Shown here: positions 1 to 64,000 of the stretch, one piece after another | How positions within the stretch are numbered: the first letter of the stretch is position 1 | Layout: each line of letters opens with the position of its first letter | Assembly (NCBI GenBank): GCA_019218315.1 | Contig: JAHUUI010000001.1 | Coordinates: 62,001 to 126,000 of the forward strand | Direction of reading: 5' to 3' | Source: Cardiobacteriaceae bacterium TAE3-ERU3 | Lineage (GTDB): Bacteria > Pseudomonadota > Gammaproteobacteria > Cardiobacteriales > Cardiobacteriaceae | Length of the DNA: 64,000 bases | Notes under the pieces: generated by a model | Database searches by the model: none | Seen by the model: only the letters and a program-made list of their open reading frames with translations | Told to the model about the DNA's origin: nothing | Program-made: the position numbers and the translations under genes

Positions 1-362
1 ACCGCACCAAAGGTACGTACGTCAAAAAAGTTCTGGCACATCCATGCAGTAACTTCGCGCGCCTTTTGTTCGTCTTTGGGCAATTTTTTCGCAACCGGCT
101 CGATATCCAATGCCTCATAAGCGCGCTTATTCTGCAAATTGAGTACGCTTTTTTCCTTGACGTAGATTTCATAACCGGGCGTATTTTCTTCGCTCATTTC
201 AATGAAATTGCGAATTTTGCGCTTGAGGCAAACGTCCGTAACCAGTCCCTTGCTGGACTCAGGATCAAGGCGTGGCATATTGCCCGCATCAGGATCGCCA
301 TTGGGATTGCCGTTCTTTACATCAAAGAAAAAGACAAATTCATAACGGTTTGCAATACTCAT
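1..362 (-). CDS. cas7c: Type I-C Cascade backbone protein Cas7c/Csd2 (partial, N-terminal part)
   Basis: Cas7 coats the crRNA spacer in the type I-C Cascade as a multi-copy backbone. Reading the minus strand from an ATG at 362 gives an open frame to the window edge (about 120 residues). It begins [15 protein letters not shown] and carries the family signature [13 protein letters not shown] near residues 18-30, which is diagnostic of Csd2-type Cas7. The start overlaps the cas8c stop by 4 bp (ATGA), so translation is probably coupled. The C-terminal half, and probably cas4-cas1-cas2 and the main array, lie left of the window. Family assignment is firm; completeness cannot be judged. Confidence 0.93.
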
Positions 363-2236
363 GATCCACTCTCCTCATCTAAATTATCCAAGTCCAATTC
401 ATCAATATTTTCAACCAGATTATCTGGTGCTTTCTTACTTCTACCAAAACGCTCAAGATAATAGCCAATCGCAAAACGCCCTTGCTCAGACAAATCCATT
501 GTTTTAGGGAAGAAAAATTCAGCATCGCCCTCATTACCACAATTTACGATATCCCCAAATTCAGTTTCTAACCATCCTGCCATATTCTTAGGGTTCTCTA
601 TCCACTTTGCTTTTTTCCCTTTACATAAGTCAGCTATATGATGATGATAATTCTTTATTAATAATGGGAAAACAGACTCTGGTCGCGCAGAAGCGCTCCC
701 ATAAAAACGCGTTTTTATACCAGCATTAATATCCCCCAATGCCGAGTTTTGCGCCATTTCTAACACGGCAAACAGCCGCCCCAGCCGATAGGCAATATCC
801 TTTGTTTCTCGATCCAAAGCCATAGAAATATTCTCCCCTTTATTGCGTACTAAAATCGCTTTAATCATTGCTACCCGCAACGGACTGACCTCTCCATCCG
901 CGCGCAAGCGACTGACAATCTTGCTCAGTAACGACAGCGGATACGGCTTGCCACTGATCACGGCACGCATCAGTTCACCGGCCAAATGTGGCGATATATC
1001 CTTGCTGTCCGATTTTTTCAGCTGCCCATTGGCATCACGCCGCTTGGGCACCGTTTCAATCAACAAGCGCCATACCGAAGGCAGCGTTCGCCACGGTACA
1101 GGATCAAGCATTAAATCGTTATAGTGGGCGGCAAAATGGCGGGTAAGCTGAATCAAATCGGTTGCTAACCAGAAACGAATTGAAATCCGCGCTGCATTGG
1201 GCGCCAAGCCCAGCACATAGCATTGGGTATCGGGATCAAGATCAGGGCGCAGTTTGCTCAATGGTTGCCCTTCTGCCAAGCGTTGCAAAAATACCGATAG
1301 CTGCTGATTTTCAGCGTCATCATCCGGCGGGCTCATCACTTCGGCAAATAAATCTTCCGCGGCTTCGGCCTGCACAGCATCATCTGCAACCGCCCAAAAC
1401 ACCGTACTGGCATCACCAATACTGACGCACTGGCCATGATCGCGATTGAGCAAATAATTCAGTGCGGTTGTGTAGGCAAAAGCCGTTGAAGCTGAAACCG
1501 GTGCGTTTTCACCCTGTGATTTACCGTAAGACTCAAACGCATCCTGATTAAATGACACAATCGAGCCACCGGACGACTGCCCGCCCCATACGCCTTTAAT
1601 CGCCGGATGAACCCTTGCTACCGCAGCAGATTGCCCATCCAAACACGGTACGGCTTCACCTTCACCACGATCGAGATATGCCGCCCAAATGGCTTGTGCT
1701 GCCGGGCGCTGATGCAAGTAGTCCATATCACCATCAAGTCGAAACACAACATTGGCATCGACCACCTCAAGCGGGCAAACCGATTCGGCAAATCGCCCCG
1801 GTTGCCAACGCTGCAAAAATGCCTTGAACGCCTGCAAACCTGCATCATCATTGTCTTCTAGCAATTCAAGGTGCCAGTCGCGGAAGGCTTCAAAGGTTTC
1901 ACGGTAGGCAGTCACCCACGGCGTTTCCTTGGCTGCCTTTTTATCCTTGTTACCTTCAATACCCAGCGTATAGGCGGTTTTATCCCACAAAAAATTGGGC
2001 TTGATGCCAGAGGCACGTTTTTCCAAATGTTTCGGCACAGCCAGCTCTTTGGCTTTGGGCTTTTTATCTGCCGTCAGGTTGGGGATAACATCAACCACTT
2101 CACCATCTTGAGACAAAACCAGAACATAACCAATTTTTTCCTGACTGTAGCCAAATGGCGGTACTTTAGGCAAACCGGCACTCGTGGTTTGGCTTGCCAA
2201 GCGCTGATAATATTGCGCCAATGCCTGCACAATCAT
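359..2236 (-). CDS. cas8c: Type I-C Cascade large subunit Cas8c/Csd1
   Basis: This 625-residue protein is in the usual size range of Cas8c (Csd1), the large subunit that reads the PAM and positions target DNA for Cas3. It starts [15 protein letters not shown], typical of Csd1, and has internal family-like stretches such as [19 protein letters not shown] and [11 protein letters not shown]. Its ATG overlaps the cas5c stop by 4 bp and its own stop overlaps the cas7c start by 4 bp, giving the compact cas5-cas8-cas7 order of type I-C. No frameshift or truncation is visible, so the effector operon looks intact. Individual PAM-reading residues cannot be assigned by eye. Confidence 0.93.
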
Positions 2237-2913
2237 GACATCACCCCTTCCGCGTGTAGTGGCGGTACGTCAATCACACCATCTTTCATTTCAGCACGGA
2301 AAAAATGCGGCGTTTGCTCTTGCCCAAAGGTAATATCGTGCAGCATCCAACCCAAATCCTTATCCGCTGCACTACCCAGCTCATGTTTCGGGAATTGTGC
2401 CGACTGCTGTGGGTCAAGCCATGCGAAATGCGCCGGAAACTCACGCACACCAAGGCATGGTTGCTGGAAGCATTGCCCCTTTTGCGCGCGCCGGTTAAAC
2501 ATACTGATGTGTTTGGCGGCTGAATTGTCCGCACTTTCGGCACCGACCAAGCGAAAATGTGCTTCAATGATATAAGCCACATCGCGCAGCACCGTCGCCG
2601 CACGCTGCTGGCGGTCTTCTTCGATGAATGTGGACAAACCGGCCGTACTCTTGCGCTTCATCGCACCGCTAACCGTACTGGCTGACAGTTTGCTACCCAA
2701 TTCATTGCGCCGTACCGACTCAAAGCGAATCGGCTTTAACACGTGAATACGGTCAATCACCCATTCAATTTGCGGCTTCCAATAGATCGCTGAAACGATG
2801 CCCCGTGCTGCAGACGGCGTCATCACATCATAACTCACACGCTCCACTTTCATCTCTGGTCGGGTAAAGCAGGCATAATCACCCCAAACATGCAACGCGA
2901 TACCATAGGCCAT
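2233..2913 (-). CDS. cas5c: Type I-C Cas5c (Csd5), pre-crRNA endonuclease and Cascade subunit
   Basis: In type I-C systems, which lack Cas6, Cas5c (Cas5d) cuts pre-crRNA 3' of the repeat hairpin and then stays on the 11-nt 5' handle. The 226-residue frame has the Cas5 N-terminal fold signature (MAYGIALHVWGDYACFTRPE) and the VSYDVMTPSAARGI segment typical of Csd5. A Shine-Dalgarno GGAG sits 7 bp before the ATG at 2913. The gene follows a 338-bp gap after cas3 that carries two repeat-like hairpins, so its message would include RNA structures that Cas5c itself recognises. It is coupled to cas8c by an ATGA overlap. Confidence 0.93.
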   Translation of the reverse strand: MAYGIALHVWGDYACFTRPEMKVERVSYDVMTPSAARGIVSAIYWKPQIEWVIDRIHVLKPIRFESVRRNELGSKLSASTVSGAMKRKSTAGLSTFIEEDRQQRAATVLRDVAYIIEAHFRLVGAESADNSAAKHISMFNRRAQKGQCFQQPCLGVREFPAHFAWLDPQQSAQFPKHELGSAADKDLGWMLHDITFGQEQTPHFFRAEMKDGVIDVPPLHAEGVMS

Positions 2914-2954
2914 GTTTTACTCCATATACTCACTTGAGCATCATCAAAATATAC

Positions 2955-3045
2955 ATTTCACGTGCCTCTTGCGAGGCACGACAATCATGAGTCAAAAATA
3001 CTCTATTACAGTTTCAATCCACTTGAAGATACTGTCCTTCAAGAC
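2955..3045 (-). CRISPR. One-unit degenerate mini-CRISPR (CreA/CreR-like guide RNA) in the cas3-cas5c gap
   Basis: Read on the minus strand, the first pseudo-repeat (3045-3011) is GT, a 7-bp stem CTTGAAG/CTTCAAG with an 8-nt loop, then TGGATTGAAAC, which is exactly an 11-nt type I-C 5' handle. A 28-nt pseudo-spacer follows (3010-2983). The second pseudo-repeat (2982-2955) begins GTCGTGCCTC and has an 8-bp stem with GCAA loop (CGTGCCTC/GAGGCACG), but its 3' part lacks about five bases (TG then AAAT instead of TGGATTGAAA). The two halves needed for one mature crRNA are thus kept, the handle in repeat 1 and the processing hairpin in repeat 2, while the dispensable halves have decayed. That is the pattern known for CreA antitoxin and CreR regulator RNAs. 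Order and strand match the cas operon. Repeat identity is seen; function is inferred. Confidence 0.85.
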
Positions 3046-3132
3046 GAAAATCTGAAATAACAAAATTGATAGCAGCAGTTTGCCACTTCCCTCGATAGAC
3101 AAGAGATAACTTTCATCGTCTCGCTTCTCCAT
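2992..3132 (-). CDS. Possible 46-codon ORF overlapping the first pseudo-repeat (unrecognised; may be chance)
   Basis: An ATG at 3132 opens a 46-codon frame that starts MEKRDDESYLLSIEGSGKLL, continues through a hydrophobic stretch (LLLSILLFQIFVL), reads through the first pseudo-repeat and stops inside the pseudo-spacer. No clear Shine-Dalgarno precedes it. A second minimal frame nearby (3176-3147, nine codons, with adjacent AGA CGA arginine codons) could be a CreT-style mini-ORF. Neither resembles a family I know. They are listed because Cas-repressed toxins (CreT) are encoded exactly at this position, between the guide's target and the guide itself. Coding status is unproven. Confidence 0.2.
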   Translation of the reverse strand: MEKRDDESYLLSIEGSGKLLLSILLFQIFVLKDSIFKWIETVIEYF

Positions 3133-3185
3133 ACTAACGCGCCACTTCAAGCCACCAAGCCTCGTCTAACCTTCATGATCAGCCT

Positions 3186-3214
3186 ATTTTATCAAGATTC
3201 TGTAGCAGAATCTA
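3186..3214 (-). promoter_or_regulatory. Candidate promoter with internal palindrome, upstream of mini-CRISPR and cas5c
   Basis: On the minus strand a TAAAAT (-10-like, 3191-3186) is preceded at 17 bp by TAGATT (weak -35-like, 3214-3209). Between them is a 7-bp perfect palindrome GATTCTG-TAG-CAGAATC (3196-3212), which could be an operator or an RNA hairpin. A better -35 match, TTTACA, lies inside the guide's seed match (3231-3226), but no good -10 sits 16-18 bp from it. A start here would place transcription just downstream of the Cascade target. Promoter identity is tentative. Confidence 0.35.
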
Positions 3215-3222
3215 TGATAATC

Positions 3223-3253
3223 TTCTGTAAAAGAGTATAAGGATATATTCTTT
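3223..3253 (+). promoter_or_regulatory. Candidate Cascade-binding site for the mini-CRISPR guide (PAM + partial protospacer)
   Basis: On the plus strand, TTC (3223-3225, the common type I-C PAM) is followed at 3226 by TGTAAAAGAGTAT. The mini-CRISPR guide begins TGTAATAGAGTAT. Positions 1-5 and 7-13 match; the only mismatch is position 6, the flipped-out base in type I Cascades; after position 13 the match ends. PAM plus seed-only pairing is what CreA and CreR guides use to bind without triggering Cas3 cleavage. The site touches the cas3 stop codon and lies upstream of the likely start of the cas5c leader transcript, so binding could repress cas5-cas8-cas7 or a small RNA made in the gap. Confidence 0.75.
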
Positions 3254-5507
3254 AAAGCACCAAATCAAACGAAGATATAAAATCAGGATTTTTCCAGCTT
3301 AAGCCAGCCCGATCATCGTAAAGCGCCAAGCCAATCAATACTGGAAACTGCTGTGCAAAGCGCTGTGGCTGGACAAATTCTACCCGCCCCGTTTCACACA
3401 AGGTCTGCAATGCTTGTTCGGGAATTTGTACCAGATACGGCTGCAAACGGCGCATTAATCCACCAATATGCTCGGCGTAATGCAGACGCTCGATTATTTT
3501 TTCTGCTTCGCCGTCAAACGGCACAATCAGCGGCAACATATAGCTATCAATCATCCGGAATTGCTTGGTAATATCCTGAAAAGGGAAATCCAGACTTTTT
3601 GCCGAACCGGTATGCAGTTCAACCAAGCGATGTTTGTCCAATTCATTACCCATTTGCGCATAGATGCGCTGGAAGTAGTAGGTCATCGCTGCTGTTGATA
3701 ACGCATCATCGTGGTGACGCAAGGTTTCGCGCATGATCGCTGCCAAGAATTTGATGCTCGGCGGCGTCGGCCAGCCCACAGGGGCAAATACCCACACTTC
3801 ACTGTCTTCTGCCGATCTCTTTCCTTCACGGTTACATCGCCCCGCCGCCTGTGCCACAGAATCCAGCCCCGCTTCAGCACGCATCACAAACGGGAAATCT
3901 ACATCAACACCACACTCAATCAAAGACGTACTGACCAAGCGACATGGTAAACCGTCACACAAACGTTGCCTTACTTCGGCCAGCACTTGCTGGCGATGCG
4001 CCGCACACATCAGCGTAGTCAGGTGATAAACCCCATCCAGATCAGCCGCTGCTTCATACAACGCACGCGCATGGCGGCGATTATTGACGATCAGCAGCAT
4101 TTGCTCGTGTTGTGCAAGGATATCGTGCAATGCGGTATCGTCTTTTTCGCCAACGTGATGCACCGTCACGCGCTTGAGCTCAGTAAAAAGCTTTTCCGGT
4201 TCAGGCGCAATTTCCCGTACCTGCTCAAAGCCATTATAAAAATCATTCTCTTGCTGAATAGCGGGCTGGGTCGCGGTACATAACACAACGCTACAGCGGT
4301 AATTCAACGCCAATTCATCAATAGCCGCCATAATTGGGCGCAATAAGGTCAGTGGGATCATTTGCGCTTCGTCGAGAATAATCACGCTACCGGCGATATT
4401 GTGTAATTTTCGACACTGTGAAGAACGGTCAGCAAATAACGATTCAAAAAATTGCACCGCCGTCGTGACAACCACTGGTATTGACCAGTTTTCCGATGCA
4501 CGACGTAATTTATCGCGCGTTTCCTCATCTTTGATACTGCGGTCGTCAAACGCACTGTGGTGTTCCAATACGGCTTCTGTACCCAAAGCACCAAAAGCAC
4601 GGCGAAAAACAGCCGCATTTTGCTCGATAATGCTGGTGTAAGGAATCACATAAATAATGCGCCGCATCTCTTGCTGCAAGGCATGGCGTAAAGCAAAAGC
4701 CATCGAGGTCAATGTCTTGCCGCCACCCGTGGGCACAGTCAAGGTGAATAATCCTGCCGCTAACCCCGATTGCGCTACGGCATGGTCGAGTATGTGGTTA
4801 CGCAACGTATTAATCGAACCATATGTGGTGCTTTGTGTACGTAAACCATCCATATAACTTTGGAAGGCGTCATTCAGTGCGCCAAGTGATGGCGGCTCAT
4901 TTAATTGAACCGTATTGCCCTCAAGTTTTTCGTAATAATGCTGCGTATCAAGATAGTCTGCATCAACCAAGCACGAATAAATCATACGGGTCAGCATGGC
5001 CATACTGAATCCGGCTATTTTTTTTCCTGGCTTAAGGGATGGTGCGGTAAGCGTAGCAGGCAAGGCAATTTCTTCTTGCCACAAATCGTCAAGCACTTCC
5101 AGATCAGATCCAAATTGCAAATCCAGACGTTGCTCTAACGTACGCCGCTTATCGCCCTTTTGTACCGCATTCGCCAATCCAGCATGATGACCGGCAATCA
5201 CAAAAGCCAGTATTTTTGCCAAAGCCACTTCAAGCCGATTTGCTGCCCACTTTTCAACCGCTATTTTTGCACCCGCAGTAGCGTGATCGACACTGCTACC
5301 ACCGCGCAAACGTTGCTGATAGCGTGCGCTGTATTTACCCAAATCGTGCAATTTACCGGCAACTTCAGCCAGCTCTTGGGCTCCGAACACACGGGCAAAC
5401 TCACCCGCTACAAGCCCCACTGCAAGCAGGTGATCGTCTAGCCGTTGCCAATCTGACTCGTCACCTTCCGTGCCAGAATGGGCAAAATAGGTTTGCTTGC
5501 TATCCAT
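3252..5507 (-). CDS. cas3: CRISPR-associated nuclease-helicase Cas3 (type I-C, HD + SF2)
   Basis: Cas3 is recruited by target-bound Cascade and unwinds and degrades DNA. The roughly 750-residue protein has an N-terminal HD nuclease domain (DDHLLAVG, HDLGKYSARY, DHATAGA, AGHHAGLAN) and then SF2 helicase motifs: Walker A TVPTGGGKTLTS, the Asp-Glu box LDEAQMIP, STSLIECGVDVDFP and motif VI QAAGRCNREGK. All key residues appear intact. The frame can open at a TTG at 5510, but the ATG at 5507 is preferred; it shares one base with the upstream stop (TGATG), implying coupling to the HugZ-like gene. Its stop abuts the candidate Cascade target in the gap before cas5c. Confidence 0.95.
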   Translation of the reverse strand: MDSKQTYFAHSGTEGDESDWQRLDDHLLAVGLVAGEFARVFGAQELAEVAGKLHDLGKYSARYQQRLRGGSSVDHATAGAKIAVEKWAANRLEVALAKILAFVIAGHHAGLANAVQKGDKRRTLEQRLDLQFGSDLEVLDDLWQEEIALPATLTAPSLKPGKKIAGFSMAMLTRMIYSCLVDADYLDTQHYYEKLEGNTVQLNEPPSLGALNDAFQSYMDGLRTQSTTYGSINTLRNHILDHAVAQSGLAAGLFTLTVPTGGGKTLTSMAFALRHALQQEMRRIIYVIPYTSIIEQNAAVFRRAFGALGTEAVLEHHSAFDDRSIKDEETRDKLRRASENWSIPVVVTTAVQFFESLFADRSSQCRKLHNIAGSVIILDEAQMIPLTLLRPIMAAIDELALNYRCSVVLCTATQPAIQQENDFYNGFEQVREIAPEPEKLFTELKRVTVHHVGEKDDTALHDILAQHEQMLLIVNNRRHARALYEAAADLDGVYHLTTLMCAAHRQQVLAEVRQRLCDGLPCRLVSTSLIECGVDVDFPFVMRAEAGLDSVAQAAGRCNREGKRSAEDSEVWVFAPVGWPTPPSIKFLAAIMRETLRHHDDALSTAAMTYYFQRIYAQMGNELDKHRLVELHTGSAKSLDFPFQDITKQFRMIDSYMLPLIVPFDGEAEKIIERLHYAEHIGGLMRRLQPYLVQIPEQALQTLCETGRVEFVQPQRFAQQFPVLIGLALYDDRAGLSWKNPDFISSFDLVL

Positions 5508-5983
5508 CAACAGTTTTCCGGTATATCAAATGATTTGCCAAAGCCGAGGATGAGTTGTCCGCCTTCGGGGATTAAGCGGATAAGATGAAAGTCGCCGAGG
5601 CCGCGCAGCAGTTCGACGGTTTTGCCGTGACGGGTTTGCAGCGCGTCGAGTAAGGCTTGGTAATCAGTATGATTACGGGAAATGGTTTCGGCACGAACGG
5701 GTTGGGTCATGCGGCGGCGCGAATAGATGTTGCCGGTTGCGGATTCATCTTTAAGCAGCATAATTTGTCCGCGTCCGTCAGCCAGCAATGCTTTGGTACG
5801 CGCGGCAAGTGTCGAGATAAAGATGTAATAGCAACCATCTTGAAAGACAAACGGCGCATGGCTGAGCTGGTTGTCGCCACAGCTCAAAATCAGACCAAGG
5901 CAGCTGTCGCGCAGTTCGGCGACGTAATTGGCTTCTTGCTCGGTAAAGGGTTGACGCAGTTTTTGCGCTTCTGAATTACTCAT
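5507..5983 (-). CDS. HugZ-like pyridoxamine-5'-phosphate-oxidase-fold protein
   Basis: This 158-residue single-domain protein looks like the FMN-binding split-barrel family that includes HugZ/HutZ heme-utilisation proteins. Early segments (LGLILSCGDNQLSHAPFVF, YYIFISTLAARTKALLADGR) resemble that fold. The C-terminal LILGFGKSFDI resembles the glycine-rich tail of HugZ-type heme oxygenases. It probably binds heme or flavin in the cytoplasm; the substrate is not determinable. It overlaps the TPR gene by 4 bp (ATGA) upstream and cas3 by 1 bp downstream. That is odd for a metabolic gene next to cas3 and suggests that cas3 landed in, or co-opted, this operon. Confidence 0.75.
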   Translation of the reverse strand: MSNSEAQKLRQPFTEQEANYVAELRDSCLGLILSCGDNQLSHAPFVFQDGCYYIFISTLAARTKALLADGRGQIMLLKDESATGNIYSRRRMTQPVRAETISRNHTDYQALLDALQTRHGKTVELLRGLGDFHLIRLIPEGGQLILGFGKSFDIPENC

Positions 5984-6666
5984 GGCTTAACCTCTTTGAC
6001 TTCTATTTTGCCTTCTTTGACTACTTCAAGTAGTTTTTGAGCGTCAAGATCATCAGGGTAATTTTTAATGTAGGCTTCAAGCATTCTTTGCCCTTTTGTG
6101 GTGTCCTGATTACCGAGATAAGCTATGGCAAGCGCTTTGGCCGCGCCTGTATTATCGCTTTCATACGCTGCTTTGAGTTGGGTAATGGCACGCTCGGTCT
6201 GCCCACTGTTGGCAAGGAATATACCGTATTCCTGTTGGATATCGGCCAGTTCTTTACCTTTAAATTGACCGAGTAACCATTGATAAATACGATCTGCCCC
6301 GGCAGCAGCATTTGGTATATCGAGGTTGTGTGCAATCACACCAAGGCGTGCTTGCTCACGAACAAAATAAGGATATTCCGGGCTGTCTTCGGGAATGATG
6401 GTTTTAATCAGGTAACCGAGCTGGCCATTAAATGCTTTGACATTTTCGACCATTTTGGCGTGATCCGCATCATTATCGAGTTTGGTTGGATACTCGCCAG
6501 CATAACGCGCCAAATGGTTGACCATCTCGTGAATTTTATCCAGATGCACATCCGCACCCTGCTCTTTTTCTTCAATAGCATTCATAAATTCGACCGGCTG
6601 ATACGGTATCGTCCAGCCGTTTTGCGCAAGCAGTAATGCTGCCAATAACAGGCTTGTGCAACGCAT
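5980..6666 (-). CDS. Exported TPR-repeat protein of unknown role
   Basis: The 228-residue product has an N-terminal signal peptide (MRCTSLLLAALLLAQNGWTI) with no lipobox cysteine at the usual site, so it is probably periplasmic. The C-terminal half has TPR-like helical repeats (YGIFLANSGQTERAITQLKAAYES, AKALAIAYLGNQDTTKGQRMLEAYIKNYPDD). A strong Shine-Dalgarno (AAGGAG) lies 6 bp before the ATG. It is the first gene of the run leading into the HugZ-like gene and cas3 and is divergent from luxS across 77 bp. TPR proteins usually scaffold complexes; no partner is evident. Confidence 0.7.
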   Translation of the reverse strand: MRCTSLLLAALLLAQNGWTIPYQPVEFMNAIEEKEQGADVHLDKIHEMVNHLARYAGEYPTKLDNDADHAKMVENVKAFNGQLGYLIKTIIPEDSPEYPYFVREQARLGVIAHNLDIPNAAAGADRIYQWLLGQFKGKELADIQQEYGIFLANSGQTERAITQLKAAYESDNTGAAKALAIAYLGNQDTTKGQRMLEAYIKNYPDDLDAQKLLEVVKEGKIEVKEVKP

Positions 6667-6743
6667 GTTTTCTCCTTAAATATTCGTTATATTGAACTTC
6701 ACTGGTAATCACTCTACCATGTGTTTCTTTTCAGGAGGTTATC

Positions 6744-7208
6744 ATGAGCAAGAAAATGAATGTTGAGAGCTTTAATCTCGACCACACCAAGGTCAAGGCG
6801 CCCTATTTACGCCTTGCCGACAAGAAAACTGGTGATAACGGCGATGTAATTTATAAATACGATTTACGCATTTGCCAGCCAAATAAAGATCACATGGATA
6901 TGCCTGCACTGCACTCTTTGGAGCACTTGATGGCTGAATTGTCGCGCAACCACAATGAGCACGTACTCGATATTTCCCCAATGGGCTGCCAGACTGGATT
7001 TTATGTATCGCTGATTAACGAGCCAGATTATCAGACCGCGCTGGACATGATCGAAGATACGTTAAAGGACGTGCTGGCGGCGACTGATGTACCAGCGTGT
7101 AACGAAGTACAATGCGGATGGGCTGCAAGCCACTCACTCAAGGGCGCTCAAGAATTGGCACAAGCGCTGCTCGATAAGCGTGATGAATGGGAAGAAGTAT
7201 TTGCCTGA
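6744..7208 (+). CDS. luxS: S-ribosylhomocysteine lyase LuxS
   Basis: LuxS splits S-ribosylhomocysteine into homocysteine and DPD, the precursor of autoinducer-2, in the activated methyl cycle. The 154-residue length is usual for the family. The metal-binding HxxEH motif appears as HSLEH (about residues 57-61) with the later metal-ligand region [13 protein letters not shown] (Cys about 129). The active-site region GCQTGFY is also present. A strong AGGAGG lies 8 bp before the ATG. It is a monocistronic gene between a divergent promoter region and a bidirectional terminator. Confidence 0.96.
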
Positions 7209-7274
7209 TATAGCCAAACGCCTTTAACTGCATACAGTATTGTACGAAGTTTCGTTCAGCTATAGATAATGAGA

Positions 7275-7316
7275 TACAAAAAGCCGCTACGGTAAAACGC
7301 AGCGGCTTTTTTGTAT
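7275..7316. terminator. Bidirectional rho-independent terminator between luxS and yfaE
   Basis: The arms TACAAAAAGCCGCT and AGCGGCTTTTTTGTA form a long stem with A/T tracts on both sides. It can end luxS transcription (plus) and the nrdA-nrdB-yfaE transcript (minus), which converge here. Confidence 0.9.
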
Positions 7317-7322
7317 ACGGAT

Positions 7323-7592
7323 TTAGGCTGTACGTAATGCAGCGATAAAATCAATATCCAGAACAATATCGGTTTTTGGAATCGCACAGCAGGCGATGAC
7401 TTCGCCGGGCATGGCAAATGCCAGCGGCGTACGTACATAGGTAAATTCGCCCTGCACGCGTACCCGACAACTGCCGCAATAACCTTCGCGACATTGGTAC
7501 TCAACCGCATGGCCAGTACGCTGCAAGCCATCAAGCAGCGTTTCTCCCGGCCGGAGGGTAAAGCGATGATTGTTGGTCTTGATCTGGCTCAT
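7323..7592 (-). CDS. yfaE: 2Fe-2S ferredoxin YfaE, diferric-tyrosyl cofactor maintenance for NrdB
   Basis: YfaE-type ferredoxins reduce the NrdB di-iron site to maintain its tyrosyl radical. The protein of about 89 residues shows plant-type [2Fe-2S] ligands CREGYCGSC plus a later Cys (IACCAIP). I place the start at the ATG at 7592 (MSQIKTNNHRF), one base after the nrdB stop; longer upstream readings run into nrdB. Its position behind nrdB is the standard nrdAB-yfaE operon. Confidence 0.9.
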   Translation of the reverse strand: MSQIKTNNHRFTLRPGETLLDGLQRTGHAVEYQCREGYCGSCRVRVQGEFTYVRTPLAFAMPGEVIACCAIPKTDIVLDIDFIAALRTA

Positions 7593-7593
7593 A

Positions 7594-8745
7594 TTACAGC
7601 TCGAAATCATCCAAATCGTCCATATTGACTTCCGAGTCAATCTGACCAATCAAGTAAGAACTGATTTCCACTTCCTGTGGCGCAACTTGCACGTTGTCTG
7701 ACGACAGCCATGCATTGATCCACGGAATTGGGTTTTGCCGTGAATTTGGGAATGCAGGCTCTAGCCCAACGGCTTGCATGCGTAGGTTGGTGATGTATTC
7801 AACGTACTGGCAAAGAATATCGCGATTAAGCCCGATCATCGAGCCATCCTTGAATAGATAGTCAGCCCAGTCTTTTTCCTGCTCGGCCGCGAGTCGGAAA
7901 ATCTCAAACGCATCATGCTCACACTCTTTGGCAATTTCCGCCATTTCCGGGTCGTCTTGACCACTGCGCAAGATATTGATCATGTGCTGGGTACTGGTCA
8001 AGTGCAGGGCTTCATCACGCGCAATCAGTTTGATGATTTTGGCATTACCTTCCATCAATTCGCGCTCAGCGTAAGCAAATGAGCAGGCAAAGGACACGTA
8101 GAAACGAATCGCTTCCAGTACGTTAACGCACATTAAGCACAGATAAATCTTCTTCTTCAGCTCACGCTCATTAACCACACATTTTTTTCCATTCAGGGTG
8201 TGCGTGCCATAGCCAGCAAGCAAGTAGCGTTGGGTGTACTCAATCAGGTCATCGTAGTACTTAGCGATGTCTTGCGCACGTTTCTGAATGTATTCATTCT
8301 CGACAATGTCATCAAATACAAGGCTAGGATCATTGACGATATTACGAATGATGTGTGTATACGAACGCGAGTGGATGGTTTCTGAAAATGACCACGTTTC
8401 AATCCATGTTTCCAATTCAGGTATAGACACCAACGGCAACAAAGCCACATTCGGACTGCGCCCCTGAATTGAATCAAGCAAGGTCTGGTATTTCAAATTA
8501 CTGATGAAAATATGCTTTTCGTGCTCGGGCAGGTTCTGGTAGTCGATACGATCTTGTGAGACGTCGATTTCCTCCGGTCGCCAAAAAAACGACAGCTGCT
8601 TTTCAATCAGTTTTTCAAATACTTCGTACTTTTGCTGGTCGTAACGTGCAACGTTAACCGGTTGACCAAGAAACATTGGCTCGAGTAACTGGTTATTTTT
8701 CTGTTTGGAAAACGTGCTGTAACGGTATTCACATGCTTCGGTCAT
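7594..8745 (-). CDS. nrdB: Class Ia ribonucleotide reductase beta subunit NrdB
   Basis: NrdB holds the di-iron tyrosyl radical that starts deoxyribonucleotide synthesis in NrdA. The 383-residue product (E. coli 376) has the helices carrying the metal ligands ([44 protein letters not shown]). The C-terminus, [11 protein letters not shown], is the acidic-hydrophobic tail that docks on NrdA. The start at 8745 is chosen over an upstream one because AGGAG lies 8 bp before it. It follows nrdA by 11 bp. Confidence 0.95.
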
Positions 8746-8756
8746 CGTGTGGCTCC

Positions 8757-11033
8757 TTATATTTTGCAGGCGCCGCCGGCACAATCGTCGGCGATGTCGT
8801 CCTGGCTATCGGCTGCCCCATCACGCGTGTTGTGGTAATACAGGGTCTTAACGCCCAGTTTATAGGTCAACAATAAATCCTTAATCAGCTGGTTCATCGG
8901 TACTTTACCGCCCGGGAAGCGCTGTGGATCGTAACTGGTGTTGGCTGAAATGGTCTGATCGACGAACTTCTGCATCACGGCAACCAGCTGTAAATAGCCT
9001 TCGTTGCCCGGCATTTGCCATAACAGCTCATAGGCATTTTTCAGGTTAGCGAAGTCCGGCACGACCTGCTTCAAAATGCCGTCTTTCGAGGCTTTAACCG
9101 ATACAAATCCACGTGGTGGCTCGATACCATTGGTCGCGTTGGCAATCTGGCTCGATGTCTCTGACGGCATCAGCGCACTCAAGGTTGAATTACGCAGGCC
9201 ATGAGTGACAATTTCTTCGCGCAACGCTTCCCAATCAAGCTGTAAAGGTTCATTACAGACATTATCGAGTTCCTTTTTATAGGTATCGATTGGCAATTTA
9301 CCTTGGCTGTAAGTCGTCTCGTTAAATGCCGGACAAGCACCCTTCTCTTTTGCCAACTGATTGGATGCCTTAAGCAAGTAATATTGAATGGCTTCAAACG
9401 CGCGATGAGTTAAGCCCAATGCCGAGCCATCGCTGTATTTAGCACCATTTTTGGCCAGATAATACGCGTAGTTGATGACGCCAACGCCAAGCGTACGGCG
9501 CTTGCGCGTCGCATTGTGCGCGGCTTCAACCGGATAATCCTGATAATCGAGTAGTGCATCCAAAGCACGGACGATCAAGTCAGCCACCGGCTCAATCTCG
9601 CTTAAATCTTCAAATGCGCCAAGGTTAATCGCTGACAACGTACACAAGGCAATCTCGCCTTCTTCATCGTGCAGATCATTAAGCGGTTTGGTTGGCAGTG
9701 CAATTTCCATACATAAGTTGGACTGGCGCACTGGTGCAACAGCTGGATCAAACGGGCTATGCGTATTGCAGTGGTCAACGTTCTGAATGTAGATACGCCC
9801 TGTTCCGGCGCGCTCTTGCAGCATCAGTGAGAATAAATCGACGGCGGGCACACTACGCTTACGGATACTGTCGTCTGCTTCATATTGCTCATACAAGCGC
9901 TCAAACTCTGCCTGATCCGCAAAAAATGCGTCATAAAGGCCTGGAACGTCTGACGGCGAGAACAAAGTAATATTCTGCTTTTTCAAGAGGCGCTGATAAA
10001 GCAAGCGGTTAATCTGTACACCATAATCCATGTGGCGGACGCGGTTCGCTTCGACACCACGGTTATTTTTCAATACCAACAAAGACTCAACTTCAAGATG
10101 CCACATTGGATAGAACAAAGTCGCAGCACCACCGCGTACCCCACCCTGCGAACAACACTTGACCGCAGTTTGGAAATGCTTGTAAAACGGGATACAACCA
10201 GTATGGCGCGCTTCACCGCCGCGAATCTCACTGCCCTCGGCGCGAATCCGGCCAGCATTAACGCCAATACCCGCGCGCTGTGAGACGTAGCGCACAATCG
10301 CACTTGAAGTAGCGTTAATCGAATCAAGGCTATCGCCACACTCAATCAACACACATGAACTGAACTGGCGCGATGGCGTGCGCACACCGCTCATGATTGG
10401 CGTTGGCAGAGATAGTTTGAACGTGGATGCTGCATCGTAGAAACGCTTGACGTAATCAAGGCGAGTTTCTTGAGGATAGCTGGCAAACAAGCACATCCCA
10501 ACCAGCATATAAAGGAACTGTGGGCTTTCGTATACTTCACCAGTCACGCGGTTCTGCACCAAATATTTGCCCTCAAGCTGCTTCACCGCAGCATAGGCAA
10601 AGTTCATGTCGCGCCAGTGATCAATATAGTCATTCAGCTCGTTGAATTCAGCTTCGCTGTAATCACGCAAAATATGCTGATCGTATTTACCATGCTCAGT
10701 GAGCTTTTGGACATGCTGATAAAAGTGTGGCGGCTCGAACTCACCATAGGCGATCTTGCGCAGGTGAAAAATCGCCAAGCGTGCTGCGAGATACTGATAA
10801 TCGGGTGTTTGCTCAGAAATCAGGTCAGCGGCTGCTTTAATGATCGTCTCATGGATATCATCGGTACGGATGCCATCGTAAAACTGGATATGCGAACGCA
10901 GCTCAACCTGCGATACGGAAACATTGTCCAGACCTTCAGCGGCCCAAGCAATGACGCGATGAATTTTGTCGAGATCAATCTTCTCTTTGCGCCCGTCGCG
11001 CTTAGTAACCTGTAAATGCTGAAAATCTACCAT
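8757..11033 (-). CDS. nrdA: Class Ia ribonucleotide reductase alpha subunit NrdA
   Basis: NrdA reduces ribonucleoside diphosphates in the cytoplasm. The 758-residue protein begins with an ATP-cone allosteric domain ([20 protein letters not shown]). It carries the catalytic [10 protein letters not shown] segment (Asn-Cys-Glu triad), the active-site Cys in [14 protein letters not shown] and the C-terminal redox pair in [11 protein letters not shown] start it at the ATG at 11033 ([11 protein letters not shown]), 5 bp after GAGG, rather than at a codon 15 bp upstream. It is first in nrdA-nrdB-yfaE, and its leader contains the palindromic operator described next. Confidence 0.95.
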
Positions 11034-11045
11034 ACCGCCCTCAAA

Positions 11046-11096
11046 CACAATATATATGGATCAAAAATGACTTGGCACACTATATAGTGTGCCAAG
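11046..11096. promoter_or_regulatory. NrdR-like operator pair with a 26-bp perfect palindrome upstream of nrdA
   Basis: A 26-bp perfect palindrome (11071-11096, centre ACACTATATAGTGT) lies about 40 bp before nrdA. A second A/T-rich copy, ACACAATATATATGGA (11046-11061), is centred 30 bp away, close to the three-turn spacing of paired NrdR boxes. A minus-strand TTGATT-17 bp-TATAGT promoter would overlap the palindrome. NrdR control is established for nrd operons; assignment here rests on motif and spacing. The palindrome core is 2 bp shorter than the usual NrdR box. Confidence 0.6.
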
Positions 11097-11205
11097 ATGA
11101 GAATCAATCTTTACTTTTCCTGTGTCATGGCAGTGGCCTGTTTCAACGACGAAAAAAATTTTTATCCACCAGATATCCACAGGATATATGTATCCGATAG
11201 ACGCA

Positions 11206-11233
11206 AAAAGGCCGCACCTAAGCGCGGCCTTTT
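11206..11233 (-). terminator. Rho-independent terminator of the SlyD-type isomerase gene
   Basis: AAAAGGCCGC pairs with GCGGCCTTTT around a short loop. It lies 22 bp after the isomerase stop, with a U tract in the minus direction. Confidence 0.88.
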
Positions 11234-11254
11234 AACTAACAATATAAATATTAA

Positions 11255-11716
11255 TTAGTTAGGCATAATGATCTGAGGACCATCCTGCTCACCCTCTTCA
11301 ACCTTATCAACATCGACAGAGAAATTCAGGGTTACGCCAGCAAGTGGGTGATTACCATCAATCACGACCACTTCATCACCAACTTCCTGAACAAATACAG
11401 TGACAGGGCCTTGTGCTGTTTCAGCCTGTAACGGCATACCAGCTTGCAAATTTGGAATATCTTGCAACTGCTCACGAGGAACGCGCTGAACCGCTTCTTC
11501 GTGACGCGGGCCATAAGCATTCTCTGGCTCAATAGTGACATCAATATGATCACCAGCGGCTTTACCCATCAGTGCTTCTTCCAAGCCTGGGATGATTTCG
11601 CCAGCACCAGCTGTAAATACCAATGCTTCACGGCCTTCTGATGTATCCAGCACCTCACCTTCAGGGTTGGTCAAGGTATAGTGGATACTGACTTTCTTAC
11701 CATTTTCAATCTTCAT
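11255..11716 (-). CDS. FKBP-type peptidyl-prolyl isomerase, SlyD-like
   Basis: The 153-residue protein has a split FKBP domain (KVSIHYTLTNPEGEVLDTS, PGLEEALMGKAAGDHIDVTIEPENAYG) interrupted by the IF chaperone insert, then VVVIDGNHPLAGVTLNFSVDV. This is the SlyD/FkpB architecture, a cytosolic cis-trans prolyl isomerase with chaperone activity. It lacks the metal-binding His/Cys-rich tail of E. coli SlyD and ends soon after the FKBP fold. It is monocistronic, followed by a strong terminator. Confidence 0.88.
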   Translation of the reverse strand: MKIENGKKVSIHYTLTNPEGEVLDTSEGREALVFTAGAGEIIPGLEEALMGKAAGDHIDVTIEPENAYGPRHEEAVQRVPREQLQDIPNLQAGMPLQAETAQGPVTVFVQEVGDEVVVIDGNHPLAGVTLNFSVDVDKVEEGEQDGPQIIMPN

Positions 11717-11823
11717 AAATTCCTCATTTATCGTGGTTTGAGTGTTTCGCTAATGCACCCTAACACAGCCTGACTCATCGACCAAATAAATCACCACGCT
11801 AAGCTACATTTTCTTTAGGCAAT

Positions 11824-11858
11824 AAAAAACCCTTTGTAACGTTGTTACAAAGGGTTTT
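11824..11858 (-). terminator. Terminator of the tRNA-Thr/tRNA-Leu transcript
   Basis: AAAAACCCTTTGTAAC and GTTACAAAGGGTTTTT make a near-perfect stem flanked by A/T runs on both strands, just 3' of tRNA-Leu. Confidence 0.9.
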
Positions 11859-11863
11859 TGGAA

Positions 11864-11950
11864 TGGTGCCCAGAAGAGGACTCGAACCTCCACGACCGTA
11901 AGGTCACTAGCACCTGAAGCTAGCGCGTCTACCAATTCCGCCATCTGGGC
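11864..11950 (-). tRNA. tRNA-Leu (anticodon CAG)
   Basis: The minus strand folds as a class II tRNA with GCCCAGA/TCTGGGC acceptor stem, long variable arm and encoded CCA. The anticodon stem CTAGC/GCTAG closes loop TTCAGGT, giving anticodon CAG. Length is 87 nt with CCA. The 3' 26 nt recur with one mismatch at 23741-23766. Confidence 0.95.
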
Positions 11951-11957
11951 TAAAATT

Positions 11958-12033
<76 letters not shown>

Positions 12034-12056
12034 GTATGTCTTGCGACAAGGCGGCT

Positions 12057-12084
12057 ATTCTATGCATTTAGATGCTGCTGTCAA
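12057..12084 (-). promoter_or_regulatory. Sigma-70 promoter of the tRNA-Thr/tRNA-Leu unit
   Basis: On the minus strand a consensus TTGACA (12084-12079) is followed at 16 bp by TAGAAT (12062-12057), about 23 bp before tRNA-Thr. Confidence 0.75.
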
Positions 12085-12174
12085 GCACTTAATCAAGTTT
12101 TTTTACTCATAACTAGCCAACTTGTTAATATGTCGCGCATTCATCATCGTTATATAACCCGAGGCAATAGCAAA

Positions 12175-13038
12175 ATGAGCGTTACATTGCGTAAATTACA
12201 AAAGCGCCTGCGCAAGCATACCGGCCAGGCAATCGAAGATTATCAAATGATCGAAGATGGCGACCGCATCATGGTCTGCCTGTCGGGAGGCAAAGACTCC
12301 TACACCATGCTCGACATGCTGATGTCCCTGCAACGCAGTGCACCAGTCAATTTTTCACTCACAGCTGTCAACCTCGATCAAAAGCAACCCGGCTTTCCCG
12401 AGCATATATTACCCGAATACCTCGAGTCCCTCGGTGTGGATTACCACATCATTGAGAGTGACACCTACTCTATCGTCAGCGACAAAATAGCCCCAGGCAA
12501 TACGATGTGCTCGCTGTGCTCACGTCTGCGCCGTGGTCATCTATATACCTACGCCAAAGAGCACGGCATGACCAAGATAGCGCTCGGACATCACCGCTTC
12601 GACATCATGGAAACATTTTTCCTCAATATGTTCCACGGCGGTCAACTCAAAGCCATGCCACCAAAGCTACAGAGCGACGATGGCGAGCATATTGTGATTC
12701 GCCCGCTGGCCTATTGCGATGAACGCGATATTATCAAATACAGTGAGTGGAAAGACTTCCCTATCATCCCGTGCAACCTGTGTGGCTCTCAGGAAGGTTT
12801 ACAGCGCCAAGCGGTGAAGGAAATGCTGCTTGCATGGGAAAAAGAGCACCCACAGCGTCTGGATAGTATTTTTGCAGCCATGACGCGGGTCAAACCTTCT
12901 CATTTACTTGACCGTGAATTGTTTGACTTCGCCACTCTCGGTAGCCGTACTGAAGGTGATACAGATAGCTGGCTCATCCCAAGTAAACCATCTGCACCGC
13001 CACCAACCAATGAACACCCGCTGATTTTCCATCCATGA
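12175..13038 (+). CDS. ttcA: tRNA 2-thiocytidine biosynthesis protein TtcA
   Basis: TtcA thiolates cytidine 32 of some tRNAs using an ATP-pyrophosphatase fold and a [4Fe-4S] cluster. The 287-residue protein has the PP-loop SGGKDS at residues 37-42, then the cluster/catalytic motifs [10 protein letters not shown] and CNLCGSQ. I use the ATG at 12175 ([10 protein letters not shown]), as the frame upstream runs back through the tRNA-Thr gene. The natural context beside tRNA genes fits, though this is not proof of linkage. Confidence 0.94.
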
Positions 13039-13123
13039 ATTTATAAAAACGGAGAGAAACACACAAAAGCAAAATAACTTTTCAATATAAATCAAGTGGT
13101 TGTAAAATTGTTTGAATATTTGC

Positions 13124-13152
13124 TTGACGCTTTCCGCTTAAATCAGCATAAT
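13124..13152 (+). promoter_or_regulatory. Promoter of tRNA-Arg
   Basis: TTGACG (13124-13129), a 17-bp spacer and CATAAT (13147-13152) sit 17 bp before the tRNA. A GC-rich discriminator follows, typical of stringent tRNA promoters. Confidence 0.8.
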
Positions 13153-13169
13153 GCGCACCTCACAACGAC

Positions 13170-13246
13170 GCGCCCGTAGCTCAGCTGGATAGAGTACCTG
13201 GCTACGAACCAGGCGGTCGGAGGTTCGAATCCTTCCGGGCGCGCCA
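13170..13246 (+). tRNA. tRNA-Arg (anticodon ACG)
   Basis: A 77-nt cloverleaf with acceptor GCGCCCG/CGGGCGC and encoded CCA. Anticodon stem CCTGG/CCAGG closes CTACGAA, so the anticodon is ACG (A34 expected to become inosine). Confidence 0.96.
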
Positions 13247-13260
13247 TTCTGAATACCTAA

Positions 13261-13290
13261 AGCCCTGCTGATATCAGCAGGGCTTTTTTA
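13261..13290 (+). terminator. Terminator of tRNA-Arg
   Basis: AGCCCTGCTGAT/ATCAGCAGGGCT is a perfect palindrome followed by six T. The remaining 190 bp to lipB show no convincing ORF or RNA. Confidence 0.9.
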
Positions 13291-13480
13291 TTATCTGAGC
13301 ACAATAATGATCGTGAACAACAATCAGCAAAGGTTTTCCAGTAAAGCATTTCGCTGCTTTCAGCTCAGCAATAAATCCCCAACCTATAGTCGGCAACAAC
13401 CTTTATAAAGTTTTATTATTGATTAAAGTACCTACTCGGCATCTCTTTTCAGGAAAAAGCGTCGCAACCCTATAGAGGGA

Positions 13481-14098
13481 CTACCCAGTATTGATCAATT
13501 CAGCCCAGCGCCGCTCAAGATGCTCTGCCAAGGCTTTTAATGCTTCTGCTGTACTCAGCTCAATACCTTGATCTTTAAGTTGCGTCATATGCATACCGAC
13601 CAAGCCGCAGGGGTTAATCCCGAGAAACGGGCTGAGATCCATATCAACGTTGAGTGCGACACCGTGATAAGTACAGCCCTTGCGTACTTTCAAACCCAGT
13701 GAAGCAATCTTTTCTCCACCGACATAGACGCCGGGTGCATCGGCGCGTGCTTCAGCTTCAACACCGTAATCACTGAGTAGATCAATCACACTTTGCTCAA
13801 TCATGGTGACCAATTTACGAATACCGACATTGGCACGCTTGATATCCAGCAGCAAATAAATAACTGCTTGCCCCGGGCCGTGATAGGTAATTTGCCCACC
13901 ACGGTCAATTTGAACTACTTCAATATTGCCAGGGTTTAGCAGATGTTCGGCTTTACCTGCCAATCCTTGCGTATAGACTGGAGGGTGCTCAACCAGCCAC
14001 AGCTGATCCTCACTATGCGCATTACGTTGCTCAGTGAAATCACGCATTGCTTGCCATACTTCACGATATGGACGCAGGCCCAAATACTGCAAATGCAT
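13481..14098 (-). CDS. lipB: Octanoyltransferase LipB
   Basis: LipB moves octanoate from acyl-ACP to lipoyl domains, the first step of endogenous lipoylation. The protein of about 205 residues has [19 protein letters not shown] and the catalytic Cys/Lys region ([37 protein letters not shown]). A GTG at 14101 also opens the frame, but the ATG at 14098 is the likelier start. It sits directly downstream of ybeD, as in E. coli. A partner user of lipoate, the lipoyl-domain Lpd, is at 50855. Confidence 0.94.
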
Positions 14099-14100
14099 CA

Positions 14101-14397
14101 CTATAGCGCCATTAAAACCAATGGATCAGCTGTCAATGCAAGGTATACCTTATCTATGCTTTCTTGATCTTCAAAAATCGCCACGATGGTAAAAGAGAGA
14201 TATTTTTCATTGCTGCTTAACTGCTCATCGACGCGCAGCAATTTCTCACTAGGAATCTGTTCATTGACGATCTTAAGCACCAATGCTCGAAACTCTGTAC
14301 TGTTTTTTCCCATAACTTTGATCGGAAATTCAGCAGGGAATTCAATTAATGTTGTCAGGGACTCATCGTGTAGGGGTTGTTTGTGCTCGTCATTCAT
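14101..14397 (-). CDS. ybeD: YbeD-like DUF493 protein
   Basis: This 98-residue protein matches the DUF493/YbeD family in size, in its [14 protein letters not shown] core and in its place before lipB. The family has an ACT-like fold of unknown, perhaps regulatory, role. A long C-terminal segment ([24 protein letters not shown]) is consistent with that fold. The stop lies within 3 bp of the lipB start, implying coupling. Confidence 0.88.
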
Positions 14398-14480
14398 GAT
14401 GCTTACTCTTTTTGCGGATTATTGCAGGCAATTATAGTTGAATCCATTTGAATGCCAACTGAGTACCTGCAAGTCAATAA

Positions 14481-14507
14481 AATAAAAAAGGCGCCGAATG
14501 GCGCCTT
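14481..14507 (-). terminator. Terminator after rlpA
   Basis: AAGGCGCC-GAAT-GGCGCCTT with a T run in the minus direction lies 18 bp after the rlpA stop. It separates the wall operon from ybeD-lipB. Confidence 0.88.
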
Positions 14508-14524
14508 AATCGATCACACTGACA

Positions 14525-15229
14525 TTACAGTGCGCGAATGGTCACATTAGCCGTACCTTTTTGAATCACGCCAAGCTGTCTAGCCGCTTCCCTTGAAAGG
14601 TCAAGCACTCTATTCCCGTGGAACGGACCGCGGTCATTAACAGTAACAACGACGCTTTTACCGTTGCTGTTGTTAATAACTTCGATTTTTGTACCAAGAG
14701 GGAGTTCTTTGTGCGCTGCTGTCAAAGCATTCATATCAAACCGTTCACCGCTTGCCGTCTTGCGACCATGAAAGCGTTTACCATACCAAGAGGCGCGCCC
14801 TGTCTGGACGAACCCATCACTATCAGCCAGTGTCGTATAGCGTTTGCCACGGACTGTATAGCTAACTGCCCGTTGAACAGCGCGACTTTTGCTTACCGCG
14901 CTTGGTCGAGCTGAACGAGCCTGTAATTGATCAAGGCGGTTAATGATATTGCTATGCCCTTCAGCCGTCTTCTCTACAGGCTTCGCTGCAATAGCCAACT
15001 TATCGTATTCTTTAAATAAAGATGCTTGTTTTTCTTCTGATGCTTTATCACTACCTGTTTCGTTGGCAGCTTCCTCGGCTTGAGGAGATGTTGATGCCAC
15101 TACAGCTTCATCGCTGTTCACTGCAATATCAAAGCTGGGCATGACCACTTTTTCTGTTGTCTCGGCCTGCACATTGCTAAATGATATAAGGGCGCCAAGC
15201 ACGATATAAGAAATACTATTTCTCATCAT
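14525..15229 (-). CDS. rlpA: RlpA-family septal lytic transglycosylase, lacking SPOR domain
   Basis: RlpA proteins cut glycan strands that lack stem peptides. The 234-residue product has a signal peptide (MMRNSISYIVLGALISFSNVQA), a low-complexity linker, and a C-terminal double-psi beta-barrel (TGRASWYGKRFHGRKTASGE, DRGPFHGNRVLDLS) with the catalytic acid region GERFDMNALTAAHKELPLGT. There is no lipobox Cys, so it is probably periplasmic rather than a lipoprotein. It stops where E. coli RlpA continues into a SPOR domain, so septal targeting by SPOR is absent. Its start overlaps mltB by 14 bp. Confidence 0.88.
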   Translation of the reverse strand: MMRNSISYIVLGALISFSNVQAETTEKVVMPSFDIAVNSDEAVVASTSPQAEEAANETGSDKASEEKQASLFKEYDKLAIAAKPVEKTAEGHSNIINRLDQLQARSARPSAVSKSRAVQRAVSYTVRGKRYTTLADSDGFVQTGRASWYGKRFHGRKTASGERFDMNALTAAHKELPLGTKIEVINNSNGKSVVVTVNDRGPFHGNRVLDLSREAARQLGVIQKGTANVTIRAL

Positions 15230-16232
15230 GAATGTGTCTCTTTCTACTGGATTGAATTTGTCTTGATAGCTGCGTTACAGCCATTGCATATAAAGGCGAG
15301 GTATTATAGCGGGTTATGACGTAAAAATTCGGATAAGTTAACCACCATTCATCTCCTTGCGCGCCTTTCAGGATGAGACTGCCCACCATCACTGGTGTTT
15401 CGGCAAGATCCATGTTTATTAAATTTTGTTCATCCTCTAGAATATTGCGGTCAAAATATGGTTCATGTGATTGACCAAAGTGATCGATCTGCGGATCTTC
15501 ATCCAACTGCTCGGCAATTTCTCCACCGCGCACCCAGCCCCGATTCGCAAGATAGTTTGCAATGGAGCCGATGGCATCATCAGCGCTATGCCACAAATCT
15601 ATTTTCCCATCGCCATCATAATCGACTGCGTCATTAAGATAACTGGTCGGCATGAATTGCGCCATACCCATCGCGCCAGCGTAAGAACCCTCTATCGCCA
15701 GTGGATTAAAATTCTGCTGCTGAGCCATGCGTAAAAAACCATCCCATTGTTCACAGAAAAATTCAGCACGCTCAGGATAGTCAAAACACAAGGTAGAAAG
15801 TGCGGCAAATACAGGCGTATTACCGGTAACTTTCCCATAGCGCGTTTCAACCCCCAAAATAGCTACAATTATTGCAGGATCAACGCCATACTCTTCTTCA
15901 GCTCGGGCAAGCGTATCGGCATGTGCTTGCCAAAATGCTACGCCATTTTCAATCCGTGATTGATCAAGGAAGATGGGGCGGTACTCCGCCCACGTTTTGG
16001 TCTTTTCAGCCGGGCGGCTAATCTTGCGCAATACAGACTCATCTTGCTTGGTAGCCAGCAGCAAAGACTGCAAATAAGCTTCATCAAACCCTTCTTTCTC
16101 AGCCAACTGATGCGCACGCATCAGCGCTTCATCACGATAGGCATAACTTTCTTGCTGATGCTCTTCCTGAGCCATCACAGCGGCGGTAAGCGGAAAAATC
16201 AACATGAATAATATAGATCGAAAACCTGTCAT
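15216..16232 (-). CDS. mltB: Membrane-bound lytic murein transglycosylase B
   Basis: MltB cleaves between MurNAc and GlcNAc to form 1,6-anhydro ends. The 338-residue protein has a signal sequence ending near AAVMA, the catalytic Glu in VAILGVETRYGKVTGN, and the GAMGMAQFMPTSYLN and YDGDGKIDLW segments typical of the family. No lipobox Cys is seen, so it may be soluble in the periplasm. It overlaps rodA by 4 bp and rlpA by 14 bp, so hydrolases and elongasome are coexpressed. Confidence 0.93.
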   Translation of the reverse strand: MTGFRSILFMLIFPLTAAVMAQEEHQQESYAYRDEALMRAHQLAEKEGFDEAYLQSLLLATKQDESVLRKISRPAEKTKTWAEYRPIFLDQSRIENGVAFWQAHADTLARAEEEYGVDPAIIVAILGVETRYGKVTGNTPVFAALSTLCFDYPERAEFFCEQWDGFLRMAQQQNFNPLAIEGSYAGAMGMAQFMPTSYLNDAVDYDGDGKIDLWHSADDAIGSIANYLANRGWVRGGEIAEQLDEDPQIDHFGQSHEPYFDRNILEDEQNLINMDLAETPVMVGSLILKGAQGDEWWLTYPNFYVITRYNTSPLYAMAVTQLSRQIQSSRKRHIHDEK

Positions 16233-17350
16233 AAGTGTTCCTCTTCAGCCATTGGTTGATGGCTGCGTAATAAATTGAGGGCTATGCCTAATGCAGCCAT
16301 AAATGCCAACAGTGCACTCCCTCCGTAGCTGATGAATAATAGTGGCAACCCTACAACGGGTAAAAACCCACTCACCATGCCGATATTAATAAATACATTA
16401 ATAAATATGATGAAGAAAAAACTGGCACACAATATCCGCGCATAACGTTTTGTCAAGCTTGCAGAGAGGTATAACCCACGCAAAACAAGCAACAAATAAA
16501 GCAGCAGCAAGATTGATACACCAAACAATCCACGCTCTTCAGCCAAGACAGCAAAAACAAAATCTGTCGTCGATTCGGGCAAAAACTCAAGCTGAGACTG
16601 CGTCCCCTGCATATAGCCTTTACCGCTGATCCCACCCGAACCAATCGCTATTTTTGATTGGATAATATGGTAGCCAGAGCCCCACGGATCTGATTCCGGG
16701 TTAAAGAGCGTCAGTACGCGTTCGCGCTGATAATCCGCAATCCCGAACATCCAGAACAGCGGTACGCCAATCCCGACCAATACACCACCAATAATAATCA
16801 AATACCACGACAGCCCGGCAAGAAACAATGCAACCAGCCCTGAGACGCCGGTCAAAATGGCCGTACCGAGATCCGGCTCGGCACGTATCAGTAAAACAGG
16901 CACAGCAATCAGCACCACAGCGATAATCGTATCGAGCATATCCGGTGCACGGTATTGGCGCGTCAGCCACCATGCCACCATCATTGGCACGGTAATTTTA
17001 GCGAACTCCGAAGGCTGTAAGCGCAGTGGGCCAAGGTCAATCCAGCGCTGGGCACCACCAGCGCTAACCCCGACGAACAAGACCAGCACCAAGAGTGCAA
17101 GATTGCCAATATATGCTACAGGCGTCAGCCTTATTAGCCATGCTGACGGGATAATCAGCATGGTCAGCAAGACGGCCAGCGCCATGACAATCCGCACGCC
17201 TTGATTGATCATCAAAGCCATGCCACCAGCGCTGTAAAGCACATTCATGCTGCCAAACAGCAGAATGACGACTACAAATGCCAGCCACGGATCAATGCGC
17301 CAAAACCGTTGCCACCAATGCTCACGTGGATGGACATCATGTGCGAGCAT
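16229..17350 (-). CDS. rodA: Peptidoglycan glycosyltransferase RodA
   Basis: RodA is the SEDS polymerase of the elongasome, working with PBP2. The 373-residue protein is a multi-spanning membrane protein with SEDS signatures (QRWIDLGPLRLQPSEFAKI, LIRAEPDLGTAILT, STTDFVFAVLAEERGLFG, GLPLLFISYGGSALL). I use the ATG at 17350 (MLAHDVHPREHW), which overlaps mrdA by 14 bp; the frame stays open further upstream inside mrdA. Confidence 0.94.
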   Translation of the reverse strand: MLAHDVHPREHWWQRFWRIDPWLAFVVVILLFGSMNVLYSAGGMALMINQGVRIVMALAVLLTMLIIPSAWLIRLTPVAYIGNLALLVLVLFVGVSAGGAQRWIDLGPLRLQPSEFAKITVPMMVAWWLTRQYRAPDMLDTIIAVVLIAVPVLLIRAEPDLGTAILTGVSGLVALFLAGLSWYLIIIGGVLVGIGVPLFWMFGIADYQRERVLTLFNPESDPWGSGYHIIQSKIAIGSGGISGKGYMQGTQSQLEFLPESTTDFVFAVLAEERGLFGVSILLLLYLLLVLRGLYLSASLTKRYARILCASFFFIIFINVFINIGMVSGFLPVVGLPLLFISYGGSALLAFMAALGIALNLLRSHQPMAEEEHL

Positions 17351-19229
17351 TATTGCTCCCGTGAAGATAGTGATCAATGACTTGCGCCACCAGCGGTGCC
17401 GCAACGGAACTACCACCACCACCGCGCTCGACAACCATACTCACTGCAATCCGCGGCTTATCTACTGGTGCGAAAGCAATAAACATGGCGTTATCCTGAT
17501 GTTCGTCAGCGAGATCTTTCGACAAGATACGACGGTTATCCTGAAACGAAATAACCTGTACCGTACCCGACTTGCCAGCCATGGTGAAATCCAATCCTTG
17601 CCCGACCCGGCGTGCCGTACCATAGCGGCTATTCATCACGCTGACCATCGCGTGCTTTGCTGCACGCCATGCAGCCGCATCATAAACCGGAATTTGCTGC
17701 CCTGGGATAGTCGGTGGTGCACGAAAAGATGCTACCTGTGGGTCATAGTACTGCTGCAGCAAATGCGGGGTATAGACAATACCGTCGTTAGCAACAATGC
17801 ACGTCATCTGTGCGAGCTGTAGCGGCGTCGTGGTCAGAAAACCCTGACCAATACTGATATTGATCGTATCGCCGATATACCACTGACTGCCGTGCTGCTT
17901 CAGCTTCCATGCCCTACTAGGCAAAATGCCACTACTCTCATCAGGTAGATCCACACCTGTTTTCTCACCAAGGGAAAAGTGCTGCGCGTAGTCGTGAATA
18001 CGATCTACGCCAAGTTTGTAACCCAGCGAGTAGAAATAGATATCACACGATTCAGCGATCGCGTGCTCCATATCAAGACTGCCGTGACCACTGCGCTGCC
18101 AGCAGTGAAAGCGGCGTTTTGTCGAGCTATCTGGAATACGGTAATAACCCGGACAGTTCACTCGCGACTGCTGCGAGTATAGACCGTAGTGCAAACCAGC
18201 CATTGCCATCATCGGCTTTATCACCGACCCGGGTGCATAGCGCCCTTTCACTGCACGGTGATACAGTGGGCTGTGTTCGTGATTGAGCAAGCGGTTATAT
18301 TGGCGCTGAGTGATGCCACGAACAAACAGATTCGCATCGAAAGACGGCCGCGACACCATGGCCAATACTTCACCATTATTGGGATCAAGTGCAACACATG
18401 CACCGCGATGATCCCCCATCACATCACTGATGCGCTGCTGTAAATCCACATCCAGCGTCAGATAAATATCCTGACCACGAACCGCTGGCTTTTCACTGAG
18501 TAAGCGCACAAGATTGCCGCTGACATCGGCCTCAAGCTGGCGAAAACCAGGTTTTCCGCGCAGCGCTTCTTCATATTGTCGTTCAATCCCGGCACGCCCC
18601 ATAGAATCCAGCCCGTGGTAGTCATCAGGGTTAAGCGTTTCAAGGTCTTTTTGGTTAATACGGTTGGTATAGCCAAGCACATGCGACAACAAGCTACCAT
18701 AAGGATAATAGCGCTCATGAGTCGGTTCGATTGCCACGCCGGGAAAACGATACAACACCGCGGCCAGCCGGTAATGCTCGGCTTCATTAACCGAACCTTT
18801 CAGTACTACAAACTCATAGCGCCGACTACGCTTATAGCGGGTTCGAAAATCCGCTATTTCTTCTTCACTCAGCGGCAAAATACCACCGAGCTCGGTAATC
18901 AGCGCATCGAGATCATCAACCTGCCAAGGATTGACCACCACTTGATGGCGCAGGATATTTTCCGTCAATGCGCGCCCATGGCGATCATAAATCGTACCAC
19001 GCTCAGGCACTAATGGCTTGATCCGAACCCGATTACTCTGCGAGCGGGTGCGGTAGTGCTCATGGCGATCAACTTGCAAATAAAACAAGCGGCCAAAAAG
19101 TCCGACCACTCCGGCAATCGTGATGCCAGCGAGCAACATCGCACGCCGAGCAAAGCTGCGCTGCAAATGTTCGCCGTGATCGGCATCCTGATTTCTGAGT
19201 GGATCGTCAGACCAGTCAGACTTGTTCAT
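17337..19229 (-). CDS. mrdA: Penicillin-binding protein 2 (MrdA), elongasome transpeptidase
   Basis: PBP2 crosslinks lateral-wall peptidoglycan and activates RodA. The 630-residue protein has an N-terminal membrane anchor (MLLAGITIAGVVGLFGRLFYL), a dimerisation domain, and the penicillin-fold motifs SxxK (PGSVIKPM), SxD/N-type (AESCDIYFYS) and KSG (MAGKSGTVQV). A GTG at 19232 precedes the preferred ATG at 19229. It overlaps mreD by 14 bp and rodA by 14 bp. Confidence 0.95.
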   Translation of the reverse strand: MNKSDWSDDPLRNQDADHGEHLQRSFARRAMLLAGITIAGVVGLFGRLFYLQVDRHEHYRTRSQSNRVRIKPLVPERGTIYDRHGRALTENILRHQVVVNPWQVDDLDALITELGGILPLSEEEIADFRTRYKRSRRYEFVVLKGSVNEAEHYRLAAVLYRFPGVAIEPTHERYYPYGSLLSHVLGYTNRINQKDLETLNPDDYHGLDSMGRAGIERQYEEALRGKPGFRQLEADVSGNLVRLLSEKPAVRGQDIYLTLDVDLQQRISDVMGDHRGACVALDPNNGEVLAMVSRPSFDANLFVRGITQRQYNRLLNHEHSPLYHRAVKGRYAPGSVIKPMMAMAGLHYGLYSQQSRVNCPGYYRIPDSSTKRRFHCWQRSGHGSLDMEHAIAESCDIYFYSLGYKLGVDRIHDYAQHFSLGEKTGVDLPDESSGILPSRAWKLKQHGSQWYIGDTINISIGQGFLTTTPLQLAQMTCIVANDGIVYTPHLLQQYYDPQVASFRAPPTIPGQQIPVYDAAAWRAAKHAMVSVMNSRYGTARRVGQGLDFTMAGKSGTVQVISFQDNRRILSKDLADEHQDNAMFIAFAPVDKPRIAVSMVVERGGGGSSVAAPLVAQVIDHYLHGSNNART

Positions 19230-19704
19230 CACGAACCTCAGGTGGTGTTACCAGCGCCACCAGCCATAAAACCACCGGCCAGCAAACAACTTCACCAAGC
19301 ACCGTCAGCCACCACCCACTGGCAGCTGGTTCACCGGTTAAAATATAAGTCATCAACCACTTAAACAATACAACGCCAGCCGCAATGACGACGACCAAAG
19401 AAAACTGCGCAGCAGTTGATACCAATTTCCAAATCATTCCTACCGGCACCAACAAAAACAACACCAGTGCATAATACATACCGTGAAAACCCAGCGGCAC
19501 TGCAGCCGCCACATCCGCCAGCAAAGCAAAAGGCAACACGGCCAGCCAGTTTATTTGCGCTGGACGATACAGCTGAGTAGCCAGTAATACCAGCAACATG
19601 ATATCCGGCAATAATAGCCAGCTCGCATAAAAAGAAAGCACCATCATCACCAGCCACGCCAGCAATAACAGTAAGAGAAACGGTCTTGCGCCTGATCTAT
19701 TCAC
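19216..19704 (-). CDS. mreD: Rod-shape membrane protein MreD
   Basis: This 162-residue, very hydrophobic protein has about five membrane segments and sits between mreC and mrdA. MreD stabilises the MreBCD elongasome. The segment ADVAAAVPLGFHGMYYAL fits the MreD family. It opens with GTG at 19704, overlapping mreC by 8 bp. Confidence 0.9.
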   Translation of the reverse strand: MNRSGARPFLLLLLLAWLVMMVLSFYASWLLLPDIMLLVLLATQLYRPAQINWLAVLPFALLADVAAAVPLGFHGMYYALVLFLLVPVGMIWKLVSTAAQFSLVVVIAAGVVLFKWLMTYILTGEPAASGWWLTVLGEVVCWPVVLWLVALVTPPEVRDEQV

Positions 19705-20614
19705 CAGTCACCTCACCATCTGCGACATTTACTTGCGGCACTGGAGGGCCACTGGGCAGGGTATTTTCAGCCGCACGCCCTTCAGCGCGGTCAAGTAATA
19801 GCACTTCAAGAATTGATGAAAGACGCGCAACGGGCTCAAGCTGTATATCCATAAACGACAAGCGCGGATCACGATTCACCGCAACCACTCTTGCCACCGG
19901 ATAGCCTCGCGGGAATACTCCACCCAACCCCGAACTGATCAGCACATCGTCTTTGCGGATATCGCTCCCTACTGTCATCTCAGGTAAGGTCAAAACCCCG
20001 GTACTGGCGCCGCCGACCACAACAGTACGCTGCTGCGTACGCTCTACATACACCGGGACACGGCTACGTGCATCACTAATTAGCATCACCCGAGCTTCAT
20101 CGGGAAAAACCTCGACCACCTGCCCCACCAAACCATAAGGATCAATCACTGCTTGATTCACATAGACACCGTCATCACTACCGCGACTGATGGTTATAAT
20201 TTCACGATAGCCATCAATCGAAGTATCGCGTAGCTCAGCAACAGAAACCGGCACACGAACATCAAGCACCGAATCCATCAGCATCCGCAAACGGCGGTTT
20301 TCAGCCTGTAAATGGCCAAGCATTTGGGTTTGTGCATGCAGCAAGCGGTTTTCCGCTTCAAGCTGCGTGGTTCGCGCCTCAAGATCGCCACTTTCCTGAA
20401 TATGGCGAATCCCCGATGCAGTCATACGCAAAGGGAAATACACCACATCACGCACTGGCTGATAAACATATTGATACAAGCCATTCTCGATCGGACGCAA
20501 CAGCGCCGTACGCGATGACAACGCCAGCAATATCGCAGACAAGCAGAAAAACAGCGCCATGCGCTTACGACCGGTATTTGGGCGGTTAGGCCGCCCTCCT
20601 GCGGTCAATAACAT
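19697..20614 (-). CDS. mreC: Rod-shape protein MreC
   Basis: MreC is a bitopic scaffold linking MreB to PBP2. The 305-residue protein has one membrane helix near residues 19-36, a coiled coil (ESGDLEARTTQLEAENRLLHAQTQMLG) and the two beta-barrel domains typical of MreC (DPYGLVGQVVEVFPDEARVMLISD, VLISSGLGGVFPRGYPVARV). Position between mreB and mreD is canonical. ATG start at 20614. Confidence 0.95.
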   Translation of the reverse strand: MLLTAGGRPNRPNTGRKRMALFFCLSAILLALSSRTALLRPIENGLYQYVYQPVRDVVYFPLRMTASGIRHIQESGDLEARTTQLEAENRLLHAQTQMLGHLQAENRRLRMLMDSVLDVRVPVSVAELRDTSIDGYREIITISRGSDDGVYVNQAVIDPYGLVGQVVEVFPDEARVMLISDARSRVPVYVERTQQRTVVVGGASTGVLTLPEMTVGSDIRKDDVLISSGLGGVFPRGYPVARVVAVNRDPRLSFMDIQLEPVARLSSILEVLLLDRAEGRAAENTLPSGPPVPQVNVADGEVTGE

Positions 20615-20636
20615 ATACGGCCGAACACACTATCCA

Positions 20637-21686
20637 TCAGGACATCAGGAAAGAAGCAACACCGCGTTGGTCAAGCAACTCAAGCACTTTACCACCACCG
20701 CGCGCAACGCAAGTCAGTGGATCTTCGGCGATGATCACATTGAGGCGCGTTTCTTCCATCAGTAAGCGGTCAATATCACGTAGCAATGCCCCACCACCGG
20801 TCAGGACAATACCGCGATCAGCAACGTCAGCCGCCAGTTCCGGTGGCGTCAGTTCCAATGCCTGCTTAAGCGCACGCACGATACCACCAAGTGGCTCCTG
20901 CAATGCTTCCAGCACCTCGTTGGAATTGATTGTAAAGCTGCGTGGCGCGCCTTCTTGCTGATTGGTACCGCGCACTTCCAGCTCACGAATATCACTCGAA
21001 GGATACGCACAGCCAATTTCTTTTTTAATTCTCTCGGCAGTTGGCAACCCAATCACAATGCCGAAATTGCGTCGTACATAGTCAATAATTGCACTGTCAA
21101 ACTTATCACCGCCAACGCGAACGGATGCAGAGTAAACGATACCGTTGAGTGAAATCACCGCCACTTCAGACGTACCACCGCCGATATCAATCACCATCGA
21201 ACCGTAGGCCTCATCAACTGGAATCCCTGCACCAATCGCAGCGGCCATGGGCTCTTGAATCAAAAAAACATCACGCGCGCCGGCTGACTGCGCCGCATCT
21301 CGGATCGCGCGCTTTTCAACTTGCGTCGCGCCCGATGGTACGCACACCAAAATCCGCGGGCTCGGCTTGAATAGCCCTCGCCGACCAATCGCCTGCTTGA
21401 TGAAGTGCGTCAGCATCATTGAGGTAATCTTATAATCAGCAATCACACCATCCTGAAGCGGACGAATCGTCGATAAGTTACCCGGCGTACGACCGAGCAT
21501 CTGCTTGGCCTGTGTGCCGTAGGCAACAATTTTTTTACGCCCATCTTGTGGATCTTCAGCGATGGCCACAACAGACGGCTGATCCAATACCAGCCCCTGT
21601 CCACGCACATAGACAAGTGTATTGGCCGTACCCAAGTCAATTGATAAATCGCTCGAAAACATGCCACCAAACAAAGAAAAAGCCAT
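20637..21686 (-). CDS. mreB: Actin-like rod-shape protein MreB
   Basis: MreB polymerises on the inner membrane and guides lateral-wall synthesis. The 349-residue protein has actin-fold motifs: [11 protein letters not shown] (phosphate 1), [19 protein letters not shown] (phosphate 2) and [15 protein letters not shown] (adenosine). Length and end are normal. It is the promoter-proximal gene of the shape operon, divergent from gatC across 158 bp. Confidence 0.97.
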
Positions 21687-21844
21687 AATTATGTCGTCCC
21701 GATCACAGATAAATTCTGCTTAACCATAAAAAATAAAGAAAAAAGCCGTTGTAAAAATACTGCGTCAGAAACGCAAAGCAGGTGCAAATACAAGCCGGAT
21801 ATGATACCTTTTCAGGCGTTTTTTTGAAGGGTTTTTTCTAAACT

Positions 21845-22135
21845 ATGAGCAAACTTGACCGTGACATCGTCACCAAAACCGCTTTCCTCGCCCGTTTGCA
21901 GCTAAGTGAACAGGAAACCGAGCGCCTTGAACGCGAGCTCGGTGACATCTTCACACTGTGCGCCGCTATCGACCGCGACGACATCCGCAGTAAAGCACCA
22001 CTCGCGCACCCGCTCGGTGATACCCAGCGCCTGCGTCCGGACGTCGCCATCAAGCGCGACATGCACGCCAGCATCGCGCAAAATGCACCGCTGGAAGAAG
22101 ACGGCTTCATTACCGTCCCTAAAGTTATCGAATAA
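21845..22135 (+). CDS. gatC: Asp-tRNA(Asn)/Glu-tRNA(Gln) amidotransferase subunit GatC
   Basis: GatC is the small structural subunit of the transamidosome that makes Gln-tRNA and/or Asn-tRNA from misacylated precursors. The 96-residue product begins MSKLDRDIVTKTAFLARLQLSEQE, typical of GatC. It lies 9 bp before gatA. Confidence 0.93.
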   Translation: MSKLDRDIVTKTAFLARLQLSEQETERLERELGDIFTLCAAIDRDDIRSKAPLAHPLGDTQRLRPDVAIKRDMHASIAQNAPLEEDGFITVPKVIE

Positions 22136-22144
22136 GGAAGCGAC

Positions 22145-23605
22145 ATGAACTACCACCAGCACAGCGTCGCCGAACTCTCACGCCTACTCGAAAATGGCGA
22201 AACCACCTCGGTCGAACTCACAGAATACTTTTTGCAGCGCATTGAGCAGCACAACCCCGAGCTCAATTGCTTCATCCGCATTGAGCGCGAACACGCACTT
22301 GCCACCGCTAAAGCAGCAGACGCACGCCGCAATGAAGGCAAAACGCTTTCACCACTTGACGGCATCCCAATGGCGCACAAAGATCTCTTCTGCACCAAGG
22401 ACATCCCGACCACGGCCGCATCCAAAATGCTCGATGGTTTTGTGCCTTCCTATGACGCCACCATCGTCGAAAATCTTGCCAACGGCGGCGCAATCATGCT
22501 CGGCAAATTGTCGATGGATGAATTTGCGATGGGCTCATCAAACGAACGCAGCTACTTCGGCGCCGTGAAAAATCCATGGCAAACAGAGCACGTCCCCGGT
22601 GGCTCATCCGGCGGCTCAGCCGCAGCTGTTGCAGCGCGCCTCGTACCTTATGCCACTGGCTCAGACACCGGCGGATCAATCCGCCAGCCAGCTGCCTACT
22701 GCGGCATCACAGGCATCAAGCCAACTTATGGCACCCTGTCGCGCTACGGCATGATCGCTTTTGCCTCGAGCCTCGACCAGCCAGGTCCAATGGCCGCAAC
22801 CGCGGAAGACCTCGCACTGATCCTCAATCAAATGGGCGGGCACGATCCCAAGGACTCTACATCGAGTGAAAAGACCCACACCGTTTTCGACACCGAACTC
22901 GGTAACTCACTCGAAGGGCTGACCATCGGCTTGCCAACAGCGTACTTCAACAACCTTGACCCAGTCATGGCTGAGCGCATTAAAGCCGTGGCCAAGCAAT
23001 ATGAAGCGCTTGGTGCGACAATCAAGGACGTTGAGCTGCAATACAGCGACGTCGCGATTGCCACCTACTACCTTATTGCCAGTGCCGAAGCCTCATCGAA
23101 CCTATCACGCTACGACGGCGTACGTTATGGCTACCGCTGCACTGATCCCAAAGACTTACAAGACCTCTACTGCCGCAGCCGTGGCGAAGGCTTTGGCGAA
23201 GAAGTGAAGCGCCGCATCATGATCGGCACCCACGCACTCTCAGCTGGCTATTACGACGCCTACTACGAGCAGGCACGCCGCGCACGCCGTGCGATCCTCG
23301 ACGACTTCAATGCTGCTTTCGAGCAAGTTGACGTGATTTTGGGCCCGACCACCCCGGCACCTGCATTCAAGCTCGGTAGCAAAACTGATGATCCGGTAGA
23401 AATGTTCCTCGGCGACCTCTATACCGTCTCGGTCAATCTCGCCGGCCTTCCTGCAATCAGCCACCCAGCTGGATTTATTGACGGGCTGCCAGTCGGTGCA
23501 CAGCTCATCGGCCCACATTTCAGTGAACCGAAGCTGCTCAATGCGGTACATCAGTACCAGCAACACAACGACGATCACCGCAAAATCCCGGCTGACTATC
23601 AATAG
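22145..23605 (+). CDS. gatA: Asp/Glu-tRNA amidotransferase subunit GatA
   Basis: GatA is the glutaminase that supplies ammonia to GatB. The 486-residue protein has the amidase-signature Ser-cisSer-Lys site: PMAHKDLFC holds the Lys and [32 protein letters not shown] holds the Ser residues. An ATG at 22145 follows AAGGAAG. It is normally followed by gatB, but here a strong terminator and a SulP gene follow, so gatB must be elsewhere if present. Confidence 0.96.
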
Positions 23606-23619
23606 TCAAGTCAGGCTTC

Positions 23620-23652
23620 AAGAAACGGCGCAATTTATGCGCCGTTTCTTTA
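23620..23652 (+). terminator. Terminator of gatCA
   Basis: AAGAAACGGCGC and GCGCCGTTTCTT form a 12-bp perfect stem with a 7-nt loop, 14 bp past the gatA stop. Confidence 0.92.
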
Positions 23653-23740
23653 TAAAAAGAGGCATAATATTTAGTCAATCCAGGTAAAGAAAGACTAAAT
23701 AGCTATACCCGCTTCTGGTGTCGCAACCTGCTCATCACAA

Positions 23741-23766
23741 AGGTTCAAGTCCTCTTCTGGGCACCA
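23741..23766 (+). pseudogene. Orphan 3' fragment of tRNA-Leu (candidate attachment-site scar)
   Basis: Starting AGGTTCAAGTCC and ending TTCTGGGCACCA, these 26 bases match the T-arm, acceptor end and CCA of the tRNA-Leu(CAG) at 11864-11950 with a single G-to-A change in the T loop. No 5' half or anticodon arm lies upstream, so this is not a working tRNA. Such 3' duplicates are what integrases leave when an element inserts in a tRNA, but no integrase is visible nearby. Confidence 0.8.
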
Positions 23767-23866
23767 TAGCAAACCATTACTATCATCAATTTTTCCCATC
23801 ACAAAATTGGTTTCAAGTTCATATACCTGATATCCTTGTCCGCTTTTTGCCCATTACGAGATTTCC

Positions 23867-25360
23867 ATGTTTGACTTTTCTCCTGCCACCCTCAAGCGCG
23901 AGTGGTTCGGCAATGTGCGCGGCGATATGCTCTCCGGCCTTGTCGTTGCCCTCGCCCTAATTCCAGAAGCCATCGCTTTTTCCATCATCGCAGGTGTTGA
24001 TCCAAAAGTCGGGCTGTATGCCTCGTTCTGCATCGCATTCATCATTGCTTTTGTCGGTGGCCGTCCCGGCATGATCTCGGCCGCAACTGGCGCAATGGCG
24101 CTACTGATGGTTACCTTGGTCAAGGAACACGGGCTAGAATACCTCCTTGCGACCACCCTGCTTACGGGTGTCCTGCAAATCTTTGCCGGTGTACTACGCC
24201 TCGGTACGTTGATGCAGTTCGTCTCGCGCTCAGTCGTCACCGGCTTCGTCAACGCGCTCGCCATTCTCATTTTTATGGCGCAGTTACCCGAGCTGACCCA
24301 CGTCACATGGCATGTTTACGCCATGACCGCAGCCGGGCTTGCCATCATCTATCTATTCCCATATCTGCCTAAAATCGGGCAAATGCTGCCTTCTCCATTG
24401 GTTTGTATTGTCGGGCTGACCATTGTCGCCATCCTGCTCGACTTACCAATCCGTCGTGTTGGTGACATGGGTGAACTGCCCGATACTCTGCCAATTTTCC
24501 TGTGGCCAAACGTACCACTCAACCTCGAAACTCTGTGGATTATTTTGCCTTATGCGCTCGGCCTGTCTGTGGTCGGCTTGCTTGAGTCATTGATGACCGC
24601 CACCATCGTTGACGACCTCACCGACACCCCAAGCAACCGTAACCGCGAATGTACCGGACAAGGCATTGCCAATATCGGTGCCGGGCTGTTCGGCGGCATG
24701 GCAGGCTGTGCAATGATTGGGCAGTCAATCATCAACATCAAATCCGGCGGCCGCGGTCGCCTTTCAACGCTGATTGCTGGCGTCGTACTCATCTTTATGG
24801 TCGTTTTTCTCGATGAATGGATTGGGCAAATCCCCATGGCTGCATTGGTTGCGGTGATGATTATGGTTTCCATCGGTACATTTTCATGGCAATCCATCCG
24901 CGATATGCCCAAATACCCACTGCGCACCAATATCGTCATGCTATCCACTGTCGCTGTAGTGGTATGGACGCACAACCTTGCTCTTGGCGTCCTTGCTGGT
25001 GTATTGCTAGCCTCCGTATTTTTTGCACATAAAATCGCACATTATCTCGATGTACTGCGCAAAGCCGATGCGGAGCACCCTGATCAGGTTACTTACACCG
25101 TTGTCGGGCAGGTATTCTTTGCGTCTGCAGAAAATTTCCTGCGATTTTTCGACTTTAAAGAAGCGGTGCGCAAAGTAACCATCGACGTCTCACAAGCACA
25201 CTTTTGGGACGTTACCGCAGTCAGTGCACTGGACAAAGCCGCGGAGCGCTTCCGCCGTGATGGTGCTGAAGTTGAAGTCATTGGTATGAACGCAGCGACG
25301 CGTACTGTGGTTGATCAGTTCAGCAAGCAACACCCTGACTTGCCACAACATATCATTTGA
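23867..25360 (+). CDS. SulP-family anion transporter with STAS domain
   Basis: The 497-residue inner-membrane protein has the SulP start ([33 protein letters not shown]) and many transmembrane segments to about residue 395. A short C-terminal STAS domain follows ([25 protein letters not shown]). The family imports sulfate, bicarbonate or dicarboxylates coupled to Na+ or H+; the substrate cannot be told here. Start ATG at 23867 has a poor Shine-Dalgarno. It stands alone after the tRNA fragment. Confidence 0.88.
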
Positions 25361-25405
25361 TCAGATATTCGTTGACTGACAACCAGCTAAAAATAACATT
25401 CGGCA

Positions 25406-25454
25406 CATCGGGCATCTTTGAAAAAGACATGCATTTTATGCATGGCGCCCGATG
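25406..25454. other. Nested stem-loop in the SulP-usp intergenic region
   Basis: CATCGGGC (25406-25413) pairs with GCCCGATG (25447-25454), and inside them CATGCAT-TTT-ATGCATG (25428-25444) forms a second palindrome. There is no strong U tract, so it is a weak terminator candidate; a structured RNA or an operator is also possible. Confidence 0.35.
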
Positions 25455-25618
25455 GCGCTAACCATGGTTTGGCAAGCAGATAGACTGCTAAATAAATCAT
25501 GCGCAATACAACAACCAGAGATACGGACTAGTGAATCGGTGTTCCCCCGACCTTTTGTAAAGCCCCGACACGCAGTACAATGCAGGCATACTCGAAAATC
25601 ATGACTCAGGAGAACCGC

Positions 25619-26467
25619 GTGACCTACATTATTGCCGCCCTCGATAATTCTGACCAGCAGCATCATGTTATTGATGCAGCCATTTGGGCGGCTTCACGCC
25701 GTGGCGATGGCATCCGCTTTGTTCATGCACTGGAAAAACCCACTGACAGCAAAGCCGAACTCAGCGGCAATATCGGCCTTGGCACGCGTGAGCACTTACA
25801 AGCACAACTCGTCGAAATGGACGCACAACGCAGCCGCATGGCCTACGAACATGGCTTGCTTCTCCTCAAGGATGCGGCACAAATTGCCATTGATGCAGGC
25901 ATCGAAGAACTCGATATGCAGCAGCGCCACGATGAGCTACTGCCCACCCTACTCAATTACAGCAAAGACGCTTCACTATTCGTCATGGGTCGTCGCGGCA
26001 CCAAACACAGTGAAAAAGAAGCAATCGGCACCCACATCGAAACAGTAACGCGCCGTGTCGAGCAGCCAGTCCTGCTAACCACCGGTGAATTCACCGCACC
26101 CAAGGCAGTGATGATCGCTTACGATGGCCGTGAAACTGCTCTTGATCTGATCCGCAAAATTGCTGACGGCCCAATTTTGCACGGGCTCGACATCCACGTC
26201 GTCATGATCGGAGACGACAAGCTCGCCAACCATGAAGCGCTCGACAAAGCTGCACAGCTGCTCGCCCATACCGGTGGGAAAATCACACCAGCACTGGTAA
26301 AAAGTGATGACACCCTCACCGCCATCAATCAATACATCACCGATCACGACATCGGCCTGCTGGTCATGGGTGCCTTTGCCAATAATAGCGTCCGCCGCTT
26401 ATTTCTCGGCAGTAAAACCCTAAAGATGATCGCAGCCAGCCAAGTTCCCTTACTGATCATGCGCTAA
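25619..26467 (+). CDS. Tandem universal stress protein (two UspA domains)
   Basis: The 282-residue protein has two Usp domains. The first ends with FVMGRRGTKHSEKEAIGTHIETVTRRVEQPVLL and the second with LLVMGAFANNSVRRLFLGSKTLKMIAASQVPLLIMR. The N-terminal copy keeps an ATP-binding-like Gly motif, while the second is degenerate. I choose the GTG at 25619, 7 bp after AGGAG, over the ATG at 25601. It resembles UspE-type proteins of general stress protection in the cytoplasm. Confidence 0.85.
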   Translation: MTYIIAALDNSDQQHHVIDAAIWAASRRGDGIRFVHALEKPTDSKAELSGNIGLGTREHLQAQLVEMDAQRSRMAYEHGLLLLKDAAQIAIDAGIEELDMQQRHDELLPTLLNYSKDASLFVMGRRGTKHSEKEAIGTHIETVTRRVEQPVLLTTGEFTAPKAVMIAYDGRETALDLIRKIADGPILHGLDIHVVMIGDDKLANHEALDKAAQLLAHTGGKITPALVKSDDTLTAINQYITDHDIGLLVMGAFANNSVRRLFLGSKTLKMIAASQVPLLIMR

Positions 26468-26636
26468 GCTCGGCCTCTTTGGTAAAGCAAATAACCGTAT
26501 CGTTATTTTGGATTAAAAAAATTTCTGTATGATTTTGGGATCTGAGGGCATTAGCCTCTAGCAACATAGTGATCACCTGAAAACCTTTCGGTGCTCACAT
26601 AACATCTATAGATTACTTTCCATACAAGGAGACATC

Positions 26637-27152
26637 ATGAGCTTTAACGGTGAACAACACCCAGGCGTCACTCTTGACCGCCCCCAAGAAGCACAAGGCT
26701 TCACCTTTAACCACACCATGCTGCGCATCAAAGACCCAAAAGTCTCGCTCGATTTCTACACCCGAATCATGGGCATGACTGTTGTACGCCGCAGTGACTA
26801 CGAAAACGGCAAATTCACCCTCTACTTTCTCGCACGCCTCAACCCCGACGAGCAACCACCACAAGACAAAGACGAGCGCAAAAATTGGGTTGCCAAACAG
26901 CGCGGCATTCTCGAACTGACCCACAACTGGGGTACAGAAAACGACCCCGACGCACACTACCACGATGGCAACAAACAACCACAAGGCTTTGGCCACATCT
27001 GCTTCAGCGTGCCAGACTTTGACGCCGCTATTGCGTGGTTCGACAAAAACAACGTCACCTACCAAAAGCGCCCCGAAGACGGCACCATGAAAGACATTGC
27101 GTTTATCAAAGACCCTGACGGCTACTGGATCGAAATCATCGGTTATCAATAA
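26637..27152 (+). CDS. gloA: Lactoylglutathione lyase (glyoxalase I)
   Basis: GloA converts the methylglyoxal-glutathione hemithioacetal to lactoylglutathione. The 171-residue protein has metal ligands in the expected places: His26 (FNHTML), Glu in GILELTHNWG, His in GFGHICFSV and Glu in YWIEIIGY. The insert between them (about DEQPPQDKDERKNWVAKQRG) resembles the Zn-type, eukaryote-like class rather than the short Ni-type E. coli GloA. A GGAG lies before the ATG. Confidence 0.94.
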   Translation: MSFNGEQHPGVTLDRPQEAQGFTFNHTMLRIKDPKVSLDFYTRIMGMTVVRRSDYENGKFTLYFLARLNPDEQPPQDKDERKNWVAKQRGILELTHNWGTENDPDAHYHDGNKQPQGFGHICFSVPDFDAAIAWFDKNNVTYQKRPEDGTMKDIAFIKDPDGYWIEIIGYQ

Positions 27153-27162
27153 CCCCAATCAT

Positions 27163-27205
27163 GTGTACTTTCTTGGAGCATGGGCTTCAGGAAAGTACAC
27201 CTTTT
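27163..27205 (+). terminator. Terminator of gloA
   Basis: GTGTACTTTC and GAAAGTACAC pair across an 18-nt loop and are followed by CTTTT, 10 bp after the gloA stop. Confidence 0.75.
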
Positions 27206-27285
27206 ACCATATGCAAAACATGCTCAACGGGTTGATACCGTTTTGAACTAAAATAATGAGCATATTTTGCTCGCCTCTTACTTCT

Positions 27286-30200
27286 ATGCTCTACATCAAC
27301 CAATCTACCGACGCTGACACCCTATTTCACGCTTTTCAGCACGAATACCGTCGTCATATACACGACGTCTTCAGCGAGCACACCGTTATCGTGCCATCGA
27401 TGACCATCCGCGATTGGTTGGAAAACCGCATTGCTGACACCCAAGGTATTTCGGCACTATTCAAAGCCCAGTTCTGGGGTATGTTCTCATGGCAGTTGGT
27501 TGAGCGAGTCACCGGTGACGTTGATTACGAAGGCCATGCACCACTATCCACCGCTGCGATGCAGTGGCGCATGTTTGCATGGTTTAGCACACGTATTGAG
27601 CATAATGGCGACACGCCCGCCGACACCCTTATAGAGCGTTTGACCGGCGACATCAGCCACGATAGCGATGCCGTCCAGCAACGCCTGTGGTTACTCGCCG
27701 GACAACTCGCGCGCATCTTCACTCGCTATCTTGCTATGCGCCCCGAATGGCTACGCAGCTGGGCAAATGGGCAAAGCACTGAACTCACCGACCTACTTGC
27801 CGACAGCATCCATCCCGACACCTGGCCAGACTGGCAACTAGATCACTACCAACACATCGCCGCCGCACAACAGCACATCTGGCACACCCTATTTGCCGAC
27901 GTATTCCTCGCCCGTGAAGCGCGCCTCGAGCAATTTTGGCAATGCCTCACCGATGGCAATATTCCCCCCAATACCTTACCCAATCCGTTATTCGTCTACG
28001 GCTTTGAAAGCGTCAATGCAGACACCATCGACTTCTTGGCCAAGCTGGGCAAATTTACCAATATTTACGTCTACCACCACACCGTCAGCGATGGCTATTT
28101 CAGTGATATGGTCGACGATAAATGGCTGCGCAAACTCACTATTCTAAGCAGCGATGATACCGACCACTACGACAGTATCCATCCATTACTGTCACGCTTC
28201 GGCAAGCAACAGCGCAGCTTATTCCGCCTCATGCAGCCCTATCGCGACAATCCTGACTACCCGCACATTCAGTTCATCGACCTACCCGCAGCTGACAGCA
28301 CACCAACCACGCTGCTCACCACCCTACAGCACGAAATACACAACCTTGATCCCGAACTGCTCGCCACAACCCCACTGGCAAGTGGCGACGACAGCCTGCG
28401 CGTCCACGCCTGCCACGGCCTGATGCGCCAGCTTGAAGCCCTGCGTGCTGACATCGTGCGCTGGCTCAATGCCGATGATACACGCCAACTCGCTGACATC
28501 CTTATCGTCCTGCCCGATCTCAGCAGTCAGCAAGCAGTGGTCAATGCAGTATTCCCTCCGGCTGGTGATTATGATGGTTACTACCTGCCAGCCCGCCTCA
28601 CCGGTGTTACGCCACCAGCTGCACAAAATCTATGGGCTGCGCTTGCCGGCAGCTTTAATCTGATAGAAGATCGCTTCGACGCCGAAAGCGTCCTCTCCTG
28701 GCTACACAGCGACGACGTCTGCGCCATGCTCAATATCGCACCTGAAGCCATGACCCGCATCACCAGTGCCCTTATCGACGCTGGCTACCGCCGTGGCTTT
28801 GACCACGACCACATTCGCGCCACTCTAGACCCTAACGACCACGACGACCGCTTCACCTTCTGCTACGCGCTTGACCGTCTTGCAGCCGGGCTGATGATGC
28901 CCAGTGCGCCGCTGTATGCCGAGCGTATCGTTCCGCAACCAGGCATAACCATGCAGGACCTACCTGCTATCGAAGCCCTATGCCACCTCGCAAACTGCTG
29001 GCGCGAACAATGGCGCAGCCGCCATCAGCGTATGCCAGTCAGCAAGTGGCTTGAGCACATTAACCAACGCCTTGAGCAAGACTTTACTTTTGCAGCCAAT
29101 AGCGCTGCTTATCAAACCATCAACCTCAGCCTACGCGAACTTGAAGGCCAGCTTAACGCACTCACCAACTACGACCACGCTGACACACCACCAACCGTAC
29201 CATTGCGCTTTGTCCTCGACGACATCGCCGCCCGCCTCGGCAGCGAGCGCGTCAGCTCCGAGCCTTCCGGCGTCATGACCATCGGCTCAATTGGCGCCAT
29301 GCGTGCTCTGCCGTACAAACTCATTGCCTTTGCCAATGCTAACATCAGCGACTTTCCGGCCAACCCACCTGATGACCGCTACGACCTCATCGGCGTCGAC
29401 CGCGACCGCCCGGGTGACCATCGCCCTGAACATGATGATCTCGCCGCCTTTCTCGACATCCTGCTCAATGCCGAGCAATCCTGCTGGATTTACTACGATG
29501 CCGAGCAAAACGGCGAAGCGCAATTACCGGCCACGCCCGTACAAGAGCTCATTAACTATGTCGAAACCAGCCAGCCAACAGCGGCACCATTGACCATCAA
29601 GCACGGCAGTGACCCGTTCCATCCTGACGAAAATAACACCCACCCAGCACCACTGTGGCGCGACGTCCAACAAGCACTCAGCTCAGAAGTGCCCAGCACG
29701 CCATTCATGGCACTAACTGCTCCGGCACAACTGCCGACTCCCGACCCAGATGAACACTACAACCTTCCATTTAGGCAACTTACCCAGCAGTTGCTCAACC
29801 CTATCAATACTCTAGCCGCAGCGCTCGACCTTTATTTCAGCGGTGACGCTGATACTTTGCCAACGCTAGAACCGCTTACCCTTGATGGCCTGCAACAGTA
29901 CGCCCTTGATGACACCCTAATTAACGCCGAACACCACAGCAATGCACTGGCTCGATTGCCACTTTTACCTGCCGGCGCTACCGCTGACATCCTGCATCAA
30001 CAACGCCGCAATCTGTGGACGCAACGCAAAGCAGATCTGCTCGCTTACAGCCAAGCCAGCACGTTGACCAATACCCAAGAAACCGTCGTAACCATCGCCA
30101 ACCACGATATCAGCATCGAACTGCCAGCCGTCGCAGAGCAATCACCTAAACAGTGGCTCATGCTCTCGCCACGCAGCAGCCGTCCCAAGCATATCCTTCG

Positions 30201-30606
30201 TCTGTGGCTACAGCACCTCTTGTGGCAAGCCCATAGCACCACTGGCGAAAGTATCATCGCCCTGCGCGACAGCATCATCCATTTCAGCCCCGTCACCGAT
30301 GCGCGCGAACAACTCATCCGCTGGCTGCAAGTCCTGCACTACAGCCGTGAGCAATTGTGGCTGCTGCCAATTGACGTTGGCTATAACTACGCAGACCCCG
30401 GGCGCAGCGATAAAACCACAACTGAAAAACTCATCCGTGACTGGCGCAGTAGCACCTATCCGACCGACAACCTTGCTGCGCTGAACCTATTTACCCGCGG
30501 CTATAGCGATCAGGATATAGATGAGCTCATTAAAGCCACCGCTGAACAGTACGCAAATACACTCTACGCTCCTCTATTTGCGCATATGCAGGAAATCCAG
30601 TCATGA
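27286..30606 (+). CDS. recC: RecC subunit of exonuclease V
   Basis: RecC is the Chi-scanning subunit of the RecBC(D) helicase-nuclease. The roughly 1106-residue protein is close to E. coli RecC (1122) in size. It has the family N-terminus (VIVPSMTIRDWLENRIADTQGI) and mid-protein motifs (FVYGFESVN, GSIGAMRALPYKLIAFANANISDFP, DRPGDHRPEHDDLAAFLDILLNAEQ). I use the ATG at 27286 (MLYINQSTDAD), matching the family start; an in-frame ATG 30 bp upstream is possible. Its stop overlaps recB by 4 bp. Confidence 0.94.
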   Translation: MLYINQSTDADTLFHAFQHEYRRHIHDVFSEHTVIVPSMTIRDWLENRIADTQGISALFKAQFWGMFSWQLVERVTGDVDYEGHAPLSTAAMQWRMFAWFSTRIEHNGDTPADTLIERLTGDISHDSDAVQQRLWLLAGQLARIFTRYLAMRPEWLRSWANGQSTELTDLLADSIHPDTWPDWQLDHYQHIAAAQQHIWHTLFADVFLAREARLEQFWQCLTDGNIPPNTLPNPLFVYGFESVNADTIDFLAKLGKFTNIYVYHHTVSDGYFSDMVDDKWLRKLTILSSDDTDHYDSIHPLLSRFGKQQRSLFRLMQPYRDNPDYPHIQFIDLPAADSTPTTLLTTLQHEIHNLDPELLATTPLASGDDSLRVHACHGLMRQLEALRADIVRWLNADDTRQLADILIVLPDLSSQQAVVNAVFPPAGDYDGYYLPARLTGVTPPAAQNLWAALAGSFNLIEDRFDAESVLSWLHSDDVCAMLNIAPEAMTRITSALIDAGYRRGFDHDHIRATLDPNDHDDRFTFCYALDRLAAGLMMPSAPLYAERIVPQPGITMQDLPAIEALCHLANCWREQWRSRHQRMPVSKWLEHINQRLEQDFTFAANSAAYQTINLSLRELEGQLNALTNYDHADTPPTVPLRFVLDDIAARLGSERVSSEPSGVMTIGSIGAMRALPYKLIAFANANISDFPANPPDDRYDLIGVDRDRPGDHRPEHDDLAAFLDILLNAEQSCWIYYDAEQNGEAQLPATPVQELINYVETSQPTAAPLTIKHGSDPFHPDENNTHPAPLWRDVQQALSSEVPSTPFMALTAPAQLPTPDPDEHYNLPFRQLTQQLLNPINTLAAALDLYFSGDADTLPTLEPLTLDGLQQYALDDTLINAEHHSNALARLPLLPAGATADILHQQRRNLWTQRKADLLAYSQASTLTNTQETVVTIANHDISIELPAVAEQSPKQWLMLSPRSSRPKHILRLWLQHLLWQAHSTTGESIIALRDSIIHFSPVTDAREQLIRWLQVLHYSREQLWLLPIDVGYNYADPGRSDKTTTEKLIRDWRSSTYPTDNLAALNLFTRGYSDQDIDELIKATAEQYANTLYAPLFAHMQEIQS

Positions 30607-33600
30607 ATAACCCCGCCATCACCATCCCCTTGCAAGGCAAAGCCCTCATCGAAGCCTCGGCCGGCACGGGTAAAACGTGGACGCTGACCGGTATTCTCTT
30701 GCGCTTAATCGTCGAAGCCGGATATGAAACCCGTGACATCGTTGCCACCACCTTTACCCGTGCTGCCGCTGCTGAAATGCAGCGCCGCGTACAGGCACGC
30801 CTTGAGGACTACCGCCTCCTGATGGTCGACCTCATCACCTGCTATCAGGAAGACGAAAGCTTCTTCGCGAAAGACGGGCTCAACGAACGCATCAACGCAC
30901 AAATCGAGCAATGGGCTGCTGACAGCGAAGACGGCAAACGACAGCAGCGCAGCGCCGACCCCATCAATCGCCACCTTATTCACCACACACTCACGCAGAG
31001 CGACGACGCGATTGACGGCATCATCCGCGCCTACCGCCGTACCACACTTGCACTCACTGACATCGACAAACTGTTCATCGGCACGCTCGACAGCCTCTGC
31101 CAACGCTGGCTACGCGAACTCGCGCTCGAAAGCGGCATCGACCAAATCAACATCAATCAGAACAGCGACGCCGTCACCAACCTCGCGCACGACTACCTAC
31201 GCGCCTACCAACAGCAGCGTGCCCGCGATAATCTCGAGTTATTCATCCGCTACTGCGCCGCCAAGCCTCCAACCCTCACTGACCACACCGACGCCGCCAA
31301 CAGCGCACTCAACTTCGGCAATGCCCCGTTTGTGTCCGTTGAGCTGCCCAATCCCGATCCAACGCTACTCACACAAGCACAAGCCGCAATTAATGCCCTT
31401 GGCGAGGAGCAAATTCAGGCCTGCCTGCAACACCTTATTGCCGCAGCTGACGGCAAAAAACTCGACGGTAAAAAAGCGCTGAAAAAAAAGCACCTACTAC
31501 TTCCCAACCTCGTGCACAACATTCGCCACGGCCAAGCGCTGAACAAAGACGAACAAGCACTCGGTGCAGCCATCATCGAAGCCGCCGAACCAGACAGCAG
31601 CCAATTCAACAAAGGTGCGAATGAAGATTATCGTGCACAACTCAATGCCGACCCTGTTCTCAGCGCCCTGCACCCCTACCTTGAAGCAGACAAAGCCATC
31701 GGAGAAGCCATTGAACGCATACGCGCACACAGCGCCACCACCAATGCAGAACACGTTCGCGAGCAACTGCCACAAACCTTACGCCACAGCCGCGAGACTA
31801 CCTACGGTGAACTGCTTGCCACCCTCAACCGGACCCTTGCCAGCGAAAAAGACGCACGCCTCGCGCACTATCTCGCACACCGCTACCCCGTCATCCTCAT
31901 CGACGAAGCACAAGACCTCAATGCCGAGCAAACCCGCCTCATCGAGCAAGTGTATTTCCGCAGCGACAGCCATGCCGATGGAAAACATTTCCTGCTCCTC
32001 GTCGGCGACCCCAAGCAGGCCATCTACCGCTTTCGTGGTAGCGACGTCGATAACTACCGTCATCTGCGCAGCCTAATCACCAACCACTACAACCTCGACA
32101 CCAACTTCCGCTCCGCACACAACCTCGTCAGCGCGCTCAACTACAGCTACCCCACAGAGCAACCCAACCTACTCGGCACAGACATCACCTACCACCCGAT
32201 GCAAAGCAATGCCACAGCCGATAGCCCGCGCCCAATCCGCCTACGCCACGGTGGCAATATTCCTGATCCACTCATTTGGTTCGACGTCGACAGTGCCGGT
32301 GAAGAACCTAAGCACATCCTGGAGCTGATTCAAAACCTTACCAGTAAAAACAGTGCATTCGTCTGCCACGACCCCGATCTCGGCGGCGCTCGCCCCATCC
32401 GTTGTAGCGACATTATGGTACTCGCACGCGGTAACAGCATCCTCGACGACATCGAACACATCCTCAACCAGCAGCACATCGCCACCGAGCGCCAAGCGGA
32501 CAAAAACCTCTTTGCCCAGCCCATCGCCGCCGAACTATATACTTTGATGCTTGCCATCCTCGACCCACAACACAGCGGCAAGACCCGCCGCCTACTCGCA
32601 GGCCGCCTCTACAACCTCGACAAAAACGACCTAGACAATTTTGAATCTACTGACAGCGCATGGCGCATTGGCAACTACCGTGCCGACCTCGCCCATGCTG
32701 CGCAAGATTGGCAACAATACGGGCTGCTCAGCGCCCTGCAACGCCTATTGCAAATCCCCAACCACCGCGGCCACAGCGTATGGGAAACCCTCGCAGCCCA
32801 ACCCAAGCCTGACTGCTACCGCGATCTTCTCGACCTACGCGCTTTGCAGCAAGTCATCACCGAGCACAGCCGCCATCGCCGCCCCCCACAATTTATTGAC
32901 TGGTGGCAACGCCAACTCAACGATCCTCCGCAGGCCGAATGGGCACAATGCCTGCCCCTCCCCGGCAGCGACGCTGTACGCCTGATGACCATCCACAAAT
33001 CCAAAGGCCTGCAAGCGCCTATCGTCATTCTCGCCGGGCTCGGCTCGGGCAGCTTTAGTGGCAACAGCAGCAAACTCGGCGTACAGGCCTACCACGACAA
33101 CGGCGAACTCAAGCTCGCCATTGCCCCCCAAAATGACACCATCAGCGAACAAATCAAACAGGAAAATAACGCCGAGAACCGCCGCCTTATTTACGTCGCA
33201 CTGACCCGCGCTGCAGACCTTTTGTTCGTCGCCAAACGCACTAGCCGCTTTGTCGATGCTGCTGCGATGCTCGCCAAACCGGATGCTGCACACAGCTTGC
33301 ACCTCAGTCACGACAGCCTCATGCAGCACCTAAACGATGACAGCCCGATTCAGTGGAGAGCCATCAGCGAGTCCACGCCTCAAAAAAATGGCCTTGAACC
33401 TTTAGCACAACCAAACAGTAGCGGCTGGCGTAAGACCAGCTTTAGTGCCCTCGCGCGTACGACCTTAAGCAGCGCCGACGACCTCGCCGTACACAGCAGC
33501 CTCGATCTTGAGCTCATTCACGAAAGCGACACCAATCCCGAGAAAGAAACCACCGACATTGCCCCGTGTTTTACCTTTCCGCGCGGCACACAGGCCGGCA

Positions 33601-34298
33601 GCTTCCTGCACGAAGCACTGGAAAAGATCCACGCCAATAACAGCCGTCACTGGGATATTTTCCTCACTCAGTTGTGGCAAAAGCACCACCTCACCGCCAC
33701 CCACAGCGAACCTGACTTGGTCGCGCTTAAAAGCTGGATGCAAAACATCGTGCATAGCCCACTTGCCTGTGGCCTGCCGCTTGTAGAACTACCCATAGCC
33801 GATCAACAGCGCGAACTCGGCTTCAGCATCGCGCTCAACAGTAATAAATCCTTCCCCGTCGGCGACATCAATCAATTGTTTAAAACCTGGGGCAAGCCGC
33901 TCATCCTCGGCAAGCATACAAGCCTTTACCGCTACCTACGCGGTGAAATCGACCTCGTCTATCGCCACAACGGGCGCTACTACATCGTCGACTACAAATC
34001 CAACCACCTCGGCAACCACCATCAGGATTACCATCGCGACGCCATGAACCGCACCATGGACGAACACCACTACTGGCTGCAAGCCGCGCTCTACCAAGTT
34101 GCACTACACCGCCTACTCCAAGCACGCCTACCCGGCTACCAGCCCGAGCAACACCTTGGTTCAGTCGAGTATTACTTCATCCGCGCTGCACTACCCGATG
34201 ACGCTGAAACCGGGCATTTACACATCGATATTCCTACCCAACTGATACTTGATTTGGATAACATACTTCACCCAGATTTAAGCAAGAAGAGCATATGA
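30603..34298 (+). CDS. recB: RecB helicase-nuclease subunit of exonuclease V
   Basis: RecB is the 3'-5' motor and sole nuclease. The 1231-residue protein has SF1 motifs: Walker A EASAGTGKTWTLTG near residue 20, motif II LIDEAQDLNAEQ, motif III LVGDPKQAIYRFRG and motif VI YVALTRAADLLFV. The C-terminal nuclease site is GEIDLVYRHNGRYYIVDYKSN. All look intact. It is coupled to recC (ATGA) and to the small membrane protein gene downstream. No recD is in the window. Confidence 0.96.
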   Translation: MNNPAITIPLQGKALIEASAGTGKTWTLTGILLRLIVEAGYETRDIVATTFTRAAAAEMQRRVQARLEDYRLLMVDLITCYQEDESFFAKDGLNERINAQIEQWAADSEDGKRQQRSADPINRHLIHHTLTQSDDAIDGIIRAYRRTTLALTDIDKLFIGTLDSLCQRWLRELALESGIDQININQNSDAVTNLAHDYLRAYQQQRARDNLELFIRYCAAKPPTLTDHTDAANSALNFGNAPFVSVELPNPDPTLLTQAQAAINALGEEQIQACLQHLIAAADGKKLDGKKALKKKHLLLPNLVHNIRHGQALNKDEQALGAAIIEAAEPDSSQFNKGANEDYRAQLNADPVLSALHPYLEADKAIGEAIERIRAHSATTNAEHVREQLPQTLRHSRETTYGELLATLNRTLASEKDARLAHYLAHRYPVILIDEAQDLNAEQTRLIEQVYFRSDSHADGKHFLLLVGDPKQAIYRFRGSDVDNYRHLRSLITNHYNLDTNFRSAHNLVSALNYSYPTEQPNLLGTDITYHPMQSNATADSPRPIRLRHGGNIPDPLIWFDVDSAGEEPKHILELIQNLTSKNSAFVCHDPDLGGARPIRCSDIMVLARGNSILDDIEHILNQQHIATERQADKNLFAQPIAAELYTLMLAILDPQHSGKTRRLLAGRLYNLDKNDLDNFESTDSAWRIGNYRADLAHAAQDWQQYGLLSALQRLLQIPNHRGHSVWETLAAQPKPDCYRDLLDLRALQQVITEHSRHRRPPQFIDWWQRQLNDPPQAEWAQCLPLPGSDAVRLMTIHKSKGLQAPIVILAGLGSGSFSGNSSKLGVQAYHDNGELKLAIAPQNDTISEQIKQENNAENRRLIYVALTRAADLLFVAKRTSRFVDAAAMLAKPDAAHSLHLSHDSLMQHLNDDSPIQWRAISESTPQKNGLEPLAQPNSSGWRKTSFSALARTTLSSADDLAVHSSLDLELIHESDTNPEKETTDIAPCFTFPRGTQAGSFLHEALEKIHANNSRHWDIFLTQLWQKHHLTATHSEPDLVALKSWMQNIVHSPLACGLPLVELPIADQQRELGFSIALNSNKSFPVGDINQLFKTWGKPLILGKHTSLYRYLRGEIDLVYRHNGRYYIVDYKSNHLGNHHQDYHRDAMNRTMDEHHYWLQAALYQVALHRLLQARLPGYQPEQHLGSVEYYFIRAALPDDAETGHLHIDIPTQLILDLDNILHPDLSKKSI

Positions 34299-34654
34299 AC
34301 AGAACAATTTTGAAAAATATTTATTTCCTAATCGCCGGCTTATGGACGCTGATGTGCCTTTACGGCATCTACGACACCGCAATCAAGCCAAGTAATCCTG
34401 AAGCCTACGATTTAACCCCGACGCAAATGGGCTTTGGCTTTGCGCTCACTGCTCTGCTTGCTTGGATACCGTGGCTGATCCTTTATTTGCGGCGCAAGAA
34501 TCCTAAGACCGCAACTCTTGAACAAACCTTCGACCGCGTCGGCCGCGAGTTCTACAAAGAAACCCACGACAAACCCAAGCCCCGCAGCCAGCGACCAGAT
34601 GAAGAAGACGACGATGACGAAGCGCGCGACAGCGACCGCCGCCACCCTCATTAA
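34295..34654 (+). CDS. Small two-helix membrane protein downstream of recB
   Basis: This 119-residue protein is not one I recognise. It has two hydrophobic helices (about residues 9-27 and 46-64) separated by a short loop. A charged cytoplasmic-type tail follows, running from FDRVGREFYKETHDKPKP through the acidic DEEDDDDEARD to a basic end. Its ATG overlaps the recB stop by 4 bp, so it is the third gene of the recCB operon, in the place of recD in E. coli. A functional link to repair is only positional. Confidence 0.6.
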   Translation: MNRTILKNIYFLIAGLWTLMCLYGIYDTAIKPSNPEAYDLTPTQMGFGFALTALLAWIPWLILYLRRKNPKTATLEQTFDRVGREFYKETHDKPKPRSQRPDEEDDDDEARDSDRRHPH

Positions 34655-34661
34655 ACGTCGC

Positions 34662-36797
34662 TCAAGTCGCGCGCTGAAACAAGGCACTGTATTGCGCCAA
34701 TAATATCGAAATAGCCTGTAACTGCTCAGCGAGAACATCGTCTTTCTGACTGCCATTCAGCGCTGCAAACTGCTTTTGCCACGCCGTATCGCCATCGCTG
34801 ATAATCTGCTGACCGTTGGCAATGTCCATCATCGCTGTTTCCACCACCATGCAGGCTTCACGGTCAGTATCATAAGCTGGTGACAGCCAGTCAGTAATTT
34901 GCCCACGATATGCACCCAATGCAGACAGGTGCCCAAGCAGGCGGTAATGTAGCTGAACCAGCTCATCAGCCTGCGCAGCATCAATATGGCGGGCGTGCTT
35001 TGGTGGGTGCTGACGCTGCTCATTGACGAGATTGGTCAAGGCTGTGGCACTTTCATGGACACGCCGACGTGCACTGCGGTAAGTCACATCATCACGCTCT
35101 TTTCCTCCAAACTGCTGTGCCATAATCGCAAGATATGTTGCACAGCTCATCAAAGCTGCTTTGGCGCTACTGCGCAAGGATTGGTAGCGCCAATCCGGCC
35201 ACACAAACATCACGCAAGCCCACGCTAAAGCCGCACCAATCAGCGTATCGATCACGCGAGGCACCATCGCTTCACCGGTATTGATGCCAATCAGGGCAAA
35301 GCCAACCAATACTTGTACAGTAATGAATAAGGTAGAAAAGCGGTAATTACAGGCGCGAAAATAGAAAAACAAAATATTGCTGAATACAATAATCACCAAA
35401 GAAGTATTGAGTGAAGGCTCCATCAGTGGAATCAATGAGCCGATCAGTACACCAAGTATTGTGCCAATGATGCGCTCAATCAAGCGGGACTGGGTCGCTG
35501 TATAGTTAGGCTGACAGACGAAAACAGCAGTAAGTAAAATCCAATACCCTAGATGCAAATTCAATGCTTCCACAAGGATCGAGGATATTGCTGTCAGCAG
35601 TGCCATTCGTACTGCATGGCGAAAAAATGACGAACGCCGGGAAAAATTACGCCGCAGAATGTGCCACGCCTCGCCAACATTCAATGAATGTTGTGCAGCA
35701 ATGCGCCAGTCTTGACTATCGTGTGGGCCAGGCCGCCACTTTTTACCCAATCGCGCTAACTGACAGTTAATTTCCTCGATATTATCCAATAGGCGATCAA
35801 TCAAGCGTACCGATTGCTGCTGTGGCAAATACCCTCGTGCCGACTTGATGCCATCCATGGCACGGCGTAAATGCTCGGGATAAACAAACAATACTTCTTC
35901 ATCCAACGACGTGGCTCTCTGCGTGCATGCATCACCTTGCAAACGAATCAAGCGTGCAATGCGGAAAATCACATCGCTGTGGCATAGCTGTTTGCTCAAT
36001 GCAGCATAGTCAATATGTACCGAGGTCAGGCGCTCATGAATGTCTTGTGCAATAAAATAGTCGCGTAACTGACGCTGGGTACGCAACGACAAGCTGCCAC
36101 TACTACTGACACGCGAAAATAGTGCATCACGGCATTGATTAAACGCCGCAATCACCGTTTGGTTTTGCCGTGCCAGACGTTCATGAATAGCTGCGATATT
36201 GGCTGCTTCATCAGGCTGAAACAGGTCAGCTTTGATACGGCTATACTCTCCCAGTGCATGGTAAGCAGCGACTAATCGCATTTGTACAGGACGATGCGGT
36301 GCTACAGCGTATACCAACAATGCCATCACGTGGTAAAGTAACGCACCGACACAAATCATTAATGGATTGATATACCACGCAAGCCCCGCCCGCGCGGTCA
36401 GCAGTGTATACAACGCGACAACCAACACACCAAAAGCAACGGTTCGGTAGCGCGTATCAACTGCGCCGAGCATGGTCATGCAAAATGCCAGAATAGTCAT
36501 CAGCAGCACAGTAAATACACTGTGAGCCATAGTGATTTGCACCATAATTGATACCAGTGCAAAAGCCGGCAGAATAACCAGCATTTGCCGCAGCCGGCCA
36601 CTGATGTGGTTATCCATATCAACCAAACCACCAGCGATCACACCGAGGAACAGCGCCACACTCATGTCAGTACGGCCGCTGAGTGCAACCCATACCGCAG
36701 CTGTGGCAAAGCTCAAGATCACCGGCATCATAGCCAACCAAGCAGAAGGCAGGCTCAATACACGATACAGGTCATGACGAGAAGGCTTAGATATCAT
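34662..36797 (-). CDS. YccS/FUSC-family inner-membrane protein
   Basis: The roughly 711-residue product has two hydrophobic blocks (about residues 17-165 and 375-495), each followed by a helical cytoplasmic region. This is the FUSC/YccS architecture, related to aromatic acid exporters. YccS-like features include YWILLTAVFVCQPNYTATQSRLIERIIGTILGVLIGS. The function of YccS itself is unproven. I start at the ATG at 36797 (MISKPSRHDLYRV), close to the E. coli length; the frame extends 126 bp upstream without a ribosome site. Confidence 0.8.
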   Translation of the reverse strand: MISKPSRHDLYRVLSLPSAWLAMMPVILSFATAAVWVALSGRTDMSVALFLGVIAGGLVDMDNHISGRLRQMLVILPAFALVSIMVQITMAHSVFTVLLMTILAFCMTMLGAVDTRYRTVAFGVLVVALYTLLTARAGLAWYINPLMICVGALLYHVMALLVYAVAPHRPVQMRLVAAYHALGEYSRIKADLFQPDEAANIAAIHERLARQNQTVIAAFNQCRDALFSRVSSSGSLSLRTQRQLRDYFIAQDIHERLTSVHIDYAALSKQLCHSDVIFRIARLIRLQGDACTQRATSLDEEVLFVYPEHLRRAMDGIKSARGYLPQQQSVRLIDRLLDNIEEINCQLARLGKKWRPGPHDSQDWRIAAQHSLNVGEAWHILRRNFSRRSSFFRHAVRMALLTAISSILVEALNLHLGYWILLTAVFVCQPNYTATQSRLIERIIGTILGVLIGSLIPLMEPSLNTSLVIIVFSNILFFYFRACNYRFSTLFITVQVLVGFALIGINTGEAMVPRVIDTLIGAALAWACVMFVWPDWRYQSLRSSAKAALMSCATYLAIMAQQFGGKERDDVTYRSARRRVHESATALTNLVNEQRQHPPKHARHIDAAQADELVQLHYRLLGHLSALGAYRGQITDWLSPAYDTDREACMVVETAMMDIANGQQIISDGDTAWQKQFAALNGSQKDDVLAEQLQAISILLAQYSALFQRAT

Positions 36798-37005
36798 GGT
36801 GTGATGCTCGACAAGGAATTCCACGCAAAATGCGGTAATAAAAATAAACCCACCACCTACATTTACGTCAGTCAGCGGGTTCCATACATTAAGCTTTTCA
36901 ATTCCAGAAAACGCTAATGGCAAATAAAAAACAATACCTTATTACATGTACCACAATTGTTTTCTGGAGGGTTTATATACAAGCAGTACTGCGTGCGACC
37001 TAAAA

Positions 37006-37962
37006 TTAACTTTGTTCGCTAAATTTACCGTACGCACGAATTTTTTTGATCCGCTGCGCATAGCGCTCATCGTCACCCATATCAGCCAATGATGCGAGTT
37101 CTTCGAGCAATACTTTTTTAATTGATGCGGCCATTTCTTTAACATGGCGATGAGCACCACCCAGGGGCTCTTCGATCACCCGGTCAATCAACCCCAACTT
37201 GGTCAGCTTGGTTGAAGTGACCTGCATCGCTTCCGCTGCGTCAGCCGATTTTTCAGCACTGCGCCAAAGAATAGAAGCACAACCTTCAGGTGAAATCACA
37301 GAATACATACTGTTTTGTAGCATCAAGACGCGGTCAGCCACGCCAATCGCCAAAGCGCCTCCCGAACCACCTTCACCGATCACACAGGCAATGACGGGGA
37401 TTTTAAGCTTGGCCATCTCAAACAGGTTACGGGCAATAGCCTCACTCTGCCCACGCTCTTCTGCACCAATCCCCGGATATGCGCCCGGAGTATCAATAAA
37501 CGTCAGAAGTGGAATACCAAACCGCTCAGCAAGCTTCATCAGCCTTAATGCTTTGCGATACCCTTCCGGGCGTGGCATGCCGAAGTTACGAATTACTTTT
37601 GCTTTGGTATCACGGCCTTTTTCATGGCCAATGATCATCACTGGTTGCCCGTCAATACGCGCCAACCCACCAACAATGGCTTTATCATCACCAAATGCAC
37701 GATCACCATGCAACTCGTGAAAATCAGTAAATATTTCGGAAAGATAATCCAATGTGTACGGACGCTGAGGATGTCGCGACAGTTGCGCAATTTGCCAATC
37801 TTCAAGGTCTGAAAAAATACTTTGCATCAAACTGCGCGATTTTTTCTCCAAACGCTCAATCTCATCACTGATATCAACATCAGACTGCCCACTAAACTGT
37901 CGCAGCTCGGCCAACTTGTACTCAAGTTCTGCAATTGGCTTTTCAAATTCCAAATAATCCAT
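37006..37962 (-). CDS. accA: Acetyl-CoA carboxylase carboxyltransferase alpha subunit
   Basis: AccA works with AccD to move CO2 from biotin to acetyl-CoA, the committed step of fatty-acid synthesis. The 318-residue protein is standard in length (E. coli 319) and has [49 protein letters not shown] and [17 protein letters not shown]. Its ATG lies 3 bp after the chpC stop, so it may be transcribed with the pil-chp cluster. Confidence 0.96.
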
Positions 37963-37965
37963 GTG

Positions 37966-38415
37966 CTATCTCGCTATTTCTTTTTCTAAATTAACCAGGT
38001 CGATAATGAAAACAGGATACTCATCCGGGTTGTTCAATCCTCGTACTTGTATGTAACGCGCAATAAGTGGATGATCGCCTGGTGCCTTGTCAATAAAATC
38101 ATCAGCTCGACAAACCATAAATTGCGGCAAACCGACGGAACGTAAGATAAAACCGAAGGAAGACGCTTGCTTTTGCAGCGGCGCAAACCAAATCAGTTTT
38201 TCATCATCAGTTTCTAGTGGCTGGCCTTCTAGAAGTAGCCCTAAGTCAACAACGTCAAGTTTATCATTTTGTACAATGATAGACCCCAAAATATAATTAG
38301 CCTTATCTTCTGAGGGTATAAGAGGTGCATGGGGTAATATTTGTCGCACCATCGCCGCAGGTAAAACTGCAAAAGCATTTGCCAGAGGTACAATGACTAT
38401 ATCTAGCTTATCCAT
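37966..38415 (-). CDS. chpC: ChpC-like CheW-domain protein
   Basis: The roughly 149-residue protein is a single CheW-like domain (LDIVIVPLANAFAVLPAAMVRQILPHAPL, ANYILGSIIVQNDKLDVVDLGLLL). In Pseudomonas the twitching Chp system has a second CheW-like protein, ChpC, after ChpA. The start at 38415 (MDKLDIVIVP) overlaps the chpA stop by 8 bp. It likely docks a receptor to ChpA. Confidence 0.75.
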   Translation of the reverse strand: MDKLDIVIVPLANAFAVLPAAMVRQILPHAPLIPSEDKANYILGSIIVQNDKLDVVDLGLLLEGQPLETDDEKLIWFAPLQKQASSFGFILRSVGLPQFMVCRADDFIDKAPGDHPLIARYIQVRGLNNPDEYPVFIIDLVNLEKEIAR

Positions 38416-41400
38416 CAATAACCTCTTCACCTGAATTTCGTAACAACTCACCAAGTAACATAAGCAACTCTTCTTCTTGATACGGCTTACCTAGGTAACC
38501 ATCAACACCAATTTCATCAGCTTTTGCCCGATGTTTTTCGCCTGTACGAGATGTGATCATAATAATGGGCGTATGTGCATAACGAGCTTGAGCACGTAAC
38601 TGCTTGGCAAACTCATAACCATCCATCCGAGGCATTTCAATATCGAGCAAAATCAAGTCTGGCTCAAACTGAGGCAATAACTCCAATGCGTCTATACCGT
38701 CCTTGGCCGCCTGAGCCTCATAGCCATGTTTATCAAGCAAACGCAAACCGACTTTACGCATGGTCACAGAGTCATCCACAACCATAATTTTTACCCGTTT
38801 ATCAGTATGGGATGACTGCTCTAATACTACTGGCTGCTTTTGATCAACATACGTAACCAGCTCACTGATGTCCAAAATTGGCAAAACATCACCATTTGCC
38901 ATCACAGAAGCGCCCAGAATACCTGGAATAGCCAATGTCAATTGACGCGTATCCTTGACAACGACTTCCATACGATTCACGACTTTATCAATCTGCAATA
39001 TCCGCCCAGAATGGTTATCTGTATACCGAACAACTAGACCTGGCGACTTTTGCTGATCCTTGCTCAAATCATATTGCTTGGCAAAATAACCACCTAAAGG
39101 CAATACTTGATAATGCTTACCATGGTAGTCATACGTCAAATCTGTCGATTTTGAAAGCAGCCAACTATGATCAAGCTGTACAATTGAGTCAATAGATGCC
39201 ATCGGTACAGCATAAACTTCATGAGCTATTTCTATAACCAATATATCGACAACACTCATACCCAGCGGTACTGTGACATGAAATTCAGTTCCTTTTCCCG
39301 CAATACTGTGTATAGATAAACGACCACGACGTTTTTGAATCAGATCGTTAACAACATCCATTCCAATACCACGGCCAGCCAGCTGGCTAACTTTTTTACT
39401 TGAGCTGATCCCAGCTTTTAGTAATAAGGAATTCAAATAGGCATAGTCATCACTTTGTGCTTCATCAAGTAAGCCTTTTTCTCGTGCTGATTGACGGATA
39501 GCGTCGTAATTAATACCCGCACCATCATCAATAATCCTCACACTCAACTCATTGGCAACACTTTTAACATCTATCTTGATTGTGCCGATTTCAGACTTTG
39601 ATGCTTGAATTCTCGTATCAGCATCTTCCAAACCATGAGCTACTGCATTACGAATAATATGCTCAAGTGGTGCAAGAAGGTCATCAAGTAAATTACGCTC
39701 AATTTCAATGTCTCCACCAACAATACGTAGTTCTACCTTTTTCCCAGTTCCTTGACTAACCTGACGGACTAAGCGTCGTAGGCGACCAGAATAGGCATTA
39801 AAGCTAATTAATTGCGTACTGACTAGCGCATCCTGAATATTATGCAGAATCAAGTGTTGCTGGATATTAAAGCCTTTAAAACTGCTGATATCCATTTCCA
39901 TCGCTTGCTGGAGATTATTCAAATCCTCAACCGATTCTGCAAGCTGGCGTGATAATTGCTGTATTTCAGAAAAGCGATCCATTTCAAGCGGATCAAAATC
40001 TTTTCCATAGTCAGTATGCTCACGCCTAAATAATATTTGACTTTCAGTACGGCTATTCAGACGGCGTAACTGCTCATCAAGACGCTGGACCACCCGCTCT
40101 AACTCATTCAGACCATACTCCGAACTACGAGCACTTTCATCCATGGCTACTTGAAGGACACCAGCCTCACCGACCATAGAGCTCAGCCATTTCAAAAGAT
40201 CTTCACTCACCCGAACATGCCTATTGGCCTTGTTTATAATCGAATGATCAACTAATGGTTCAGCGGGCAATTGATTCTGTATCTGTGGAGCATCTACAAG
40301 TGATAAATCTTTATTAATATCAGATTTATGCTCATCTTCTTGAGATACTGGTCTATAATCTGCTGCAATAGATTGGCCAGAGTCAATCAAATTAAGGAAT
40401 GCTTTGATTTGCGCATTCACTTCATGCGCTGCTTCTGGTACTTGATGACGAATCACAGAGTCGATCATATCCGTTAGCGCTGTTTCAGCATTGATCAACA
40501 ATCCACGGACATCAGCTAACTCATCTTCTTGCAGGTAAGGAATCTTCTCAACAACAGATTCCACAAGATGTGCTGTATCTCCAATCATCAACAAATCAAC
40601 CATGCGCGCACCACCTTTCAGTGTATGCATACATCTTTGAATTTTCTGCTGAGTATTAGACTCAACCAAATTATTATTCAATGCAGAGCGAACTTCTTCT
40701 AAAAGCTCTTGTGCTTCTTCAGTAAAAATTTCAATCAGCTCTTCTGACCAGGAAATATCTTCATTTGTAATAGGCTCACTTGAATAATCAGTCGACAAAG
40801 AGAACTGCTTTTCGCCAGTACTCTGACCCGATACGTTATCGGCTTGTACTGATTCGCTACCCTCTTTATCTGATGTTCGATCAGAAAGATTTGTGCCTGA
40901 GTTATACAAACTAGACTTTGCCAATACCAGTTGATCTATGGTTTGATTAAGTACCCTTTTGTTGTCAAGATCATCTACATCTGATCCATTTTCATCAGAA
41001 ATAAGCTCAATTAGTTCAGCAGCATAACAAAGAACATTTGCCAAATCAGGATCAAGTACTGTGTGTGTTGTCAATGCCTCGATTACTTGTTCTTTAACAT
41101 CAAGTAATCGCCAGAATTCATCAGGAGTATTGTAGGCTGTCAGATTTTCTTCAATATCATATATAGCTTCTTTAGTCTCATTAACTAACGCCAAAGTAAC
41201 ACCTTGCTCAAGCTCGCGTATCAATGCCTCATAACCATCTATTGATTTCAATAGAGCAGATTTGAAATCACTTTGCAATGCATCCTTAAAGCTGTCATCT
41301 CCCGATGCCTCCTGAGCCTTAGCAGCACTAATATTCTGTAACGCTATACCAAGATTATCCAATTCCTCAAAGTCTTCACTTTTACCAGCTTCACTATGCT

Positions 41401-44400
41401 CTTCCCCTGTAGTTTTAAGCTGTAACATGGCCGAAGTAAATTTTTGTGCTGCAAGTGTCTTGGCATAATCTGTTAATGCATGTAATACTTCTTCGAAAGG
41501 TGCTAATGAGCTATGAGTGCTTGCCTGTTTTAATATTTCCGTCAACGCTTTTAAACTTGTTGTTGCTTGCTCATCCACTAAATGATACTCACCGCAGACA
41601 GAGAAAAGGTCTTTGTTAGCTTCCACACATTGAGCCAAATTTGTGAAAAATACACTTTGAGCAGCACCCGTCAAATTAGACAAATACTCTTCCAATAATT
41701 TTGTATCATTACCTTTTATATTTACATCATCTAAGGCATTTATAAGACGCTCAGCCCAGTCATTCAGGTCATACAAAAAGAAATCTACTGCCTCATGAGG
41801 AATATCTGCTTGCAGCGCATCAAGCTCTTGCTGATGAGCAGCTGTCACTTTATCATTAATTGGTACATTCCCAGCTGCAATACTTGCTACTAATCCATCA
41901 TCAATGGGACCTTCAAATAAACTTGCATTATTCACATAAATATTGCTGATATTTGTCTTTTCCACCTCTTCCGCTGCAATTTCCTGTCTATCGATACTAA
42001 TGAGAGAAGAAGTACCTTGCTCTTGATGGGTAGCGAGGGAATCATCAGTATAAGTTTTATCGTCTTTATCTTTCCCCCCTGAAATATCAGGATCTACATG
42101 TCTTTCAGTCGCAAGTTTAGCATCAGGATAATCTACTTCTTTGTCTGAGCCTGCACCTAAGGTCATACCAGTTTCAAGCGTATTTTTAGTATTGTCACCT
42201 AGCCGTGCATCAGTGTTATATTCTTGATTATCAATTTTATTTCCAGCCCCTTCTCCTTCCAATACAGAAGTTCTGTTACCTACTGTTTGATCTTCAGTAT
42301 CAGGCGTCGTAACTGAACCACCTTGCTCTTCTAACCCCACCTCAATTGGCCGCATAGCTGGGGTGCTTTCTTCCACCTCTTGCTGAGTGGTCTGGATATT
42401 GGCCACAATAGACTTATTCTCATCTATCTTTTCACTTGAAATATGGTCGTTATCATCTGTAAACACAGGCTCTTTTTCTACTTTGCCATACTCTAAAGCT
42501 TCGCTTTCTTCAAGCTCAATATCCTTAGTGACTTCGCGAGTATATTCTTGATTTTCCAAACCATCTGTAACATTAGAAGCATTGTGAGAATATTCTTTTC
42601 CTCCTGTTAATATTGCAGAAGTTTGGCCTGCATCAGATATTTGTTTATCGCCTGATTTAGACAACTCATCATATGAAGTGACTTGACTAGGCGAAATTGT
42701 ATTTACTGCAGATAATGATGCATTGTCTACATCTATCCCCTCATTACTATCTCTAGCAGTAGCATATATAGAAGTCGCCTGATCTTGTGTACTCGGTACA
42801 CCATCATCCATTCTTGCACCCTGCAGATTTCTTTGGTGCATATTTTGTATGGCCTTATTCTGCTCTAATGAAGCAAAGATACTATCCAAGAAAGGCTGGA
42901 ACTCTTTACTATTCCCTCCACTCTTAATTTCAAATGCCTCTTGCAATGCATAACGGATACCAGCGCTATAATCATCTTCATTTTTATAATACTCACGGTT
43001 CAATGCAAAATCATTTGCTAATGTATTAACAAATGCTTCAAAGAGTTCATCAGGTATTTTTTCTTTACGCTCAAGAGCTGGGACGACTGCACTAAGCAAC
43101 TCTGCAAATGAAGTAGTATCTATGGAGAATTCTTCATCACTGTTAATATTGCTGGCAAGATGAGCACTTTCATCTGCAACTGTATTAATTTGTTGTGTTT
43201 CTAGTGGTAATTCACCATGAACTGCTATTTGATCAGACTGATCGCCTTCACTTAAAGATGATTCCTGCTCCTGCTCCAACTGTCTATGGGCAGCAACAAG
43301 GGTCTGTGAGACACTTTTAACTTGATCATCAGACATACTTGGCAATGTATGGTGTAGTTGATCTGTCAAGACTTGAGCATCAACTAAACCATTGTTATCA
43401 ACATCTGGGTTACTACGTAATTTATGCACTAACATATTAATGCTTGCAGCCTCAGCCAGTATTGAATCATCTCCGTACTTATTCAACATCCGCTCAACCA
43501 GTGGCCCCAATGCTCGTGCAATTGTTACTTCCAAGGTATTGACAGAGTCGCTTTCACTTTGCATAGCAAGATCTTCTACACCCAATATAGTCGCAGGTGA
43601 TACTACATCTTCTTCAGAAGATCCTTCTGCGGTCTGATCAAAATCAAAGAAGTTTTCGTTTTCTTCGCTTGAAGTCAAGTCATCAGCATTAGCAGATGCG
43701 CCTACAGCATCACTTCCACTGTCTATATTCCTTGCCGAAATAGTTTTGCTTGCACCATCGACAACATCAGCAGATGTAAAATCACTCCCTTCAAAATCAA
43801 ACAGACTATCTTCACCCTGAGCCATTGACTCTGATGAACTTGGTGTTACAGAAACAACATCCCCTTCAGTAGCACTATCTGGCGCCAGATCAAAATCAAA
43901 GAAGTCTTCGTTTTCTTCGCTTGAAGTCAAGTCATCAGCATTAGCAGATACGCCTACAGCATCACTTCCACTGTCTATATTCCTTGCCGAAATAGTTTTG
44001 CTTGCACCATCGACAACATCAGCAGATGCAAAATCACTCCCTTCAAAATCAAACAGACTATCTTCATCCTGAGCTATTGACTCTGATGAACTTGGTGTTA
44101 CAGAAACAATATCCCCTTCAGTAGTACTATCTGGCGCCAGATCAAAATCAAGAGTTTCTTCATGGTCTACAGTAGATAAAGGATTTTGATTCGCCGCATC
44201 TGCCCAACTTTTCCCTGAACTTCCTAAGCCTTCTAGATTATTATCATCTACATTACTAATCTTATACGCTTGATCTTTATCATGTTGAGTAGAAATATTT
44301 CCAGAGTCCTGATTTTCAACATATCCACTCTGATTATCATCAGAATTATCAGCCTTAGACACTTGTTTAAAGTGCCGGTCAGTATCAGATGGTTCATCTG

Positions 44401-46465
44401 CTTTATCTGTAACACTACTTACATCACTATCAGCATGCTCGGTTTTTTTAAAAAACTCATTTACCAGATCGCCAGAACCAGCAAAATCCACACCATCGGA
44501 GCCTTTATTGCCATTTAAAGATTGTGTTGCATCTAGTGCCAAGACAGTGGCACTAGAATCCATCAACTCTAGTGGTTTCTGAGTATCAACAATATGCCCA
44601 GTAAAAGAAGCGCCCTCCTCCAGTTCATCATCGTTAAGGCGATTTTCTATTCCCCCTTCACCACCTACCTTATTAAGCTCCTGTATCAACAATAACTCAC
44701 TATACTGTGCAAGCTGCAATAAGGCACCCCGCATACTGTCCAAAATATTGTGTTCAGCTATCAAATTGAGAAGCAAAATTGCATCTTGAAGATACTGCTC
44801 AATTTCACTTGTACAATCAATATGTTCACTCAGCAAATTATTCAACAGTGCTTCATAGCGCCACGCAAACTCACCCAATGACTCATACTGAGCCATTCTG
44901 CCAGAGCCTTTTACGGTATGGAAAACACGCCGTAGGTCTGGCATCCAAGCATCTCCTCGACTCCATGCCTGCCTTATAAGCAAACATTGGCTGATCAAGT
45001 CAGCAAACTCTTCTTTAAAAACCTCTTGAATTTCATCATCTGGCACACGAGCTGCATCTAATTTGCTATAAGCCATTTTGGACTCAGGCACTTCTATTTT
45101 TTCCAATGCCTCAATATCTTTATCCACGATCAACCGTGCAATATAGCTATAACCAGCAACATCCCCATCACTATCTTTTTGGTCGTCTTCATCATCGACC
45201 TGACTCTCATCGAGAAACTCGTCATCAAACACTCCGCCCAGCTCTTGGTCACTAATGGTTATGGATGATTGCGGTATATGTTCAGCTTGTTCATCAAGGA
45301 GCCCCATTAGATAACTAATTCGCTCGGGATCATTAAAAACATCTAAGTGAGCTTCAAGTTTTTCATAAAGAAATGCTGTATTTGGCTGGTCAATCTCTTG
45401 ATGAGATATTTCCTGAAACAAAAGTTCTGCTGCAACAAGAATTTCTATATATTTTTGGCGATCCACATCACCAGAGACAGGTTTTTTACTTAGATCTACA
45501 CAATAGAATGCAAGTTGTCGTAGTAGCTGAGCAAGCTCTTTAGAACCCAGCATCAAATACAAGGCATATGACTCAAAGCATATCTTTGCAGCTTCTGAGC
45601 AATAATGAAGTTTCAAGTCTCCGTCTTGTTCTATAACATTACGTAGCTGTAGAAATGTATACACACCTTCCTGATTGTGCTGGCGAATATTCTGCTTTGC
45701 TCCCCCACCAAAAAAAACAATATTCGTCAAGTCGCCAGATCTATCCGAGGTATTAATATTCTGTATATCGTGCCGTAGCAACAAAATTTGCTCTGCAATT
45801 TGGGCAAGTTGCTTCTGGTCAGTAAAAGTAACGAACGCATGTGATATTTCAGATAGATGTTCTCTCGCATCCTTCAAATTCAACAGCTCAAGTGATTGAG
45901 TTAAGGCATATAATAATGAGGTATCAAACAAGCCTTCTACATCTTTTGCTGTATTCACATTGGTCTGATCCAAAATAGCAGCCAGTTCATCAAGCACTAT
46001 CATGTATTGTTTTTTTATAACTTGCCAGGTTGCAGAACTAATCACTACTTCTTTATTAACATTGTGGATAGATATATCTCCTCCACGCTCTATGTCACCT
46101 AGCAGCTGTTCTGCATAAGGCAGGTTAGCCTCAACTAGAGCACTACCACACTCCCCTTCTTTAATAAAATTATCTAGTATTAATAATACAGTGGCCAGTG
46201 CATCCACATTCTGAATCTGAGAGGAATTATGATCCGGAACACGAAGAAACAAATTGCTCAGCCTAGCTGATAGTTCTGCTGCTTTCTCCCAACCAATAAT
46301 AGCAAGTGCACCGTACATCTCGTGTAGCAGCTCTATAATAGATTGATGCAGCCCTGATTCTGGCCGCTGAAACCAATCCTCCGTCAAATGGCACACACCA
46401 TCAATATCCTTAGTTAATTCTTGTTGGACTTGTTTCAATAATTCTTCTGTAAGGTGATGTGTCAT
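38408..46465 (-). CDS. chpA: Giant hybrid chemosensory histidine kinase ChpA/PilL
   Basis: ChpA is the CheA-like kinase of type IV pilus chemosensing. The 2685-residue protein (Pseudomonas ChpA about 2470) has an N-terminal Hpt-like region, an Hpt near residue 515 (FHTVKGSGRMAQ), an acidic low-complexity middle (about 600-1700), an Hpt near 1945 (CMHTLKGGARMVD), HATPase (RNAVAHGLEDADTR, IIDDGAGINYDAI, near 2270-2300), a CheW domain (2410-2545) and a C-terminal receiver (KIMVVDDSVTMRKVG, LILLDIEMPRMDGYEFA). His and Asp phospho-sites are present in both Hpts and in the receiver. The middle contains a tandem duplication listed separately. Confidence 0.95.
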   Translation of the reverse strand: MTHHLTEELLKQVQQELTKDIDGVCHLTEDWFQRPESGLHQSIIELLHEMYGALAIIGWEKAAELSARLSNLFLRVPDHNSSQIQNVDALATVLLILDNFIKEGECGSALVEANLPYAEQLLGDIERGGDISIHNVNKEVVISSATWQVIKKQYMIVLDELAAILDQTNVNTAKDVEGLFDTSLLYALTQSLELLNLKDAREHLSEISHAFVTFTDQKQLAQIAEQILLLRHDIQNINTSDRSGDLTNIVFFGGGAKQNIRQHNQEGVYTFLQLRNVIEQDGDLKLHYCSEAAKICFESYALYLMLGSKELAQLLRQLAFYCVDLSKKPVSGDVDRQKYIEILVAAELLFQEISHQEIDQPNTAFLYEKLEAHLDVFNDPERISYLMGLLDEQAEHIPQSSITISDQELGGVFDDEFLDESQVDDEDDQKDSDGDVAGYSYIARLIVDKDIEALEKIEVPESKMAYSKLDAARVPDDEIQEVFKEEFADLISQCLLIRQAWSRGDAWMPDLRRVFHTVKGSGRMAQYESLGEFAWRYEALLNNLLSEHIDCTSEIEQYLQDAILLLNLIAEHNILDSMRGALLQLAQYSELLLIQELNKVGGEGGIENRLNDDELEEGASFTGHIVDTQKPLELMDSSATVLALDATQSLNGNKGSDGVDFAGSGDLVNEFFKKTEHADSDVSSVTDKADEPSDTDRHFKQVSKADNSDDNQSGYVENQDSGNISTQHDKDQAYKISNVDDNNLEGLGSSGKSWADAANQNPLSTVDHEETLDFDLAPDSTTEGDIVSVTPSSSESIAQDEDSLFDFEGSDFASADVVDGASKTISARNIDSGSDAVGVSANADDLTSSEENEDFFDFDLAPDSATEGDVVSVTPSSSESMAQGEDSLFDFEGSDFTSADVVDGASKTISARNIDSGSDAVGASANADDLTSSEENENFFDFDQTAEGSSEEDVVSPATILGVEDLAMQSESDSVNTLEVTIARALGPLVERMLNKYGDDSILAEAASINMLVHKLRSNPDVDNNGLVDAQVLTDQLHHTLPSMSDDQVKSVSQTLVAAHRQLEQEQESSLSEGDQSDQIAVHGELPLETQQINTVADESAHLASNINSDEEFSIDTTSFAELLSAVVPALERKEKIPDELFEAFVNTLANDFALNREYYKNEDDYSAGIRYALQEAFEIKSGGNSKEFQPFLDSIFASLEQNKAIQNMHQRNLQGARMDDGVPSTQDQATSIYATARDSNEGIDVDNASLSAVNTISPSQVTSYDELSKSGDKQISDAGQTSAILTGGKEYSHNASNVTDGLENQEYTREVTKDIELEESEALEYGKVEKEPVFTDDNDHISSEKIDENKSIVANIQTTQQEVEESTPAMRPIEVGLEEQGGSVTTPDTEDQTVGNRTSVLEGEGAGNKIDNQEYNTDARLGDNTKNTLETGMTLGAGSDKEVDYPDAKLATERHVDPDISGGKDKDDKTYTDDSLATHQEQGTSSLISIDRQEIAAEEVEKTNISNIYVNNASLFEGPIDDGLVASIAAGNVPINDKVTAAHQQELDALQADIPHEAVDFFLYDLNDWAERLINALDDVNIKGNDTKLLEEYLSNLTGAAQSVFFTNLAQCVEANKDLFSVCGEYHLVDEQATTSLKALTEILKQASTHSSLAPFEEVLHALTDYAKTLAAQKFTSAMLQLKTTGEEHSEAGKSEDFEELDNLGIALQNISAAKAQEASGDDSFKDALQSDFKSALLKSIDGYEALIRELEQGVTLALVNETKEAIYDIEENLTAYNTPDEFWRLLDVKEQVIEALTTHTVLDPDLANVLCYAAELIELISDENGSDVDDLDNKRVLNQTIDQLVLAKSSLYNSGTNLSDRTSDKEGSESVQADNVSGQSTGEKQFSLSTDYSSEPITNEDISWSEELIEIFTEEAQELLEEVRSALNNNLVESNTQQKIQRCMHTLKGGARMVDLLMIGDTAHLVESVVEKIPYLQEDELADVRGLLINAETALTDMIDSVIRHQVPEAAHEVNAQIKAFLNLIDSGQSIAADYRPVSQEDEHKSDINKDLSLVDAPQIQNQLPAEPLVDHSIINKANRHVRVSEDLLKWLSSMVGEAGVLQVAMDESARSSEYGLNELERVVQRLDEQLRRLNSRTESQILFRREHTDYGKDFDPLEMDRFSEIQQLSRQLAESVEDLNNLQQAMEMDISSFKGFNIQQHLILHNIQDALVSTQLISFNAYSGRLRRLVRQVSQGTGKKVELRIVGGDIEIERNLLDDLLAPLEHIIRNAVAHGLEDADTRIQASKSEIGTIKIDVKSVANELSVRIIDDGAGINYDAIRQSAREKGLLDEAQSDDYAYLNSLLLKAGISSSKKVSQLAGRGIGMDVVNDLIQKRRGRLSIHSIAGKGTEFHVTVPLGMSVVDILVIEIAHEVYAVPMASIDSIVQLDHSWLLSKSTDLTYDYHGKHYQVLPLGGYFAKQYDLSKDQQKSPGLVVRYTDNHSGRILQIDKVVNRMEVVVKDTRQLTLAIPGILGASVMANGDVLPILDISELVTYVDQKQPVVLEQSSHTDKRVKIMVVDDSVTMRKVGLRLLDKHGYEAQAAKDGIDALELLPQFEPDLILLDIEMPRMDGYEFAKQLRAQARYAHTPIIMITSRTGEKHRAKADEIGVDGYLGKPYQEEELLMLLGELLRNSGEEVIDG
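43640..44143 (-). repeat. 252-bp tandem duplication inside chpA (two 84-residue units)
   Basis: Residues about 774-941 of ChpA are two near-identical 84-residue units. Each contains FDLAPDS-TEGD, EDSLFDFEGSDF, ADVVDGASKTISARNIDSGS and ANADDLTSSEENE. The DNA copies differ at only a handful of bases, implying a recent duplication or ongoing gene conversion. The unit is in frame and in the acidic linker, so copy number could vary without breaking the kinase. Confidence 0.9.
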
Positions 46466-46520
46466 AAAATTCCCTCTTAACTAGCTAGAAAGGCTATAAG
46501 CCCATCCAATTGAGACTCAA

Positions 46521-47831
46521 TCAGTCTTCACTTTTTGGCAATGTAAAGTGTGAGACTGATCCCTCAAGATCACTAGCCAGTTCACTTAAATTATTTATCG
46601 CATCACTAGTTTTACTAACATTCTGCATATTTTCTTCTGCAATAATATTGACATTCTTCATTTCAGAAGCGATTTTTTTGGCTCGATCCGATACTTGCTG
46701 AGTAGATTGAGATATTCTGTCGATTAGCGATGCTAATGATGTTGACACACTCTCAATCTTGTTCAATGCATCACCAGCCTGCTCAGCAATATCAGCACCA
46801 TTCACCACTTCCATCGTCGACTTTTCCATTGAGTGAATAGCCTCACCAGTATCTCCTTGAATAGTATTAACCAGTGATTCGATCCTACGAGTCGCTTTTG
46901 TAGAACGCTCTGCCAATTTTTGCACTTCATCTGCAACGACTGCAAATCCCTTTCCGGCCTCACCGGCAGCTGAAGCCTGAATTGTCGCATTTAATGCCAA
47001 AATACTAGTTTGATCAGCAATACCTTTAATCATTTCAACGATATTACCAATTTCTTGTGAACTTTCACCAAGGCGCTTGATGCGTTTTGAAGTATCTTGA
47101 ATATGCTCACGGATCTTGTTCATCCCCTCGATCGTATTATGTACTTTTTCAGATCCGTTTCTTGCGATTTTTACAGACTCTCGAGCAATCTCAGCAGAAT
47201 CAGTTGTACTCAATGATACCCGATCAAGAGAGTGTACCATTTCACCAATGGTAGTCGTCATATTGACGATCATTTGTTTCTGCTCAATAGAAGAACCTCG
47301 CATTTCTTCTGCAAGCTTTTTAGTCTTATGAGACGCCAAGCTCACCTGATTTGAGGTACTATTTATAGTGCCAACCAAATCTCTCATTGACTCTATCGCA
47401 TAGTTAACCGAATCAGCGATCGCACCTGTAAAATCTTCCGTGACTTGTGCCTCTATCGTCAAATCTCCATTAGAAAACTCAGCAAGCTCATCCATCAAGC
47501 GTAAAATAGCATCCTGATCGCGACGAGCACGAATTTCAAGGGTCGCTATTTGCGAGGCAGTAGCCGCTTGCTCCTCAATTTTTTTACGTAAATAACGCCA
47601 ACCAATAAAACCAGTCAAAATCGACAAAACCAGTGCAAGTGGTGCTATATAGTTAACCGTTAGCACATAAAAATCATAGCCCATAAAATCAAGGCTACTA
47701 TCATGATCAAATACCACTAAGACGGCTAGTGAGATAACAACCAATATGATCGTTAGTATGGACAGTAACATTGGTACAGAGGCGCTTGGTAAATCTGATG
47801 ATTTCTCTTGCACTTTCGCTTCTTCTTTCAT
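46521..47831 (-). CDS. pilJ: PilJ-like methyl-accepting chemoreceptor with minimal periplasmic region
   Basis: The 436-residue receptor has transmembrane helices at about 20-41 and 61-82, separated by only about 20 periplasmic residues. A HAMP-like segment and a long MCP signalling coiled coil follow, with the hairpin tip EMIKGIADQTSILALNATIQASAAGEAGKGFAVVADEVQKLAE. Pseudomonas PilJ (682 residues) has two periplasmic PilJ domains; both are missing. It may sense through the membrane, pili or partner proteins. It lies between pilI and chpA. Confidence 0.9.
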   Translation of the reverse strand: MKEEAKVQEKSSDLPSASVPMLLSILTIILVVISLAVLVVFDHDSSLDFMGYDFYVLTVNYIAPLALVLSILTGFIGWRYLRKKIEEQAATASQIATLEIRARRDQDAILRLMDELAEFSNGDLTIEAQVTEDFTGAIADSVNYAIESMRDLVGTINSTSNQVSLASHKTKKLAEEMRGSSIEQKQMIVNMTTTIGEMVHSLDRVSLSTTDSAEIARESVKIARNGSEKVHNTIEGMNKIREHIQDTSKRIKRLGESSQEIGNIVEMIKGIADQTSILALNATIQASAAGEAGKGFAVVADEVQKLAERSTKATRRIESLVNTIQGDTGEAIHSMEKSTMEVVNGADIAEQAGDALNKIESVSTSLASLIDRISQSTQQVSDRAKKIASEMKNVNIIAEENMQNVSKTSDAINNLSELASDLEGSVSHFTLPKSED

Positions 47832-47845
47832 CTTAAGTATCCTAT

Positions 47846-48391
47846 TTAAAATTCCATTTCTTTATGTAACTTGGTAGCAAGTAATACATCAAGATTAATC
47901 CGTTGCCACCGCAACCCTTCTACAAGTGCATAACCGTCTATTATCGCACTACTGGAAAGTATTTTTTCAACATCTAAAGATCTTATTCCGATCAATTTAT
48001 CCACTTCCAGCAAAAAGCCATTCATAACGCCATTCAAAAGGATGTAGTGCATGTCTTTTTGCTTACTATTCGATTTTCCCTTATGTAATTGCGAGAAAGA
48101 TACAACAGAAACAATTTCATTACGTACGCTACTTAAACCTTGAAACCAACTTGGAGAAAAAGGTAAAGGCTTGATAACAGGCTTCTCTCGAATGACACTA
48201 CTTATATTTTCTACTGGAATTAAAAATCCTTCACCTTCAGCCATGAACATCAAATAGCTCGGCAATGAGGCATAATCATTTTCCTTTAAAGCCCCTTTTA
48301 GCAAGGCTGTATCAGCATAATAGGATAGCAACTGAAAAGGTGTCATAGAGTCTATTGTTTGATCAATTTCTTGATCAAAGTGGGTTTTCAC
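47846..48391 (-). CDS. pilI: CheW-like adaptor PilI
   Basis: The 181-residue protein has a CheW domain (YLMFMAEGEGFLIPVENISSVIREKPVIKPLP, FQGLSSVRNEIVSVVSFSQL). PilI couples PilJ to ChpA. It begins with GTG at 48391, overlapping the pilH stop by 4 bp (GTGA). It is 14 bp upstream of pilJ. Confidence 0.88.
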   Translation of the reverse strand: MKTHFDQEIDQTIDSMTPFQLLSYYADTALLKGALKENDYASLPSYLMFMAEGEGFLIPVENISSVIREKPVIKPLPFSPSWFQGLSSVRNEIVSVVSFSQLHKGKSNSKQKDMHYILLNGVMNGFLLEVDKLIGIRSLDVEKILSSSAIIDGYALVEGLRWQRINLDVLLATKLHKEMEF

Positions 48392-48750
48392 GGTATTAAC
48401 TCCTTCACTTCAATGAGCAACTCATCCTTAGATGGAGGTTTGCACATATATTTGGTTGCCCCATTACGTAGCCCCCAAATTCGATCAGTCTCCTGATCTT
48501 TGGTCGTTAACATCAGAATTGGTATACCATTTGTTTCTGGTTTCCGGCGTAACTGCCTTGTTGCTTGGAAACCATTCATACCTGGCATAACCACATCCAT
48601 TAAAATAAGGTCCGGCACATTCTTCACAGCCCACTCTATCCCCTCAGTCGCATTCTTAGCCCAAGTCACTTTATGGCCTGCTTTGATCAAAATTGCGCTG
48701 ACAAACTCAAATTCTGTCGGTGAGTCATCAATAATCAGTATCCTAGCCAT
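48388..48750 (-). CDS. pilH: Response regulator PilH
   Basis: A stand-alone receiver of 120 residues with the acidic pair and phospho-Asp (LIIDDSPTEFEF, DLILMDVVMPGMNGF), conserved Thr (ILMLTTKDQE) and Lys (YMCKPPSK). PilH in Pseudomonas controls pilus retraction. It sits 9 bp after pilG and overlaps pilI. Confidence 0.9.
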   Translation of the reverse strand: MARILIIDDSPTEFEFVSAILIKAGHKVTWAKNATEGIEWAVKNVPDLILMDVVMPGMNGFQATRQLRRKPETNGIPILMLTTKDQETDRIWGLRNGATKYMCKPPSKDELLIEVKELIP

Positions 48751-48759
48751 TCATATTCC

Positions 48760-49146
48760 TCACTTACCCACCAAATGTTCGTTGATTCCTTGCAAAAGTT
48801 CATCACGCGAAAATGGCTTAGTCATAAAGTATTCCGACCCAGCGATCCGTCCTTTTGCCTGGTCAAAGATACTGTCTTTACTAGTCAATAATAAAACGGG
48901 GATATGCTTGTATTCCGGATTACTTTTAACAATCGAACAAACCTGATAACCATCAAGCCGCGGCATCATAATATCTAAAAAGATAATATCTGGTTTAAAC
49001 TCAACAATTTTGGCCAAAGCCTGAAAACCATCAGAAGCAGTTTCTACAACATATCCTTCTTTACCAAGCATGGATTCTGCCGTTCTGCGAATGGTTGTAC
49101 TATCATCAACCACCAGCACTTTTTTATCTAGATTTTGAGCCGCCAC
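48760..49146 (-). CDS. pilG: Response regulator PilG
   Basis: A stand-alone receiver of 128 residues (VLVVDDSTTIRRTAESML, DIIFLDIMMPRLDGYQV, LLLTSKDS, YFMTKPFSRDEL). In Pseudomonas PilG promotes pilus extension. It is the first gene of the pilG-pilH-pilI-pilJ-chpA-chpC set and opens with GTG at 49146. Confidence 0.9.
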   Translation of the reverse strand: MAAQNLDKKVLVVDDSTTIRRTAESMLGKEGYVVETASDGFQALAKIVEFKPDIIFLDIMMPRLDGYQVCSIVKSNPEYKHIPVLLLTSKDSIFDQAKGRIAGSEYFMTKPFSRDELLQGINEHLVGK

Positions 49147-49334
49147 GACTACTCCTTACTTATCTTTAACCTTATACTTTAGAATAACCGAACTATTCCC
49201 TAAAAGCGACCAAAGGCACGCCATAAACCAATAATTTAATACTTAAAGTAATTCTACTTTTTCTACGGTCTATTTGACAAATCTTGCCTCAGCAAAAGCT
49301 AGCAGCTACATCCGCTATTTAAACATTATCACCA

Positions 49335-50789
<1,455 letters not shown>

Positions 50790-50854
50790 CAGACCGACTT
50801 ACGCAGTGGTAAAATACAATAAATTCCCAGAACCATACGTGAGGAGCAACCCAC

Positions 50855-52612
50855 ATGGCAGCTAACCAAAAAATCGTTATCCCTGATCTAGGTGATTTCG
50901 ATCAAGTTGAAGTTATTGAAGTATTGGTATCGAAAGGTGATTCAATCGAAAAAGATGATTCTCTCGTCGTACTTGAAACGGACAAAGCTTCTATGGAAGT
51001 CCCTGCTGAATTTTCCGGCACGATTGAGTCACTCGATATCTCGGTTGGCGATAAAGTCAGTGCTGGGGATGTCATTGGCAGCATCAGTACTGCCGATAAT
51101 GGCGAAAGCAACAAATCCGAGCAAAAGCAGAGCAACGATCAAAAACCCTCTGCGCCAACACAAAATACAGCGCAGAAAACACCTCAAACCAACAACGCAC
51201 CAGAAGATGGCGTTGACTTGGTAGTTATCGGTGCCGGACCAGCAGGCTACTCCGCGGCATTTCGTGCCGCTGACCTTGGCCTATCCGTCACACTGGTCGA
51301 GCGCTACGCAACTTTAGGTGGAGTGTGCTTAAATGTTGGCTGTATTCCATCCAAGGCGCTACTACACGTTTGTGAAGTGATTGAAGAAGCCGAGTCTGTG
51401 GAGCATGCCGGAGTCACATTCAGCAAACCTGAAGTTAATTTGGACAAACTACGCAGCCACAAAGAGAGCATCATTGGCAAGCTGACCAACGGACTTGCTG
51501 GTATGGCCAAGGCACGCAAAGTCACCGTCATTCAGGGGAGCGCACAATTCAGCGGCGGTAATAGCCTGACCATCAACAGTGATAATGGTGAACAGCAACT
51601 GAACTTCAAGCAAGCGATAATTGCCGCAGGATCTCAAAGCGTTAAATTGCCATTCATGCCTCAAGACGACCGCATCATGGACTCTACAGGCGCGCTGGAA
51701 CTAAAAGATATCCCTGAGCGTTTACTCGTTGTTGGCGGCGGTATTATCGGCCTTGAAATGGCCACAGTATACGCAACCCTTGGCAGTAAGATTGACGTCG
51801 TAGAGATGGCCGACGGATTAATGGCTGGTGCAGATAAAGATCTGGTCAAAGTGTGGGAAAAACGCAATAAAAAACGCTTTGCCAATATTATGCTCGAAAC
51901 CAAGACAGTCTCTGCTGAAGCTAAGGATGATGGTATTTATGTGACTTTTGAAGGCAAAAATGCACCAGCAGAAGCACAGCGCTATGATCGTGTACTTGTC
52001 GCTGTCGGCCGTTCTCCAAACGGTAAAAAGCTCAACCTCGAAGCCTGTGGCCTCAATGCCGATGAACGTGGCTTTATCAAGGTTGATAAGCAAATGCGCA
52101 CCGCACAATCACACATCTTTGCAATTGGTGATATCGTTGGTCAGCCTATGCTTGCACACAAAGGCGTACATGAAGGCCATGTAGCAGCTGAAGCAGCAGC
52201 AGGCGAGAAAGCCTATTTCGATGCACGCGTTATTCCGAGCGTTGCATATACATCCCCTGAGGTTGCATGGGTTGGCATCACAGAAGCACAGGCCAAGGCT
52301 GAAGGTAAGAACATCGGCAAAGCTGTATTCCCATGGGCTGCATCTGGTCGTGCGATTGCCAACGGCTGTGACGATGGCTTCACCAAACTACTCTACGACA
52401 AGGAAAGTGGTCAAATCTTAGGTGGTGCAATTGTTGGCCCCAATGCTGGCGACATGATTGGTGAAGTTGTACTGGCAATTGAAATGGATGCAGACATTGA
52501 AGACGTCGGCTTAACCATCCACCCGCACCCAACCCTTGGTGAAACCATAGGCTTGGCTGCTGAGGTAGCAAAAGGTGCTTGTACAGACCTTCCTCCACAA
52601 AAGAAAAAATAA
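50855..52612 (+). CDS. lpdA: Dihydrolipoyl dehydrogenase with N-terminal lipoyl domain
   Basis: The 585-residue protein has a biotinyl/lipoyl domain (lipoylated Lys44 in LETDKASMEVP) and a Ser/Ala/Pro/Gln linker. The E3 domain follows, with FAD site VIGAGPAGYSAAFRAADLG, redox disulfide GGVCLNVGCIPSKALL and C-terminal HPHPTLGETIG. Extra lipoyl domains on E3 occur in some pyruvate dehydrogenase complexes. It stands 65 bp after trxB; aceE and aceF are not adjacent here. Confidence 0.94.
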   Translation: MAANQKIVIPDLGDFDQVEVIEVLVSKGDSIEKDDSLVVLETDKASMEVPAEFSGTIESLDISVGDKVSAGDVIGSISTADNGESNKSEQKQSNDQKPSAPTQNTAQKTPQTNNAPEDGVDLVVIGAGPAGYSAAFRAADLGLSVTLVERYATLGGVCLNVGCIPSKALLHVCEVIEEAESVEHAGVTFSKPEVNLDKLRSHKESIIGKLTNGLAGMAKARKVTVIQGSAQFSGGNSLTINSDNGEQQLNFKQAIIAAGSQSVKLPFMPQDDRIMDSTGALELKDIPERLLVVGGGIIGLEMATVYATLGSKIDVVEMADGLMAGADKDLVKVWEKRNKKRFANIMLETKTVSAEAKDDGIYVTFEGKNAPAEAQRYDRVLVAVGRSPNGKKLNLEACGLNADERGFIKVDKQMRTAQSHIFAIGDIVGQPMLAHKGVHEGHVAAEAAAGEKAYFDARVIPSVAYTSPEVAWVGITEAQAKAEGKNIGKAVFPWAASGRAIANGCDDGFTKLLYDKESGQILGGAIVGPNAGDMIGEVVLAIEMDADIEDVGLTIHPHPTLGETIGLAAEVAKGACTDLPPQKKK

Positions 52613-52644
52613 TTCCCTCTTTTGCTTGTATAATCCAACGACAG

Positions 52645-52671
52645 AAACCCGGCTTTTGCCGGGTTTTTTAA
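52645..52671 (+). terminator. Terminator of lpdA
   Basis: AAACCCGGC-TTTT-GCCGGGTTT followed by a T run, 33 bp past the stop. Confidence 0.93.
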
Positions 52672-52922
52672 CATGCGGCACGCAACACCTTCAAGCCTTC
52701 CTCCAGGCTCACTTACTGCTCAGAATAAGTATTCTATTTGAATGTTTATTTGCTGGTGCTATAGCCACATGGCACTCCACACCAATCATTACATATAGCC
52801 ATTGATTAGCCATAAGCAAATATATCCGTAAGGAAGTCAAATCAGTGTCTCCGCGTCAATGAGTAGTAATTGTGGGAGATGCATCAAAAAGAGCGAAAGC
52901 GATACAGATATTACAGATACAA

Positions 52923-52946
52923 AAAAATCGCTTTTCAGCGATTTTT
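52923..52946 (-). terminator. Terminator of tRNA-Ser
   Basis: AAAAATCGC and GCGATTTTT pair around TTTTCA just 3' of tRNA-Ser on the minus strand. The 52672-52922 stretch has no convincing gene. Confidence 0.85.
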
Positions 52947-52950
52947 ATGG

Positions 52951-53043
52951 TGGCGGAGAGAGAGGGATTCGAACCCTCGATAGGGCTATAAACCCTATAC
53001 TCCCTTAGCAGGGGAGCGCCTTCAGCCACTCGGCCATCTCTCC
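52951..53043 (-). tRNA. tRNA-Ser (anticodon GCT)
   Basis: A 93-nt class II tRNA with encoded CCA and a long variable arm. Acceptor GGAGAGA/TCTCTCC; anticodon stem CTCCC/GGGAG closes CTGCTAA, anticodon GCT. Placement after csrA is classical for gammaproteobacteria. Confidence 0.95.
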
Positions 53044-53057
53044 TCAAGAAGCTGCGC

Positions 53058-53086
53058 ATAATACGCAATTCGGCATGCAAGGTAAA
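53058..53086 (-). promoter_or_regulatory. Candidate promoter of tRNA-Ser
   Basis: On the minus strand TTTACC (53086-53081), 17 bp, then TATTAT (53063-53058), 14 bp before the tRNA. Confidence 0.5.
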
Positions 53087-53120
53087 GTATTTTTCCAAAA
53101 AATACACTTACCCAATGATT

Positions 53121-53309
53121 TTACGGATTTTTTGGTCCCTCATCATTTCCTCCAACCAAACGCTGATAAATTTCCTCACGATGAACAGCAATATCATCCG
53201 GCGCCTGAATACCCAAGCGTACTTGATTGCCTTTGACTGCAAGAACAGTTACCTCAATATGATCGTCAATAATGATGGTTTCGCCCACTCTGCGGGTTAA
53301 AATCAACAT
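53121..53309 (-). CDS. csrA: Carbon storage regulator CsrA
   Basis: CsrA binds GGA motifs in mRNA leaders and controls translation and stability. The 62-residue protein starts [16 protein letters not shown] at the ATG at 53309 and has the core [24 protein letters not shown]. The start is preceded by GGAG. In related bacteria CsrA also influences motility, which may link it to the pil-chp genes, but that is inference. Confidence 0.96.
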
Positions 53310-53355
53310 TGTTACTCCATCTCTAAATAAGATTTTTTTTGCGCTGAGCTGATTA

Positions 53356-53361
53356 ATTATA
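53356..53361 (-). promoter_or_regulatory. Consensus -10 element upstream of csrA
   Basis: On the minus strand TATAAT is present 47 bp before the csrA ATG. No good -35 stands 16-18 bp upstream, so the promoter may need an activator or extended contacts. Confidence 0.5.
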
Positions 53362-53381
53362 CACATGTTTAAAATCATATC

Positions 53382-53811
53382 AGATCTTATTTTTGAAACT
53401 ATTCCAATAGACAGTACAACAATTCATTTAGTGAAGGCATATCTATCAGGCTATACCCAAGCAGAATACAGACCAAAGAAAAATTGATAATTTCTATCTA
53501 TATAAAAACTCAAGAAAATAACAAAAAATATCTACAATTACTCAGCGTAAAACAGACTAAAAGAATTCTTCATTACACTTAGGACACAGAATTTCAAAAA
53601 GACATTAAGTTTAGAATCGAGATTACGATTAATTTAATTAAATACTAGAATAAAATTTTAGTTAATAAAGGGGAATATTTACAATTCTATTTAAAAATCA
53701 TCAGAGATATAAGTTATTGATAACAATAAAAACAACCAAACCAACCAAATTAAAGAATGGGGTTTTATGGCCACTCAATTGAGCGGCCATAAAATTACGA
53801 GCACTACTGCT
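53382..53811. other. AT-rich intergenic region between lysC and csrA
   Basis: About 430 bp of very AT-rich DNA with no plausible ORF on either strand. The only structure seen is a stem-loop at 53766-53795 (TTTTATGGCC/GGCCATAAAA) just past the lysC stop, without a clear U run. Upstream csrA control sites may lie here, but none is recognisable. Confidence 0.6.
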
Positions 53812-55056
53812 TCATTTATAAGCACTTTCTTCCTCAGGCGCTTTATCCAGCTCGAACGCCGCATGCAGTGCACGCACTGCCAACTCCAGGTATTTCTCAT
53901 CAATACCGACTGAAATTTTGATTTCAGAAGTTGTGATCATGCGGATGTTAACGCCTTCTTTAGCAAGCGTCTTGAACATAGTACTCGCGACAGCGCTGTG
54001 CGAGCGCATACCAACACCAACCACAGATACCTTAGCAATTTCTGAACCTTCAATTTTGACGCCGTCAATTTCTGAAAGATTTTGCTGTAAGACTTCAATG
54101 GTCGAATCGAATTCACTACGTGGAACCGTGAAAGTAAAGTCAGTCTTACCATTTTCACCGATGTTCTGAATAATCATGTCAACGTTGATATTAGCATCAC
54201 CAACCGGACCAAGAATCTTATAGGCGACACCCGGCTCATCGGGCACATCAACGACGTTGATTTGTGCTTCATCACGACTAAATGCAATACCGCGTACAAT
54301 TGCTGCTTCCACGGGGTTCTCCTCTTCCAAACTGATTAATGTACCTTCACCACCATCTTCAAATGAAGATAAAACACGCAGTGGGACTTGATATTTTCCG
54401 GCAAACTCTACTGAGCGGATTTGCAAAACCTTTGAGCCCAGGCTTGCCATTTCAAGCATTTCTTCAAACGTAATACGATCAAGTTTTCGAGCTTTAGGTT
54501 CAACGCGAGGGTCAGTGGTATACACGCCGTCAACATCGGTATAAATTTGGCATTCATCGGCTTTTAGCGCGGCCGCTAGTGCCACCGCTGTGGTATCTGA
54601 GCCACCACGGCCTAATGTCGTGATATTGCCATCAGGATCAACTCCCTGAAAACCCGCGACAACGACCACACGCCCAAGTGCCAAATCATTGCGTATTTTC
54701 TCATCATCGATACTGGTGATGCGTGCTTTGGTATAGGCACGATCAGTATGGATAGCCACTTGTCCGCCGGTGTATGACACAGCTGGATAACCACGCTTGT
54801 TCAATGCAATTGACAACAATGCAATCGATACCTGCTCGCCACTTGAAAGCAGCATATCCAGCTCACGTGGCGTTGGTCGTTTCGTAATCCCATGTGCCAA
54901 GCCAAGTAAGCGGTTGGTCTCACCGCTCATGGCAGACACTGCAACAACCACATCATGCCCTGCTTTGCGTGCCCTGATGACACGCTCGGCGACGTTTTCG
55001 ATGCGCTCAATCGAACCCATCGAAGTACCGCCGTATTTATGTACGATTAGTGCCAT
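53812..55056 (-). CDS. lysC: Aspartate kinase with two ACT domains
   Basis: LysC phosphorylates aspartate at the head of Lys/Thr/Met synthesis. The 414-residue protein begins MALIVHKYGGTSMGSIERI (kinase KYGGTS motif) at 55056, with GAGAGGAA before it. It has GRGGSDTTAVALAAALKADECQIYTDVDGVYTTDPRV, then C-terminal ACT domains (DVPDEPGVAYKILGPVGDANINVDMI, VVGVGMRSHSAVASTMF) that usually sense lysine or threonine. It sits between alaS and csrA, common in gammaproteobacteria. Confidence 0.95.
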   Translation of the reverse strand: MALIVHKYGGTSMGSIERIENVAERVIRARKAGHDVVVAVSAMSGETNRLLGLAHGITKRPTPRELDMLLSSGEQVSIALLSIALNKRGYPAVSYTGGQVAIHTDRAYTKARITSIDDEKIRNDLALGRVVVVAGFQGVDPDGNITTLGRGGSDTTAVALAAALKADECQIYTDVDGVYTTDPRVEPKARKLDRITFEEMLEMASLGSKVLQIRSVEFAGKYQVPLRVLSSFEDGGEGTLISLEEENPVEAAIVRGIAFSRDEAQINVVDVPDEPGVAYKILGPVGDANINVDMIIQNIGENGKTDFTFTVPRSEFDSTIEVLQQNLSEIDGVKIEGSEIAKVSVVGVGMRSHSAVASTMFKTLAKEGVNIRMITTSEIKISVGIDEKYLELAVRALHAAFELDKAPEEESAYK

Positions 55057-55072
55057 TAAGTTCCTCTCTTGT

Positions 55073-57700
55073 TTATCGAGCCGGTAAAGTATCAGAGATG
55101 GCTGCCAATGCCTGTGGCAATCCATCAGGATTTTTACCACCAGCTTGAGCGAAGTCCGGACGACCGCCGCCCTTGCCGTCAATATGTGCTGCCAACGCTT
55201 TGATGATATTACCTGCATGCAGACCTTCTGCACTTTTAGCAACACTGACTACCAGACGAGCAGTGCCATCATCAGCACTACCAATAACGACCAGATCAAG
55301 CTTGTGCTTATCGCGCAGCTGGTCTGCACTGTCACGTAACGTAGCATTGTCGAGCCCATCACGCTGGACGGCAACAAACTTCCAGCCATTGACTTCCTGT
55401 ACATCAATTTCAGCCGCACTACCGCCAGAAGCGAGTTGGCGCTTAAGCTGCTGCACTTCTTTTTCAAGATTTTTCACTTGCTGTTGCACCGCCTGAATAC
55501 GCTCCGGCAAATGCTTGGCATCGGTACGTAGTGTCGCTGCAGCTTCACCGAGCAGCTGGTTATGGTTCTGCCAGTGCGTCAAGGCGGTCATACCTGCGAC
55601 TGCTTCAACGCGACGCACGCCTGCCGATACCGAACTTTGACTGACAATTTTCACCAGACCAATGTCACCGGTACGCGGCACATGCGTGCCACCACACAAT
55701 TCCACCGAGTAATCATTGCTGCCCATCGACACCACGCGCACGATGTCGCCGTATTTCTCGCCAAACAGCGCCATCGCGCCTTTTGCCTTGGCTTCGTCAA
55801 TCGGCATTTCTTCGATGGTGACGGGATAATTGCCCAACACCTCTTCGTTGATATTTTGCTCAATTTTGAGCAATTCTTCGGGGCTGATGATTGCGTCGTG
55901 CGCAAAGTCAAAGCGGGTCACGCCCTCGTTCACCAGTGAGCCTTTTTGCTGTACATGATCGCCGAGTACATCACGCAATGCCTGATGCAAGAGGTGAGTT
56001 GCCGAGTGGTGACGCATAATGTCACGGCGGCGTAGCTCGTTGATTTCAGCGCTAACAGTATCGCCGACACTCAATTCACCGCGCACCATTTCACCAATAT
56101 GCAACCATGTATCGCCCTGCTTCTGCGTATCACGCACAGCAAACTGTGCTAAACCAGCATTATTAAAGAAGCCGATGTCGCCGACCTGACCGCCGGACTC
56201 GGCGTAGAACGGGGTTTTATCCAGCACAATCACTGCTTCCGTACCGGATTCGACGCTATCCACTTCTTGTCCATCGACAAAAATATGCAGCACATTGGCA
56301 TCGTCAACACGAGTTTCTGAATAACCGACAAAATTGGTTTTACTTTGTACAGAGAAGCTGTCACCTGCTTTGAATTTACCTGCAGCCTGTGCAGTTTCAC
56401 GCTGCACTTTCATCGCCGCTTCGTAGCCATCCATGTCCAGCGTCAATTCGCGTTCGCGCGCAATGTCTGCTGTGAGGTCGACGGGGAAACCGTAAGTATC
56501 ATAAAGTTTGAACACGGTTTCGCCGTCGATTTCCGTACCCTGCATCTCGGCAAGGGCTTTTTCGAGCATGCTCATGCCATCGTCAAGCGTCTTGGCAAAG
56601 CGCTCTTCTTCTTTGAGAATCGCTTGCTCAATACGTTTTTCTGCCTTGACGATTTCAGGATAGGCTTCACCCATTTCTGCAACCAATGGCGCAACCAGTT
56701 TGTAGAAAAACGGCTGACTTTGCCCTAGCTTGTGACCGTGGCGAATTGCACGACGCATGATGCGGCGCAGGACGTAATCGCGCCCTTCCTTGCCCGGCAA
56801 TACGCCGTCAACCATCAGGAAAACGGTCGAACGAATGTGGTCAGCAATCACTTTCAGCGAGTTGTTTTGCAAATCCGTACAGCCAGTCGCTTCTGCAGCG
56901 GCCTTAATCAAGTTGACGAAAATATCAATCTCGTAGTTCGAGTGAACGTGCTGCAACACCGCCGCCATGCGCTCCAAGCCCATGCCGGTATCAATTGACG
57001 GCTTGGGCAACGGCTTCATGTTGCCGCTGGCGTCGCGCTCGAACTGCATGAAAACGAGGTTCCAGATTTCGATGTAACGGTCGCCGTCTTCTTCCGGCGA
57101 GCCGGGAGGGCCGCCCCAAATGTCTGCGCCGTGGTCGTAGAAAATTTCCGAACACGGACCACAAGGGCCGGTTTCGCCCATCGCCCAGAAGTTGTCCGAT
57201 TCATAGCGCCCTTTGCCCGGCTTGTCGCCAATGCGTACGATGCGCTCGGCCGGTACGCCAATCTCGTTTAGCCAGATGTTGTAGGCTTCGTCGTCTTCTT
57301 CATACACCGTGACCCACAATTTTTCTTTCGGCAGGCCATACACACCGGTGACCAAGCCCCAGGCATAGCGGATGGCATCTTCTTTGAAGTAGTCACCAAA
57401 GCTGAAGTTGCCCATCATTTCAAAGAAGGTGTGATGACGCGCGGTGTAGCCGACGTTTTCCAAGTCGTTGTGCTTACCGCCGGCGCGCACGCAACGCTGT
57501 GCACTTACAGCGCGATTGTAGTCGCGCTTCTCGTGACCGGTGAAGATATCCTTAAATGGCACCATACCTGCATTAGTGAACAACAGGGTCGGGTCGTTAC
57601 CCGGCACCAATGACGCAGAATGCACAGCGTGATGACCACGCTCAACAAAATAGTCAATAAAAGCTTGCCGAATCTCGGCGGTAGAAAACGGTTTAGTCAT
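55073..57700 (-). CDS. alaS: Alanyl-tRNA synthetase
   Basis: The 875-residue enzyme has the class II aminoacylation core ([36 protein letters not shown]), the editing site [17 protein letters not shown] with [13 protein letters not shown], and the C-terminal DHHA1-type domain ([17 protein letters not shown]). Length is standard. It overlaps recX by 8 bp. Confidence 0.97.
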
Positions 57701-58136
57701 GATGATTCAACACTTCGTTAATTTGATCAAAAGAAAAACCACGACTCACAAGAAAACGCTGGCGCTTAGCCTGCTCCTTGCGGTCGTGGACGCTTTGTTC
57801 GGGGTATTTTTTGGCGTAAACCTCAGCAACGAGTGCGTAGAAATCGTGCTCTGCGAGGGCGGCGTCAATCAATTCGTTATTGATTTGCTGCTGACGTAAA
57901 TACTGGCGAATCAGCAGCTCGCCTTTGCCGCGAGAAACAGCGCTACGCGTATAGGAATGTGCATAGCGCTCGTCACTTTGCCAACCTTTTTCGACAAACT
58001 CATCAAGCACCGCTGCCAACACTTCTGCATCAAAGACCTCGCCATATTTATGCAACAGTTCCTGATAGCCATGCTCGCGGCGCGCAAGGGCTGCGAGTAG
58101 TTTGTGTTCGACAGCGCTGCGTTGGTCGTCAGTCAT
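57693..58136 (-). CDS. recX: RecA regulator RecX
   Basis: RecX caps and inhibits RecA filaments. The roughly 147-residue helical protein ([54 protein letters not shown]) fits the family. The start at 58136 (MTDDQRS) is preferred and overlaps the recA stop by 8 bp; an ATG at 58154 is possible. Coupling to recA is typical. Confidence 0.92.
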
Positions 58137-59181
58137 CGCTATCCGCGTCTGCATCTAGTGCTGCAGGTTTTGGTAACTCGGTCGCCTGATCTGAGCCGAT
58201 AAACTTCTCACGCAGCTGCGCCTCAATGTGACCGGCAATTTCAGGATGTTCATTGAGGAAAGCGCGTACTTTTTCTTTGCCTTGGCCAATTTTTTCGCCA
58301 TTGTAGCTGTACCATGCGCCTGATTTATCAATCAATCCTGCGTCCACACCCAGCTGAATAATCTCACCACTGCGAGAAATACCCTGCCCGTAGAGAATTT
58401 CAAATTCTGCCTGCTTAAATGGTGGCGATACTTTATTTTTCACGACTTTAACGCGGGTCTGGTTACCCAGCACTTCATCGCCATCTTTAATTGAGCCAAT
58501 ACGGCGAATATCCATACGCACAGAGGCGTAGAATTTCAGTGCGTTACCCCCGGTAGTGGTTTCCGGCGAGCCAAACATCACGCCGATCTTCATACGAATT
58601 TGGTTGATGAAGATGACCAGTGTATTGGCTTTTTGAATATTGGCTGTGAGCTTGCGCAGTGCCTGACTCATCAAGCGTGCCTGCAAGCCCATGTGCGAAT
58701 CGCCCATTTCACCTTCAATTTCCGCTTTTGGCGTCAAAGCCGCCACTGAGTCAATGACGATGACCGAAAATGCACCTGAACGAACCAGTGCATCGGTAAT
58801 TTCGAGTGCTTGCTCACCAGTGTCTGGCTGAGTCACATAGAGATTTTCGGTATCAACACCGAGTTTCTTGGCATAAATCGGGTCAAGCGCATGTTCTGCG
58901 TCAATAAATGCTGCCGTACCGCCCTGCTTCTGTGCTTCGGCGATGACTTGCAGGGTCAGGGTCGTCTTACCCGATGACTCCGGCCCGTATATCTCAACAA
59001 TTCGCCCCAGCGGTAAGCCGCCAATGCCAAGGGCAATATCGAGCCCCAAAGAACCGGTCGACACCGCAGGAATATTGGTCTGCGCAGGCTTATCGCCCAA
59101 GCGCATTACCGACCCTTTGCCGTACTGCTTATCGAGCTGTTTGAGTACCGCATCAAGGGCTTTTTTCTGGTCATCATTCAT
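58129..59181 (-). CDS. recA: Recombinase RecA
   Basis: RecA forms the filament for homologous pairing and SOS induction. The 350-residue protein has Walker [11 protein letters not shown] at 66-75, [26 protein letters not shown], and the DNA-binding loop [33 protein letters not shown] use the ATG at 59181 ([10 protein letters not shown]), 7 bp after GGAGG. Acidic C-terminus (DADADSDD) is normal. A TGCTATGAT extended -10 is visible upstream, but no clear LexA box. Confidence 0.97.
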
Positions 59182-59268
59182 CTTGTTGCCTCCACATGTG
59201 GACGACGCGCCCACCATCGCAAATCAAACGTGCAATCATAGCACCATCAGCGTTATTTGTTCATATAT

Positions 59269-62200
59269 TTACAATGACAATAACTCGATATTGCCTCCAG
59301 CCGCTGCAGTATTAATGGATATACTCTGCTCGAACATCAAATACGACAATGCATCGGGATTCATCTGGATATGCCCCACCTGATCAGCCATTATTGGTGA
59401 AGCGCTAAACACAGGCACAATAGCACCTTTACGCATCAGCCACCGATCACGAAGCGGCGCGCACCACTGCTCACTACCCGATAGCATCAATCCGCACAAA
59501 GCCGACTGTTCGACTAGCTGCTCACTATCATCAGCCGAGCAAAGCACCTCTTTAGGAACCCCAGCAGCAATCAGCCAGTCATACCACGCTTGTGGCAAAC
59601 CAACCGCAAGTACAGCGTTACCAGTCAATAACGCAACGACGATTTGTAGTAATGCACGACTATCCGCATGCTCGTGCATCTGTAGAATCACACCACGCGC
59701 ATAGCAGCGCCACTGATTTTGCTCACCCGTCACACCCGGCATATTGATCACTTCCTGGCATTTGACCGCGGCCTCCGCTATTGCCGTTAATGCCTCGCCA
59801 AACCAAGCAGGTACGTCCACCCCAAGGTGAGACAAACTATTGCGCAGTGATGCCGTAATCTGCACGGCTTGCTGTGGCGCGAGCTGAGCCCAAGCATGTT
59901 GCGCTTTAAGCATATCAGCCAAAGCTGAAGACCTCTCCACCATCACCGCATTGCCTGAAAAGTCATGATGCAACAAGTAACGGTCATTAACAGTAACAAA
60001 ACGAGGCAAGTATTGTGGCCCACCGGCTTTAGGGCCTGTACCAGACAAGCCATGCCCACCAAATGGTTGTGAGCCAACAATCGCACCAATCTGGTTACGG
60101 TTGATATAGACATTGCCCACATGCAACTGCTCGATAAACCATTGCTGACGCGTTTCAATACGTGAGTGCAGACAACCAGTCAATCCATAGCCAAGCCCAT
60201 TGATGGCACTGATCAACGCATCCAACTCATCAGCCTGAAAGCGCACCACATGCAGAATGGGGCCAAACTGTTCATCACTCAGCTCACTGACATCGCTAAT
60301 CTCGAGAATCGTTGGCGCAACAAAAAAGCCCAAATACGATGGCATACCGCCTTCATGGCGCACCAAAACACGCTTACTGTGCCCGGCCACATAGGCTTCA
60401 AGCTTATCGTAAGCCGCCTGATCGATGACCGGCCCAATATCGACAGATAGCGCCACAGTATCCCCTACACTGCGTGTTTTTAGCGCACCTTTGATCATAT
60501 CCAGCGTTTCATCGTAAATATCTTCCTGCAAGCACAGCACACGCAGCGCTGAGCAACGCTGACCTGCACTTTGAAACGCAGAAGTCATCACAGCATCCAC
60601 CACTTGCTCGGGCAATGCGGTCGAATCAACAATCATCGCATTCTGACCACCAGTCTCGGCAATCAAGGTTCGTTCTTTACCATCTGAAAGCAGAGTAGCC
60701 TGAATTTTGGCGGCTGTAGCCGTCGAGCCGGTAAATGCAACTCCAGCTATCGCTGGGTTTTCTGTCAGCGCTGCGCCAACCTCCGCACCGCCAAGCACCA
60801 ATTGCACCACATCACGCGGAATACCGACCTCATACATCAGCTTAACTGCAAAATGCGCAATTAGCGGTGTCTGCTGCGCTGGTTTAGCGACGACTGTATT
60901 ACCGGTGACGATTGCGGCAGCAATCTGCCCGGTAAAGATAGCCAACGGAAAATTCCACGGACTGATGCACCCCCAAACGCCACGCGCCTGCTGCAACTGC
61001 TCTAGCTCATTATTTTCAGCCTGCACAGCGTAATAGCGACAAAAATCAACTGCTTCACGCACCTCTGCAACAGCATCTGACCATATTTTGCCCGCTTCAA
61101 AGACACACAAGCACAGCCAGTCATCCATATGCGCTTCATAAGCATCGGCCAGCTTGCGCAACAACGCGGCCCTTTCACGGACTGATATTACAGACCAGCC
61201 TGAAAAAGCCGCTTCAGCGTGCTTAATTGCTTGTTTTACCACAGCTTCATCAGCAGGAAACACACGACCAATCTGTCGCTTACGATCAGCTGGCGCAAAC
61301 ACTACGTGGCCCTGCGCATCTTCAGCACTGTAATCTTTTACCAGTGAAGTTGCCTGCCAATCTCCAGGGCCCTCTGCAAGCAAATCACGCACGCTTTCAA
61401 CAACTGGAATATGGGTTAGATCCATGCCTTTGGCATTGCGACGCTGAGGGAAAATATCCGCTGGAAGCGGTATATTGGGGTTAGCCACTTCATCGCCACT
61501 ACGCGCCGCGACGATTGCTACCGGATCAGCCAATAAATCATCAATACTGATATCTTCGTCGCCCAAATGATGAACAAATGACGAATTCGCACCATTTTCT
61601 AATAGACGCCGCACCAAATAGGAAAGTAAGTCTTTGTGCGTCCCAACCGGTGCATAAATCCGCGACGGTATTTTGCGCTGACCATGCTCGACAAATTGCG
61701 CATGTAGCACCTCACCCATTCCATGCAAACGCTGCATTTCAAAATCGACGTCAAGGCCATCCGCCATCGCCAAAATTGCCGCCACCGTGTGCGCGTTGTG
61801 GGTGGCAAACTGCGGATAAATTGCGTCTGGCGCAGCGAGCATCTTGCGCGCGCAGGCAAGGTATGACACATCGGTATTTTCTTTGCGCGTGAATACAGGG
61901 TAGTTTTCCAGCCCTTGCTCTTGATACCATTTGATCTCGCTATCCCAGTACGCGCCTTTCACCAGCCGCACCATAAAGCGGCGCTTGTAGCGTGTACCCA
62001 GCTCTATCAACCAATCAAGCAATGCAGGGCAACGCTTTTGATAAGCTTGCACCGCAAGCCCCAGCCCTTGCCAATCCTTGATGCTATCGGCTTTACACAA
62101 CGCTTCAATAACATCCATCGACAGCTCTAGTCGCCACGCTTCCTCTGCATCGATGGTCAAGCCAATGCGGTATTTTTTTGCTTTTTCACACAACACCAAC

Positions 62201-62988
62201 ATGCGCTCAGTAAGCTTTTTGACGCATGCTTCACGCTTGCCAACTTCATAACGTGGATAAATGGCCGACAGCTTGACCGACAGACCTGAATTTTCAATAG
62301 GACCACCATTGTGCTGCGCGAGCCCAATCGCCTCTAGCGCATCTACGTAGGATTGAAAATAACGCTCAGCATCGCGCTCAGTACGCGCCCCTTCACCAAG
62401 CATATCAAATGAATAACGGTAACCCTTTTCCTCTTGCTTCTCGCCACGCTTCATAGCGGACTCAATATCTTCACCGAGGATAAATTGCTGCCCCATAATT
62501 TTCACGCCATGGGTAACGGCTTTACGGATCAAGGGCTCGCTCATATTGCGCAGCATGCTTTCCAGCTTCTCTCCAAGGCGCTCTTCGTCCTTACGCCCCA
62601 TCCGCATAACTTTGCCGGTAAACAACATGCCCCAAGTCGCGGCATTGACCCAAAATGAGTCACTTTGACCAAGATGCGATTTCCAGCGTGCACGGCCAAA
62701 CTTGTCATAGATCAGCGCATCAAGCGTCTCAGCATCTGGTACGCGCATCAATGCCTCGGCAAGGCACATCAGGGCAATACCTTCTTCACTCGACAGCGAA
62801 TACTCCTGCAAAAATGCATCGAGCAAACCCACGCCGTCCCCAGAACGAATGGCTTCAATCAGATGGCGGCCGGTCACATCAACTTTTGCCAGCTCTCCGG
62901 CTTGCCATTGAGCCATCGTCAACAAGCGCTCTACGGCTTGCGCTTCATCGGCCAAATACCATGCCCGTAATGCCTGACGTTCGATCAT
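59269..62988 (-). CDS. putA: Bifunctional proline dehydrogenase/P5C dehydrogenase PutA
   Basis: PutA oxidises proline to glutamate in two steps at the inner membrane face. The 1239-residue protein has a FAD-linked PRODH barrel (LTIDAEEAWRLELSMDVIEAL, RFMVRLVKGAYWDSEIKWYQ, FATHNAHTVAAIL) and an NAD-linked aldehyde dehydrogenase (IAETGGQNAMIVDS with Glu, QSAGQRCSALRVLCLQ with Cys). A C-terminal ALDH-like domain of larger PutAs follows. There is no N-terminal ribbon-helix-helix domain, so it should not repress its own gene as E. coli PutA does. Strong AGGAGG precedes the ATG. Confidence 0.95.
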   Translation of the reverse strand: MIERQALRAWYLADEAQAVERLLTMAQWQAGELAKVDVTGRHLIEAIRSGDGVGLLDAFLQEYSLSSEEGIALMCLAEALMRVPDAETLDALIYDKFGRARWKSHLGQSDSFWVNAATWGMLFTGKVMRMGRKDEERLGEKLESMLRNMSEPLIRKAVTHGVKIMGQQFILGEDIESAMKRGEKQEEKGYRYSFDMLGEGARTERDAERYFQSYVDALEAIGLAQHNGGPIENSGLSVKLSAIYPRYEVGKREACVKKLTERMLVLCEKAKKYRIGLTIDAEEAWRLELSMDVIEALCKADSIKDWQGLGLAVQAYQKRCPALLDWLIELGTRYKRRFMVRLVKGAYWDSEIKWYQEQGLENYPVFTRKENTDVSYLACARKMLAAPDAIYPQFATHNAHTVAAILAMADGLDVDFEMQRLHGMGEVLHAQFVEHGQRKIPSRIYAPVGTHKDLLSYLVRRLLENGANSSFVHHLGDEDISIDDLLADPVAIVAARSGDEVANPNIPLPADIFPQRRNAKGMDLTHIPVVESVRDLLAEGPGDWQATSLVKDYSAEDAQGHVVFAPADRKRQIGRVFPADEAVVKQAIKHAEAAFSGWSVISVRERAALLRKLADAYEAHMDDWLCLCVFEAGKIWSDAVAEVREAVDFCRYYAVQAENNELEQLQQARGVWGCISPWNFPLAIFTGQIAAAIVTGNTVVAKPAQQTPLIAHFAVKLMYEVGIPRDVVQLVLGGAEVGAALTENPAIAGVAFTGSTATAAKIQATLLSDGKERTLIAETGGQNAMIVDSTALPEQVVDAVMTSAFQSAGQRCSALRVLCLQEDIYDETLDMIKGALKTRSVGDTVALSVDIGPVIDQAAYDKLEAYVAGHSKRVLVRHEGGMPSYLGFFVAPTILEISDVSELSDEQFGPILHVVRFQADELDALISAINGLGYGLTGCLHSRIETRQQWFIEQLHVGNVYINRNQIGAIVGSQPFGGHGLSGTGPKAGGPQYLPRFVTVNDRYLLHHDFSGNAVMVERSSALADMLKAQHAWAQLAPQQAVQITASLRNSLSHLGVDVPAWFGEALTAIAEAAVKCQEVINMPGVTGEQNQWRCYARGVILQMHEHADSRALLQIVVALLTGNAVLAVGLPQAWYDWLIAAGVPKEVLCSADDSEQLVEQSALCGLMLSGSEQWCAPLRDRWLMRKGAIVPVFSASPIMADQVGHIQMNPDALSYLMFEQSISINTAAAGGNIELLSL

Positions 62989-63196
62989 GCTTACCTCCTG
63001 AAAACCAGCTGGTTAATTGTAATTACAATTTCTATTTCACGCTCAAAGCTAATCTGACTCCACACAACCTAAATCAGAAAACGAATAGAGTAAATACCTT
63101 ATAAAGGATTACATAGCGTTTTGATTTGTGCTTATGGACTGACAAGAAGCAATCCCTATTTCCATGTTCTGCTTTGTGGTCTCGTTGTGTTTTTCA

Positions 63197-63622
63197 CTAA
63201 CGCAACCGTCGTGCCGCTCGTTTATCGAGTTTGTAAGTAAGTGCCATCTCAAGACACGTCCTGATTTCATCGACTGGCAGCGGTTCATCGACGTTGAGAA
63301 CAATAGCTCTGTTTTTCGAATAATTGAGTTCCGGTAGCCATTCACGGAATGTTTCAATCAGGGTTGTTTGACAGTGAAAGTAAATAGCAACCTCATTGTC
63401 TGTATGCCTGTCTATACGCACGGTGGTGCCAGAGCCGCTGACCTCTGTCAGAAAACTCGGTTGTGACCACTTAAGTGTTTCAGTCAGAGGACCAATCTCT
63501 TCACATTCATTCGCAACTTGATAAACAAGCTCTCTAATTTCCAATAATCGGGCACGAATTTTATCTGGATATGCTTCAATCACGCTCAAAACATCCGCAC
63601 TTCCAGATTCCATATTTGCCAT
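63197..63622 (-). CDS. DUF1801 domain protein
   Basis: The 141-residue protein resembles DUF1801 (YdhG-like) proteins: an N-terminal helix (IEAYPDKIRARLLEIRELVYQVANE), the LKWSQPSFLTE motif and DNEVAIYFHCQTTL, ending in a basic helix (YKLDKRAARRLR). The function is unknown; the fold is frataxin-like in related families. It stands alone, with ATG at 63622 or 63613. Confidence 0.75.
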   Translation of the reverse strand: MANMESGSADVLSVIEAYPDKIRARLLEIRELVYQVANECEEIGPLTETLKWSQPSFLTEVSGSGTTVRIDRHTDNEVAIYFHCQTTLIETFREWLPELNYSKNRAIVLNVDEPLPVDEIRTCLEMALTYKLDKRAARRLR

Positions 63623-63674
63623 CCAAATTTATTAAACTTTTAGTTGCTACAAAAATAACGCCATCATATAGCAC

Positions 63675-63753
63675 CAGCAATATTTTTTGTCATAGTGCCA
63701 ATAAAGATAACCCTGTACAGCACAGCATTTGAATATGACAAAAAATATTGCTG
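63675..63753. repeat. 20-bp perfect inverted repeat around a 39-bp core
   Basis: CAGCAATATTTTTTGTCATA (63675-63694) is exactly complementary to TATGACAAAAAATATTGCTG (63734-63753). The loop holds no ORF. It lies between an ABC permease stop and the DUF1801 promoter region. It may be a bidirectional terminator, but perfect 20-bp arms with an internal core also fit a small non-autonomous repeat element. Confidence 0.75.
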
Positions 63754-63805
63754 AGACTGTAATAGCGAACCTGCAAGTGTTCTCTGCCACCACCTGACCA
63801 GCCAA

Positions 63806-64000
63806 CTATCCTCGCCAACGCAACAAATAACGCTCCAGCAAACCAATCAGCCACGCCATCGTCACGCCGAGCAATGATAGTAACGCAACACCCGCCAGCA
63901 ATTGATCTGTGCGGAATAATGCACCGGCAGTCAAAATATACGTACCAATTCCCTTTTGGGCACCTATCATTTCCGCCGCGACCAACAAAATGATCGCAAT
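63806..64000 (-). CDS. ABC transporter permease, C-terminal part (SsuC/TauC-like)
   Basis: An open frame enters from the right edge and stops at 63806. It reads VAAEMIGAQKGIGTYILTAGALFRT followed by two hydrophobic stretches and a basic end (LLERYLLRWRG). The AEMIGA-GIG motif is typical of the BPD-permease EAA region in nitrate/sulfonate/taurine ABC systems. Substrate cannot be given; the rest of the gene and its partners are outside the window. Confidence 0.75.
   Translation of the reverse strand: MAIILLVAAEMIGAQKGIGTYILTAGALFRTDQLLAGVALLSLLGVTMAWLIGLLERYLLRWRG

Follow-up and report, generated by a model that had tools for sequence, protein, structure and literature searches.

A putative CRISPR-regulated module between cas3 and cas5c of a proteobacterial type I-C system

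Introduction

CRISPR-regulated (Cre) modules of the CreTA/CreR type are known from subtypes I-B, I-E, I-F and V-A. The earlier creTA genes are reported to surround cas6 (PMC10097628), and the closest described relative of the module presented here is the I-F CreTA of Acinetobacter sp. WCHA45 (PMC10097628). For type I-C, we found no report of a Cre module in the open full-text literature; the supplements of the original CreR, CreTA and CrePA papers may mention I-C.

Here we analyzed a stretch of 64,000 nucleotides (the window) from a contig of Cardiobacteriaceae bacterium TAE3-ERU3, which includes the gap between cas3 and cas5c of a type I-C locus. In our reading this gap is probably a type I-C Cre module, with a small cargo that Cascade would repress together with cas5c-cas8c-cas7.

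Results

A crRNA-like unit and its target lie in the same gap

The window begins within a type I-C set that is complete and intact, consisting of cas3, cas5c, cas8c, cas7, cas4, cas1, cas2 and the array. Type I-C systems have no cas6, and their crRNA processing enzyme is Cas5c. The cas genes, the mini-CRISPR and its target are placed as follows.

3252-5510, minus strand: cas3 (HD nuclease and helicase), intact
2233-2913, minus strand: cas5c (TIGR01876)
359-2236, minus strand: cas8c (TIGR01863)
1-362, minus strand: cas7, running past the window edge, followed by cas4, cas1, cas2 and the array
3223-3225, plus strand: PAM TTC, read from the sequence
3226-3238, plus strand: target (protospacer) TGTAAAAGAGTAT, with which guide positions 1-5 and 7-13 pair
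3011-3045, minus strand: psi-R1, a degenerate repeat with a 7-bp stem and the handle GTGGATTGAAAC
2983-3010, minus strand: psi-S, the guide, about 28 nt, TGTAATAGAGTATTTTTGACTCATGATT
2954-2982, minus strand: psi-R2, a second degenerate repeat with an 8-bp GC-rich hairpin and a decayed handle

The repeat of the array reads GTCGCCCGTTACACACGGGCGCGAATTGAAAC. The last 8 nt of psi-R1 are identical to it, and the handle ends in ATTGAAAC as in the array, while the hairpin of psi-R2 has a predicted energy of -15.3 kcal/mol (z -4.7). As in CreTA and CreR, a crRNA-like unit with two degenerate repeats is thus found outside the array. An Rfam search of the gap returned nothing but a sub-threshold match to a CRISPR repeat.

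From the cas3 stop (3252) to the cas5c start (2913) the gap measures 338 bp, the length given in the original prediction. The guide starts with TGTAATAGAGTAT (3010-2998, minus strand), behind the repeat-like GTGGATTGAAAC, and its target is located 13-26 bp past the cas3 stop. Over these 13 nucleotides the only mismatch is at position 6, and nothing is paired from position 14 on. The letters therefore confirm the TTC-flanked 12-of-13 match that had been described, including its end after position 13. The placement of the target in a "leader region" has to be corrected: the site is in the putative promoter region after cas3 and not in the leader of the canonical array, which is found about 6 kb downstream, past cas2.

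To serve as a null model, the gap was shuffled 20,000 times with its dinucleotides preserved, and positions 1-5 and 7-11 were taken as the seed. None of the 20,000 shuffles contained a 12-of-13 match with TTC, whereas 23 contained a 12-of-13 match without the PAM and three contained TTC followed by a 10/10 seed. The pattern of PAM plus seed, TTCTGTAANAGAG, has a single occurrence in the 2.41-Mb genome, which is the target in the window. These counts uphold the earlier statement that such a match is very unlikely by chance. A coincidental match without function can point to the PAM-less 12-of-13 matches, seen in about 0.1% of shuffles, but it has to contend with the empty count for TTC-flanked matches and with the sole full-seed site in the genome. 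It is also contradicted by the recurrent co-variation with constant geometry that is described below, and we regard it as extremely improbable.

Guides and targets co-vary among type I-C loci

Loci with cas5c were sampled from two sources: 80 were fetched by sequence from named genomes and about 60 came from genome searches. Most cas3-cas5c junctions are of two kinds, being either near-continuous (about 10 bp or an overlap) or interrupted by a gap of several hundred base pairs, which inserted genes have enlarged in some loci. As a test set we used 42 non-redundant loci with a cas3-cas5c gap of at least 150 bp. For each locus, every guide behind a repeat-type handle was compared with TTC-flanked sites at positions 1-5 and 7-11. 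A seed match of 10/10 within the own gap was found in 11 of the 42 loci, compared with 2 of 1,722 cross-pairs with the gaps of other loci. Co-variation of guide and target in relatives had been set beforehand as the refuting test of the original prediction. At a seed match of at least 9/10 it is evident, with 20 of 42 own pairs against 12 of 1,722 crossed ones. About half of the 42 gapped loci fail the strict seed test. A search that did not require the handle recovered the same guides and pairs.

Four pairs with 8-9/10 (L041, L060, L066 and L113) were doubtful and were set aside, and only L113 (9/10) is among the 20. Not counted in the 20 were the non-TTC pairs of L020, L047 and L051 (TTT) and of L004 (TTA, 16-nt exact match). 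L009, L010 and L074 possess a mini-CRISPR ahead of cas5c; cas3 lies beyond the fetched locus and no target was placed.

The guide-target pairs span alpha-, beta- and gammaproteobacteria. Guide sequences differ by lineage, each fitting its own target, as the following examples illustrate.

Lysobacteraceae: guide TATGATTGATA
A Cardiobacteriaceae MAG: guide AGTTCGATTGA
Neisseria dentiae: guide AATTTCATGTG
Rhodobacteraceae: guide TCTCGATGTGA
Cardiobacterium valvarum: guide AATTTAGTGTA

Pairing with other letters recurs in more than 20 other bacteria. The geometry is shared, with the target right behind cas3 (mostly 12-45 bp past the stop) and the guide right before cas5c.

Pairing is lost at positions 6, 12 and 18

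The pairing profile was calculated from 26 curated pairs; six of them were identified by eye, and four of these six have a non-TTC PAM. The match fraction reaches 1.0 throughout positions 1-5 and falls to 0.31 at position 6; it is 0.88-0.96 at positions 7-11, 0.31 at position 12 and 0.92 at position 13, and goes down to 0.35 at position 18. Importantly for this profile, positions 6 and 12 played no part in the selection of pairs. Dips at 6, 12 and 18 are the pattern expected if the type I R-loop flips every sixth base. Across the pairs, pairing stops at about position 13-17; it covers 13 positions in the window as compared with 16-17 in most relatives. In type I-C of Xanthomonas, where TTC is the experimentally confirmed PAM, killing needs at least 27 bp (PMC8406640). 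A match of 13 nt should therefore give binding without destruction of the DNA, in line with what had been claimed for seed-only pairing.

The limited pairing could also be a sign of decay. The mini-CRISPR would then be the remnant of a module that has fallen out of use, its pairing kept by recent descent; pairing shorter than in most relatives, the loss of the canonical handle from psi-R2 and the poor cargo ORFs (see below) would all fit. However, both hairpins are intact, and degenerate repeats are normal for published creA genes (PMC8501985, PMC9458426). Moreover, all positions that are read still pair even though the letters differ from those of every relative, and the cas genes are intact. 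We consider a remnant improbable.

Promoter-like elements lie next to the PAM

Three features occupy the region between the target and the mini-CRISPR.

3186-3214, minus strand: candidate promoter with -35 TAGATT (3214-3209), 17 nt, and -10 TAAAAT (3191-3186)
3189-3220: near-perfect palindrome TTATCATAGATTCTGCTACAGAATCTTGATAA, 32 nt (z -3.3)
3046-3185, minus strand: cargo slot X, from the target promoter to the mini-CRISPR, at the same position as the cargo of relatives

The candidate promoter, whose start is 8 nt past the PAM, is weak: a stricter consensus scan missed it and gave a single promoter-like hit, which was on the wrong strand. The claim of a promoter is therefore drawn from the comparison across loci. 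For the family, targets opposite to the cas5c strand were scanned for the best sigma-70-like promoter starting at most 15 nt beyond the PAM. Such promoters start 0-10 nt beyond the PAM, mostly at 1 or 7-9 nt (14 loci), and the promoter-like hexamers there score higher than elsewhere in the gaps of these loci (p = 3e-5). Judged by its family, the target in the window would likewise be located at a promoter.

The palindrome is situated between the target and slot X and overlaps the candidate promoter. It may be an operator or a hairpin, and a further regulator may bind it.

Neither a terminator nor a separate cas5c promoter was evident, so that cas5c-8c-7 would be repressed as well. This repression might be all there is: as in CreR, the guide would then control the module and cas5c-cas8c-cas7 only, slot X would be a 5′ untranslated region, and the feedback would keep Cascade at a set level until released by competition among crRNAs or by an anti-CRISPR on Cascade. 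Promoter, guide and cas5c indeed follow one another on the same strand, transcription from the promoter would reach cas5c 300 bp further on, and in L068 the target is found directly upstream of the cas5c promoter. Regulation of this kind is known for I-B, I-E and V-A (PMC13131331). On the other hand, junctions that lack the module are continuous, cas3 and cas5c being about 10 bp apart, so cas5c can do without the target promoter.

Relatives carry peptides and defence genes in the slot

In relatives, a gene sits between the target and the mini-CRISPR. The following cargo was found.

L008, L011, L013 and L014 (Cardiobacteriaceae, Neisseria): DUF2188 (PF09954; PADLOC PDC-S16), called by library search in two of the four loci and by eye in the other two
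L005: SIR2-like protein, by eye, with a weak PDC-S21 match
L004 (Rodentibacter sp. Ppn85), 6993-9800: SIR2_2 and HerA ATPase, between cas3 and cas5c
L002/L006: NA37 protein and two unknowns
L029, L033, L037, L051 and L055, inverted in L068 (alphaproteobacteria): cationic peptide family
L118 and L123 (gammaproteobacteria): homologous single-TM peptide family, about 50 aa
L149, L112 and L113: TM peptides, the L113 pair being doubtful
L060 (Cohnella sp.), gap 274-358: holin-like toxin PF16935 (E 3e-9)

Some of the short-peptide entries were read by eye from the printed sequence. Many slot peptides carry good Shine-Dalgarno sequences. The peptide of L112 is encoded on the opposite strand and points away from cas5c, and the entire module of L068 is inverted. 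Both arrangements indicate that the target consistently goes with the promoter of the cargo.

Several loci deserve individual mention. The presence of DUF2188 in a guided slot suggests a CRISPR-repressed toxin or defence effector. In L004, a site right behind cas3 is matched over 16 consecutive nt (PAM TTA) by the mini-CRISPR that precedes cas5c, and SIR2_2/HerA are apparently a defence pair under CRISPR control. The alphaproteobacterial cationic family is undescribed, about 27-40 aa in length, and follows the pattern M-RRR...R.-IG...E-E-PP. L118 and L123 have near-identical guides (TGTCAGTTAGTAAT), and their targets overlap a TTGACA promoter element. L060, from a Firmicute, has a repeat-like unit near cas3 and a doubtful guide-target pair. 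The gap of L001 (Haemophilus quentini, 7251-9915) contains ThsA (SIR2-STALD) and two smaller TIR-like ORFs recognized by eye, a Thoeris-like set beside a frame-broken cas3, and that of L007 contains DUF262-like genes (by eye); no mini-CRISPR pair was found in these two gaps. The gap of L109 (54-600) holds the type II antitoxin Phd/YefM (PF02604), followed downstream by a frame that looks PIN-like by eye.

In the window, three reading frames were identified in or near slot X.

2992-3150, minus strand: candidate cargo ORF of 52 aa, with a TTG start and one hydrophobic segment
3039-3116, minus strand: alternative cargo ORF of 25 aa, with an ATG start and GGAG 10 nt upstream
3147-3176, minus strand: alternative mini-ORF of 9 aa (MKVRRGLVA) with the tandem Arg codons AGA CGA

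These peptide ORFs of 9, 25 or 52 aa are weak candidates for the cargo. Their start signals are weak, and the 52-aa ORF overlaps psi-R1 and the guide. No homologues of the 52-aa ORF were detected in phages or in genomes of the family, Pfam gave nothing, and a comparison of the gap DNA with plasmids revealed no relatives.

That the cargo searches in the window found no identifiable gene would suit repression of the cas genes only. Against it, the same slot in relatives is occupied by genes of a defence or toxin-like kind or by peptides that have a good Shine-Dalgarno sequence, and the target-adjacent gene of L112 faces away from cas5c. The small peptides and defence genes in the slot of relatives make a repressed toxin or back-up defence likelier than pure autorepression of cas genes, which we rate as unlikely.

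Discussion

The Cre module with a repressed cargo, which we favor, builds on the pairing, the co-variation, the layout and the intact cas genes observed in the sequences; from these we infer that the module is transcribed, that Cas5c processes the guide, that the promoter is repressed and that the cargo is toxic. Cas5c would cut the two degenerate repeats to release a crRNA-like guide, and Cascade loaded with it would bind the TTC-flanked target through positions 1-5 and 7-13. This pairing would be too short for cleavage by Cas3 and sufficient to block the promoter beside the PAM, from which transcription would run through the cargo in slot X and on into the mini-CRISPR and cas5c-cas8c-cas7. 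With active Cascade, the cargo would stay silent and read-through to the mini-CRISPR and cas5c-8c-7 would be lowered. Loss of Cascade, or its occupation by an anti-CRISPR, would release the cargo together with cas5c-8c-7, with an outcome as in CreTA (addiction) or CrePA (an abortive response).

The Cascade-dependent repression that the original prediction had placed at the cas3/cas5c junction gains support from the co-variation, the losses at 6/12/18 and the promoter-like elements. Repression itself is what we infer from them, and regulation more likely concerns the slot cargo than the cas genes alone. Thus, a second role of Cascade as a gene repressor at the module is supported by these comparisons, and the repressed gene is probably a toxin-like cargo.

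On a broader scale, the cas3-cas5c gap of proteobacterial I-C loci might be a slot in which mini-CRISPR-led Cascade silences a second weapon, mostly small peptide toxins of a membrane or cationic type and in some loci innate defence genes (SIR2-like, SIR2-HerA, DUF2188, NA37 clusters), with an undescribed peptide in the module of the window. We offer this generalization tentatively, being somewhat more doubtful than convinced of it. If true, anti-CRISPRs that disable Cascade would turn on a back-up weapon. The module itself would extend the use of CRISPR effectors as RNA-guided repressors to type I-C, a common subtype. From the dozens of natural guide-target pairs one could read the rules by which pairing leads to repression and not to cleavage, and the variable cargo would amount to a list of candidate toxins and innate defences possibly freed by anti-CRISPRs.

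Among known systems, the I-F CreTA of WCHA45 likewise sits in a gap that separates cas3 from the leading Cascade gene (there csy1, about 400 bp away), and it has two degenerate hairpin repeats, a PAM-flanked partial target at a promoter (a putative one in the window) and a mini-ORF in the gap. It differs in its subtype, its CC PAM and its processing by Csy4, where the window has I-C, TTC and, as expected, Cas5c. Furthermore, its mini-ORF faces away from creA and its toxin has been tested, whereas the candidate cargo in the window is in line with the guide. The I-B CreTA of Halobacterium hubeiense and Haloarcula hispanica shares the pairing at positions 1-5 and 7-11, the TTC PAM and the order psi-R1/psi-S/psi-R2 right upstream of the cas operon (PMC8501985); it is archaeal and processed by Cas6, and its toxin is a small RNA that sequesters a tRNA (PMC8501985).

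CreR of types I-B, I-E and V-A, as cited in PMC13131331 and PMC12737573, is similarly a mini-CRISPR whose complementarity to a cas promoter is limited; the texts consulted do not list I-C among its subtypes. CreR is without cargo, whereas the window has a cargo slot. In CrePA (PMC12737573), Cascade with a crRNA-like guide represses a protein cargo, which makes it the model for relatives with DUF2188, SIR2 or SIR2-HerA cargo. The CrePA toxin is KilA-N; the loci studied here carry other cargo families, and a KilA-N protein was not seen among them. Since type I-C uses cas5c and not cas6, and the module adjoins cas5c, its position fits the rule that creTA is located near the processing gene. We assign the module in the window to the known CreTA/CreR class, as a type I-C variant and not as a new category; what could be new is the range of cargo under such control.

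Follow-up and report, generated by a model that had tools for sequence, protein, structure and literature searches.

A candidate insertion scar between gatA and a SulP transporter gene: an orphan tRNA-Leu(CAG) 3' end in a Cardiobacteriaceae genome

The 3' end of a tRNA-Leu(CAG) gene, consisting of the T arm, the 3' acceptor strand and the CCA, stands on its own at 23741-23766 (plus strand) in the gap between gatA and a gene for a SulP-family anion transporter in Cardiobacteriaceae bacterium TAE3-ERU3. The stretch of DNA analysed, here called the window, has 64,000 nucleotides (C1:62001-126000, on the 740-kb contig C1), and the genome searched amounts to 2,412,223 bases (2.41 Mb) in 11 contigs. 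The fragment is a real but minor relic of a general kind already known, that of tRNA gene remnants, and we consider it, with slightly better than even confidence, a non-functional scar at the gatA-side edge of inserted DNA of about 3 kb, which carries the SulP gene and the gene of a universal stress protein (USP) and parts gatA from gloA. We infer that the fragment and the two genes arrived together from a foreign source: DNA with an end bearing a tRNA-Leu 3' end, as the attachment sites of integrative elements do, would have come in and would have inserted or recombined between gatA and gloA, any mobility genes being lost later.

The parent of the fragment is easily recognized. Its sequence is identical at 25 of 26 positions, CCA included, to the final 26 bases of the gene for tRNA-Leu(CAG) at 11864-11950 (minus strand), one of the four tRNA genes called by ARAGORN in the window, and the base after the CCA, a T, is also shared, which brings the identity to 26 of 27. 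The sole mismatch is a change from G57 to A, in what we take to be position 57 of the T loop. A search of the whole genome for the tRNA-Leu 3'-end pattern, with up to three mismatches, returned these two sites only, in agreement with BLAST (E 1.4e-6), and a 25-base pattern in which both bases are permitted occurs twice in the window and in none of 100 dinucleotide shuffles. Chance, for which no supporting point was found, is therefore excluded as the origin of the match, and the first-pass annotation was right in describing 26 bp with one mismatch and the CCA; it left unstated that the two copies, 11.8 kb apart on the same contig, have opposed orientations.

The 5' edge of the fragment is sharp and lies at the T stem. 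ARAGORN calls no tRNA at the fragment, and Rfam reports none there at E up to 10. When the 80 upstream bases, anchored at the fragment, were aligned with the 5' part of the tRNA, the score was 15.5, as compared with 59.5-87 for three real tRNA-Leu genes, and scores at least as high were obtained for 8% of 1500 random stretches of the window and for 2% of 1500 shuffles; these last figures also led us to reject TTCTGGTG, which aligned to the CAG anticodon loop and looked like an upstream tRNA remnant. In another anchored run, with gap costs set differently, the fraction was 0.063 of 300 shuffles, and unanchored alignments against 2000 shuffles gave 0.054 with the host tRNA, 0.014 with that of G001, the sole genome of the same genus, and 0.61 with that of G007. 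There is thus no clear remnant upstream and a faint one is possible, so that the earlier statement that the rest of a tRNA is missing broadly stands for ARAGORN, Rfam and the anchored test, while the looser tests (0.014-0.61) leave room for a trace. An edge at the T stem, preceded by hardly any tRNA similarity or none, is what a scar would look like. A deletion explains this edge equally well, and in the main rival reading, which we regard as unlikely, the host had a second copy of tRNA-Leu(CAG) whose 5' two thirds were deleted and whose 3' end was left. The difference of a single base from the host's own gene and the value of 0.014 obtained with the G001 tRNA are consistent with such a truncated duplicate, but the sequence downstream of the intact gene is absent at the fragment, since only one base matches after the CCA in the strict alignment (a looser BLAST match extends for six bases with two mismatches).

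The identity of the differing base also bears on the choice between a duplicate and a foreign source. A57 was seen in none of the six tRNA-Leu(CAG) genes of the family that were read (the host's own and those of G001, G003, G004, G007 and G009), all of which have G, a fact that counts against a duplicate and for a scar. Elsewhere the fragment's exact 26-mer is present in five of 369 genomes of the class Gammaproteobacteria, the host included; in the other four genomes it has five sites, four of which, one per genome, end intact tRNA-Leu(CAG) genes, and the fifth of which lies at the start of a contig (L089) with no tRNA called. It also ends an intact tRNA-Leu(CAG) in a Halomonas record. That A57 belongs to a 26-mer with which intact tRNA-Leu(CAG) genes end elsewhere in the Gammaproteobacteria is no more than a hint of foreign DNA; against the scar, the base may instead be a single ordinary transition in host DNA. 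The idea that the 216-base stretch came from a phage or a plasmid was considered and rejected: there was no phage match, and the only match in the plasmid collection is confined to the 26-mer and is the intact Halomonas tRNA-Leu. Separately, a viral contig of IMG/VR (L077) has, in an 11-kb stretch with 15 tRNA genes, its own tRNA-Leu(TAG) that ends in the 25-/26-mer of the fragment, and no further link between this contig and the fragment was found.

The fragment lies within the 261 bases between gatA (22145-23605, plus strand; NCBIfam TIGR00132) and the SulP gene (23867-25360, plus strand), whose product has a STAS domain (Pfam PF00916 and PF01740) and scores below the NCBIfam SulP cut-off. 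The USP gene follows (25580-26467, plus strand; Pfam PF00582), a frequent partner of SulP, and then gloA, the lactoylglutathione lyase gene that forms the right flank (26637-27152, plus strand; NCBIfam TIGR00068). At about 23619-23650, just after gatA, the alignments show a hairpin that the terminator scan did not flag, and a perfect 9-bp inverted repeat lies upstream of the fragment (23668-23676 and 23693-23701); the 7-bp core pattern of this repeat was found in seven of 159 loci, all seven being this very site.

The case for an insertion at this place comes from the relatives. In Rappaport israeli (L016, L028 and L085, all of one genome) gloA directly follows gatA, whereas in the host SulP and USP separate the two. 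Among the gatA loci compared, this adjacency occurs in Rappaport israeli only, and in G001 no gloA was found; thus the two genes were either inserted in the host or lost in Rappaport israeli, and the possibility of loss in this one relative counts against the scar as the adjacency counts for it. In the Rappaport israeli record (L028, 7480-7934) the gloA match falls into two pieces that overlap and differ in frame, and the gene may be frameshifted.

The first-pass annotation named two findings in relatives that would speak against it, the fragment as part of a complete tRNA or of a small RNA that is conserved, and neither was seen at the site of the fragment. The named gatA loci number 12, nine of them assigned to Cardiobacteriaceae by their title or their genus (Cardiobacterium, Dichelobacter or Rappaport). 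ARAGORN found no tRNA-Leu in ten of these 12 loci (L034 and L035 were left out), nor in the longer regions examined on both sides of gatA in G001 and in Rappaport israeli (G006), a set that overlaps with the former; other tRNAs (Gly and Cys, or Thr) lie farther off in three of the ten. Furthermore, the 1.5 kb downstream of gatA in eight family genomes (G001-G008) gave no match to the fragment or to its flanks. None of the relatives tested has a complete tRNA-Leu at the fragment's place, which speaks for a scar and against a truncated duplicate, and with no clear 5' remnant either, the decayed tRNA that had been offered as the second half of the earlier interpretation gains little. Its first half, a past integration or excision near 23.7 kb, is plausible as an insertion in view of the gatA-gloA adjacency in Rappaport israeli, but no tyrosine integrase match was found on the contig and no second copy or direct repeat of the fragment's core of at least 14 bases was found at the USP-gloA edge, shorter cores being beyond the reach of the method.

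SulP of this type (E below 1e-150) is patchy in the family, being found in two of 12 genomes, the host and G001, at different places, in keeping with a scar. A USP match follows SulP in 31 of 38 SulP loci, the host's own included, which makes the SulP-USP pair a common unit; one of the seven loci with no USP match (L042) ends soon after SulP. In a tree of 38 rows the host SulP stands apart from that of G001, suggesting separate origins, but a single clade was not rejected by the AU test (p 0.126; 36 rows kept, L045 and L051 dropped), and separate origins were not retained. A foreign composition was likewise discarded, the codon use of SulP and USP not being deviant among 32 window genes. With this p-value and ordinary codon use, both of which weigh against the scar, a horizontal origin of SulP-USP is at most a possibility. 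Nor does SulP appear to travel with tRNA genes: among 38 SulP loci of other genomes, none has a tRNA-Leu within about 1.5 kb on each side, so that no donor order tRNA-Leu-SulP was found, a further point against the scar, and any tRNA at all was found in one of the 38. This is a tRNA-Ser(GCT) in L045 (G013, of the same order; 1074-1500), with the SulP-USP pair about 330 bases downstream.

The position of the fragment upstream of SulP raises the question of a present role, although the 3' third of a tRNA alone cannot form a tRNA. It could have been co-opted, with TGGGCA serving as the -35 box of a SulP promoter or with the fragment forming part of a folded SulP leader RNA, and we regard this as very doubtful. 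A promoter-like site at 23758-23786 matches at nine of 12 positions, with TGGGCA 17 bases before TATCAT, and the 216-base leader folds better than its shuffles (z -2.37, four of 200 as good). A match of nine of 12 is weak, however, as two such sites, one per strand, were found against a shuffle mean of 0.4, and no similar leader exists in the loci compared. Least probable of the readings weighed here, apart from chance, is a combination of the two ideas, in which a foreign tRNA-Leu 3' end came with SulP-USP and now acts as a putative -35 box, an attachment site turned into part of a promoter.

The fragment is not the border of a standing island. According to the Islander paper (PMC4383910), a tRNA fragment must share the orientation of the tRNA gene and an integrase must lie in the interval, wrong orientation even being used there to gauge false positives. 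As in the attR fragments described there, ours is a terminal 3' tRNA piece with CCA on the replicon of the intact gene; unlike them it is reversed, the intact gene being on the minus strand and the fragment on the plus strand, no island lies between, and no tyrosine integrase match is present on contig C1, the eight matches to PF00589 in the genome all lying on other contigs. Wrong orientation and the absence of a tyrosine integrase match on the contig are the grounds for rejecting a standing border, and the missing integrase also weighs against a scar. It could still be that the fragment is the displaced attachment fragment of an island once seated at the 11.9-kb tRNA-Leu, and that it was afterwards inverted and its island lost, a reading that we find improbable. 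The shared contig, the 11.8-kb distance and the terminal 3' nature of the piece fit it, but the opposite orientation and the lack of an integrase between the copies both correspond to rejection filters of Islander (PMC4383910). Moreover, the gene order from 17.3 to 23.6 kb is kept in several relatives, so that an inversion, though conceivable, would have had to carry the whole block.

The likely displaced attachment fragment that exists elsewhere in the host genome looks different, a further point against this reading. In the genome, a pattern running from T arm to CCA is matched 48 times (backward control 11), 42 times in tRNA or tmRNA genes and six outside them, and two of these six equal or nearly equal, by eye, the end of a host tRNA: the present fragment and an end of tRNA-Val(GAC) on contig C5. 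Both are orphan tRNA 3' ends outside a tRNA gene. The similarity of the tRNA-Val piece (L154, 9634-9719) to the intact gene spans 86 columns, from the anticodon loop up to and including the hairpin that follows the gene. Integrase-family matches (C5:977-3439) lie about 6-9 kb from the piece; it is likely a displaced attachment fragment, whereas the tRNA-Leu piece matches from the T arm to the CCA plus one base only and has no integrase-family match on its contig. The intact tRNA-Val(GAC) gene is on C9 (L159, 2296-2372), and together with the fragment and the integrase matches on C5 it probably reflects an integrated island split between contigs.

We return to the scar as the preferred reading, in which the fragment is a minor trace of DNA movement in the past and singles out the gatA-gloA interval as one that has gained or lost genes. 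A study of prokaryotic tRNA gene fragments (PMC9897764) regards remnants that integration leaves of tRNA genes as a pervasive feature to be expected of prokaryotic genomes, and ties its Thermococcaceae fragments to integrated elements or to a CRISPR spacer; unlike those, the host fragment has no source that we could find. Such pieces matter mainly because they can show where inserted DNA begins or ends and because, as the same study points out, they are open to mis-annotation as tRNA genes (PMC9897764).

Elsewhere in the window, the genes at 38408-48391 are low in GC (36-41%, against 47% for the nearest genes on either side) and encode a CheA-like protein of 2685 aa (Hpt, ATPase, CheW and receiver domains) as well as one protein with an MCP domain and another with a CheW domain.
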